Source: Sialis fuliginosa
Lineage: Eukaryota; Arthropoda; Insecta; Megaloptera; Sialidae
DNA: 64,000 nt
Reading direction: 5' to 3'
NCBI GenBank assembly: GCA_961205875.1
Contig: OY540821.1
Span: 12,028,001 to 12,092,000, forward strand
How positions within the stretch are numbered: the stretch's first letter is position 1; every line of letters starts with the position of its first letter. The position numbers and the translations under genes are program-made. This document shows, piece after piece, positions 1 through 64,000 of the stretch. The notes below the pieces were generated by a model. That model was not told the origin of the DNA, searched no databases, and saw only the letters and a list, made by a program, of their open reading frames with translations.

Positions 1-1070
1 CGTTCAGCAATGGTCCTAGAAACTGTATTGGTATGTATAATAATGTAGAAATTATTTCTCCCCCTCCTTAAAAATGCTGACCAACATTTGCATACAGAAT
101 AAATATTCTGGTAACAGAAAATTTAGTCCTCAGTATGTCGACCCTTTTGGTTAATTTATTACTATACTTCTGAAATTTCGTGAGTGGCTTCTTTTTGACG
201 AGTCTTTCAACTTTTTTATTTGCGAAAATTCATAAAAATGGGACATTTTCGAGCGTACAGCCGCGGAATCTTCCTGATGGCAAACTGAAAAAACAGCTTA
301 AGATATTTTTAAGAATTTTCGCAAATAAAAATGTTGGAAGAAGAAGCCACTCACGAAGTTTCAGAAGTATGGTAATAAATTAACAAAATAGTCGACGTAC
401 TGAGGACTATTATGGTTTAATGTTAAGTAAGCATTAACATAAAAAACAAATATCTCGAGAAGCAAAGTAGATATCGAAAAAAATAGCTATTTTAGAATTG
501 CTTAAAATATTAAAAACATATAAGTAACTAAATAATATTATGACCTATACCTAAACGATAAGGTGTCACAATCGCTGTATGTTTTTTTGTTAAGTATGAA
601 AAGAAAATTATATTTCTTGTCATTTTTAACTAGTTAAATTTTCTTTTTAAGTTTGGTTTAATAAAAGTGTCGATAAAATTAAAAAAAAAAAACTTTTAGT
701 TTACAAATTAAATTAATATTACATCAACTGTAAACGGTTTTTTTAATAAACATGTATACATGATATTGAACATTTTGGAATTGCAATAAAATTTGAGTAA
801 TATTATGGGTACACACAAAAAAATATTTATACACTGTGTGGAAATTTTATAAATATTACAGTTAAAAAAGTTTTTTTAAAGATAATATTGTTTACTACAG
901 GATCGAAGTTGGCGTTTGCAGTTGTCAAAACAGCAGTAGCTACGATCATAAGAGAATACAGTTTACACACTGATGCTACAATGGAAAATATAGTGCCAAT
1001 ATCAACATTCATTGGAAGATACAAATGTGACCGACCTATTAGTTTAGAAAAAAGAAGACTCAAAGTGTGA
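1..1070 (+). CDS. Cytochrome P450, CYP4 clan (CYP340-like), 3' end only
   Basis: Partial gene entering from the left edge. Exon 1-30 reads SFSNGPRNCIG, the heme-binding loop (FxxGxRxCxG) with the axial cysteine at codon 24-26. It ends in phase 1 at a GTATGT donor. The last exon is 901-1070, after a TTTACTACAG acceptor, and starts GSKLAFAVVK, ends RRLKV and stops at 1068-1070. The C-terminal exon is the same length class and clearly similar in sequence to the last exon of the next P450 downstream (shared VVKT, II+YSL+TDATM and GRYKC blocks), so the two are tandem duplicates. By family, P450s are heme-thiolate monooxygenases, normally ER-anchored by the N-terminus; the substrate cannot be told. 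The 870-bp intron carries an inverted-repeat element at 124-409. The heme loop here is intact, unlike its neighbour. Assignment to CYP340 rather than another lepidopteran CYP4-clan family is a guess. Confidence 0.9.
124..409. mobile_element. Foldback MITE in P450 intron
   Basis: A 286-bp element begins TAGTCCTCAGTATGTCGAC and ends with its near-exact inverse. The inverted arms run about 110 bp each (124-235 and 300-409) and include a matching GTGAGTGGCTTCTT block. The ends are bounded by TA on both sides, so a TA target duplication is likely. It carries no transposase. It sits in the last intron of the upstream P450, away from the splice sites. A small open frame from 180 to 383 is a by-product of the arms. 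Confidence 0.75.
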
Positions 1071-1186
1071 ACTATTGTTCACAATTAAACATGAATACTT
1101 ATTGTTTTCTATATTATTTATATCAAATCATATTTAAATTACTATGCTGATAAGTTATCTATTAATAGTTAATGGTGACAACTATT

Positions 1187-1192
1187 AATAAA
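1187..1192 (+). terminator. Possible polyadenylation signal of the upstream P450
   Basis: AATAAA lies 117 bases after the stop codon of the upstream P450. In DNA this AT-rich the hexamer is common by chance, so the assignment rests on position only. Confidence 0.3.
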
Positions 1193-2221
1193 AAATAGAT
1201 ATTATACACAAAAACTGTGAGTTTTTATATTTTGATTCATGTCAAATTACAAGGTCATTTATTTATTTCTAGATACAATGTCTTATTGTTAGACTTTTGT
1301 GTGTATATGTATTAAACTTGAGTTTTTGTTTGTATATACATATATGCAGGAAACTTTGTTAAATTATTTGTTTAGTTTAATTGTTCCTACCTACTAGAGA
1401 TACTCAAAATAAAAGTTCTGACAGCCCGAATCGATTTCTGATTGATTGTAGTAACCAAGCCTCACTCACAACCATATTTTCTGATTTTTTCAATCAATAT
1501 CATTAAATATACTTCATATACATATTATGTTCAATTTTTATTTTATTTTTGAATGCTTGTTAAAATTAATTTTTGAATAAATCGCGTTACCGCCAATTTG
1601 GTTAAAAATGGCGACGCAGTCATAATTCTTACACAAGTATCTGTACTACTTACCTAATTCTATTACAGATAAATAATTCCATCGTCGAAAAAATTCTCAT
1701 GGGTTTTTTCCTTGTTTTTTATTATGTTACCAAATTTTTTGCATCAAATAGAAATGAAAAATGATCTGTCATAATAAGACATAGCAAGATTGGTATAAAT
1801 ATAACAGACTATAGAATGATCTATTCATTAAGTGAAGTACAAGACAGATAATAATACCTTAAAAAATATTTTATAGTGTCGAGACTTAATAAAATAAAAA
1901 TATATTAATAATAAATACATAAAATTCAGTTAGAAATTACAAAATTTCTTAATCAATTCATTGAAAAGCATATATGGGAGTGCTATAAGATTACTAATAA
2001 TTTTTTTAACTACACAGAAAAAAATGTTTAAAAGATTAACATAATGCAAAACCAGTATTTGATGATTTCTTTAAATTTTAACTGCCTCGCAATTATGAAC
2101 ATGAAGGTTAATATTGTTAGTTGTATTAGATCTGTATAGATTTTAGTATTGATCAGAATTTATAAGAAGGTAGTGCTTTTCATTTTTTTAAAAACTGTGT
2201 ATTTACCTTTATCTTATAAAA
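1193..2221. other. Intergenic spacer between the two P450 genes
   Basis: AT-rich DNA with no coding signal. It must hold the promoter of the downstream P450, but no convincing TATA/initiator pair could be picked; TATAAG at 2161 is the only candidate and is weak. Confidence 0.5.
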
Positions 2222-3221
2222 ATGTGGGATTTAATATCATTTAAAAAACTAGAAATTACAACTTTATTGTGGATATTTGTATTTTTTGTGGCTGTTATAT
2301 TATCATTTACGTATTACTGGAGTAGAAGGAAATTATATCAAGTTGCAACATTGTTACCTGGTCCTCCAACACTTCCCATTATTGGAAATGTACATATGTA
2401 TATAGGAAAACCTGTTATAGGTAAGTAATACACTATACATTTTATATACAGGGAATTCGCGGGAACTGAGTGACCATTGCTTACTTTGAAGATTGGTTAA
2501 ATGGGCAAAGTATCAGTATTTTTTCCGGGATGAATAATGGCGGTCTCAAAAAAAAACAATTGAATGTCGAATTTCAGAGATATATTGAAATATAACTTTT
2601 TTTAATGGAATAATCTGTATCTATATTATTATTGAATTTTATAGCTAAGAATTTTCTCTTTATAAAAGTCTTATACATTATTATATTTTATTTTATACCA
2701 ATTTTACCACCATACATACCACGCAAAACATAAAGATAAAGCAAAAAAATACGTTTCTTTTTTTTAAAACGTCAAGGTGGTGTACCCCTTTACTTAATTT
2801 AATTAGATTTCTAAATTGTAATAAAAAAAATTCTTAATGATATTTTTTACTTTTTTTATTTTATCTTGTCTTGATTTGAGAATTTTACGAACCGAAGGAG
2901 CAAAGCGGTATTCGGCAAACACTTCGAACAAAAGGTCGTATTCGCCACGTTCGTTGTGCTCATCCTGTTCCCACAACTGTCTTAACTTTATAAGTGTGGT
3001 AATAGCTGCTATTTACTATTATATAAATTGATAAGAAATAAAAAATACAAGGAAACATTGGTAACGGATTTGCATAATTTTGTTTAAATTTATTATAATA
3101 TAATCCATTGAAGAGGGTATTTCCCATATTCATTTAATAAAATTAGACTATTTTCATGTCCCATTCCATTGCAAAATTTGTAACATAAAAGCAATCATTG
3201 TGGCTTGAATGTAAAACTTAA

Positions 3222-3550
3222 AAATATGGTATCGCGGACATTATTTAAGATCTTTTGATTTTACATAGTTCTTTACTACATTATATTGTTCAATATTAAA
3301 CAGTTTAGGCAGCGTATTGCAAAATAGCGTGCCGGCGGCAAACTTTTTCACGACTTGATTTACTATTATCGTCACTGCTTATTTCTTATGTTACCTAACG
3401 TTATAAAATATATCCTATAACCTGGCGAGAGAACATAATATCTTTGAATTAAAAAAATACACACGTAAATCGGATAAGTGGTTCTTGAATTATAAGCGCA
3501 CTAACGGACAAACAGACAGACAGATAGACGTTGAGCTTTATAAATATTTA
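3222..3550 (+). repeat. SINE-like retroposon copy 1 (GACAGACAG-tailed family)
   Basis: Lies in intron 1 of the disrupted P450. Shares with 9973, 18088 and 35031 the ordered blocks ATTATCGTCACTGCTTAT, ACAAAATATAT/CCTATAACCTGG, CAGAGAACATA, CGGATAAGTGGTTC, TTATAAGCGCACTAACGGAC and an AGACAGACAG / GTTGAGCTTTATA tail. The variable 5' starts with a common 3' end fit target-primed retrotransposition. No open frame; it could be a SINE or a 5'-truncated LINE 3' UTR. Confidence 0.65.
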
Positions 3551-5721
3551 TGATGAAATCTCAAGTGATAGCAGAAATCTTTATCTTAAATATACAAACA
3601 TTTTAAATCTCAAAAAATAATCATATTCAACGGAGCAGACATTTTAATAAAAAATAATAATTAAAATTCTAAGAATTTTTCTTCAAATTCGTCATACGCA
3701 AACACATATATGTAAACTCAAATTATATAAGTCATGTACGTATACACAGTAACAGAATTAAATATAGTTACGTAATTGTGTTAAATATTTTCCCTGTACG
3801 CTTTCCACGTCATAAAATTTAATATTTTAATTTTGATTGTTTTCAGAAATTTTAAATTCCGTCGACTATTATATAAAAGATTTATTCAAACAAAAACTAC
3901 CTATTAGGTTATGGTCAGGCCCGTTTTTAGTTATTTGTGCGACAAGACCTGAGGACTGTCAGATTATATTAAATTCCCCAGAAAGTTTTGAAAAATCATT
4001 GACGATGTATAATGTTATTAAAATCTTTATTGGTAATTGTATGCCCATGAAAACAGGTAATTATTAATTATAAGCCTTTTTTTTATTTAGAATTGAATGG
4101 TGTTTTTAGAATTTTTAAATCATTTTTCATTTTTGGGTCACAAGCCCTTAATTTATTTTTTCGGAAAAGTTATTTGGGATACCCGGTAAATGTATCAAAA
4201 ATCTAGACCTAATATTTATTAAAATACTGTCTATTTAAAATACCATCTATTTAAAAATGTATATATATATATATGGTTTGTTGCTATTTTGTCAAAAAAC
4301 ATCGTGTTGCTGTTTTGTCTCTTTGGTCTAAACATGGCATTAAAATCTACTGATTATTTTGTAGTATCTGACTGGAAACCAATGCGTAAAGCACTTACAC
4401 CTGCATTTACAAAATCGATGATCGAAAACAATGTACCAATGTTAAACAAATGCTGTAAAAAACTAATGGACGTAATGAAAAATAAAACAATTTGGGAGTA
4501 TCCTGATATGGATAAAGCAACCCTATCTGTTTGTACTGACTGTATTGTAGGTAAATCCTTGCAAAAAAATCATTACGTATTCATATAATTATATCAATTT
4601 TATTTTATGTTATAGCCTGCCAAACAAGATCAAATTTTATGAATTATGAAGAATATTATTGTTTCGGAAAAAAAATGAGAAGGTAATTTTTAGTGTTCCG
4701 TAACAAAATTATGTAACTGTCTGTCTGCTTGTTACAGATTTTTCTAGCTCAGATTTCGCATAAATATAGTAAATGGTGAACCAATTTAATTTATTTTTTA
4801 TTTTTTAGATGCAATAACATATGTTTTGATCGAACGGTAAAATTTTGGTTAATGAACGACTTTTTATTTAGTCTTACTAAAGACTATGAAGAGACACAGG
4901 AGATTATAAAGCATTGTGCGTATTATAAAAATAAGGTAATATAAGATGTTAAAATCTTTGTAAAAAATCTAAATTAATAATATTTTTAATTTTTAGTTAA
5001 TAGAAACGCGAAAACAAAAACTTCTTGAAGTGAAGCAAGAAGAAGAATCTAAATGTTTCCTTGACATTCTTTTAGAATTATCTGACGAAGGAAAAATAAC
5101 CGAAAAAGATATTTTTGATGATTTAAGTTTTATGTTTTCTGTAAGATATTCGTTTATAATCTAGGAAACTAATTGAATTAAAGCATTTTTACTATTATAG
5201 AGCGGAGATACAACAGGATCATGCGTTTACAACATATTAATACTCCTAGCAATCCACCAAGATGTGCAAACTAAACTCCATGATGAGCTAAATGGTATAT
5301 TTTGGGGATCAGATAGACCTATTGAAGCTGCAGATCTTCGGGAAATGGTTTATTTGGAAATGATTATAAAAGAAACGCTCAGGATTCTTTCTGAAGTAGT
5401 AGTGTTAGGAAGAACAACTACAGGCGATCTTAAACTTACAGAATGTACAATACCGTCAGGTAATAACAAATAGCTTTAATTTGTTTTATATTCCATTGAT
5501 ACTTAACTGTTTTTTTTTTATTAATTAACCTAATTAATAATTATTATGAGCCACATGATAAGTATTTTTATGTATTTCAGGTACATTAGTTATAATGAGT
5601 CCTTATTTGATGCATCGACATCCTGAATTTTGGCCTGAACCAAATAAATTTGATCCAGATCGTTTTTTACCAGAAAACTGTGAAAAAAGACATCCATATA
5701 GTTTTTTATCTTTTAGCGGCG

Positions 5722-7717
5722 CACAGTGGGTCTAAATCACACTTTTTTGCGCGAAATTTCGCTTCAAGCCAATTTTCAACCAATTTTAATAAAGTCAGTG
5801 GCATTTGAAAGGTAAATAGTTGTAGTTTCTGAAAATTACCCCAAGAATAGTCAATTCACCCTCTTAATTATTGTTTCATCCCCTTAAATCTGAAAATTCG
5901 ATTAAACGATAAATTCATAAATTAATAAATCGAATCAGATAATATATTCTGCACAAATATAAATATCTATTTGTTAGTACTATTATATAGTATGTGTAAA
6001 CATGTGTGAACATATTTTAATATATACAGGGTGAGTCATAAGTTCGTATTTCTTCGATATCTCCTCTGTTAATAATTAGAGAAAAATTTTAATTTTGAAT
6101 GATATTATAAGTAATAATACACATCTAAACTTATATTAAAATATATAGTGTGACCCCGAAAAAGGTTATCATTACAGGGTGAGTTGATAGTGCGTTTATC
6201 TTCGATATCTCCTCTCTTTTACAAGATACAGAAAAAATTCAAATATTAGATAATAATAAAAGTATAAATGTACATTATAAGAATGTATTGAAATATACAG
6301 TGTGGCCCCGAAATAAGGTGTATCACAAATATAATGTATTTTTAAATGGGATGACCCATTTATTTCTACCTTATGTAACTCTTGTTTAGAAGATCTATAC
6401 AGTGGTACAACATTTTTTAAAAACATTGAGGGGAAGGGGTATGATATAATTTGTTTTCTTAGTTGACGTTTTCAAACATTGTTTTGAAAAATCATTTTCG
6501 TTTTGGTGTGGCATTAGTTTAACCTAGACACCACTAGTAATCCATTAGAAATTTGTTTTATACAAGGTGCTCCTGAAAAAACTACAATTATTCAAAAATT
6601 ATATGCTACAAAACTATTTTTTAATGGAACAAAATATTTTTTTGTCATTAAGTATGTAATAGGTATTCGGTGCACTACAACTTTTCATGGCAGGTAAATC
6701 CTGCACCTAGTATATTTATTTATTTTAGGTGCAGGATTTACCTGCCATGAAAAGTTGTAGTGTACCGAATACCTATTACATACTTAATTAATGACAAAAA
6801 AATATTTTGTTCCATTAAAAAATAGTTTTGTAGCATATAATTTTTGAATAATTGTAGTTTTTTCAGGAGCACCTTGTATAAAACAAATTTCTAATGGATT
6901 ACTAGTGGTGTCTAGGTTAAACTAATGCCACACCAAAACGAAAATGATTTTTCAAAACAATGTTTGAAAACGTCAACTAAGAAAACAAATTATATCATAC
7001 CCCTTCCCCTCAATGTTTTTAAAAAATGTTGTACCACTGTATAGATCTTCTAAACAAGAGTTACATAAGGTAGAAATAAATGGGTCATCCCATTTAAAAA
7101 TACATTATATTTGTGATACACCTTATTTCGGGGCCACACTGTATATTTCAATACATTCTTATAATGTACATTTATACTTTTAGTATTATCTAATATTTGA
7201 ATTTTTTCTGTATCTTGTAAAAGAGAGGAGATATCGAAGATAAACGCACTATCAACTCACCCTGTAATGATAACCTTTTTCGGGGTCACACTATATATTT
7301 TAATATAAGTTTAGATGTGTATTATTACTTATAATATCATTCAAAATTAAAATTTTTCTCTAATTATTAACAGAGGAGATATCGAAGAAATACGAACTTA
7401 TGACTCACCCTGTATATATTAAAATATGTTCACACATGTTTACACATACTTTATAATAGTACTAACAAATAGATATTTATATTTGTGCAGAATATATTAT
7501 CTGATTCGATTTATTAATTTATGAATTTATCGTTTAATCGAATTTTCAGATTTAAGGGGATGAAACAATAATTAAGAGGGTGAATTGACTATTCTTGGGG
7601 TAATTTTCAGAAACTACAACTATTTACCTTTCAAATGCCACTGACTTTATTAAAATTGGTTGAAAATTGGCTTGAAGCGAAATTTCGCGCAAAAAAGTGT
7701 GATTTAGACCCACTGTG
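5722..7717. mobile_element. Transib-type palindromic (foldback) transposon inserted in P450 exon
   Basis: A 1,996-bp inverted repeat with two arms of about 989 bp joined by a short AT-rich centre near 6711-6728. The arms differ by only a few small indels and substitutions. The outer ends read CACAGTGGGTCTAAATCAC and its inverse. The flanking pentamer CGGCG is duplicated (5717-5721 and 7718-7722). CACA/GTG termini plus a 5-bp GC-rich duplication are the known hallmarks of Transib, whose transposase is related to RAG1 and whose ends resemble the RSS heptamer CACAGTG; such elements are known in moths (HzTransib). No transposase frame is present, so it is non-autonomous. Each arm holds two diverged direct units of about 148 bp starting ACAGGGTGAGT at 6026 and 6174, containing CTTCGATATCTCCTCT. 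A shorter frame (GCACAGTG ends with a GGC duplication) fits the same bases; the family call does not depend on it. Confidence 0.85.
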
Positions 7718-8178
7718 CGGCGGTCCCAGAAATTGTATTGGTGAGTAAAAAATTCACTTATTTATATTGAATTATTTTTAACTATTTATTTTTCTTTAGG
7801 TTACAAATTTGCTATTACTGTTGTTAAAACTGTAGTGGCGTTAATAATAAGAAAATATAGCCTCAAAACAGATGCAACAATGGAAGATATCGAACAAATA
7901 TCGGCGTTTGTTGGAAGATACAAATGTTCACGGCCAGTCACTATAGAAGAACGAGTGGCAAAATAAATGTGTTTAGTATAGAATATTCGAGTATTAACCC
8001 TAGGATGGTAGAGTGGGACCTCAAAAACCTCACATTTTGTTTTACCGATTTGATCTCCTATTTCGTCAAACTGATAAATTTCAACTAAAGAGGTTCTAGT
8101 ATTAGTTAGGAAGATGGTGGCAGAATTTTTTAAATGATTTGTACGTGCGGTAGAAGTTCAAATATGTGAAGATCTAAC

Positions 8179-8184
8179 AATAAA
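8179..8184 (+). terminator. Possible polyadenylation signal of the disrupted P450
   Basis: AATAAA lies about 210 bases after the P450 stop at 7966. Another AATAAA overlaps the stop itself (7962-7967), which is too close to be the usual signal. Confidence 0.3.
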
Positions 8185-9270
8185 AGGTATTAAATATATT
8201 TTTGTTTAAATGTAAAAAAAGTACTTCTATATCATTAGTTCGCTTCTGGAGCTTCATTTATATGCAAAAAATATGAGAATAATAGTTGCAGAAGTTAGCT
8301 GTTCGGATTTTTCATAAGCAGAAGGTTTTAAGGGTTTTTCCTGAATTTTTTTTTTTTTAAATGTATAAAAAATACACCATTTATATATTTTGAATTCCTG
8401 TTTCAATAAGCTTTAATTTGACACTCTACACGAAAATGTTTTTTTTCCATTTTCCAATTTACCCCCTTTGAAGTAAATTAGGAATATTTCGAAAAATCAG
8501 CAACACACATTTCTGCAACTGTTATTTTCTAATTCTGGGTAAAAAAACAAACAAATTAAAATCAAAATGAATTACATTTTTAACTTATTTACAATTATTT
8601 TTATAAAAAAAACTAATTACAATTGCAAAAACCAACTAATAATTAATATAAGAGATCTTTTTTGCAATTTTGAAATTCATTTATTTAAAAAAATCAGCGA
8701 CCTCCAAGTTTAAATCGATTCGTTATAAAAAACTTAATTACGTGTTGTTGTCAGCGACGAACAAATCATATACTGCCACCATTTCCCTTACTATATTGTT
8801 TGAATGTGTAGTGTATTAATTAACTATATGTATTTACAAGCCACTGCACACAGGATTTATAATGTTTTATTTATAATTTAATTCATTTCTCTCTTTATAA
8901 AAATTATACAATATTTTTTACAGTAAAAAATGCTTGCATAATCGTACAGTTGTGATGGCTTAATTTAGTTGCTGTTGTATGAGAGCTAAATTAATTAATA
9001 TATGATAACTATGGATATGTGATAGAGAAACTAAGCTGGCGGTCTATTTGTGTTTGAAAGCTTATACGCTGTTAATTATTTTATATAATATGTAATATGT
9101 ATACATTTATTTGTCGTATTTATTAGTTATTTATACAAAATTATTTAATATAAATTGGAATTATAATATTTGTAATTAATTTTATTAAACTTCAAAACAA
9201 ATTAAATGAAAGTAGTTTTGATAGTTTTAAACCTTTTAGAAGTTTTTGAATACTAGAAAAACCTACTAAT
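8185..9270. other. Gene-free AT-rich DNA
   Basis: Both strands and all frames are broken by stops; no repeat family recognised and no structural RNA seen. Confidence 0.5.
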
Positions 9271-9469
9271 AGAGATTGGCGAAATTTGAACTAAATTTAA
9301 ACAAGATATAATGGTATATAACATCGATAATAATATTTTTGTATTCCTGAGTTCTACAAATATTTAAGTACCTTTCTGAAGCTTGTTATATTTAACCCTT
9401 TCTATAAATATTTGTTTAATTTCTGTTTGCTTTCTGGTCCAAATTCACTATAAAGATCTGCCAATCTCT
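9271..9469. mobile_element. Short inverted-repeat MITE (AGAGATTGGC ends)
   Basis: Starts AGAGATTGGCGAAATTT and ends GATCTGCCAATCTCT, a 10-bp inverted match. The ends resemble those of the 259-bp hAT-like element at 27987 (AGAGACTGG/CCAATCTCT). No clear target duplication is visible, so the exact limits are uncertain. Confidence 0.45.
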
Positions 9470-9972
9470 TTTGACAGCAACAAAAACAATCAAGCAATCT
9501 TATAAAAAGAGGTGTCTAGCAAAGGTTTCACGTTTATATACAACTAGCTCGCGTGGATTACGGAATTATTGTTTAGGTTTTAGTTATTATTGTAATAATA
9601 CTTATCAACACCTAAATTACCTAACAAAAAGTACAAATAATTTTTTTTCTGTTTAAATTTAAAAGTTTATTGAAAACAAAATAAACAATAGACGATCAAA
9701 GGATCGAATGAGTCCAAATACCGACCAAACGAACGCGAATCGCTCCCTCCTACCCCACGCCCTCACACGGGTCTTCTTTAGTTCGCGCGAATAATATGTT
9801 ACCGTATGTATATTTCAAGTTATTTCCTAAACTATTAGATGCTGTAAAGAGCAAATTTTATCTGCATTAAATACTTATGACGACGAAATCATTTATTTCA
9901 ATAAGGATTAATGTTTTACGGGTCATAAGTCCACGTAAACAGAACCTAAACATTTTTTATTTTTTTAGTTAG

Positions 9973-10275
9973 AAATATGGTATTGCGGACTTTATTTTAG
10001 ATTAGATCGTGATTCTATATAGTTCTTTACTATATTATATTGTTCAATATTTAACGGTATTGCAAAATAACGCGTGGCGGCAAACTTTTTCCCGACTTGA
10101 ATTATTATTATCGTCACTGCTTATTATTTTGACATAACAAAATATATCCTATAACCTGGCCAGAGAACATATCTATGAATTTTAAAAAAAAATACATAAA
10201 TCGGATAAGTAGTTCAGAATTATAAGCGCACTAACGGACAGACAGAGAGACATTGAGCTTTATATTATATATAGA
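9973..10275 (+). repeat. SINE-like retroposon copy 2
   Basis: Same family and orientation as the copy at 3222. It begins AAATATGGTATTGCGGAC, keeps the ATTATCGTCACTGCTTAT and TTATAAGCGCACTAACGGAC blocks, and ends in GACAGACAGAGAGACATTGAG. Several short deletions relative to copy 1. Confidence 0.65.
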
Positions 10276-10697
10276 TATATTATATTATGTCAACTGATAT
10301 AATATTTGGTACAACAGATTCAGTGTAATATCTTTTGTATTGTTTGCATAAGTACGAGCACATCTACTATATACAAAATAATATGACAACCACATATAAA
10401 GGCGCGAAGGAATAAGACATAAGGCATACAGGAAAGAGAAAGGGAAGTCGGCGGTTCAAGAATGTGGTACACGCGTAAAAGTACAACTATCTTATGTGTG
10501 ATAATTGTAAAGGAGATACACGGTGTTATAATGTATGTGACAGTAAGTGTAAGATCTCTTTCAACCTAGGTGTTCAGATCGCGACAAGCAACAATTTACA
10601 TTAATTAATACATAGTTATAAACGCGCTTTTACATCTATGCGTGATTAAGGTTATTCGATCATTACAGTAATGTATAGATAAAAGTCTAATATTTAG

Positions 10698-11762
10698 CAG
10701 TGGCGAAGCGTCCATAGAAGCAGTGCTTCCCTTACTTTAAGGGTAAATTAATACAAATCTGTGTTTTCAGTTAATAAATAATTTAAAAATATTATTAGAA
10801 TATTCATCTTTATATGCAACTCAAGCATTTTAACCAAAAATAGTATTTAATATTAATTTACACGCTCAATTATAAAACTATAATACCTCTACGTCTTATT
10901 TTATGTGTTTTAGTCGATATTTGTATGACGAGTTGAAGTTCACTGCAGGAAACTTCACTAAAAATTTTTGAATTTTTGATTTCGTTAAAAGTATGTTTAC
11001 TGTATAGAAAATGACGTGAAAAGTTGAACTGTTCAAACCGCAGGTCTGTATCTCAAACCGTTCTCGAGATATAGCCTCTCAAAGTTTCAGTTTTTTCAAA
11101 ATTTTGAAGAAAAATGGCCCTAAATTTTGAACGCGTGGTCGGAATTGATTTTAGTTGACGGATTTGGAATCAGCGTGTCAAAATCTATATAATGGCATGT
11201 ATAATACCTTAAAACTCGAGAAAAAAATTTTCGCGAAAAATGTAAAAAAATGTCGATTTTTGACCAAAATTTTTTTGTCAGATTTTAAAGTATTATACAT
11301 GTCATTATATAGATTTTGACACGCTGATTCCAAATCCGTCAACTAAAATCAATTCCGACCACCCGTTCAAAAGTTAGAGCCATTTTTCTTTAAAATTTTG
11401 AAAAAACTGAAACTTTGAGAGGCTATATCTCGAGAACGGTTTGAGATACAGACCTGCGGTTTGAACAGTTCAACTTTTCACGTCATTTTATATACAATAA
11501 ACATACTTTTAACGAAATCAAAAATTCGAAATTTTTTAGTGATATTTCCTGCAGTGAACTTCAACTCGTCATATAAATATTGACTAAAATACAAGAAAAT
11601 AAGACGTAGAATCATTTAGTTACTATATAAATACATAAGAATTTATTTTAAAAAGTAAAAGCTTGAACTTAAGGTGTTTCATGGCTAGTTTTTTTTGTTA
11701 ATAGGAGGGGGAGGATTGACAAAATATGCTTCCCTTATTAAAAATTTCACGCCTCGCTACTG
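10698..11762. mobile_element. hAT-type element containing a long palindrome, copy 1
   Basis: The ends CAGTGGCGAAGCGT and (inverse) CAGTAGCGAGGCGT are flanked by a perfect 8-bp direct repeat ATATTTAG (10690-10697 and 11763-11770), which defines the element exactly at 1,065 bp. Eight-base duplications with CAG-type ends are the hAT signature. The interior holds inverted arms of about 330 bp (about 10895-11224 and 11282-11613) around a loop of about 55 bases; the arms contain CTGCAGGAAA, CTCGAGATATAGCC and GGAATCAGCGTGTC blocks. No transposase. Sequence outside the arms is not palindromic apart from the terminal repeats. Confidence 0.88.
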
Positions 11763-11770
11763 ATATTTAG

Positions 11771-12739
11771 GATAGCTCATATATTTTACTATTTAAAATA
11801 AATAAATAATATACTATAGTTTTTGAGTAATTAGATACAAAAAATAGAGTTTTTAATACACGGTAAATGAGAGAGCTCGCTGGAAGTGCTCTATTATTGT
11901 AATTCTACACAAAAATTCTATACAGAGACATTTTAAACACTGATTATTCGAAACTCCAACCCTTTTAAATACTATAAAAATTATAAAACACATACATTCA
12001 CGTGTAGTTTCAGTATCAGTAGTAATGAAAAACTAAAACTAAAACTTCAAACGGAATTTGGTGATCAGCGTTCATACATATAAGAATTTGATACCACTGG
12101 TGTACAATATACAACACGCAAATATTCATATAAAACTGTTAGACACAAGAAGTTATATTAGGTTAATAATTGCAAAGAACAAGAATGAGGGTATATAGCA
12201 GTAATAAAGTGACAGAGATGCAAAACGGTCCAAGCGTCGTACGTGCATGTATATGACAATTGTACAGATACGGTGCGTGAAAGTAGGGTGGGGGGTGGGT
12301 GGTAACAAAGTGGCAGACGCGTAAGACGGCACCTCGCGCGTGTGTTTATTCAGAGACCGCGGCAAATTCGTCTTGTGGCGTGGCAGCAAATCAGACTACG
12401 TAATTTCTCCCGAGACCTGCGGTTCATGGCCGGGAACAGAATCGGCAACGATTTGTTTCCGTTGCGACTGTTTTATTTCATTTACACACAGATACTGTTC
12501 TTGTATTGGTTCTTTCAATAAACGGAATCAATAGCAATACTTACATTAGCTTCATTCATGAACAAGGTCATATTAGAAAAATTCGTTAATGCATTGATGG
12601 GTTTCTAAATCATTGTAATATTCTAAGAAATTGTGATTCATTTTTCACATGGAGCAATCTAATAATCGGATGAAATTATCTTAAATTCAAATTTATAAAT
12701 ATACCAAAAATATATACACCGTGACAATTATATTCTGAG
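11771..12739. other. Gene-free, with a GC-richer patch at 12235-12475
   Basis: No gene recognised. The patch contains CpG-bearing words (GACGCG, CTCGCGCG, GACCGCGG) in otherwise AT-rich DNA and could be a promoter or untranslated exon. The short frames on both strands there show no family resemblance. Confidence 0.35.
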
Positions 12740-12965
12740 CAACTCTTTATCGACGATGTACCATTATTTTAGCAACCCATTCTTTGTCAAAAATTTTTTT
12801 TTGTTTCGAGCATGTCTGTCTGTCCGTGAATCCTTGTCACACGCATAACTCATGAACCACTGATTGTTAGTTGGGTCTGGTTAGTAGATAATCCCATATA
12901 AAAATCTTGTGGGGAGAAGGGGGTATCCCAAAATCGTTATTTTTCAAAATATCTCATGGACTCAT
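12740..12965 (-). repeat. Dispersed retroposon-like repeat, family C, copy 1
   Basis: Reverse-complement matches to the copy at 24590: GTCACACGCATAACTCATGA, GGGTCTGG, the CCCAAAAT/ATTTTGGGATG block and CAAAATATCTC. A GACAGACAGAC run sits on the minus strand near 12815. Non-coding; probably a SINE or LINE 3' tail. Confidence 0.55.
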
Positions 12966-13863
12966 GTTACGTGAAAATTGTTAACAATCTTTTTACTAGA
13001 GAAAAACAATCAGGCACAAATTAAGAAAAATTCCAAATTAATATTTTCTAATAAAATTTTATAAAAATTAATTGGATTTAAGTTTAATACTTTATCGGTA
13101 ATTGTTAAAAGTCTTTGATAATAATTATAAATAACTTCCTAAGTATAGTGAATCACATGCTAAACGATTTTTTTTACTTATGTATGTATCTAAAAATTCA
13201 ATAATCTCAAAATATATTTTTTATTTGAGCGGTAGATACACTTGATTCATATAAATTTTATTATTCATAAGATCTATTCCCCCAAACGCATCACCAACTC
13301 AAATGTCACGGTCAACACAACACAATAGCAATTTTAACTATTGGCACTAACAATCTATTTCTAAAGTCACCTTGTCAGTGGTTTTTAGATTTTATGTTGC
13401 ACTCTGACCACTACACATATAAAATTTATTACCCATAGCTAATAGCGTTTACCTGAGGGACACCTGTTGCCGTCGTCGGCGTCTTTGAGGACTCACAAGT
13501 GTTAAGGATCAAAGAGGCACTGTATTGCATTGTTGAAGCACGATTGTCAACACCTAAATGTCGTAACAATGAATGTTACGTGCAACTTTTTAAATACTTA
13601 ACATATTTTCACCTTATATAGAAAGGTTCTTTCAAATACCCGCGAGAAAAGATACTACACAAAATATTGATATGCTCAATTTAACAAAATTAAAATAAAG
13701 CAGCCGCGGTCCAGATGAGACAGTTGAATTAAATCGAATAATTCACACAGCTATTTTAAATTGAAACCAGTGTGCGCCAAAAAATGTGCTCCGTAAAATC
13801 AGTGGCATATTATTTGTATCTTAAAATAATAAATATCAATTGTTTGAAATTATAAAATTAATA
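12966..13863. other. Gene-free DNA
   Basis: No coding or repeat family assigned. 13450-13560 is slightly GC-richer (GCCGTCGTCGGCGTC) but carries no open frame of note. Confidence 0.4.
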
Positions 13864-14209
13864 CATACTAATATTATAAATGCAAAAGTGTACTGTCTGT
13901 CTGTCTGTTTGTTACCTTTTCACGGCTATACCGCTGAACCGATCTTGATGAAATTTAACAGGGAGATAGCTTACGTTCTGAAGAAGGACATAGGCTACTT
14001 TGTATCCCGAAAAATTTATTAAATAAAAAAATAGGAGTGACTTTTATTCGCGCGATAGATTATCTAGCGGGCAAATGCGAAACTATTTTATCGACTATAT
14101 CATAATATAAATCTTTATTATCTATCTGTATTATTTACTTAACCTAACTTCATGGGAATGTTTTCAATAACCGAACTTCTATGCGAACGAAGTCGCGGGT
14201 AACAGCTAG
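13864..14209 (+). mobile_element. Helitron-like non-autonomous element
   Basis: 5' region ACTAATATTATAAATGC matches the common lepidopteran Helitron start. The 3' end is GCGAACGAAGTCGC, a short stem with a six-base loop, followed by GGGTAACAG and CTAG at 14206-14209, then T. Hairpin plus CTRR end without target duplication is the Helitron signature. The interior includes TACCGCTGAACCGAT and GAAGGACATAGGCTAC, typical of this family. No replicase-helicase, so it is dependent on another element. Confidence 0.75.
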
Positions 14210-17200
14210 TTAATAGTAAATGTTTTGTATTGTCTTTATAAGTATTTCAGTAATATTTCATTAACAGAAAACATCTATTTGGTACAATCAAATTTAATTG
14301 TAATTTTAAACATATCCTATGTAGGTATATTTAAATTTCAACCGACGACGTCTATAGAAAAAATACACTTGATTTGGCATTTAACAAAAGATACTAATGA
14401 TAAATAATAAAAATAAGTATATAATTAATTATATATAATGATATATCGTCTATAGTGAAGGCGAATTTTTTTTACATATAAACAAAAGTATCATAAAAAA
14501 AAAAATTAATATCAATACATAATATAAATTTTCTAATCTTATAAACAACATTTTATATAACGTTGTATTCATTAAATTCTTTGATACGCACAACATAAAA
14601 AAATGTTTTAAACAGGGACAAAAAATACCTGGTCTTTATAACGATGCTGTATCAGTAGAGATAATCAAATTCATATAAAAGTTAAATAGACGAACCCTAC
14701 GAGGGCCATAAATATGTACACTTTTATGAGGGGTTGTTTTTATACAACGTTGATAAACTTTATGTCTGAATATAAACAGTAATTATAAAATCCATTTCTT
14801 AATTTACATATTTTTGATTTAATAAAATGGTTATCGACGGGACTTTTGAATAAATAGCTGTATTTATTTAACTGTAATTTAATTTGAATTTTAAGGTTTG
14901 CTCTTCCAAAGTAAATATAATATTTTCAATATACAGTTAATAATTTATTATTGTAATGAACTTTAAATTATTGTAAATTGGAAGTAATATATAAAAAAAT
15001 ACTTTTTAAAAAAAATTATGAAATACTGAAAAATTAAATTAAATTTAACAATAATATAATAATTAAATTTAATAGTTTTTGAAGTCGGTTTTATTTTTTT
15101 TAAATTGCTAATTTTCGAGTAAAAAATTATGGAAAATCTAGAAATTTCTCTTTGGTTTTTAGAAAAAATGTTTCTCTTTTAAATTACGAATCTGCAAAAA
15201 AATATATGTTTAGTTTTGAAAAAGAAAAGTTGAATCTGAAAGCCCATCAAAGTGACCTTTTTAAGGTCACCCCATAACGTCAATGTTTAGCCTCCTCGCA
15301 ATTATGAAACTTTTGTCTAAAATTTTTTTTCTGAAAATTCGTTATTTTGGAAATAATCCGCTGAAAAGTCTTTAAAAAAAACACCCGGTATATTTAAACA
15401 ATACTAGTTTTTTAATTAAAAGCAAGATAGGTAGGTATATTTGCTTATAAAATGATTTTTTTCTGTTTTTAATAATAATATCGCCTTTCCTATATTTTTG
15501 CAAATCTCATTTATGCATTAAATTGTAATAAGATACATTACATGATTCACATTAGATATTACAAAATAATGTTGTTTTTTTGCACATACATCATGATATT
15601 TTATTAAAGACATATACGCAGTTTTAATGTTGTGATGAAAACGTTATCAGCATTTTCCCAACACCATTATGTCTATACGGAGAATATGGTGGTTTAATGT
15701 ATATTAGACCTTCTGCGTTTAATGCAGTTTTCATTCTTTTTTGTTCATTGTTGCAATAGAGTGGGTAAAAATCATATATAAAAATAATTTCATGCGCATT
15801 TTTTGTAGTTTATTATTATTTATTTCGTAATGAAAGCTTAGAAAAAGAATTGATTTTCTTTGACACACTTTAATATATATCTTACTATCAAAAATTTAAA
15901 AATTAACCATATATTTCAGCACCTGGCGATTATGAAAAATGAGTAAATACTTGGTAATTTATATTTATCTTCACCACAAAGATAATATAAAATGTTTGTA
16001 AATTTGTTAATTTCATACGTTTCTATATATGCGAGTATTACTGCTTGTTATTAATTTATAACCCATGTGTAAGTGCGCTGATTACATATAAATCATTGCA
16101 AATTTCGACGGACAATAAATTTTAATTCACACATTTCGGATCTCCCGTGGATATGTTAAATTTTATGCAAAACAGTAACGATGTCAGATAATATAATAAA
16201 TGAAAACTTTAAAACGTTTTAATCTGAAATATTGTGTTATTTTGAATATTTTTTTGAGATTACGATATCTGTCTAATTTTATTTCCATCTGAAACGTATA
16301 TTTCTGAATTTTTAGTTTAAAACATCAATATTTTTACAATATATGATTTTATTTAATTGTTATATTTTTATCTAAAGCTTGCGTATTCTTTTTCTTCAAT
16401 ATATTTTGACGTTTAGACAATGAAGTTGTTATTATTTAATATATCCTTATTTAAATACATTGTTCTGGGTTGTACTGGGATTTTAAATAAAAATAAAATA
16501 ATTAAGTTCAATAAAATGGTACGATGCTATTCGCACTTGTAATTTTTCTTTCATTTAAGAACAATTTTAAAGTTTCATCAAATTTTATAGACTGTTACTG
16601 AAACACCCTTAATTTATATGTAAAAAAAACGTAAAGAATATTCACTAATACATAAATCTTATTTCGCATATTACATCTCCCGCGGTTATAAGTAAGCGAT
16701 ACCGGACAGATCATTCGTGGGAGTTCGGGTGCAGAGGTTTAAGTAATTATCACTACCTCTGTGCCACACCCACTTGAAGAACGGGGGGTCTGGTGTACGT
16801 TACATGGCTACTGATGTGTCTGTCAGACACCCACCCACGCATGCACGCACACATGTCAGTGGCAGGGTGTAAATTATTTAAAATCATTATTATTGTTTTT
16901 GGGAAATTTTGTGTAGGTAATTTTAAACGTTTTTTTAAAGGGCTGTACGACACTAGAGTAAAATAAATCTAGTTTTTTTTTATAAGTGACAATCTCGTCT
17001 TGTTTATGATAAAAATCTCGGCATCGAGTGAATTTTTTCCATTTATTCTTACGTAATAAACAAAAATTATTCATTTAAAAGTTAATACCAAATAATACAT
17101 TTTCTCTAATTATTGATAATCTTTTAAAACCGAGACTCAAATGTAGTAAATGCAAGCAATATTGGTTTGCCAAGTGTTGCTTTTTCAATATTGATCTCAG

Positions 17201-18087
17201 TCTATGCCAACTTTCAGGTACCGAACTTGGGTCACCTATTTTTTTAGCCAAGATTGGTAAAATAAAAGCGAATTCATAGTCAAAAAGACTATATAGATAT
17301 AGATTTTAAATAGCATTGAGTATATAAACAAAAAAAAATAAATAAACAATTTCTTTTTCGTTTCATTTAGGCCATGTAAAATAAAAAAAATATTTTTACC
17401 AAAATCTTTCTAAGGAGATTTCCAGTGAGATCGACAAGGAGGGGAGGGAGTAACATAAAACATCTGGGTAGCAAAAAAACACAATAAATAAATATTTTAA
17501 TTTCGCCGCCACTGTTTCATCTACCGGCTTAATTCATATTGTGTGTTAAAGAATGGACAAAGGATTAGAACTGACTGATACTTAAGTCTAATGATATGTC
17601 AAGTACTACTGTATTACTTAATTATTGTGTCTCAACGAATACTAAATGAATATATCAACTGTTGTCGCCGCTTTTGTGGTTATTTTTTTCTTGTCTTCTC
17701 ATTTAAATTCGGTCAATTGAATTAAGTAATATTCTGGTTTTTAAGTATCGTTTTAATTTTATTACTTTATGAGAGTGATTTAAAGTTTACTTCTGTAGAA
17801 ATGGTGTGACTTAATTATTTTTATGCATATGTTTTATATCAAATCTGTCTTCTATTTATATTATAATCATATACAACTTGAAATATTATAGAAAGTATGC
17901 TTTCCTATTAATATAAGAAAAACCTTTATTTTTATAATTCTTTTATTATAGTAAAAGTTTCTTCTATACATGCCTTTTTTTATTTTGCAATTTTATGTTT
18001 TTTAAGGTTAATTTCAGGCGAATTACTCTTCTATTAAAATAAAAATAAACGTGTATCGCGAAATTTGAAAATTAAATAATAAATAAA
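14210..18087. other. Long gene-free AT-rich stretch
   Basis: No coding exon recognised over nearly 4 kb. A GC-richer patch at 16690-16870 contains CA-rich and CCCACC words. A short hairpin GTGACCTTTTTAAGGTCAC lies at 15251. 15290-15320 shares the phrase CCTCGCAATTATGAA with 2086-2100, suggesting old repeat DNA. Confidence 0.4.
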
Positions 18088-18291
18088 CTTTTTTCCGACT
18101 TATTTTACTATTATCGTCACTGCTTATTACTTATGTTACTTTAGGGTACAAAATATATACTAAAACCTGGGCAAAGAACATATCTATGACTTAAAAAAAC
18201 ACACGTTAATCGGATCCATGGTTCTCGAGAATTCATCATACTAACGGACAGACAGACAGACGTTGAATTTTATAATATATTATATAGATAC
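18088..18291 (+). repeat. SINE-like retroposon copy 3
   Basis: 5'-truncated member of the family at 3222. Begins TTTTTTCCGACTT, keeps TATTATCGTCACTGCTTATT, AATCGGATCCATGGTTCTC, ACTAACGGACAGACAGACAG and the GTTGAATTTTATA tail. Same orientation as the other three copies. Confidence 0.65.
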
Positions 18292-19329
18292 GAGTACACT
18301 TCTTACTTTCTGACGTTCATGTGTGGAATAAAATTTTGATTAAATAAAAAACCACTTAAATATGTACTTAATAATAGAAAAATCAAAAACACATATTTTA
18401 TCGCAGAACATTACAAAATGATACATATATATTAAACAACCCCAATCCCATGCATTAATGATAATGTGAATTTGTCGCATACAATTTACATCGAATTAAA
18501 ATCAATAAATTCAATTAAATGACGTATGAACGCGCGTAACTATAAATAAATGTTTATGTATTTTATGTAAATCGCTAATACACCTTCAAACATAACATTT
18601 AATGAAAGGGCCACGTATAACAAATAACAATAAACTGAATAATTAGACTCTGTGTATGCGTTAAACATTTTATATGTAAACTATTACACATTAATATAAA
18701 TAAAACAATCCGATAACTATCGGCTAATTTATTTGTTCAAACTACACATAGTGTAATAGTTTTAGTTCGCATCAATTTATTCTATTACAGTTTGCATTTA
18801 CATTATTATAATTTATAAATACATATTTATAAGCTCAAATAAAAATATATCTACACTGAAGATGAAAATTAACTTTTACATTTTTTAAGGATTTGTGAAT
18901 GGCTGTATCTCCGCGAAAAATAGTCGAAGTAAAGTTTTAAGAAAATGGGTTTAAAGCTTAAACGTTCTAGTATTCGAGTCATTAACTAATTTCTTTTTTT
19001 TAGTTTCAAATTGATTTTAAAGATTTTTTTATGAAATAAATAACTTATGTACTTTTAGCTTTCCAAATCGGTCTTTGAAATTTGTTCGTACAAGTTGAGT
19101 GGATATGATTATTTAATTAATATTATTAAATTAATATACCCAGGTAATACTGGGTCCAATGCGCTATTTAAAAAAAATCTTAAAAAATGGATAGTTTGCA
19201 ATTAAATTTTCTGCTCTATTATTTTAATAAATATGTATTTTCACGTATCTATAGTACGTCATATTTCATTCTTAATGAGTCTTTGCCAGCACTAATTGAC
19301 AATAAATAATTATAAATATGCTTAACGTT
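18292..19329. other. Gene-free DNA with a small retroposon remnant
   Basis: No gene. At 19135-19175 CCCAGGTAATACTGGGTCCA and CAATGCGCTATTT match the GGTTCAATGTGCTAGTTT segment at 28370-28390 that flanks an RTE 3' fragment, so this is probably the same family, heavily eroded. Confidence 0.4.
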
Positions 19330-19620
19330 GTTTCACATTTCAGATAAATGATCATTTATATTGTTTCAAACACGATTTTTTATTTTATTACTTCAATGTG
19401 TTATAGTACTTACCATTTTGTAATCATTAGCAAGTGTCATTCACTGGGTGCCCATTACTGGTTTTACTTTGTCAAGTACGTTTGAAATTAATAAAAAAAC
19501 AGAACATATTAACGGATTTTGGTAAATAAATTAATTGGTTTTATTTGTAACTCGAGTTCATGAAAATTACAAAAAGAAGCCCATCAGTCCCTAAAAACAG
19601 TATACCAAGACTGGTGCCAG
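19330..19620 (+). mobile_element. CTGGCACCAG-ended element, copy 1 (5' portion degraded)
   Basis: Shares GTAGTACTTA/GTAATCATTAGCAAGTGT, CACTGGGTGCCCATTACTGG and AGAAGCCCATCA with copies at 20808, 38288 and 39425. Its right end CCAAGACTGGTGCCAG is the exact inverse of the left end of the copy at 20808, which shows the family has terminal inverted repeats. The left terminus was not found. Confidence 0.6.
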
Positions 19621-20807
19621 TATGACAAATTCAATTTCAATTGCAAAGACTTGATATATATAAAAGCAAATATATGCACTCAGTATCCGCTACATTTATC
19701 ATCAAACTTATCTTAACACTAGACGAATGCAAAGAAACATAGAGAGCCTCGAATGAACAGAATAATAAAAAGAAAAGTAAAACTTGTGATAGTTCGAAAG
19801 ATACTTTAACATTTCGTCGACAATCACGCAAATAGGTAAGAGAGTTGGAGTCCCACTAGTGCCATCTATGAGACGGCACTCGTTACTGCAGCGCCATCTA
19901 TTACCAGTCGGCTGCAACTATCTCTCACAGACGTGTAAAGATAACTTCTCCTATGCCGGGCTACCGTCTGAATATAAATGCGTCTTAATATACTAAACAT
20001 GTATGTCTTACTTATGAGATTAATACAGGGCCCACCTACACAATAGGGCAAACGCTCAATGGGCCATACTGTTTTTGAAAAAAACTACTTTTTTAAATAA
20101 TTTACTTAATTTCAAAAAAACACATTTACAATAGTTGGATCGGCCTGGGTTTTTATGTACTCATAGAAGATACTTATACAAAGCTTATCCACACCGACTA
20201 GTCTCTCATCGTGCTAACTTTTCGGTACCTCTGAGTTTGTTGCGAGAGATGATGACGAATACTAATTTTTATAAAAACAACCAACAAATAATAAATGACC
20301 TACTATACTACTTCTGGAGGAAGTGGTATTAAAATGACATATTGTCATTTTTGAGATCATTTGGACAGACAGATAGACAGATTGGCATTTTTCCAAAAAA
20401 ATATTTTTTGATGTCTAAAAATCGTAAAGATTCATTAAAATTTATCAGTGCATTTCATATTATTTAATTTTCGCAATCTTTATTCCCTAAAAAAATTATT
20501 AATTGACAAAACAAATACCATAAAATAAACAAACAAAACAAACAGAAGTACATAAAATATTATTAAGTTCAATATTATTTTTTATTTACATTTATTGTTG
20601 ATATTTGTCCAACGGAATGCATTAATAAACATTATTATATTAACGTGCACAAAGTAACCGAAAATCAACATTAAATCAACAAAAATTGTTTATTTATGAA
20701 TGTTTATATAAAGAATATAGAATAAATGTACATTTCAAATTATGTAGGTATGTATTCTTTATAAAGAAAAAAAAACAGACGTATCAAAAATTAAACAACA
20801 TAACGTA
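19621..20807. other. Gene-free DNA
   Basis: Contains GCGCCATCTAT motifs at 19860 and 19890, a phrase common in insect repeats, but no complete element or exon. Confidence 0.4.
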
Positions 20808-21310
20808 CTGGCACCAGTCTTGGATCATACCTCAGTGCTGCATGCTTGTTTAATTAAATGTAGTAAATTGGAAATATTTCTTGATATTTGATTAGGTACT
20901 ACCATTACTGAATCATAATCTATAGCCACTTAACTTAAAAAATAGCGTAATTTGTTGATAATCGCTCAATGGGTATCAAAATGGTGACATTTGAACATCC
21001 GCTTTACATTGTTTCAAATATTACGATTCGTTATTTTATAACTTTTGTGTCGTAGTACTTATCATTTTGTAATCATTAACAAGTACCCTTCGCTGGATGT
21101 CCATTATTGGTTTTAGTTTATTATAAACATAAACGAAACTATGGCTATAATTAAAAAATATATATATATATTTGCGAATTTTGGTAATTAAATTGATTTA
21201 ATAAAGAGGTACATACTTGTTTTATTAGTAATACGAGTTCATGCGAGATACAAAAAAAAAGACCATCAATTCCAAAAAACAGTATACTTTACTTGTAAAG
21301 GCTGTTCCGG
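20808..21310 (+). mobile_element. CTGGCACCAG-ended element, copy 2
   Basis: About 500 bp from CTGGCACCAGTCTTGGATCA to a degraded right end (GGCTGTTCCGG). Collinear with the 38288 copy throughout. No open frame. Superfamily unknown because no copy shows a clear target duplication. Confidence 0.65.
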
Positions 21311-23395
21311 TAGGTACCATATTTAAAAGTTAATTATGCAAGTTTAAATATCTCTGAGACGTATTTAAAAATTCGAGAATGATGTATAGGGTACATAATT
21401 CGAGCTTTTACCGACAAATACTCACAGTCAATCCATGCATGAACCATTTACTGTAATAAAACTATCAAAACACAGAAAGAAGCCACATAAAAATGATGCA
21501 AGACGTTCATAAGTCAAGCAGATACTACTTGTTGAAGAATCTTCTTGCTATTATTCCCTGGTTTTCTTTTACCGAATATTAGTTTTACATTCTGTACGTG
21601 TAAATTTTAACAATCGTATGTTAAATTAATAGTTTTTTGAGGGTTATGTCGTTTTTTTTAATATTTATGTTGTATAACATTATAGTATACAAATTATTTA
21701 TAGAGTTTTAATATCCGATGATGCAGGCGCATATATAAAGGGGGTCTTAGGGGTTATGACCCTCCCCAAGAGTTAAAGAGATACACTAGATATATTATGA
21801 TGAAATATGAAATTTATTTTAATTAGTCAGATGTGTTCAATCTATTAATACATTTTCAAGTACAAAATCATTTCAAAAAAATGTTGATATTTAGCTGTTT
21901 GACACGTAGAAATGAAGATTGACGTACCTACTATTTTTAATATATTTATTATTATATTGTATATGAGTTATAGGAAATTGATTTGACTTCATTTCTAGTT
22001 GCCATATTGTGCATCTCTCTATACTACCGTTTATTGCAAAATTTGAATTTTTAAAATAAACTTGTCAAATGAGACCTTATTGAAGCACAAATTCAATAAT
22101 ATATTTGATATATTTTTTTAATGCATTTAAAAAAATATTTTTCAAGAAAAGCGCTTAAAAATTGCTGCCCCCACCCTTATGACGGAAAGGATCTCTCAGA
22201 AAAATCAGAAAAAATCATGAACATTGAGAATTAGGTGTAGATTGTGCCAAAGTTATCAAGATTGAAAAATTCAATTGTTTTAAACAATGTAATTGTTTAT
22301 TTTCTTATAATTACTGGTTCAGAGAAAAGGTTATTCAAGAAAAAATATTTCTCACGATGTAAGGAACAACTTTTGTCCTAATACGTTATTAAAAATTTTC
22401 AATAAATTGAGTAGGGGGCTGATGGCACGGAACACTATTTAATTTTTTATAATAATTTTAAAGATATAATCGGCTTTAATTCAGATTGACCCTAATCAAT
22501 GCAACAATAGAAGCACCATTGACTTTAGCATATCGTCTGAGAAACAAAACAGTTTTAACTTAATGAAACATTCCCGTGTAAGGGGTAGGTGGCGAATGCT
22601 ATAAAGCACACAGTAAAGGACTTTACCCCACTTCACAAACAGTCGTGTTCGGTAATGGTATGGTTTTTATAGTGATATAGCTGTAACAATGGACTGCGAT
22701 GGTTTTTAGTTATGTCTGCAAGTTACTATTTCTATGTGATATGTGATGATTATTAGAAAGGCGAAAGTCGTATCCCAGTAATGGCTGCAGTTTTGTTCGT
22801 AATTGATTTCGCAGAAAGAAAATACGTGTGAATTAAGTATCGTAAAGTACGGGTGCTTTTTGTTAATGCAGTCGTTCTTCACATAACGGTAATTGGCTAC
22901 AAAGTAATTGATTTATTTTCAGAAATCAAAGTTACTATAATTTATTATTACTACCAGATTAACGCGATGCACAAATATCGATTAACATTATAAATACTAA
23001 AATTTATTGATGAAGAGAGTGCGCTGTATGCACGATAACATGAGAAATATAAAACAACTATCTAAGTCTTTTACTTATGTGGCAATTTTTTCTTGTAAGT
23101 AAATTTTGAAAGACGGCCCTATTTTGTTTGATAGCAAAAAAAAACATATCACGTACTTATACGGCATGTCGCAGGTATTTTGTTTACGATTTATTTTCGA
23201 CACTTGTCGTGTGAAAATGTTATAAACGAAAGCCTGTACTTTGCACATCAGTTCGAAGTAGTATAAGCTAAAATCGTTAATTATTATTTTCACCTTATGG
23301 GTGTTTTACACCCAAACCACTTTACTTATAATACTTTTGTTTGTTTTATTTTGAATCGGAAAAATGAAGTACAAATTCATTGAATAAATTTTTCG
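21311..23395. other. Gene-free DNA, probably old transposon remnants
   Basis: GC-containing phrases such as GGGGGTCTTAGGGGTTATG (21741) and CCCCCACCCTTATGACGG (22169) look like fragments of hAT-type elements. TATAAAG at 22600 has no adequate initiator or open frame after it. No exon recognised. Confidence 0.35.
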
Positions 23396-23470
23396 GGTTT
23401 TCAGAAATGATCACATAGCTTCCCCTATCTTTTAGATATGGCAAGGAAGCAGAATAGAGTATTTGACAAT
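23396..23470 (+). repeat. Family C repeat, 3' fragment
   Basis: GATCACATAGCTTCCC, then ATATGGCAAGGAAGCAG, matches the tail of the copy at 24590 and the inverted copy at 37671. Confidence 0.5.
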
Positions 23471-24589
23471 ATATATAATAAATTCTAAAATGTTGTAAAA
23501 AGTATAGTAAATGTTAAATTACTTGAAATAAGTCAGTATTTTAATAATAAAAATAATCAAAAATTGTCATTTTTAACCTGCCATTGGTATGGCGTCAGAA
23601 TACAGCTACACAAACAAAATACTATTGGTTTCAGTTCGTTTATAGATGTCTGACGTCACGCATACGCGTGACTTTCGAATTAGTATTATGACGGGAAAAT
23701 TTTCATTTAAATAGAAAAATATTATTTTCAGCATTTTTTCGACATTTAAAAAAAATAAAAAATACACAAGTATCTATTACATACAATATATTTTAAAATT
23801 TAGTTAAAATACCTGTTGTATTTGTACATCTTTTTTATGTATATTTTATAAGGGTACATATCTATTTTAAAACATTTTAGGTACGTTTAGAAAAGTTACA
23901 TTAAAACGACGTGGGCGAGTACCAAAATCTAAAATTACATCGTATTGATTTTCTCTGCTCTACCCAACTATCACTATATTGTTTTCATCATTTACTGACA
24001 TTTCACGTTAATAATCTAATAATATTTTAAAGGTTCGATGCTTTCTCAAAGTCCTTCAATTCAATTTTATACATTTAATGTACTTTTTTATTGGAGCTGC
24101 CATCAATTCTTAAGTTCTCTAGAAATAATGTTCGATTTTGAAGTATAAACGTAGATAATATACCACATAAAAACGTTATTTTATACTATATTTTTGTTAT
24201 TTTAGTACATTGTAATGTTTTCAACAATTATTTAATTTTATTTATAGCATCGTAATTTAAACTTGTATTTACGATGGTACAGTAATTTGATTGCAAATTA
24301 TTCACATTCCTCTTTAAAATTATCAGTTTCCTGTTCTAAGTCCTTTGAATACTGATGGAGATTATTTTTGAAAGGGTTAGGGTTGTGAAATTTGTTTCAT
24401 TGAAATTGTTTTTAATTTACAGTATTTTCAATTTACTTTGCGTTCCTCGGAAAAATCACTCAGAATTTCAATGATACAGATTTAGAAGTAAATTATTCAA
24501 AAACTGTAGCTTTTTAGCAAAAAGTTTCTACACAAAATAACTGAATTTGGCCAAAACAATTTTTATTTTCATATAACAACAAAGATAAC
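23471..24589. other. Gene-free DNA
   Basis: One TGACGTCA palindrome at 23651-23658, followed by CGCATACGCGTGAC. No exon or element boundaries identified. Confidence 0.4.
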
Positions 24590-24965
24590 GTAATATGTGT
24601 CGTTGTTGAGATATCTTGAAAAATACATATTTTGGGATGTCACCCCTCTCCCTTGATGATTTTGAAATGGGACCGTTCTTTAGCCAGACCCAACAATACA
24701 ACCAAATTTTATTAATATCGGTTCAGTGGTTCATGAGTTATGCGTGTGACAAGGATTCAGGAGACAGACATACACACACAAACACACACAGACGGACAAA
24801 CAGACAGACAGACACAGAACGAAAAGTGCTTGTCTTAACCTGAAACGGAAAGATCAATTTAAAATTTTGAAATCGGAGAACAATATTTTTGTATCATTTT
24901 AAAACAATCACAAAATTTCACGTATCTTTGGATATAACAAGGAAGCAAAAATATACAGTCAAAGT
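24590..24965 (+). repeat. Family C repeat, longest copy
   Basis: Blocks in order: GAGATATCTTGAAAAATAC, TTTTGGGATGTCACCCC, CGGTTCAGTGGTTCATGAGT, TATGCGTGTGACAAGGATTC, a CA/GACA-rich simple run (24770-24815), and GGATATAACAAGGAAGCAAAA. The CGGTTCAGTGGTTCATGAGT phrase and GACAGACAG run are typical of insect SINE or LINE 3' regions. Non-coding. Confidence 0.55.
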
Positions 24966-27944
24966 TACCAGCTGTGTAATAGTAAGTTGAAGTATCACAA
25001 ATCTAAAATCTGAGTATCACAGAACTAATATCCCGTTTAAATTGTTTGTTAGCTATATTTGTTAATTCCTTATAAATAATATAAGAATAATATCTTACAA
25101 GTATATTTCATAAAAACTAGTGTACTTTACAAATTTTTAAATCACATGATTTGAAAAATATAAATTAAAATATATATAATAATAAATATAACTTTATGAA
25201 TAATTCAACATAAACAAAATTAAAACAGGTAAATTGAGAAGTTGTTTTTTAACTTCTTAATTATAAATATATTAATATTCATTTTAATTAACTGCCAGTT
25301 TACAAGAAGTTCTAACACTTAATAAACTATTTTGGCAAATGTTCAAATAATATTTACTAAATTGAGTTACGGTAACTTTTAAGTTAATTTCTTGTGATAT
25401 TATGAACCGAAAGTTTATGATTAACTTTCCCAGTAACTTGTATATATTCAAGATACGTATGTTATATGCATGTATGTACAAAATTTACATGTTCCAATTT
25501 AAATTTTCCTATATAACATAATTAGATATAATGAATAGGACTTCTTTATACACGATATACCTAAGTAATAGGGTGGAGCAAAAACAAATTTTTATTTTTT
25601 TTTAACTTAGGGTACCCTACATAACATTATTTTTAATACTAACCTCTAAAACTAAAACCAACAAGTTCAAAAACTAAAATGATTACGGCTTAACTGACAT
25701 TTTACCTGTATCTCGAGATACGTTTATTAAATTGAGACATTCTGCAATAATATTTCTTCATCTATTATATATTTAACCCGGTTATTAAATAAAAAAAACA
25801 ATCCAAACAAACTTTTTTGGAATTAAGTATACACGGAGAAAAATCTAACTGAATATATTTTTCATTTTATGTAATATTATTTAAAATTCAATTTGTTCAA
25901 ATACCGTTTATAGTTTGAAAAACTCTGGTTAAAATAATTCAAATATGATATTTTTCTCTATAATAACCTTGTTATCGAGGAAAAACATTAATAAAAACAA
26001 TGTTGACATTTAACAAATTTCAATCAACATTAATTAAGTAATAACAATAATTACTGTAATGAAATTTTATTAAGTAAAATATCATCACAATCGACCAAAA
26101 GAGTTAAAAACTTTATATACAGTATAAATTATACCTCCATCAAACAAAATACCTTTTGCGCCGCTATTTTATATTACAGATACAACAGAGCTTATTTCCC
26201 AGGAAAGATAATAAGCCATTCAGATGAATTTAATTCATCTAAACAGTTGAGAAAATCCTTCCGAAAATACGTATTACCTTCTTGAAGCGCTTAGCACTCG
26301 ACGAGTCCGACGGGTTCTACCTATCTCCCACTTCCACAGGCTCAAGTTCCCCTACGCTACCTACTTGTCCCGTTTGCGCGTCTTATACCCCTCCCCCCAT
26401 TCTACCCCCACTTCACTGTGACTTCAACGTGGCGACAGTAGCCTACTGTCTGAATATATGACGGTTGTAACTAGGGCTGGTATGGATTATATTTAAAATT
26501 TTAATGTTCCGCACCGAAATCGGAACAAATAATACTGTGTCTCTCTGTCTGTAATAGTATTCTAGCTACTGAACCGTTTGAAATAGAGTAAGGGCCAGCG
26601 ATCGCCAGATATACTTCATAGTATCAAGCTTGAAATTTTTCATGTGTGTGTACTAGGGTGATCCTTAGATGGAGTTGTGACGAATTTTGACTTCCCTCCC
26701 CCCAAATAATTTAAAAAAATGTGGAAAGTTTCAGCCCTCTATCTTAAAAATTATCCATTACCAGAGGAAGATGATTTTCCCATTTAAAATACACGTGTTT
26801 TTTCGATTTTCACAGCGTCTTAAACTCTTTCTAAAAATCTAGAATATTCATTAATGCATTCCCGGTACTCATGTTCCATATCTAGATGCACAAATTAAAC
26901 TTGTGATTCAACGTTGACATTGGGTCATTCCATCAAGAGAAAATATAAAAAAAATCTGGATAATTTTCGTCAGAAAAGAGTTTGGCAATGAAAATACTGA
27001 TGTTGAAATAAAAAATTTTGATTCTAAAAATATAATTCTAAAAAATCACAAATTATCCATATGTGATTTTGTTATTTTAACAATTAAGGCCATAAATTAT
27101 ACTCAATATGAATTTTGACTTTTTAAAATTATTTAAATAATACCTATCTGCTTTAATAAAAGAACACTTACCGCGCGAGTTCGACTCGCATTTGACAATT
27201 TTTTTTTGTAGTGTCAGCATAAGTACAGATTTGGCTTTAGTTCAACGCAACACTTGATTAAAGTCATATTTATGTGTTATGAAATTTGAGATACCAATTT
27301 TCTCATTATTAATTTACATATAAACGTATCAGCCCTGTCCTGTTTTCTCGTATCATTTCACTGAGATTAGTTTCAGATGCATCAGTTACGTACACATCTA
27401 CGCACACTCGTTTTAAACCATTACACTCTCGCAAGATTAATGAGATAGTGTGAAACTGCTTTATGGACCCAAATACGTATAAATAATTTATTTTGTTTTT
27501 CTCTTATCTATAGTATTTTGTTCAGGACTGCACACGAGCGAGGCGAGACGAGAGTCAGGTAAGTCTCGACTCAATCACATCTCGTGAAAATTGAATCAGA
27601 TTTGATTGATGAATTTTTTATAAAAAATATTTTTTTCATTTATTTGTATGTAGGTAGTAAACAAAGGAATTTTAAAATATGTATAACGAATCTAAAGTAT
27701 ACAGGATGATAATTTTGAAAAGCTGTAGCTCCCTCACGAAAAATTTCCGGACTTATGTTCCCGGGGAAAAATTTTGGATCTAAAGTGATTAAATCAGATC
27801 TTGATAAATCTGTATATTGAGACAAAATCGTATTTTTTCACTGGTTTTTGGTCTGTGAGTACCTATAAAGATCTACAACGATCTATGTATAAAGATCTCT
27901 GAAGATCGTTGTAGATCGTGATAGAGATTCATGAATCTTCAACG
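24966..27944. other. Gene-free, with a GC-richer island at 26280-26460
   Basis: The island (GCACTCGACGAGTCCGACGG and following, CCCCTCCCCCC, then GACAGTAGCCTACTGTC hairpin at 26426) stands out from the AT-rich surroundings but has no open frame. 27520-27575 reads GAGCGAGGCGAGACGAGAG followed by a consensus donor GTAAGTC, which could be an untranslated exon; unsupported otherwise. 27170-27210 shares GCATTTGACAA with 61725. Confidence 0.35.
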
Positions 27945-28400
27945 TTTCAATATTCCGGTTTTCACTAATGGATAGTGTTTTATAAGTAGAGACTGGAGAA
28001 ATAGTTTTACAACTATTGCGTGAAAATGCATTTTCATAAAACTGGTTTGATTGAACACAATTTGAAATCAACTATTTGTAACTACCTTTTCAACTATTTT
28101 TAAACTATTTGTGACACTTTTTACTGCTTTGTTTACACTAATTATTATTAAAACGTAAAAAAAACTATTTACCAACTATTTTCCGAAAAAAAAATTCAAC
28201 TAGTAACTATTTCATTGAAAATAACAACTATTTTTCCAATCTCTATTTATGAGGAAGGTTTAGGTGCATAATTTGTGGACATTTTGTATTTTTCAGAAGT
28301 CAGGAAAAAATCGTCGGAGACAATGTTTAATAGGTTTATTACAGATTAAATTTATATTCCCGGGAGATACCGGGTTCAATGTGCTAGTTTAATCTAATTT
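27945..28400 (-). mobile_element. RTE-type retrotransposon 3' fragment, interrupted
   Basis: On the minus strand it carries AATCTGTAATAAACCTATT, CACCTAAACCTTCCTCATAAA and CTATCCATTAGTGAAAACC, all shared with the plus-strand fragment at 30478. AAACCTTCCTC...TGAAAACC is typical of lepidopteran RTE 3' UTRs. A 259-bp MITE splits it at 27987-28245. No reverse-transcriptase sequence remains. Confidence 0.6.
27987..28245. mobile_element. hAT-like MITE inserted in RTE fragment
   Basis: Ends TAGAGACTGGAGAAATAGTT and (inverse) TAGAGATTGGAAAAATAGTT. Flanked by TTTATAAG (27979-27986) and TTTATGAG (28246-28253), an 8-bp duplication with one mismatch. The uninterrupted RTE copy at 30478 has continuous sequence across the equivalent point, confirming insertion. 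Confidence 0.7.
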
Positions 28401-30477
28401 ACAGTTTTATATAATTATTGTTTACAATCACTCAGAGAACGTTTTGTTGCATGTGAAAATCAATTTTGTCTATTCATAAGAAATAAAACTTTAAAAAAAT
28501 CGTTAAGCTCTAATGCACTGTCGATAGAACTTTGGGCTTAACACTTCTCATTTATGTGAAGCAACTTTTTGTTCAAAGACAGAGAAAGGCATATCTCGAT
28601 AAGGGTGTCATTTCAAACCTTTCCTCTTTCTACTCCTTTAATACTCCCACTTCTCTAGAATTGCGTCTATTAGACGTATCTTCTACATTCCGCGTCATTG
28701 TAATGATTGTCTTTTTAGCAAGTTAAATAAATGATATGGCGAAAACAAGTTTTTCATATACTTAGCTCTATCTCGGCTGTATATATTTTTTGGGTAAATA
28801 CACTTTCGGAAGTCGTCGTGACTAACATTATATTTTAATTAATCAAATACCATATTTAGTTGGAGTTGAACCTAGCGTATTAGTGTCCTGTACCGTATAA
28901 TTATTTAATTTATTCGATTATTTTATTTGATTTATCATTTATAACTTCATCTATATTAGAACACATATAACTCCAAATGTACCATACATTTTATAATAAT
29001 TTTGATTTATTTTAAAAAATACGTTAGTCTGGAAATTACTGATAATTTTTTTTGTAATTTTGACATCATTATACATATTATATTTCTAATTTTATCAGAT
29101 ATTTCTCAGTAGTAGTTTTTTTATGTATTTGTAAAAAAAATATTTTTTAAACGAATTTTAATAATCTTCCTTTAAAAATTGATAGTTAATGCGCTTTAAT
29201 TTGTCAAAGTTAATTATAAATAAAGATAAACTCTATGTTTAATAATACGTTGCATTAAACGGCATATTTCTCCAGGAAAACCCACAGCGAAAAACAAAAA
29301 AACTTTTTTTTTAATAATTGAAATCGTATACTCAACTTTATTCACCATACATAAAATTAACTTCAATAAAACAAAGTTTTTTTCTCCTTTTCGTATGAAT
29401 TAATTATCTTTACTTAAATTAAACAAGATTATTCTTCACCCCTCCCCCCTTCCATGAAAAATATTCATGAAATAAAATAATATAGACACTAGCAAATTGA
29501 AAAATATTTCATTGTAAGAGGTTAAATTTATCATTTTGACTAAAGCTTCTTACAGTTTTTTTCTCCGATATTTCAAACACATACAAAACATAAGTGAGTG
29601 AAGAAGGCGAAGGGGAGTTACTTTGTTGTTCTGTCAATAGACGAAGCTGGGAATCTGTCATACTTTGAGTAATGAACTAAAGTCTTGTTGATGGAATGGT
29701 TCCAATGAAAACTGACAAATTAGTTCATCTATTTACAGCTTTGTACATCGTAAAAAAATGCTGAAAAAGAAAATATCAGTTACGAGTATTTTTTTGCGCA
29801 CTTTTCAATTTAATTTTTACAAATATATTCCTTTTTGTAATCCATTATAAAAACAATTGCGCTGATTGGTCTAGCAGCAACTTCCTTATATCTTTATGTA
29901 TCCATTGATATTAATTATACACTTGTTATTGTCAAATAAACTGTTGTTTAGATTTTCTAGAGTTTTATTTTGTTTTGTTTTGACATAGGTACTCTTAAAA
30001 ACAATCGACAATAATAAAAATAAGTATATACATTTTTGTACTGTATCAGAAAAGTAATAGAAAATATATAAATATAAATATATATTTCTCGATTTCACTG
30101 AAGAAAAAAAGATACGGTAACATTTGAAATAAAAGCATTACAAAAGTATCTTGGCCAGAAAAATGTCTCGACGATCTTTCCCTTGATAGAGGAAGTACAA
30201 AAGATGTGAAGCTATTTCTCTGATTGTTCCCTATTATTGCTTTTATTGATCCCAAATTTAGATTGTTTTCAAAGAAAATACAAAAAATACAATGGTATTT
30301 AATGTTTATAAATATTATTATATTACAAAGCAATCATCCTAATAATAAGTTTATCCAATTGCATTCCTTCAAAATTATATTATTCATAGTAGAAATTATG
30401 AAAATTGAAATTTGAAGTATTTATATTTAATATTATGTTATCTGCGTATATTTAAGTTATATTAGTGAATTGGTCAT
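28401..30477. other. Gene-free AT-rich DNA
   Basis: Frames are short and unconvincing. 29762-29815 is duplicated at 31616-31668 (see findings). Confidence 0.45.
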
Positions 30478-30741
30478 GGTGTTACCTGGGGATATAAATT
30501 AAATCAGTAATAAACCTATTGAACATTTGTCGTTAACTATTGACGCAGCGCATGCGTAGTTATTTTCGACTTCATGAAATTTACAAAAAATATCTACAAA
30601 TTATATACTTAAACCTTCTTCGTAAAATACTCTATCCATTAGTGAAAACAAGAATAAAATCCGTTCAGTAGTTACTGAGAAAATCGTGCACAGACAGACA
30701 CTCAGACGTGGCGGGGGTCTTTGTTTTATATTAAGTATAGA
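30478..30741 (+). mobile_element. RTE-type retrotransposon 3' fragment
   Basis: Contains CAGTAATAAACCTATTGAAC, AAACCTTCTTCGTAAAATAC, AATCCGTTCAGTAGTTACTG, ACAGACAGACACTCAGACG and GGCGGGGGTCTTTGTTTTAT, the characteristic order of a lepidopteran RTE 3' UTR. 5'-truncated and non-coding. Confidence 0.7.
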
Positions 30742-31668
30742 TTTTCAGTGTACTTATTTTTATTTAATAGGTATTAGAAAATATTGTAGATAATGCTGAT
30801 TTTTTCGAATTCCGGATTTTTATGGAAATGTGTCTATCTGTCTAATTAACTCCTGAAGAAAACTGAAAACAGTGCGTTCCCCCTCTGGAATTTGAAGAAC
30901 TTTTTTTATCGCTCCCAGGTCAATTTTAACGCCCCCTTCTTCTTATTAGGAACCTTTTTTCCATTGTCCCTTCAATTTTAGCGCCCACAAAAATTACTGC
31001 AGTTTTTTTAAGGTTTCTTTTTTTCTCATGTCCTTAAACCTTATTTAATAACAAATTACAAATAGATACAATATAATGTGGTAAGTTCAAAATCAGGATA
31101 AAAAACCACCTAGAATATATCTTAAGAATAATTTCAAAGTAGCAGATTTTCCACAATTACCTTATTAAAACATAAAATATGTACAATAGAAAACAAGTAG
31201 ACGGATGTTATTTTTGTTTATCACAATTCTTTGTTGAAGAATTAAATGAAGAATTGGTCTGTAGAAAATATGATTTAGCGACACCGCAATACTCATGTGA
31301 AGGCAAGCGGAAATAAGTAACGACGGAAAAACGTCACAACTTTGTGGCGGAAATAAAAAAAGTTATTCCCCTTGCTGTATGTTTATCTACCACTTGAATT
31401 CTCTATCTTTAACTTAAGTTCACTACCAACAATAAAATGAATGAAACTCATATGTATTTTTTTTTCGAAATACTATATCATGATATAACGTTATACAGAG
31501 GCATATTATGATGTGTAAAATTTAAAAATCAATTTATCAAACATTACATTCTAATATGAAATAAATTTTATAATATAGTAAATTATAGTGCATATTATAT
31601 TGACAGAAAAAAATATTGAAAAAGAAAATATCAGTTACTAGTATTTTTTTGCGCACATTTCAATTTAA
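30742..31668. other. Gene-free, with hAT-like debris
   Basis: 30890-30990 contains GCTCCCAGGTCAATTTTAACGC-type phrases common inside hAT elements, but no ends are visible. The right 53 bases repeat 29762-29815. Confidence 0.35.
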
Positions 31669-31865
31669 TCTATTATAAATGCGAAAGTAACTCTGTCTCT
31701 CTGTTTATTGTTACCTTTTCACGGTTAAAACGCTGAACCGATTTTGATGAAAATTGGCAAAGAGACAGCTTACATTTCGATAAAGGGCAATGGCCCTTTG
31801 TACTCCAAAAAATTGATTAGATACAATACAAATTCCACGCGAACGAAGTCACTGGTAATCGCTAG
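31669..31865 (+). mobile_element. Helitron-like element, compact copy (197 bp)
   Basis: Starts TCTATTATAAATGCGAAAG and ends CGCGAACGAAGTC, ACTGGTAATCG and CTAG at 31862-31865. The preceding base is A and the following base is T, the expected Helitron A/T target. Interior GCTGAACCGATTTTGATG matches the 13864 copy. No coding capacity. Confidence 0.75.
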
Positions 31866-33042
31866 TATTATATAATTACTAAATATTATTCATATTTATT
31901 CCCTAAAAGTATTCTCTGAAAAATTATGATGCCCCAAATTTTGGTACTCCACACCTTATCCTTAAATATGAGGTCTCATTTTCTTCGTTTGAAATGAATG
32001 AAATTTAATTTAAAATTAATTTAAGAGCCCTATAGTAAATTTTGCTCGTACGCGACACAAAATGAAAAGCTTGTTTTTAAATAGTAAATTTAAAATATGT
32101 TGTTCTTAACCAAAATACTTCCACTTAGCTCAATTCGATGTTTTATCTATGTAGTTTACAAATATTTAAATGTTTTTTAATTTCATCACAATTTTATTAT
32201 TATGTCTTACAATCTGAAAATATTTTTCTTGGTTCCAGCCTCTATCACGAGATATGATTTTTTTAAATACCCCAATTAAAGATACATATAATTTTACACA
32301 ATAATAAAAAAACCACTTACTTTATATCCACTTTTTTCGGACTTTTCTCTATTGACCCTGTAACAAAATAAATAAAAAATTAGACTTACTTAATCTATAA
32401 AAGTAAATAAAAAGTAAAACAATAATTATCTTCTTGCCAGTTATTTTTGAAAAAGATTTATTTTGAAAACAATAAAATAATACTAATTTTAGTGAGACTG
32501 ATTAATTTATTATACTTATTAAAAAGAGATAATTATTTTATAGTAAATTCATTGTTAAATGAAATTACAATTCATATTGACAAATAAAACCTTAAATAAC
32601 TTTCAATTTTTTCAAAAATAATGGGTTAAATAATATTATCCATTTATCAATAATTTTGAAAGCGGACATAAATAAAATAACGATTTCTATTGACTTAAAA
32701 AAAAAATATTTCACTGCTAAAATTTAATTTTTTTTAATACAATTATAGAAACTCTTTCTTCTCAAATATACTCTGTCCGCCCCTGTATCAAACGACAATG
32801 CACAGCCTCCACATATGTATTGTATGAGTACAATACTACCAGCTCTATTTAATTTAGTATTTCACTTAAACTATAATTGCATTGTGTCAAAGCTAATACC
32901 GAGTTAAAATTGATTCATGATTGTTTTCTTTTATAATTACATTTCAATGATTTATAACTTGCAAAATATTTATTTTATTTAATTTTTGTGAACAATTCCG
33001 TCGCCATACTGGGACAGATTTTGACTTCAGCATAAGAGTATA
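31866..33042. other. Gene-free AT-rich DNA
   Basis: No exon or repeat family recognised. Confidence 0.45.
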
Positions 33043-33208
33043 CAGTAGAACCTCTTTAGTACGTTTTTCGCCATAGTACGACCTTATTTTTAGGTCCCGG
33101 CATTCTTCTATAAGATTCCAAGTTAAAATATTTCCTTTAGTACGTTTCTCTCGTTACTACGTGCTTTCCCCTCAGTCCCATCAAAAACGTACTAACGAGG
33201 TTCCACTG
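33043..33208. mobile_element. Pogo/Tigger-like MITE
   Basis: 166 bp with ends CAGTAGAACCTCTTTAGTACG-type and inverse CAGTGGAACCTCGTTAGTACG-type, flanked by TA on both sides (33041-33042, 33209-33210). CAGTxGAACCTCGxTA termini with TA duplication are typical of pogo/Tigger elements in the Tc1-mariner superfamily. The interior repeats AGTACGTTTCTC-like words. No transposase. Confidence 0.75.
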
Positions 33209-34403
33209 TAGTTAAATGTATGGAATTTGTTTTAGAAAAGTGCACCAAAAATATATATAATATATTTCCATATATTAAAATTTATTTAAAAAGATATAAA
33301 ATAATATGGAAGTCATGTATGGTTCTCCATACCGATATTTTTAATATTAAAAAGAAAGGAATCAAAAAACATCCTTAAATAAATATATTTAATAATAATT
33401 CTTTAAACTTAAATAGATCATCATTGTAACTTAACAACCCAATTTTCTTTTGAATTCAACAAGAAGTACATATCGATTTGCTTTGTGGTTTTTTTTATCT
33501 CTTTGTATATCTATATTATTTTAATTGGCTTTTCTTTATTTCATGTTGAAAACTTTTGTTACATTTCTTATTTCATGTTTTATTTAGCTGATTTATTTCT
33601 CTTTAAAAGAGACAGTTACTAATGTTTTATTTAAAATTGCTTTTATATTTTATTCAAGTCACTGACAGCTTTTTTTAACCCTCGGACGCTGGACGATCAA
33701 ACAGTTTTATTTTTACCAAATGTACATATTTAAAAAAAATTATCGCCTGTCGATTTGATTAAATTGATAAGGTTGTAAGTCCTTTTGAAGCCTGTGTTAT
33801 CATTTTTATTTTGGAGAGAAAGATCGAAGTTCATTTTTTGGTAGAAGCCGAACTTTGTAAAAAGTTAAAACTGTAGAGAAAATATTTATTTTTATCTGAA
33901 TTTCTATATAATTAAGTTTATGCATATAATCTTCATCCATTTTTACATCTCAGATAGATACAAGTAATATCACACTATATTGATATTTGAATAACAATAA
34001 CTTTCATACGAAAAAATAAAATAAAATTATATTGCTTATATTTTGCAGTTTCCAGGCAGAAGCTGTTTATTTTATATGTAGTATTTTTTCTGATCCGATC
34101 GACATATTTGACTTAAAATATATATTGGAATATGAAAAACGATGTCTGTGTGGATTGTTTTTGGGTAAGACATATAAATAATGTAGTCAATTGTTGTAAA
34201 TATATAGTTTTGTTTACGGGAAATACACACGAGATAAATAGAAAAAATAATGATGTTAAATATTTACATATTATGATCTTTAGGTTGTGATAAAATTGTT
34301 CTTTTATTCCAATATTGACTTGAACTACTTATAATAATAGGGCGAGTAAATAACTGATAAAATCCGTAAATTTGGTTATTTTTAAATATATTTTTATTAT
34401 TAC
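33209..34403. other. Gene-free on the plus strand; possible intron of a minus-strand gene
   Basis: If the exon at 34404-34494 is real, this AT-rich stretch is its first intron. No second exon could be identified. Confidence 0.3.
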
Positions 34404-34494
34404 TGCAATTCTGATATCGTGGAAGCCGGTCAGCTCCCACTGGCCATGTTAGATGTTTTTCTAAAAATCTAAGCATATCGAGTGTAACCGCCAT
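34404..34494 (-). CDS. Candidate first coding exon, unknown protein
   Basis: On the minus strand an ATG in the context TTAAAATGGCGG opens 30 codons beginning MAVTLDMLRFLEKHLTWPVG and ending RLPRYQNC, followed by one base and a GTAATA donor (phase 1). The codons are GC-richer and more balanced than the surrounding AT-rich DNA, and the 5' side has a GC-rich segment like a 5' untranslated region. An in-frame ATG five codons upstream (34507-34509) is possible. I do not recognise the protein; no signal peptide or transmembrane segment is evident. It could equally be a chance frame, since no partner exon was found. Confidence 0.35.
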
Positions 34495-34570
34495 TTTAAG
34501 TAATATCATTACGTCGTGACTCTCGGCGGAGGCCGGACGTTCGTTGTAGTTAGCTAAAATCTATTGGGAT
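34495..34570 (-). promoter_or_regulatory. Possible promoter/5' UTR for the minus-strand exon
   Basis: A short CpG-containing island (on plus: ACGTCGTGACTCTCGGCGGA, GGCCGGACGTTCG) directly upstream of the candidate ATG, in DNA otherwise poor in CG. No TATA box seen. Confidence 0.25.
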
Positions 34571-35030
34571 TTCTCGTAGAAGATAATTTAGTAAAATTAT
34601 GGTAAAAAAGTTATTGATTACATAAAATGAATGTATTATTTACCATTTATAAAGTGTTATCCAGTCTCATTATTGAAACTAGCTCGATAAAAGCTAATCT
34701 TCAGTGGGGGGTACAAATACCCCACGATACCAGTTACGCTTGTAAAATTTACAATACCAGTTAAGGGTTAAGTATTTTTGTGTTTATGGTCTTTTGGGTT
34801 GTTATTTCGACCAACGTTTCATTACACATTGCAGCAAAATGAAGATTTCATTGTATACAGAAGAGTATTTTTCAAAGCTCTGTAAATATGGTTAAAGAAT
34901 ATATATAATTACTGACATTGCACGGAAGTTGATATTTCACCCCGTCACATATAGAGGGTTGTAATTAGTGTCATTCGATCCCGCGGGTAAAATAATGCGG
35001 AGGTTGGGGATTTAGGGGGAAAAACAACGA

Positions 35031-35250
35031 AAAACGATTTTTTCCGACTTAATTTATTATTATCGTCACTGCTTATTCCTTGTTACCTAACGTAACAAAA
35101 TATATACAAAAACCTTTCCAGAGAACATATCTATGAATTAAAAAAAAAAAAACACACGTAAATCAGATAAGTGGTTTTCGAGTTATAAGCGCACAAACGG
35201 ACAGACAGATAGAGAGACGTTGAGCTTTATATATATAATATGTAGATTAC
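35031..35250 (+). repeat. SINE-like retroposon copy 4
   Basis: Contains TTATTATTATCGTCACTGCTT, TTACCTAACGTAACAAAATA, CAGAGAACATATCTATGAAT, AAATCAGATAAGTGG, TTATAAGCGCAC and ACGGACAGACAGATAGAGAG, then GTTGAGCTTTATATATATAA. Same orientation as the copies at 3222, 9973 and 18088. Confidence 0.65.
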
Positions 35251-35509
35251 CCAACATTCATTTTTATCCACAAAAAACTGTTAATTCAACTACTTACTAT
35301 CTGAGGCCATTTATTCATTCAATACTTTTGTCCAGTTAGAATTCAATTTGAAACCAATGTGCAATGTTACTTTCGTCAAACGACAAAATCGCAATGTTGG
35401 CCCTAGTGCTTTTACTGTTTAAAAAAAAAATGCCATCAAATTAAAAAAAAACCAACCACACACAAATATGATACAAACTGAAATACCCATCTGCGCGTAC
35501 ATATGTTCG

Positions 35510-35720
35510 TACGTACATATGTACATACGTGTATATAAAACACATCATCATCATGTATGATGTGTCTTTTAACCCGCGCTCACGTCGTCTCGGCGCCCGC
35601 CCGGTAAGTGCTTCACGTCTGCATCAACCCGCAGCGCGAGAAGAAGAAGAAGAAGAAGCAGTAGGTGGCGGTGTAGTCGACGGTTGATTTACGATAACGT
35701 CATAAATCAGCATCGCGGGG
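35510..35720. other. Hairpin plus GC-rich island with AAG repeat
   Basis: GTACATATG/CGTACGTACATATGTAC palindromic words, then ACACATCAT with inverse ATGATGTGT (35539-35564), then a GC-rich block (TCGTCTCGGCGCCCGCCCG with a GTAAGTG donor-like word at 35604) and (AAG)n at 35640-35660. Could be an untranslated first exon and promoter; no protein frame supports this. Confidence 0.35.
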
Positions 35721-35768
35721 CTCGCTCACACACACACATTAATATGTGAGTGTGTGTGTATGTGTAGG

Positions 35769-36378
35769 CATGGGCGCCGAACACAGGGGAGGTACCCCCC
35801 TTGTATCAGAATTTTTACTTTCAAAAGTTTTGATCTTAAATAAAATTGCATGAAAATTCAAAAATTCGGAATTAATAAATAAATTCTTGGAGAGTAAGTG
35901 AAACTCAAAATCATAGGACAAAATTAATCACAGTTAATAGTAACGGAGTGGAAATTTCAAGGAACCTAATGTATCTTATAAAGCAAGATTTGCCCTTCCC
36001 CCCCCCCCCAACAGAAGATTTTTTTAATCTTTACGCAATGAGAAGAAGCGAAATTATTCACAAAATTACATTGAAACTGGCACCAACGGTACAAAATTTA
36101 TATTTGTGTAATTACTTTTTTACGGGGAGGGAAATTAAATATTTTATACAAGTGAAAATTCAAAATCTTGAATTTTTTCTTAAAAACATATTTTTTTGTT
36201 TTGATTTGTTTATTAAGTTATCATTTTATAATTTGCTTTATCCGTCACAGCATTAAAAATATTTTTTAAACTTAATTTGCCTGTATGTATTAAAGTTTAG
36301 AATTTAGTTGGTTACCCATATATATATTTTTATTAAGACTCATATTTAATCTAAATTTTCTAAAAGCTGGCGCCTATG
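35769..36378. mobile_element. hAT-type non-autonomous element
   Basis: 610 bp with ends CATGGGCGCCG and inverse CATAGGCGCCAG, flanked by a perfect 8-bp duplication TGTGTAGG (35761-35768 and 36379-36386). The 102-codon frame inside it (35948-36256) resembles no transposase and includes a C10 run. Confidence 0.82.
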
Positions 36379-37670
36379 TGTGTAGGAATGAAAGGTTATA
36401 ACACGTATAAGGACAATGGCATCATTGACTTTGGTTATTATTCAATATTTGAGGTTTTGCGAGATGATCTTTAGACTTTTTTTTGTTTCTAAGCAAAAAA
36501 ATTGGTAAGATGTGTATGTAGATAAAAATAGATTTTGACAATGCAGTAGACTACTGATTTTCAACCTTTCATTATCTTTGGAACCTTTCTAACTGAAATT
36601 ATTCTAAGAACCCTGATTTTGTAAACCACTTTAAGAAGTAAAAAAAAAAAATAACGAAATGAAATTTTATTTTATTTCAATAAGAAGTTAATAATAAGAA
36701 TTGATTAATTAATTCGATTATGAGCGAAAATAGAAAGAGATTTTTTTTTAAATCCACTAAAAATTTTACGGAATCGATGCTCAAGTCAACTATTAAATTA
36801 TATATTTAGAATAAAGTACGAAAATGCTGACAACTCAGATTCTATACATATTTTACATAATCTACGTTAGAAATAAACATTTTAAAGTCACAGTTTACCA
36901 TAAAATAACATTTTAATCTTCAAAAAACATACTTCGTTAAAATTACATTAACATTATATAAAACAAAAATTCTTTTATAAAGAAAACAAATTACTACCTG
37001 AAATGTTTACATTAATTTATATGTTGATGAAGACATTATGCGAGTAAACAGTTTGTACAGGTCGATTACAGGGCCGTTGATTTCTACGCAGGGGCGCGAA
37101 ATGTAATCTAGATTCAATAACAAACGTGGGAAAAACACAAATCAATTAAACCAGTGTTACTCAATTCGTTTTTTTATTTTTTATTTATTACGGTAGTTTT
37201 TTATTACAATTAATAGTAGTGTTTCTTCTAGAGAAATTCTAGAAATAAAGGCAAATTTTATATTTATCATACCTCTAGAAATTGTAATAATTCTTGCGAA
37301 ATTTAATTTCAAGAGATAGGTATTAATTTTCTATATTTATTAATTTGTTTTAATATTTATACATATTATTAATTAATACTAAAATGAAATTAATTAGATT
37401 TTTTGGTTTCATTATTCATTAGATACATAAATTGTTTCAAAAAATGGATAGAATTTGTTTCACTAATAATATCCTTTAAAATACATACGAATAAAGGTTC
37501 ATCTCTAGGATTAGATATGTTTCAAATTAAATTAATAATGTGCTGTTCATGAAAATTAAAATTTTAAAAATTATCAATTTTGAGATAAGGTACATTTTTA
37601 CCATTATTTGCTATGAAAATATATTTTTTACAGCAATAAAAACAAAAACATTATTAAAATTGTTATTTTG
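36379..37670. other. Gene-free, with a hAT-like scar
   Basis: 36550-36620 (TTTTCAACCTTTCATTATC, GGAACC) resembles the end of a CAGTGGTTCTCAACC-type hAT element, without a matching partner. Otherwise featureless AT-rich DNA. Confidence 0.35.
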
Positions 37671-37785
37671 CTTCCTCTCCATATCCGAAAGATACGGGAA
37701 GCTATGTGATCAGTTTTGATAGCAATTATTATTCCGTTTCAAGTCAAGACAAAAAAATTTCGTTTCGTGTCTGTCTGTCTGAATA
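37671..37785 (-). repeat. Family C repeat, inverted fragment
   Basis: On the plus strand reads TTTTGCTTCCTCTCCATATC and AAGCTATGTGATCA, then GTCTGTCTGTCTG. These are reverse complements of the tail and GACAGACAG run of the copies at 23396 and 24590. Confidence 0.55.
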
Positions 37786-38287
37786 CATTTACTTTTATTT
37801 AATTAATTATCATGAAAATTTAACAATAAGCATTTTTTAATTATTACAACAAACTTATTTAATGTACATATACTCGTCATATAAAATATCTCATTATTAA
37901 TACATTTCTTTTTTTAAATTTAATATTAATAAATTTAAATAAATCCCACCTTAATTAAATAAAAAGCAATAAAATGGACACATGTAGAAAGTACAGGTGC
38001 TATTCCCACCACCCTAAAGTATGTAACTTGTTATTTATTGTATTTTACCGCTAGTACACGGTGTTCGAATAGACAACCGAATACAACATTATAAACTAGA
38101 AGCATCATTTTTTATAATGCATATGAATTTTATGTTAGGGTTGATTCAAACAGTCAGACTTTTAATATGTTTTTTTATTCATTAAAATTAATGTTTTCCA
38201 TAATTTAGACATTGTCAGTTCTACTAATATTTGTTAATACACTGTAGTTAAAATTCTATTATTGAAAAAAAGTACGTATGTAAAGTA
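37786..38287. other. Gene-free AT-rich DNA
   Basis: Nothing recognised. Confidence 0.45.
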
Positions 38288-38810
38288 CTGGCAGCAGTCT
38301 TGGATCATACCCCGGTATTGAACTTTTATTAAATTAAATGTACTAAATTAGAAATATTTGTTGATACTTGACTACTGTCATTTTTAAATCATAATCTATA
38401 AACCCGTAACTGTAAAACAGCAGATTTTGATGACAATCGGTCAATGAATATCAAAATGGTGGACATTTAAACTAATTATCTGCTTTACATTGTTTCAAAT
38501 TTTACGATTCTTTATTTTATAACTTTTGTGTCGTAGTACTTATCATTTTATAATCATTAGCAAGTGTGCGTCACTGGGTGCTCATTACTGGTTTTACTTT
38601 ATCGATTACTGGAGAAGAACATAAACAAAATAAAAGGCTATAATTAAAAAGAAAACAAATTATATTTGCGGACTTTGGTAATTAAATTGATTTAATGCAG
38701 ATGTACTTGTTTAATTAGTAACATAAGTTGATGAGAATTATAAAAAAAAGAAGCCCATCAATCCCAAAATCAGTATACCATGCTCTTAAAGCGGTCAATA
38801 ATGGTGCCAG
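38288..38810 (+). mobile_element. CTGGCACCAG-ended element, copy 3 (both ends present)
   Basis: 523 bp from CTGGCAGCAGTCTTGGATCA to AATGGTGCCAG, collinear with the 20808 copy. Non-coding. Confidence 0.68.
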
Positions 38811-39424
38811 AACTTTATGTAACATATATATTTATATGTCAATGCTCCCCCCTGAAAAAAATCTGGTAACACCATTGTTAAGTCCTAGTTAAATTAGTAA
38901 ATTAAAATGAACAATTTTGGAAGATGGGGGAAACATTGTTTTAGGCAGTTATAGAAACATTGCCCGTTGAAAACAAGCCTGAATATTATAAACTAGAAGC
39001 CATGTACTTTACACGAGACACCAATAACAACAACAATATTTTACATCAAGTATCCTTAGTAAATACAATGCACTACGTGATCCTCTAACAATGCCCTCTA
39101 GCGGCGAACGCTTGATTTACTGCCGGCTCTGTTGATTGGCCGATAATCAGGTGCGAGTCTCAGGTCAGTGTTGTGATAATTCGATAACTGCCCGCCCTAT
39201 TATTACTAATTTATATCTTGATCCTTTAAGGCTATTGTAAATAATAACAGTTCAACATCGTTACGTCTTTATATATTTTTTGAATGAAGTTGTCGAGAAC
39301 TTGAGGCATTTATATTTTAAGTGTGTCAAGGATTTGTTAGGTAGAAAATTTAAAATTAATAGTTCAGAAATCAATTTTTTAAAAATTAGATTTGATTGAA
39401 TCTATATTCATTTAACTGTCTTGC
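38811..39424. other. Gene-free DNA between two copies of the same element
   Basis: 39090-39200 is slightly GC-richer (GCCCTCTAGCGGCGAACG). No exon found. Confidence 0.4.
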
Positions 39425-39818
39425 AGCGTGATTTGATGACAATCGGCCAATATGTGTCAAAATGGTGGACATTTAAAGTAATTATTAGTGTAATTTACGA
39501 GAATTTTTTAATTATTATATTAACATAACTGCTTGATTCAAATTTGACGATATTTTCTTTTATATCTTTTGTGTCGTAGTACTTATCATTTTGTAATCAT
39601 TAGCAAGTGTCTATCACTGCGTGCTCAATACTGATTTTACTTAATTCATTACTGGAGAAACAAACAAAATAAAAGGCTATAATTTAAAAAACAAACTATT
39701 TTGCGGACTTTGATAATTAAATTGATTAAATAAAGAGTTATTAGTAAGATGAGTTCATGAGAATTAGAAAAAAGAAACCCGTAAACCTTGCTTTTATAGT
39801 GGCCATAACTGATGCAAG
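39425..39818 (+). mobile_element. CTGGCACCAG-ended element, copy 4 (left end missing)
   Basis: Begins within the family at GTGATTTGATGACAATCGGC and runs to an eroded right end CTGATGCAAG. Shares GTCGTAGTACTTATCATTTTG and AGGCTATAATT with the other copies. Confidence 0.6.
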
Positions 39819-40421
39819 TACCTTATATATGAATAAACATAAATTATAGACATTCTTAAGATATCGAAAATAAAGAATTTATCTTTTTCAAAATACTATT
39901 CGTTCAAAAAAACTAATCATCCGTGAATCACTCATAACTAACTACCTGCAACAAATAACAAATGACTATTGAAGTGTTAATTAACAACAGAAATGTAATA
40001 CAATAATTGGATTGTAAGTACAAACGAGATTCAAACAATACGTATGTATTATTTTCTTTGGGGATGGTTCATTGCCTGAAGCAAGTTTTGCGTTGTTTAT
40101 AGTACATTCATTGTTGATACTACCAAAGCATTAATATCAGTGGCTTACGTATCTAACGATAGGTTTATGCTAATAATTATTATTTTAATATTTTATTTTT
40201 TCTTACTAATATGCAGATTTTTTTAATTTCCCTTTTGACTTTAACAGGATTATATAAAGTCAGTAAAAATACATGGATTACTGGCGGGAATAAAAAGAGT
40301 CCTAGAGTGGTCTGGGCAGGAGACACATCTTTACCTATGTGTATAAAATGAAGATATAGAATTAACGTAGTTTATGTCTTATGATTTCTCATATCTCTCC
40401 TAGTTTATATTTAAACATTTG
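39819..40421. other. Gene-free DNA
   Basis: Nothing recognised. Confidence 0.45.
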
Positions 40422-40740
40422 AATAATAATAATAATGTTTATTCTGAATAAATCATACAGAGAAAAATATAAGAAAAAACCAAAAGACAAAATACTTAAA
40501 TTAAAGTATCATCTCAACAAATTCTTTTAAACTATAAAAGTTTTTTTCTAGTAAGAATTCTTTTAACTTCTTATTGAATTGTTTCATAGATAGATTTTTA
40601 ATTTCACCGGGAATATTATTAAATATACGTATACATTATTTTTAATAAATACGACACTGTTCCTAATTGCGAAAAAATCATCAATAATATATTTACAATA
40701 ATTTTTTAATATAGGTCCTTCCGGTATAACCGGAAGTTTT
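40422..40740 (-). mobile_element. LINE (Jockey/CR1-like) 3' end with ORF2 C-terminus relic
   Basis: The minus strand from 40628 to 40501 encodes FNNIPGEIKNLSMKQFNKKL and on to YSLKEFVEMIL then stop. This FN+IP+E+K+L...FK+KLK+FLL+K+FYS+++F pattern is the usual last part of ORF2 (after the reverse transcriptase) in insect Jockey/CR1-group LINEs. Upstream coding is visible only in another frame, so at least one frameshift is present. The 3' end carries AATAAAC and an (ATT)n tail at 40424-40437, as in this group. 5'-truncated and dead. Confidence 0.65.
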
Positions 40741-41341
40741 CATTACGCATGAAACGCAAAAAAAACATTCAACTAGTTTACTGGACAGATAGACCGATCG
40801 ACCACTGACGAATAGATCGACATTTAAAAAATATGTTTTTTTAAATTATATGGATACCTAAGAATTTATCAAAATTAAGCAAGGTCACATTTTTAAATGT
40901 AAAATATTATATGAATATTGAATTATGTTAATTGATAAGTTTCAATATTTTTTATCTATTTTTTATTCTACGCTACTGGTTGTAACCACATTTAAGAAGG
41001 ACGATGTAATATTTCCTTGTTATATTAACGAGGTAGAAGGTTGTGTTTTCAATTAGAAACTGCGGAGATATTATTTTTTCGCATGTATGCATTTTATTTA
41101 TTTTTCAATATCTACAAATCTCATGTAGATAAGTATGAAGAATTGAGGGAAAATATGAACAAAGCTAAAGAATGTGTTTTTTATACATTTATGTACAGTC
41201 AATGACTAAAATTTTATCATATAAAAAGGCAAATTTATTTTTGTGAATTAATTAATTTAAAAATTACAAAACTAATTCTATTTTTTACCTCTATAAGTCT
41301 ATACTATACTATTTCACAATAATTGATTTTAAATCCTAAAT
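40741..41341. other. Gene-free AT-rich DNA
   Basis: Nothing recognised. Confidence 0.45.
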
Positions 41342-41550
41342 CAGCGGTTCTTAAACTAGGGTCCGCTGAACTTTTGCAGGGGGTCCGTGAACATATGTAT
41401 TTGGCATAAATTAAAGTACTTTTACATTTATATTTTCCAGTGATTAATTAATATTTATCGACCTTCTTTGTTTTTCTGTCAGGGGGAGGGTCCCCGAAAA
41501 ATAATTGTTCAAAAGGGGATCCCTAGACCACATAAGTTTAAGAACCGCTA
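41342..41550. mobile_element. hAT-type MITE (CAGCGGTTCTTAAAC ends)
   Basis: Ends CAGCGGTTCTTAAACTAGGG and inverse TAGCGGTTCTTAAACTTATG. Flanked by TCCTAAAT (41334-41341) and TTCTAAAT (41551-41558), an 8-bp duplication with one mismatch. 209 bp, non-coding. Related left ends occur at 57477 and 60867. Confidence 0.8.
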
Positions 41551-41967
41551 TTCTAAATCAAAAATACGAACTTCTATTCTCGTTAACAATACAAGTATTG
41601 CTCTCTGGCGGCTAATAGTTGAAACAATTGCCTAGTCATGATGCAAACCACAAGAACTCTGTTGGGTTTTAAAAAAAATAATAATTTGTTGATGTTCATT
41701 TATTTATCTGCAGAAAAATATCGTGATTTCTATTTCTTTATTATTAACAAAAATAAAACTATTAATTAATTCAGTACTTACTATAAAAAATAGAAATCTA
41801 TAAAATGGTTTTAATATTAAGTTTGAAGTTGAATGTTTGCACACAAGATGGAAGAATTGAGATAATGAATTTTAAACTTTTAATGGTCCTTTGTTTTATA
41901 TTTTAAACTAGTGGTTCTTAAATCGTAATTGAAAAATAATGTTGACTTGTATATTCACATCGTTTAC

Positions 41968-42058
41968 TAGATGACCCGGCAAATGTTGTTCTGTCCGAAA
42001 AAATTGTTTAAAAAACTGACCATGAATAATTATTTTCGTATATATCAACTCCAGCGCC
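41968..42058 (+). repeat. Dispersed repeat B (ACCCGGCAAA-start), copy 1, cut by hAT element
   Basis: GACCCGGCAAATGTTGTTCT through ACTCCAGCGCC matches 50491-50551 plus 51967-51995, so this is a dispersed family. Copy 1 stops at the left end of the palindromic hAT element at 42059. The nature of the family is unknown; the opening phrase is frequent in lepidopteran DNA. Confidence 0.5.
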
Positions 42059-43016
42059 CAATGGCGAGGCGTGAAATTTTTAATAAGAGAAGCATAATTT
42101 GTCCAAATGTTTCATAAAAATAAATAAGTAAGAACTGTTTTAACAATGGATTTATCGAATCCTCCCCCTAATATTAACAAAAAAACTTGTTATAAAACAC
42201 TTTAAGTCCAAGCTTTTACTTATTTTTTTGTATTTTAGTCGATATTTGTATAACGAGTTGAAGTTCACTGCAGGAAATTTCACTAAAAAATTTCGAATTT
42301 TTGATTTCATTAAAAGTATGTTTATTGTATAGAAAATGACGTTAAAAGTTGAACTGTTCAAACCGCAGGTCTGTATCTCAAACCGTTCTCGAGATATAGC
42401 CTCTCGAAGTTTTAGTTTTTTCAAATTTTTGGAGAAAAAAGGCCATAACTTTTGAACTAATGGTCGGAATTAATTTTAGTTGACGGATTTGGAATCAGCG
42501 TGTCAAAATCTATATAATGACATGTATAATACCTTAAAACTCGAAAAAAAAAATTTCACGAAAAATCGACATTTTTTTAAGGTATACCCCTTTGAATTTT
42601 TTCGATTTTTCGCGATTTTTTTTTTTTCGAGTTTTAAGGTATTATACATGTCATTATATAGATTCTGACACGCTGATTCCAAATCCGTCAACTAAAATCA
42701 ATTCCGACCACGCGTTTAAAAGTTATGGCCTTTTTTCTTCAAAAATTTGAAAAAACTAAAACTTTGAGAGGCTATATCTCGAGAACGGTTTGAGATACAG
42801 ACCTGCGGTTTGAACAGTTCAACTTTTCACGTCATTATCTATACAATAAACATACTTTTAACGAAATCAAAAATTCAAAAAATTTTAGTGAAATTTCCTG
42901 CAGTGAACTTCGATTCGTCATACAAATATCGACTAAAATACAAGAAAATAAGACGTAGAGGTATTATAGTTTTATAATTGAACGTGTAAATTAATATTCA
43001 ATGTTATTTTTAATAT
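42059..43016. mobile_element. hAT-type palindromic element, copy 2 (right end lost)
   Basis: Inverted orientation relative to the 10698 copy. Left end CAATGGCGAGGCGTGAAATT matches that copy's right end. Arms of about 350 bp are centred near 42586, so near-identical open frames appear on both strands (42480-42668 plus, 42503-42691 minus). Similarity to copy 1 stops near 43016, before the other terminal repeat, so no target duplication can be shown. A 50-bp insertion relative to copy 1 lies near 42106-42158. Confidence 0.75.
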
Positions 43017-45057
43017 AAATTACTTATTATCCGAAATATATCATTTTTTTTAATTAACGTGGGCTTTATTTGCCTCTATGACCTTATAAGTTATACAAAT
43101 TCAAAACTTTAAACGTGTCTCCTGAAAAATCACAATTTTTGAGTTATGACGTTGTTACAGCAAATGAGTGATATGTACTATACCTATGAACATTTCCCAC
43201 GAAGAATTAATATTTTTTATTTACAATAAGTAACCCTCATACCTCTCTCTACAAACAAACATATTCATGCACAGACACACAGAGAGTGTAATTCCGTAGC
43301 TGTCAACTTTAATGACAGCGTCTACCACCAGACGGTGCTGGCAGCGCGCGGCGGCGACGGCATCTGTACTTAGATGTTTGAATTAATCTGAATGTTTTAG
43401 TATGTATATTGTCTTGTAGCAACTAGCTCATTTCCCCGAAAGGTGGAGCGGGTGTGCGCACACATACACACCTGACACCAAAAGGGCGGGTGGGTGGAGG
43501 TGCTCAATGCAAATGGTAGCAAATAATAATGTATGCAGATGCGTTAATGGTGCGCCCATTTGTGAGTGTATGTATGCGTGCGAGTTCTCTACCTTTCATA
43601 TATATATAATTACCCTTCCTTCTCTTCTCAGATTATTTCTCCTCTGTCTCATTATTTTAGTTAATGTAACCCATAATTCGCAGATCCCCAAAAATTTCAA
43701 AACAAAATTAAGATTTTAAATACTAATCTGACAAAAAGAAAAATATTTAGGGGAGCATTTAAACTGAATATCTTCGAAGATACAGTGAATTTAATGAAAC
43801 CAAAAATAGGTTTCGAACAAAATACATTGTATATCTGTTGTAAAACATACAATTTGAACATTTCCCGTAATCATAACGAACATCCTGTATCAAAAAGTAA
43901 TTTTCGAAAAAAAATCAGATAAGAGGTCCTGGATCTTCACCAGCGATATAAACTTCGAGTTTTTTTGAAAAAGTTCAGTTCCAGGTAATGTTAGTGTAGG
44001 TACCTATACGATTCCGGTTTTATAAAAATTAAATTCGATGAGTACCGAGCACTCGCGCTGTAATGTGTAAACAGGACCGTAATTAGAAACTCTATGAACC
44101 CTTATAAAATTTTTTTTGAACAATTTTGATTTATGTGACTATTTTCGAAAAAAATATGAATGATTTCAAATTTTAATTATTAATTTTTTTTAAACAATAA
44201 AAATTACACCAGTTTTTTGTACCTTGTTGAAAAAATTACCCTTTTTACGGTTTTTCGAGTACGTTTTTTTTTTAAATATTTTATATTTTCCGGATTGGAA
44301 AAATAAAAAATTAATTTTAAAATTTAGGTTATGAATTTGCCTATAAAAATAAATATTTTAAAATCTTATAATATTATTACATAACCAAAAAAAATCATTA
44401 GTACTTTTTTTTACAGCGACCAATAGTAAATTGGGTTTAATAAAATTTTGGGAAATATAAATATGTAAGTGTTAAAACGGCTAAAAAACACATTTCAAAA
44501 TAAAAATTGACTCGTTGATATCTTGTAGGCAACAAATGGTAGAGAACAGCTTAGCTCTTTTCAATGATAGCATGAATATATGTACTCTATAGCAGATTTT
44601 GTACAACTGTCCGGTCTCTATCTCATCTTAATAATAATTATTATTAAACGATAAAACATTTTTAGGTCCATTCAAATACCAACTATATGAAACCGAAATT
44701 TACCATACAGGTATAAAATGACATCTATGTTACAAAACTAAACGCTTAACTAAAGTTCTCTTCAATTGCATGCGATGTAAATGACAGACTAATATATGCA
44801 GATGCGTTAATGGTGTACCCCCAACAACAACCCCCCCCCCCTCTAATTGGTATCACATCATGTGTTTTGATATTCACTAGAATGTTATCCCGACTGCTTA
44901 ATTGTTGATATTAATTAATTGGGGGCGACAAGAACAAATGTAGGTGATTGTAAAACAATATTCTATGAATTTGTAAATACACAAGCAGCAGTGACATAAG
45001 TTCTAACTCGTACAAGCAATTTTTTCTATACAAGTTAGAAATTCAACTAATAAAATC
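43017..45057. other. Gene-free, with GC-rich and simple-sequence patches
   Basis: 43310-43370 contains GGCAGCGCGCGGCGGCGACG and 43440-43500 GGAGCGGGTGTGCGCAC, unusually GC-rich here. A 21-bp word around ATGCAGATGCGTTAATGGTG occurs at 43532 and again at 44795. A C13 run lies at 44829. No exon recognised. Confidence 0.4.
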
Positions 45058-45610
45058 AATAGGCATGATGCCAGTAACAAAGTATCACTGAAATTATGAT
45101 TTTAAATAATGAAATAGGTTAAAAAGATTCTAAAAAATGTATTTATTTTTATATTAAAAGCGAAATTAATATGATTTTTGTTAAAATAAAAACACAAAAT
45201 ACAGCAATCCATCATGTTAGATAAAACACCAGTCAGAGTGGATGACGTCACGGCTAAGTAAACATAATTTTTGTTTCATTAATATCTGCACTGTTTATAA
45301 ATTATTTTGTGGTTTTAAATTATCAATTTGTTCAGTTTTGTGCACTGAGAAAAATATTTCGTGTAGCCAAAGAATATTTCTTTCAGTCAATTAAATAATT
45401 TCATCGAATAGCATCCATAAAATTATTTGATGAACTTAATGAAATAGTTTATTTAAAAGAAAGATTTAAGATAATTGATTTAAATAAGAAATTATTAATA
45501 CAATAAATAATTCATTACATCGAACAAAGTTTTCTTCAAATGGATATCAAATTTATAATTTCAATTAATAATTACATACAACTTATGAAACAAATAATTC
45601 GAATTATTTT

Positions 45611-46270
45611 TTCAATGAAATATTTTTTAAATCGAAAAAAATATTTTATGAAACTTAATATTTGTGTTATAACTTGTATGTCAAATTTCTTAAAAATTAT
45701 AAAATATTTGTTCAACTGCAATAAACAATTTATAAATCAAATAAGTCGGATTCTTTTTTCAATAAAATATTTTTTAAATAGAAAAAAATATTTTATGAAA
45801 CCTAATATTTGTGTTATAACTTGTATGTCAAATTTCTTAAAAATTATAAAATATTTGTTCAACTGCAATAAACAATTTATGAATCAAATAAGTCGGATTC
45901 TTTTTTCAATGAAATATTTTTTAAATGGAAAAAAATATTTTATGAAACTTAATATCTATGTTATAACTTGTATGTCAAATTTCTTAAAAATTATAAAATA
46001 TTTGTTTAACTGCAACAAACAATTTATGAATCAAATAAGTCAGATTTTTTCAATGAAATATTTTTTAAATGGAAAAAAATATTTTATGAAATTAAATATC
46101 TGTTATAACTTGTATGTAAAATTTCTTTAAAATTATAAAATATTTGTTCAACTGAAATAAACAACATATGAATCAAATGAATCGGATTATTTTTTCAATG
46201 AAATATTCTTTAAATTAAAAAAAATATTTTATGAAAATAAATAACTATGTATTAATTGTTCTGTCAAATT
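45611..46270 (+). repeat. 147-bp tandem repeat, about 4.5 copies
   Basis: The phrase TTCAATGAAATATTTTTTAAA recurs at 45611, 45758, 45905, 46049 and 46194, giving periods of 147, 147, 144 and 145. 147 is 49 codons, so a 196-codon frame (45540-46130) with repeating CVITCMSNFLKIIKYLFNCN runs through the first copies. It breaks where the period changes and is not a real protein. Confidence 0.85.
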
Positions 46271-46570
46271 TCATTAAAATTATAAAATAATTGTTTGATT
46301 TAAACTATTATATAATTCATTTATTGATTTAGTTCTTTCATTTCATAAAATGTTTAATGGCTCACATTATTCACATAATCTTCTCTAATAAACATTTCTT
46401 TATGAGGATTAAAGGAGTTATAGGATAAATATAGGGGTTCTTGAAAATTAAGAAGTATTTCTTTCAAATAAATAATACTTTATTGACATTAAAAATATAA
46501 TTTCTTTGGCTAAAGAGCATAGTTAATGCATTTCAAGAACTGGTTTATTTAATTTGAATAGATATATATA

Positions 46571-49419
46571 CTTGTTGCCCTAAAATTACTTGGCGCCCTA
46601 AAATTACTTGGTGCCGTAAAATTACTTGGTGCCCTAAAATTACTTGGTGCCGTAAAAGTACTTGGTGCCCTAAAATTACTTGGTGCCGTGAAATTACTTG
46701 GTGCCGTGAAATTACTTGGTGCCGTGAAATTACTTGGTGCCGTGAAATTACTTGGTGCCGTGAAATTACTTGGTGCCGTGAAATTACTTGGTGCCGTGAA
46801 ATTACTTGGTGCCGCGAAATTACTTGGTGCCGCGAAATTACTTGGTGCCGTGAAATTACTTGGTGCCGTGAAATTACTTGGTGCCGTGAAATTACTTGGT
46901 GCCGTGAAATTACTTGGTGCCGTGAAATTACTTGGTGCCGTGAAATTACTTGGTGCCGTGAAATTACTTGGTGCCGTAAAATTACTTGGTGCCGTGAAAT
47001 TACTTGGTGCCGTGAAATTACTTGGTGCCGTGAAATTACTTGGTGCCGTAAAATTACTTGGTGCCGTGAAATTACTTGGTGCCGTGAAATTACTTGGTAC
47101 CGTGAAATTACTTGGTGCCGTGAAATTACTTGGTGCCGTGAAATTACTTGGTGCCGTGAAATTACTTGGTGCCGTGAAATTACTTGGTGCCGTGAAATTA
47201 CTTGGTGCCGTGAAATTACTTGGTGCCGTGAAATTACTTGGTGCCGCGAAATTACTTGGTGCCGCGAAATTACTTGGTGCCGTGAAATTACTTGGTGCCG
47301 TGAAATTACTTGGTGCCGTGAAATTACTTCGTGCCGTGAAATTACTTCGTGCCGTGAAATTACTTGGTGCCGTGAAATTACTTGGTGCCGCGAAATTACT
47401 TGGTGCCGCGAAATTACTTGGTGCCGCGAAATTACTTGGTGCCGCGAAATTACTTGGTGCCGCGAAATTACTTGGTGCCGCGAAATTACTTGGTGCCGTG
47501 AAATTACTTGGTGCCGTGAAATTACTTGGTGCCGTGAAATTACTTGGTGCCGTGAAATTACTTGGTGCCGTGAAATTACTTGGTGCCGTGAAATTACTTG
47601 GTGCCGTGAAATTACTTGGTGCCGTAAAATTACTAGGTGCCGTGAAATTACTTGGTGCCGTGAAATTACTTGGTGCCGTGAAATTACTTGGTGCCGTGAA
47701 ATTACTAGGTGCCGTGAAATTACTTGGTGCCGTGAAATTACTAGGTGCCGTGAAATTACTTGGTGCCGTGAAATTACTTGGTGCCGTGAAATTACTTGGT
47801 GCCGTGAAATTACTTGGTGCCGTGAAATTACTTGGTGCCGTGAAATTACTTGGTGCCGTGAAATTACTTGGTGCCGCAAAATTACTTGGTGCCGCAAAAT
47901 TACTTGGTGCCGTGAAATTACTTGGTGCCGTAAAATTACTTGGTGCCGTGAAATTACTTGGTGCCGTGAAATTACTTGGTGCCGTGAAATTACTTGGTGC
48001 CGTGAAATTACTTGGTGCCGTGAAATTACTTGGTGCCGTGAAATTACTTGGTGCCGTGAAATTACTTGGTGCCGTGAAATTACTTGGTGCCGTGAAATTA
48101 CTTGGTGCCGTGAAATTACTTGGTGCCGTGAAATTACTTGGTGCCGTGAAATTACTTGGTGCCGTAAAATTAATAGGTGCCGTGAAATTACTTGGTGCCG
48201 TGAAATTACTTGGTGCCGTGAAATTACTTGGTGCCGTGAAATTACTTGGTGCCGTGAAATTACTAGGTGCCGTGAAATTACTTGGTGCCGTGAAATTACT
48301 TGGTGCCGTGAAATTACTTGGTGCCGTGAAATTACTTGGTGCCGTGAAATTACTTGGTGCCGCGAAATTACTTGGTGCCGCGAAATTACTTGGTGCCGCG
48401 AAATTACTTGGTGCCGCGAAATTACTTGGTGCCGTGAAATTACTTGGTGCCGTGAAATTACTTGGTGCCGTGAAATTACTTGGTGCCGTGAAATTACTTG
48501 GTGCCGTGAAATTACTTGGTGCCGTGAAATTACTTGGTGCCGTGAAATTACTTGGTGCCGTGAAATTACTTGGTGCCGTAAAATTACTAGGTGCCGTGAA
48601 ATTACTTGGTGCCGTGAAATTACTTGGTGCCGTGAAATTACTTGGTGCCGTGAAATTACTTGGTGCCGTGAAATTACTTGGTGCCGTGAAATTACTTGGT
48701 GCCGTGAAATTACTAGGTGCCGTGAAATTACTTGGTGCCGTGAAATTACTTGGTGCCGTGAAATTACTTGGTGCCGTGAAATTACTTGGTGCCGTGAAAT
48801 TACTAGGTGCCGTGAAATTACTTGGTGCCGTGAAATTACTTGGTGCCGTGAAATTACTTGGTGCCGTGAAATTACTTGGTGCCGTGAAATTACTTGGTGC
48901 CGTGAAATTACTTGGTGCCGTGAAATTACTTGGTGCCGTGAAATTACTTGGTGCCGTGAAATTACTAGGTGCCGTGAAATTACTTGGTGCCGTGAAATTA
49001 CTTGGTGCCGTGAAATTACTTGGTGCCGTGAAATTACTTGGTGCCGTGAAATAACTTGGTGCCGTAAAATTACTTGGTGCCGTAAAATTACTTGGTGCCG
49101 TGAAATTACTTGGTGCCGTGAAATTACTAGGTGCCGTGAAATTACTTGGTGCCGTGAAATTACTTGGTGCCGTGAAATTACTTGGTGCCGTGAAATTATT
49201 TGGTGCCCTAAAATTACTTGGTGCCCTAAAATTACTTGGTGCCGTAAAATTACTAGGTGCCGTAAAATTACTTGGTGCCCTAAAATTACTTGGTGCCGTA
49301 AAATTACTAGGTGCCGTTAAATTACTTGGTGCCGTAAAATTACTTGGTGCCGTAAAATTACTTGGTGCCGTAAAATTACTTGGTGCCCTAAAATTACTTG
49401 GTGCCCTAAAATTACTTGG
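46571..49419. repeat. 18-bp minisatellite, about 158 copies
   Basis: Consensus GGTGCCGTGAAATTACTT. The array is 2,849 bp. Variants are ordered: edge units read GCCCTAAAA or GCCGTAAAA, while the core is dominated by GCCGTGAAA with blocks of GCCGCGAAA and scattered CTAGG for CTTGG. Because 18 is a multiple of 3, open frames of 788 codons (plus, KLLGAV repeat) and 450 codons (minus, ISRHQV repeat) arise automatically; a single TTA-to-TAA change near 49052 ends the plus one. No host-like start context, splice signals or flanking coding sequence. Confidence 0.95.
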
Positions 49420-50551
49420 ATACTATATTTCATTGTATCTTATATTTTTTTTTTTAAGAAACACATTTCATCGGAATTATGAAACATTTCATTGGTTTGA
49501 ATAATTGTCTATTACATATAACGAAATATATTATTGAATTAAATTGTGATTTTTAAAACTCTATTATTTCATTTTATTATATCAAAACAATCATTTTTTT
49601 GGAATGAATAAAGTTGTATTATATTCAAAGACATGTAAAATCTAACTAATTTTAAGTATTTTAAATGAATGAAAGGATTATTTCATCGTATAATTTGTAT
49701 TTTATTACTTTAAAAAAATGCATTTCATTGGATTTATAAAATATTTCATTGGTTTAATAATTTATAACTTTAGATTTCTTCAAATAATGATTTTGATTTT
49801 TGTTTAAAATATAATGTAATTGATCTGAAAAATTATTTTATAGATAGTTGAGTTGGGTGTTTAATGAAATGAGAATTCTGAATTGAAATATATGAGATTA
49901 TTAACTAAAAGAATTAGGCATTGTATCGATTAAAAAATGTATTGGTTCAAAGAAATCAGATTGGATTAAATTATTTTTTTAACGCAATAATATATTTCTT
50001 TTGCTGTATGAAATCACAATTGCTCCGATGAATTTATCATTAATACAATAAAATCAAAATTCTATGAAATGAAATTCATTGATTCAATGACTTTTTTTTC
50101 TCAGTGTGTTACCAAAACTAAAACCGAGAAACGTTAGCGATGGAACAAGGATTTATTATTGTTGACAAGGAGTCTTTACATAGGCGTGACGTCAAAAATG
50201 CGCCAAAAAAGTCAATTTTTGTGATTAAACCTCTATTTTCTGCAGAAATAAGTATTTTTTTGGAAATAGGAGACATAAGATCATCATAAAATAGTTTTTA
50301 AAAATTAAGCATCATGCCTATTCTAGTCAGCCTTGATTAATTTTTTTGGTTTTAATATTTTTACAAACAATGAATAGGGCTGCATGCCTAGACGATAGTG
50401 CCATAAATTAAACGAGACCATCTGACTCTCATCTCATTTCGTTTCGTGTGCAATCCTAATAATATGGAGGGTTGTAATTGTTGTTTTAGCTAACCCGGCA
50501 AACGTTGTTCTGTCCAAAATTAATTTGTTTAAAAATCAGACCATAATACAC

Positions 50552-51963
50552 GGCTATGTTCCGATATACACTGCGAGCACTGTGACTTTTGACGTCACTC
50601 CACTTTACTGGATTGATCGTTCCGTTTTAGATTTTGCAGTTACTGTAGACCGCCATTTTGAAACTAATGTCAAAATAAAGACCAGATATATTTATAACGA
50701 TGAAGTGGCCAGATTCATAGTATTTCTATGCATGACATCACTTTTAATTAGAGATGAAACGGATATCCGGTAACTATTCGGTATCCGGCCTATCCGGCCT
50801 TATTTTGTTATCCTGATGAATACCGGATAGTAACGAATTATCCGGCCGGATACCGGATAATTAAAAACTACAATTTTTTATTTAAAAACTGCAAGAAAAA
50901 AATATTTGTGACGCAAATAATACAAAATTGACTTGTAGTCCATTAATTTTAGATATAAATTTATTCAATCTGCGAAAAATAGCAGTTAGCTGATTTTTTG
51001 TATACACCTTCGTTACGGTGTAAAGTATGACTATATATTCGCACTCTATGAAATTTGACTATTAGCATATGACTATTTGCACGTGAAAAAATTACAGGAC
51101 AAAAATTAAAGACTAGACAATTCTCTATAAGGTGTGCAATCCGGATATATTAAAAAATAATTTTTAATCAATTTTAATCACATTTAGTAGAACTACAAAC
51201 ATAGCGATTTATGAAAAATTACCATTCCTGTTCAATTTTGTGTTCAAAATCTCTACCTAAGCTTTTGCAAAGTTATTTAATGGTTCTACTAAAATAAATA
51301 AGCTTTGGACATATTGAGTAGAAAAGAGAGATAATTGTGTTAAATTGACCTGTATATAAAAATAAAACTAACACTAAAATTATAAATGTTTATAGGCTAC
51401 AAACATGTTTTTTCATATATTTTTTACTAGAAAAACGTATATTTGGCCGCCGGATATTCGGCCGCCGGATATCCGGCCATCCGGCCTTACAGCTCGCCGG
51501 ATATTCGGTATTCGGTATCCGGCCAAAACACTATCCGTTTCATCTCTACTTTTAATATCCTCTGATCATATAAAGTACAATAATAAATAAATAATTCAAA
51601 TATTATTTTCAATAATGAAAAAAATAGCAATTCAAAAAATTTATATTGTTGCGTCAATTTGCTTAGTTATATTAGTGCATTTCAATTAAGGCTAAATTAT
51701 TTATTCTTATTTATACTTACTTTTGATTATATATACCATAAATGTTATTATTTCATCTTCAAATAACCTGATAATAAAAAATACATCCAAAGTTAACCTT
51801 AAATGCATCTGCTTCTGTCAGTTGCATTCAAATTTTGATTACGTGATCAGAGTACTGTGAGCACAGATGCAATAAAGCTACAGTACTGGCAGTAGTAAAA
51901 TGGCGGCGATCAATGACGTCATCACCACTGGCCAGTGCTCACAGTGTATATCGGAACATAGCC
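50552..51963. mobile_element. Inverted-repeat element (GGCTATGTTCCG ends), nested
   Basis: Ends GGCTATGTTCCGATATACAC and its inverse, about 30 bp nearly identical (one difference, CTGCGAG/CTGTGAG). Each end has a TGACGTCA palindrome close by (50590, 51914) and a CGCCATTTT word. CAC flanks both sides (50549-50551, 51964-51966), and comparison with the empty repeat B copy agrees with a 3-bp duplication. About 610 bp once the inner hAT element is removed. The 82-codon frame at 50525-50773 is incidental. Confidence 0.7.
50749..51548. mobile_element. hAT-type element rich in CCGGATA motifs, innermost of nest
   Basis: 800 bp with ends TAGAGATGAAACGGATA and inverse, flanked by a perfect 8-bp duplication CTTTTAAT (50741-50748 and 51549-51556). 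Subterminal sequence on both sides is packed with TCCGG, CCGGATA and GGTATCCGG words, candidate transposase-binding repeats. No transposase frame. Confidence 0.85.
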
Positions 51964-52286
51964 CACATTTTCGTAAATATCCAGCGCCACCTACGGGGTC
52001 CATTATTTGTAAAAATATTTCCTCGTAAGCGGACAAATGGCGATTTTACAAAATGTGACGAAAACAAATTATTGAAACAAATAGATTTAGCGAAGAATTC
52101 CGGGTTCAACTCTCCGTTCTATTTTTAAAAATTGTCAAGAAATTGACAAAAATGTTTCAAAAATATAATTTATATTATTATAACGTATGTAATTTCTTCT
52201 TTTATATTATAATAAAATTATGATTCTGCATTTGCACATATCTTAAGGAAAAATATTTATTTTCTAATTTATTTTCCGTCTATTTA

Positions 52287-52308
52287 TCGTTATAACGAAG
52301 TTTCACTG
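52287..52308. mobile_element. Solitary pogo/Tigger-like end
   Basis: CGTTATAACGAAGTTTCACTG followed by TA resembles the right end of pogo/Tigger elements. No left partner was found. Confidence 0.4.
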
Positions 52309-53214
52309 TAGTCATACCTTCTTATAACAAAGTAAAAAACAAACAAAAAATATAATTAGTTACTCTGTTTTGTAAACATTTCAAATAGAGTTATAAAATG
52401 TAATGTGTATGAAGTCAGTAATATTGAATGAGTATGATATTTCTTTGTTGTGTGTGCAACTCTTGTGAAGTATACATATATAGTTTCAGGTGTTCTGTTT
52501 GTAAGGTTTTATATTTTTATTGTTTTCACGTACGTTACATTATGGTTTGTGTTTTTGTATTTCCATTAATGTATATAATAACAAAGATCACTTTGTTTAC
52601 CAACAAAGCGAGAAAGGAAAGAAAGTATGTTTATCGAAATGGAAACTTTAATATACATATTTAGATTTTATAATTATAAAAATATACTAGGAATGAGCAC
52701 GTAAATTAATAAAAAGATAAAAAATGGTTAAAAATGTAAAAGAGGAGAATCGGGAATTTTGAAAACTCACAATTTTTCGAATGATGATTAATAAGTTAAC
52801 TTGACAAATTCTAAAATTCAATTTTTTATAGTAAGTATAATAATAAGATTTAATCTTTTAAAAGATAAAAACGTTGGTGCGTATGAATGTGATCTCATCA
52901 GGCCTAAACTACTGGCCGTATCGAAGCCATATTCATACCATAAATTCGTTTGGTGTTCCGTTAGGTTTGTATATTTATAGTCCGATTTGGATCATATTCA
53001 GAATATACATATGTAAAAATCGTGTAAAATTATAATAATAACTCCCAGGTTTGTATGAAAATCAAAAAAATGAATAAATAGGTTAGCAACAATCATTTTA
53101 CCTTTCTTGGAAGTGAAATATTTCTGTATTCATGGCTACTGTATGATAGTTGTATAATATGACATCATGGAAACAAAACACGACTTGATAAAGATTTTTT
53201 TAATCTTAGGTTTT
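52309..53214. other. Gene-free AT-rich DNA
   Basis: 52900-52960 (GGCCTAAACTACTGGCCGTA) looks like part of a repeat, with no partner in the window. No exon. Confidence 0.4.
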
Positions 53215-53345
53215 CATAAATTATTAATAGCCACGAATATGCACAGAAATAGTATCTAACTATTGGTAAAAATCTCAATGAAATCGGTTCAGTAATTCCC
53301 GAGTCTATAAGCCTCATAAAAATTAACATTCATTTTTATATATAT
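53215..53345 (+). repeat. Retroposon 3' tail
   Basis: AAATCTCAATGAAATCGGTT, CAGTAATTCCCGAGTCTATA and an AT-rich TATATATGTA end form the usual layout of insect LINE/SINE 3' tails. Confidence 0.4.
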
Positions 53346-53614
53346 GTATAGAAATGAAATTTAAAAAAACACATCAAAATTATACTAATATTTTATCCTA
53401 AAGGAATAAATGTAATGATTTTTTTTAAAAGATTGCATAACAAAATTTCAACCACTGTTCAAAAACATATTAAAAGTGCATACAAAGATTCATTGCCACA
53501 AAAACATTCTAAAAATAAAAATCTCTCTCTTTTCAACACATTCTACATAATAGAGTGATAATTTTAACAATCAAAGAAACGTAATATGTTTTCAATCTGG
53601 TACGGAAAAAAAAC

Positions 53615-53790
53615 TCTCTCGCTCTGAGCTCCCGCGGTGGGCTTACGGGAGGTTTAACGGTGGGGAGGGAGGGATACAGCGACGTCCCCGACGCCGGAGC
53701 TATGTAGCTCGCGCAAGAATGAGTTATGTTTTACCAGACGGAGCGCGCCGTCGTTTTTTCCGTCAGAAAATTTATAGCTCCAGCGAATTT
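53615..53790. other. GC-rich island, possible promoter
   Basis: GAGCTCCCGCGGTGGGC, GACGTCCCCGACGCCGGAGC and GACGGAGCGCGCCGTCG stand out sharply from the flanks. GACGGAGCGCGCCGTC is an interrupted palindrome. No open frame of interest crosses it, so an untranslated exon or regulatory region is the best guess. Confidence 0.35.
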
Positions 53791-56700
53791 ACTGCAAAAT
53801 TGAAACTTTTTTCGGCTGCCGTCTACACGAGTTTTATAAATGTATCTTAAATTAGTTTGTCCGAAAGCATACACACATACATATATACACATATCTATAC
53901 ATACTTATAGAAGTACGCACAAAAATGTATATGTATTTCCGTTCTTCCTATGAGCGTTTTTAATGTACCTGATTTGAAATAAATGTTTATTTATGTATTG
54001 TATTTTCATGTACCCGCTTTCGTATAAGTTCTGTATATACAGGATGTGTAAGGAGTTGTTAACAACTTATAATATATTCCCAAAGCCATACTAGTAGCTA
54101 CCCTGTAAGATGGTTATAGGTATCCGATTGTTTTGGGTCATAATACTGTCGAATGAGTTGACGCAAATTAATTTTTCACATTTTGCTCTAAAGGGAAAGT
54201 GGCGTAATTGTTTTAAATTACATGCTGCTTCTTTCTACTCTTGTTATGTGTTTCTACCTATTTACAAAGTAAAGTAAACATCCTTTCAAGTGCTGTCCGG
54301 TTAGGTACACAGCGCAAGATCGATAGTTAGTCGAGTATTATTGCAGAGACATATGTGTAAGATCAACGATTTAGTGAAAATATACATAAAAATCAACATA
54401 ATTTAAAGTCAGCGCTTTCTGTATATATTTTGCCTTTTGTAATTATTTACTGTCTATTAATATTGTAAAGGCGATTTAAAAGTTTCTAGTTTATAATAAT
54501 AAAAATTGATTGTATGTTTCATTGTACAAAATTAATTTTCGTAGTTTGATTTTGGTGCTTAAGGCACCAAAAAAGGACACTAAGGTTTTTTATATACCTA
54601 ATGGACTATTAATTATAATTATAATTAATTTTTATAAAAACAAAAAACATAGATAGATACATATAACTTTATGCTTTATTTTTTATAATATACGTTTTGA
54701 TGCAAATTGAACGCAATTCAATTTTAACTAAAACAAATTTTAAAATCGATTATAAGCTTATTAGCCGAGCGCTGTGTTATGTATCGACATAGGATTGCTA
54801 TTTCAGAAATACTCTTTCAATAGCAACAAGGAAATTCAAATGATTTAGTGTCCAATCAGCAAGTGTTTAATTAAAACGAGCAAACGTTAGAACAAACATC
54901 AGTTCATGGTATAATACAATTGGTAAACTTTATTTAAGTATTAAAAATATTTTATAACTTGAATTTTAAATAAAAAATAATAATAACTTTTTTGATGAAG
55001 ATAAATAAATAACTCTTGTTTTTAGCGAACATCTTAACCATTATGCTAATGGATAGGCACCCGTGTACTTTTTCAATTTTAGTTTAGTAGAAAACTTATA
55101 TTGTCAATACAAACATAACACATGACACTAGGCAAATGCCATCTTTATGGTGTAGTCTATGGGGTTTAATGATACTAACAACAAAATTTAAATTCATTCG
55201 TGTGGATAGTTTCGACGGAACAGACATTGTCCGTTTCATGAACTGTCCGTTTCAATGCGTATTTCTCCTATATAGTTAATGAAAAGATTACAGCAAACAA
55301 TAAAATTTCTTTACAGTAACAAAACTGTTGACAACATGCGATTAAATACAATCAATTATCTTGCATCTATTTAATCTTTATCCATTGACGGAAACAATTC
55401 AGAAACAAACTGTTTAAGCATATTGTCACATTGCAAAGAATCAATTTAGTACCGTTTGTAAAATAGTGACAGTTCATAAGTCAGTATTGTACTGTTTGTT
55501 TTCATTCTAGATCCTAAATATGTATAAGCTTTTTGTAATCTGCTGTAGTTGTCATATGAAGTTTACAATACAGGGGCGGATTCAAATATTCTAATTAAAA
55601 ATTATTTTGCAAACTTAATCTTTAAAATTTAAATATTTAAAAGATACCCCAAAAATGTATTACGTATAAAAACATTACACTCCTAATACATGAGGTCGCG
55701 GTAATGGACTCCCGTCTAATCGGGCGAATCTTATAATCAAGCATCACTAACAGTGGAGAGGGGAATTTTGACAAATTTGTGTGCATGTTATTAATAATTT
55801 ATGTTTATAATAACTGTAAATAATAACAAGCTGCCCGATTAAGAGGTTAGTGGCAATATTTTATAATCGGGAAAATTCAATAATTAGATATTAACTACCA
55901 TGGTAAAGCAGTTTACATAACGAACAAGGCAAGTGTTTAAGCACTACGAGTATAATAATTAATCTTGTACATATTTCGACATGAAAGAAGAACAATTGTA
56001 AGTAAAAAAATATTTTCTGCTGTTGGTTGGTGAATTAACTTCAGATAAGTCACAATGATCGAACTTGAATTGTTCATATTATGCTATGAAATAAAATAAA
56101 ACAATACAAGATACAGTTTCTTAGAAAATATTTATAAAATCAATTTATTTTAACTGACTTCCAAGAACGAAAACAAAGCAGTTGAATATTATGGTAATGT
56201 AGCCCAAATTCTACAAAAAGAAATTTACATAAATTCGTATCTGTCAACCTCTGTTAAAGCGAAGAGCGCAACGCAAGCGCGTATCCTTGGACAAGAAATT
56301 GGAGGTGAAAAACAGCATTGAATATAAAAAAAAAATTATTAACTTCCCAGAAAGACTCTAAATACGTGCCTGTTACATTGTGTATCTGTAAAACATAAAT
56401 GCATATTTGAAACATCCAGCCACAACATAAACAGCTGAATGTTGGTAGTACTGTTCCACCGTTATGCGTCCAACTTCATACCGTTGTGAAGTTAGATACA
56501 TTTTAGTGTACGTTGCACTATATAGGTACATACAAGTTTAGTTAGTTTGGTATAGTTTTTTTATTTGTAATGTTTTGCAATATTGTACTGGCTACTATAA
56601 AATCATGGCTGGTTCTAGATTCTTACTTTTCCCTAAATAAAATAAAGGTACTTGTCTATTATATCCCCAGCGGTTTGAAAAAACTAAAATCACTAGGAAC

Positions 56701-57322
56701 ATAAAATAACCAGTTTTACAAATAGGCAAGTGTCATATGTTGATTAGTTTAAATATTCATATTTATATATTTATTACATTTTAGATCACCTTTTCAGCAA
56801 CACCTAATTTCAAACTACCCCATAAAAATGCGGATCTGACAGACTTGGCATCAAGTACTTCAACATTCATATCTATTATTTTTTTGTAAATATAAATTTT
56901 ATTTTTAATTTAAAATATATAGTAGTAGGGACTGACACCTAACAGTTGATTTAAAACCAGCCCTGTTCATATTCTAACATACATATTACAAACAAACCTT
57001 ATTTTATGTTGAGAGATTTGCAATGTTTTATAATATTGCTCTGACAACCATTATGGTATACATTTTTGTAAAGAATCTGTCAAAATTCTTATTTTTACTT
57101 TTTAGCATTTACTCACATCATATTTTCCATGTAATAAAACGTCATAGATATATTTTATGTAGGTAAGACATTTCTTCGTATAATATGGAATATAATAATG
57201 TACATTTAATATTATGTTATATTTATAGGTATATCATGAATAAAGTACTTGAAACGTCATGATCCTACAGTTTAAAGTAATTTATGGTAATACGTATTTT
57301 TAAATCTCTGATATATAAATTA
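53791..57322. other. Gene-free DNA
   Basis: No coding exon recognised across 3.5 kb. A TA/CA-rich simple run lies at 53870-53935. TAATCGGGC at 55718 has its inverse GCCCGATTA at 55833, possibly a short foldback element of about 125 bp. Confidence 0.4.
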
Positions 57323-57428
57323 CTAGTTGTTCCCCGCGACTTCGTCCGCGTGGAATACAGGTAAGGTAATATAGATTTCTGTTATGATAGTCAATAAAAC
57401 AGATTTTTAGTTTCGCATTTATATAAAC
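57323..57428 (-). mobile_element. Helitron-like element, internally deleted
   Basis: The minus strand ends CGCGGACGAAGTCGCGGGG, AACAA and CTAG (57323-57326), followed by T. The other limit is marked by the inverse of TATAAATGCGAAAC near 57410-57425. Little more than the two ends remains. Confidence 0.6.
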
Positions 57429-57430
57429 TA

Positions 57431-57476
57431 CTAGCTGCTACCCGCGACTTCGTCCGCGTGAAATAAAGGTTAGATT
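57431..57476 (-). mobile_element. Second Helitron-like 3' end, abutting the first
   Basis: The minus strand ends CACGCGGACGAAGTCGCGGG, TAGCAG and CTAG (57431-57434). It is cut at 57477 by the start of a hAT-type sequence. Confidence 0.6.
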
Positions 57477-57580
57477 CAGCGGTTCTTAAACTAGGGTCCT
57501 TTTTGCCGGAGTCCGTGAAACATGATTGGCATAAATTAAACTACTTTTACATTTCTATTTATCAATGATTAATTACAATT
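57477..57580. mobile_element. hAT-type MITE, left part
   Basis: CAGCGGTTCTTAAACTAGGG, GTCCGTGAA and GGCATAAATTAAA match the complete element at 41342. Similarity fades near 57580; no right end found. Confidence 0.6.
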
Positions 57581-58839
57581 AATTATCAATGTTTAATGTC
57601 TTGTATTATAAACGAACTAATAAAATTTGCTAGCTATCAAGCACTTTCGCATGAGGTTTCAAACCTATTTGACAGTTCATGAAGTATCATATTCATAAGG
57701 TATGTTACCACTAACGGTATTAAAAGAGTGGCGAAATTATGAAAATTATTTTCTACGAACAGTTACAATAAGTTGAAGTATCACTGCTCTAAATTCCATA
57801 ACTAACCCATATATAGATACTAACACAGAATTAATTTGAATGTGCTTGCTAGGTACCAAATTTGATAGCTTTTTTATAATACCGGACATTAAAATGAATA
57901 AAACAAAACGAAGAAATAGACGAAAAACAAGTTCTTTGTAATCACCTAAAATACAACACCCTGCGAAGGTTTGGTCAATACTACGCAATATTATGTGTTT
58001 TTACTGTATTTACTTCCCCGCCCTCGGTTACACCCAATTGGTACACCCCCTTTTGTATTTGTTAAAGCTACAAATGAACTGTTTAGACCCGTTTTGTGTG
58101 CACGTTAGTGGTTGAATTCATGTGTTTAAAACACTATTATAATGATACATAAAATAGGGCAGCTTGTCAAACACAGGTGTGAAAAATGTCAAACGTCAAA
58201 AATTATTGTTTTTATTTTTATTGATATTTGATTTTGATAGAAAAAATGCCATCTTTTTCAAGTGGTTTTCCAGGTATAACAAAATTTAAAAAATCATGCT
58301 TTTAAGAAGAAAGATTCTTAAAATAAATTCTATCTTTTCTAGGACTTTGAATGCAATTCCATGTTTAAGGTTATAGTACATATACAGTTGATTAAAATTT
58401 GATATAATTTCAAGTAAACATTGCAGTAGTAGCGTCAATTTCTTACAGAACTAACGGATTTTATTTGTTTTAATAATTTACTGGTAGATGGAGTTACATA
58501 CATGTCCTATTCGGTAGATATTAATTTTATGTGATATTTGTCTTCTCTGTTACATTTAATATTTATGAAAATATAGCTGCAAAAGTATGTCAGACTTGAC
58601 GCCACCACTGATGTCATATTAGTGTTATTATAACACGTAAAAATGTATTTAAAAAACATTAAAATATTTATTTATTTGTATATAGGTAAAAGTTTTATAT
58701 TTTTCATGTTATCTGCTACACAAATCTATTAACGTTTTAAAGGTTATTTTTTGTTTTTATTTATATTTGTAGATTTTTAAAATGATAAAATGTATCATTA
58801 ATATATTTTTACCAACTTCAAATATATAATCAAAATTAA
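57581..58839. other. Gene-free DNA
   Basis: A minus-strand frame at 57746-57988 (80 codons) has no recognisable family. Otherwise AT-rich and stop-filled. Confidence 0.4.
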
Positions 58840-58954
58840 GGTATTTCTCGGAAAGCAACAATGTTAGGAAAAAAATATCGGAAAATTAAAAAAATATTAT
58901 TGAAGCTCAAATTAGAGCTTATTCATACTTTTTTTTAATTTTCCGAGAAATACC
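58840..58954. mobile_element. TTAA-flanked MITE
   Basis: 115 bp with ends GGTATTTCTCGG and inverse CCGAGAAATACC, flanked by TTAA (58836-58839, 58955-58958). TTAA duplication is typical of piggyBac- or Kolobok-type elements. The interior also has CGGAAAATTAAAAAAA on the left arm matching the inverse on the right. Confidence 0.7.
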
Positions 58955-60866
58955 TTAAAATGATATAAATATATCTTGTTTGACAGACTAATGTCATTAT
59001 AAAGAGCATACAGATGAATTGGTCTCATTCGATCAAAAATATTTCAAAACTTTTGTATTATAAAAACAGTTTTAACAATTAAAATTATTTAAGTTACATG
59101 CATAAGTTAATCAATATTTTAAAAGTCATTTTAAAGAAAACAATGGGAAATTAAAACCAGTTTCAGACATTCTGAAATACCCGATACCAAAACATAATTA
59201 ATTTGATCATATGTGGCCGCGGGCCACACATAAGAGCGAGGTGGGCCGCACTAATAGTTCGTGTCAGCATTTTATAAACAATATAAGGTTGAGTTAAGTA
59301 TCATATTTAAAACATTTTCCGCTATGAGAGATAATTTAATGTGGACAATTTAGCATAGGGAATGTGTAATTGCTTACCCTGCAGCATCATTAGCGTTTAT
59401 CTTTCGTCGCTTACTTATAAGTGACATTAATAATTAATAAAATAAATGATAACCATCGCCAAGACGCTGCTGCAACAATCCATACAAAAGCCAATTACCA
59501 AGATGAAATAATGGCGATGGGGGAAATTGGCGAAGACCGAAATATATTGTTAAATTTTGCTCAAATATATTATTTGAAAAGATTTGGTACGTTTATGTTT
59601 AATTTGTAGGTTGAAAATACAAGGGAGGAGAGGGGCTTTTTGGATGGATTTGAACAGATTTTTGGAAGGTGGGATTGTTGCATTTTTTTAATTAATTGTA
59701 TACACGTTACTCTACATTTTACACTTTTATATACTTTTTAATACATGTTTACACATATATGTATATTGTGCTCATTTCAAATCTAACGTTGCAATAATAT
59801 TACAATAAAACGAACCAGACATAACCATTATATGGTGTAAAATTACAAAGTACTACTAAATTATAAATTTATAGACTATCATTCATTAAAAGTTAGATTA
59901 ACATGCTTAATAATTTTAAGTAGATTTCACAGAAAACCTCATAACTAAGTGTACAATGTCTAATTATATAAAACATATTGAAAGAGACAGAAATTATTGA
60001 AAATACCTTTTGTTCTAGACGTTTTTTTCTGTTTTAAACCATTTGAAATATAATTTAAAAAAAAAAAAATATTGCCTTTAAAAAAAATTTTTTACGAAAA
60101 AATAATTACAACATAAATTAAAAACAATAATATTCACTAAAACATTTACCTAAAACATTTTTTTTCTGATTCGCACCGTATCAAAAATAACTCAACAAAT
60201 TCAAAAATTGATAAGAATCAGTTTCCGATTGTAAAATCTTTTTAAACTTGATGAAAATTTATCTTAACTATATTATATATTATTATTTTTATTATCGTTT
60301 TTGAGTAACGGCATCTACAGACGGATAGACAGCCAGAAATTTCGAATTCGAAAATATAGACTTAACTATACTAATACCAACTTATAATTATACATAATAA
60401 TAGGCTGTATAAGAAAGTACAAATAATAATTTAAAATTAATGTTGTGTATGGTTGAATTCAAAATTAAATAATAATTACAAAGGGGTAATGTAGAAATAT
60501 AATATCTTCTGACCACACTAGCATCTATCATTATTATGATCAGAATGACGCGGGTTCAAAAGTAAGAGAAATAAGCGTTCCTTTTATAAGATACGATGTC
60601 GTACACTGGAACGTGACCATGGACATTGAAAGGCGACTATTTTATGCTCTAATATTGTCTCGATACGACCGTATATTTTATACGTCTACAGAGACTTTTC
60701 TTGCTCTTCATCTAAACTGAAGTTATGACTACTGTGTATGGCTCAGCAGACGTGGCTTGTATAGAAAAACTCACATTTATATAGCGAGATTTTTATTGAG
60801 AAGGACTATAAATATTTTTGTTGTTCTGTATATTATTATCTTAAAGTATATACATATAAACTAGAC
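58955..60866. other. Gene-free, with hAT-like debris
   Basis: 59210-59260 (GTGGCCGCGGGCCACAC, GTGGGCCGCAC) resembles the GGCCGC-rich interior of hAT elements. A 62-codon plus frame (59421-59609) reads DNHRQDAAATIHTKANYQDE and is of protein-like composition, but no family or splice context supports it. 60550 GCGGGTTCAAAAG weakly resembles a tRNA B box; no tRNA fold was found. Confidence 0.35.
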
Positions 60867-60915
60867 CAGCGGTTGTTAAACGTCTGAGTTTATCGCGAGC
60901 TACCGATACCTACAC
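60867..60915. mobile_element. hAT-type end, fragment
   Basis: CAGCGGTTGTTAAACGTCTG and GAGCTACCGATACC resemble the 41342 element's end. No partner end. Confidence 0.4.
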
Positions 60916-62439
60916 AAAATATACAATAATACGATACAAAATTTAAATGCAGATTTAAGCAAAATAACGGTTATTTAGTTAAAGTTGATAATACCGAGTG
61001 CTAGTATATTTAATATACTTATTTCAATTAACATATTTTAAAATAATTAATACAAAAAATCTTACGTAAGGATTAATCAAGTTTTACAGACGTTTTTTTC
61101 CCCAATGCCTTACGGAATTAATGGACGCTGCCTTAGAAATTTTTTTATATGAATAACTCCAAGACAAGTCTGAAATTATAATTAAATTTGAAAGGTATTT
61201 TTCAATATGAAATATTCAATTATTAAGACGTATCTACATACTTATGTAATAATTGGAAAAAAATGAGATGAAACAATATTTGTTTTAACAAGTTGCCTCC
61301 GGGGAGAAACTAGTGTAATTAGTGTAGTTATTTCGGCGCGGCTGGAACAAAGAACATTAAAATTGACATAACCTAAGTTTATAGCAGGCATATACTACAA
61401 TGCGCATTGGGATTGTTAAAAACATGTATTTATTTCGCAATTACTGTTATCGAAGTTAAATTATTTTTAATAATGTACCGTAATAGTAATTGCTAGATGA
61501 AGATGATAATCAGAGGTTCTAAATATGTTAATAATAATATATGGTTTCTATTTATTATATTTTTTTAAAAGACAATTCAAGAAATTTAAATATGTTAAGT
61601 TTTTGTTATTATTAAAATATTTGATTAACAAATGTTAAAAAAATTGTAACCTGCTCCTACCTAAATAATTCTGAGAAAAATCTGAAAAAATTGGGAATAT
61701 ATACACTAGTACGCGAGACTCGATTTGCATTTGACAAATTTTAATTAAATAATAAGTAGATATAAAATGTTTTTCAATTTTTTAGCAAATAAATTGAAAA
61801 ATATAAAAAATGAAGTCTTGTCTTTTAAAAACCACCTTACGAATCATGTCAATAAACAAAAGAATATTAAAAAAGAAATTAAGTTAATCTGAATTCTAAA
61901 CGAATGATAAATATTTAATAAATAACATATATATGTAAAAGTTAACAAAGTGACAAATAAAATAGTAACAAATTGAGTTTAGTTTTTTATAACAGCTACC
62001 CTTAATAAATAAATTTAAAAACATTAAAAAAGCGACCAATACAAAAACTCCTCTTCGATGAGTAATAACATTATTTAATCTTTCTCAGAACGTACGCGTC
62101 TAACATAAAAACCTAATGGAAGTAATTTATAAAATGAGATTGAAAGGTCTTCAGCTAACATTTCGCTTTTCTAGATCTCAGACTGTATATACCTGATATA
62201 TAACGACTATATTTTTTTTATTCTCAGCAAATCGCTAATTGCGCGGTAATTATTACACATCTGAGAGAAAAAATTACTTTGAATTTTGATTGATGTACGC
62301 ATGTATGTACATGGGTGCCGATAAAATATTTTTTAAGAGAAAATATTTTTTTTTAATACTTGGAAATTTTAATCAATACAAAAATTATTATAAACAATAA
62401 TTGTTTTGCATTTAATCATGGGAGTGTTAATTAATTACG
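60916..62439. other. Gene-free AT-rich DNA
   Basis: GCATTTGACAAATTTTAATT near 61729 matches a phrase at 27188, probably a shared old repeat. No exon. Confidence 0.4.
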
Positions 62440-62720
62440 AAATGTTTTATAATTCAACCCCTTCGGGGATAAAAGTGGGTGTAAAATTTAATATTGGAAA
62501 AAATATTTTTTGGTCGGATTTACTTGAAACAAAATAAATACTCTGCAATACAAACAATGAAACACGTATTTCAGCATTTCTCAAAATTCAACACCTAAGG
62601 GGTTGCAAGGGGGTGGAAAAGTTTGTATGAGAATATTTTTTTGTATTCACTCTAATGAAACTTTACAAGACAAATAGCATTTTCAAAAATTCAACCCCTA
62701 AGGAATAGGAGAGGGGGGAT
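62440..62720 (+). repeat. Diverged tandem repeat, three units
   Basis: The phrase ATTCAACCCCTTCGGGG / ATTCAACACCTAAGGGG / ATTCAACCCCTAAGG recurs at 62452, 62587 and 62690, each followed by a G-rich word and then AAATATTTTTT-type sequence. Units are about 105-135 bp. This ATTCAACCCCTAAGGGG motif is widespread in Lepidoptera. Confidence 0.55.
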
Positions 62721-63218
62721 TGGTGTTAATTTTTTTAAATTTTGATATATTTATCTACATAACTGTTTACGATGTTAAGGTAAATTCGGACAAAATAATA
62801 TTCAAGACTGGGTTTTTGATGTTTATCTATGCATAGCTGCTTTAGTTATAAAGATAAAATCGGGTAAAATAGTCTTCTATTAAAATAAAACTTTCGACAA
62901 TATTTAATTCATCCCGTCTTAAAATATTATTTGTGCTACCAACATAAAAAAAATTATAGTTATAGTTATCTTATAAGAATGTATCGTGGTTCCTTCGTTT
63001 TTAGAACAATGTGAGTGTAGAGTTGATTGATTTTGAAATCGAATAAATTAAAAACGTGTAAAATTACTAAATGTAAAAAAATTTAAAGAAACAGATGCAA
63101 AATATAAAAATTCAAAATATTTAGACATCCGAAAATAAAAGCTAGTAATACAAAATAAACATAGAGCATCTACAAGTTGGCATTTGTTATTCGAGTTATT
63201 GCTACATCAGTATATAAA

Positions 63219-63245
63219 ATGGAAGAAGAAACATGTAATAAAGAA
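63219..63245 (+). CDS. Candidate short first coding exon, unknown protein
   Basis: ATG GAA GAA GAA ACA TGT AAT AAA GAA followed directly by a consensus donor GTAAGT at 63246. ATCAGT at 63207, an insect initiator-like word, lies just upstream. The reading would be MEEETCNKE in phase 0 with the rest outside or not recognised. Nine codons are far too few to identify anything, and a chance match is quite possible. Confidence 0.25.
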
Positions 63246-63251
63246 GTAAGT

Positions 63252-64000
63252 ATTCATTTTTCACTTGTTACGAAGTTAAACTGGCACGGTTCTGACGTTT
63301 GCCAGGTCACAGATGTCTAGAGAGAGACAGAAAGAGGGGGTAATTGAGAAAAGATACTCAGTTGAAACTTTTTTTAAAGCCGTACGAATGTTGGTAGCAA
63401 GAAAACTTCCCAATAGTAGGCGTGATGATGTTGAAATGTTTTGTTTTTATTTATAAATATATTTTTATAAATTATTTTGAAAATATGTTGAGATTTAATC
63501 TTAAAGAGTTTTCCTTTTGAATTATAAAATATGTATATTAAATATCTGCCATGGGTGTAACGTCTAATGGTTGAAGAATGAAATTTTATATTTAGGAATA
63601 ATTTTTTTCTGAGAAGACAACCACCTAATTTTAAAATCACTTTTTACATAGTTAATTAATTAGAATCACCCACACTGTTTACTCTATTAAATAAACTTGT
63701 TAAACTAAAAAGAAAAACGAAAATAAATATTATTCTTGTATTTATTATAATAGGTAATATACTCTTATATACTGAGATTCTTTTTAATGTTTATATTTGA
63801 AAAGAATATTAATATATAAAATTATATTATTATAATAAGTACAAGAATAATAATTATATTTTTGTTTTGTTTTTTTAGTTTAACAAATTTTTAAATTATA
63901 AAAAAAATTATAGTCTTATTTTGCCAGCTACCAGAAAAAGTCATAATATAAAAAAAAAACGGGAAAAATTAGAGGAAATGTGGTATTTTTAGAAAAACGT
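63252..64000. other. Gene-free to window end
   Basis: AT-rich; the 88-codon minus-strand frame at 63374-63640 is low-complexity and unsupported. If the exon at 63219 is real this is intron. Confidence 0.35.

Follow-up and report, generated by a model that had tools for sequence, protein, structure and literature searches.

What does a transposable element do to a cytochrome P450 gene when it lies inside the exon encoding the heme loop, and what kind of element is it? We analysed a 64-kb window (C13:12028001-12092000; the whole stretch of DNA under study) together with the 392-Mb, 20-contig genome that contains it. The P450 gene, probably that of an insect, occupies 2222-7966 on the forward strand and consists of nine exons separated by eight GT-AG introns of consistent phase. 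Exon 1 (2222-2420, with the ATG at 2222) is followed by exons 2 (3847-4056), 3 (4365-4550), 4 (4616-4682), 5 (4809-4935), 6 (4997-5140) and 7 (5201-5459, SGDTTG to the ETLR region). Exon 8 is present in two parts, 5581-5721, ending with FSG plus one base of the Gly codon that follows, and 7723-7740, carrying the heme Cys ligand, and exon 9 (7800-7966) ends in the stop codon at 7964-7966. Joined without the element, the exons read as 505 codons with a single stop at the end. The claim of an earlier note on this DNA, that nine error-free exons encode a 505-residue P450, is borne out, and a check for other inactivating changes in these exons found none, the frame being open to the final stop.

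The broken gene probably belongs to the CYP4 clan. The 444 residues encoded ahead of the insertion match the P450 profile PF00067 at 7.6e-60, and with the same query CYP4B1 is the only solved structure found at 1e-30 or better (best 4.6e-31). This supports placement in the CYP4 clan but allows no finer one, and the match is silent on substrate, so that the detoxification role suggested in the earlier note is at most putative. An intact tandem paralogue lies upstream on the same strand. The end of its exon 8 (FSNGPRNCIG) is at 1-30 and its exon 9 at 901-1070, the remaining exons are found in locus L054, and its nine-exon organization is that of the broken gene. The two proteins are identical at 325 of 505 aligned residues. 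A dN of 0.235 against a dS of 1.63, the latter near saturation overall and saturated in the first half, indicates constraint on the evolution of the pair. For exon 7 of the broken gene, the assembly contains one 100% match, and the upstream neighbour matches at 74%, so that there is no second haplotype to compare; the polymorphism suggested in the earlier note is at most a possibility.

The element interrupts the heme loop within a codon. It spans 5722-7717 (1,996 bp), has the ends CACAGTGGGTCTAAATCACAC with CACAGTG at both, and is flanked by two copies of a CGGCG target site duplication at 5717-5721 and 7718-7722, in keeping with the clean Transib-type insertion into the heme-loop exon described previously. 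With the duplication counted once, exon 8 is cut at 5721/5722, one base into the codon for the second Gly of FSGGPRNCIG. The coordinates, length and duplication given in the earlier note are therefore correct, while its placement of the break between two codons is not, as the break lies within the motif's fourth codon. The frame that enters the element reads FSG-A-Q-W-V-stop, with the stop at 5733-5735, upstream of the heme cysteine codon. The most plausible course of events is insertion into exon 8 at the target CGGCG, with duplication of five bases, leaving an allele in which four changed codons and a stop precede the heme cysteine and from which no working P450 would be made. The element very likely inactivates this P450 copy, and knockout of an otherwise intact gene is still the best reading. 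Judged from the DNA, we hold with high confidence that a Transib-type insertion in exon 8 of a CYP4-clan P450 has left an allele yielding no functional enzyme.

Removal of the element by splicing is improbable. We built a splice-site profile from the 16 introns of the broken gene and its neighbour, on which real introns score well by construction, and scored donor-acceptor pairs spanning the middle of the element, excluding joins from the real donor of exon 7 and pairs within one half. The palindrome holds splice-like donors and acceptors with scores of at least 5, as would be needed if the element were spliced out or bypassed and the P450 were still functional. However, only 14 of the 2,747 scored pairs read into GPRNC, the best with a summed score of 10.1 compared with 15.0-23.5 for the 16 real introns, and none of the 2,747 restores FSGGPRNC. 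Skipping of exon 8, which measures 159 bases without the element, would preserve the frame but delete the cysteine loop. We thus give a functional, spliced gene product only a slim chance and retain inactivation as the preferred reading.

The element is a near-perfect palindrome belonging to a family dispersed throughout the genome. Its two halves are reverse complements of each other with 988 of 1,002 alignment columns identical and 8 of the remaining columns gaps, a feature absent from the earlier note. The central 261 bases fold at -189.6 kcal/mol, versus a mean of -42.0 for shuffled sequences. Long near-perfect inverted repeats are one class of long-read artefact, and the element resembles that class, which raises the question of whether it is a palindromic chimera produced during library preparation or assembly. 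Allowing up to two mismatches, the 30-bp element end occurs 171 times genome-wide (81 forward and 90 reverse, including the two in the window), whereas a reversed control pattern has no match anywhere in the genome, so that the element is not a chance pattern. We compared 21 copies possessing both ends, namely the window copy, L002, L003 and L035-L052, the last group picked by hand as the longest loci with both ends exact, after five further loci with one end missing were dropped. The two 5-bp flanks of a copy are identical to each other in 20 of the 21 copies, with L045 differing at one base, and the duplication is exactly CGNCG in 11 of 21. Both the occurrence of the same ends at unrelated places and the exact duplication of 5 bp at a target resembling that of Transib argue against a chimera, which we regard as extremely improbable. 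A second palindromic family of about 0.7 kb is also present in the window, at 10899-11603 and 42219-42952, its arms being 93% complementary and separated by 6-14 bases.

The ends and target site of the element point to the Transib superfamily. Transib termini have the heptamer consensus CACWRTG, with which the CACAGTG at both ends of the window element agrees. The GC-rich 5-bp duplication, with its preference for CGNCG, likewise agrees with the Transib target listed in a table of PMC5704228. The duplication printed for Hztransib, GCTCG (PMC1852546), indicates that CGNCG is a preference and not a rule. Within 5722-7717 no ORF reaches 120 aa, and hence no RAG1-like transposase of that length is encoded, so the element can only be a non-autonomous derivative.

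An intact Transib family is present in the same genome. When the genome was searched in six frames with the RAG1 profile PF12940, 35 matches were obtained, all weak and below the cut-off, of which 33 fall on one region of a repeated ORF. One complete copy of this ORF (753 residues) passes the cut-off at 37.2 versus 25 bits, and its alignment to HzTransib (6pqn) covers 475 residues at 3.2e-120. Twelve loci (L063-L074) carry this Transib, the other eleven being 99.5-100% identical to L063 across some 2.8 kb. Both ends were read for L063 and L072, which have CACAGTG termini, one flanked by CGACG and the other by CGACT. The family looks very young, and transposition in this genome looks recent. 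Full-length matches to the Transib core at 99% identity or more number 31, of which 19 lack an internal stop. Other full-length Transib-like matches are 40-46% identical to the first, and further Transib families are represented at, for example, C12:4815133, C14:4899668 and C1:1194217. The 3.1-kb stretch around a second such family contains no CACWRTG, the ends of that family lying outside the stretch.

The relation between the window element and this Transib is confined to the extreme termini, where the first eight bases are common to both and the sequences beyond them differ. Among the exact ends listed, which cover C1 to part of C13, no pair encloses a Transib match; C14-C20 and mismatched ends fell outside this comparison. 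A Transib family with CACAGTGGGTCTAAAT ends would identify the cognate transposase. The seven longest copies (L035-L041, 3.2-6.5 kb), each judged by its longest ORFs (at most four per copy, minimum 90 aa), were considered as candidates for an autonomous parent and rejected, having no Transib match among the matches listed. On inspection by eye, a Copia-type retrotransposon was recognised in L036 and a Tc1-type transposase in L039. In L037, the ORFs at 1868-3797 have no Pfam match above the cut-off and apparently form part of a nested element.

Could the element instead represent another superfamily that also produces 5-bp duplications? The element itself lacks a coding part, no transposase with its ends was found, and L037 contains ORFs of another kind, one of them with 122 matches in the genome. 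These ORFs, however, occupy a segment that, judged by eye, is bounded by separate inverted ends and sits nested inside the element, and the CACAGTG heptamer and CGNCG-like target are common to the element and a true Transib of the same genome. Membership of a different superfamily thus appears quite unlikely. Because heptamer and target type are shared with the resident Transib, the window element is most likely a non-autonomous Transib, and it would have been mobilised by a Transib transposase acting in trans.

The insertion is probably young but need not be very recent. The arm alignment comprised 19 of the 53 arms collected. Each window arm has one private substitution, and three more changes are common to both window arms and missing from the 17 others. 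Depending on which changes are counted, between 2 and 8 are assigned to the window arms over some 1,980 bases (0.1-0.4%). At the mutation rate of butterflies, 2.9e-9 per generation, this would correspond to roughly 0.35 to 1.4 million generations, although this rate may not suit the host. The data are equally compatible with an age near zero, since an unsampled source copy may already have carried the changes. As to a possible homogenisation of the two arms within a copy, the comparison points both ways. The arms of the window copy differ from each other at 3 sites and from any other arm displayed at 8 or more; the two arms of L002 are 18 apart. Between the window arms and the eight arms closest to them, 8-13 of about 988 positions differ, which leaves room for an insertion that is not very recent. 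The recent insertion proposed in the earlier note is consistent with the single private substitution per arm and with the intact P450 frame, which agrees with a low age, while the distance to the nearest arms means that a very recent date is not required.

Transposons at insect P450 genes, one of them a Transib, have been published (PMC1852546), and gene loss of this kind is ordinary. Hztransib of Helicoverpa zea measures 3,518 bp, has a deduced protein of 489 aa and lies in the promoter region of CYP6B8 (PMC1852546). It is similar to the window element in being Transib-like, with long terminal inverted repeats and a 5-bp duplication, and in residing at a P450 locus (CYP6B8, xenobiotic). In contrast, the window element is 1,996 bp long, lacks a transposase and has inserted at CGGCG in a heme-loop exon. 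The same source places HzTc1 in exon 1 of CYP6B8 and HzSINE1 in an exon of CYP321A2, likewise transposable elements in P450 exons, but of other classes and in other P450 genes (PMC1852546). Insertions at insect P450 genes are also the subject of PMC10926513, which itself cautions that the link between transposable elements and P450s lacks functional proof. The present locus offers a clean and roughly datable P450 loss by transposition beside an intact tandem copy, and filled and empty alleles could be sought in populations.

Very long inverted arms are characteristic of Galileo and Tetris, and in this respect both resemble the window element. Tetris is called a foldback element in the title of its report, and Galileo belongs to the P superfamily according to its abstract, unlike the Transib-type window element (PMC4168063, PMC4079207). 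In the papers listed among the literature matches on palindromic and foldback elements, the word Transib does not occur, a weak hint that such an element may be previously undescribed. It is conceivable, though doubtful, that the family represents a foldback Transib, a palindrome of about 2 kb keeping little of its parent beyond the ends, whose roughly 1-kb hairpin transcript could feed small-RNA silencing. If so, transcription of the element within the gene would yield a hairpin of about 1 kb and possibly small-RNA silencing of the whole family. The idea that, in a genome rich in AT, the CGNCG target directs the element towards GC-rich motifs of coding sequence is only weakly borne out: three CGNCG sites occur in 1.5 kb of pre-insertion coding sequence and 54 in the 64-kb window, with none in the coding sequence of the neighbour. 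With three sites before insertion, the heme loop fails as the sole CGNCG of the P450 coding sequence.

Several further features of the genome and window were recorded. The chorion family PF01723 and the lipoprotein family PF03260, which we take to be lepidopteran, have no match in the genome, and control genomes were likewise silent; a moth origin of the animal is doubtful, though this is only suggestive. The TTAGG telomere repeat is present, the matches listed, all on contig C1, including a run close to the end of that contig, and this repeat fits many insect orders. An 18-bp minisatellite at 46569-49419 (158 copies, 97% matches) produces long open frames in both orientations, and these probably do not represent genes. 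A 147-bp tandem repeat at 45578-46296, present in about 5 copies, overlaps a 207-aa open frame.
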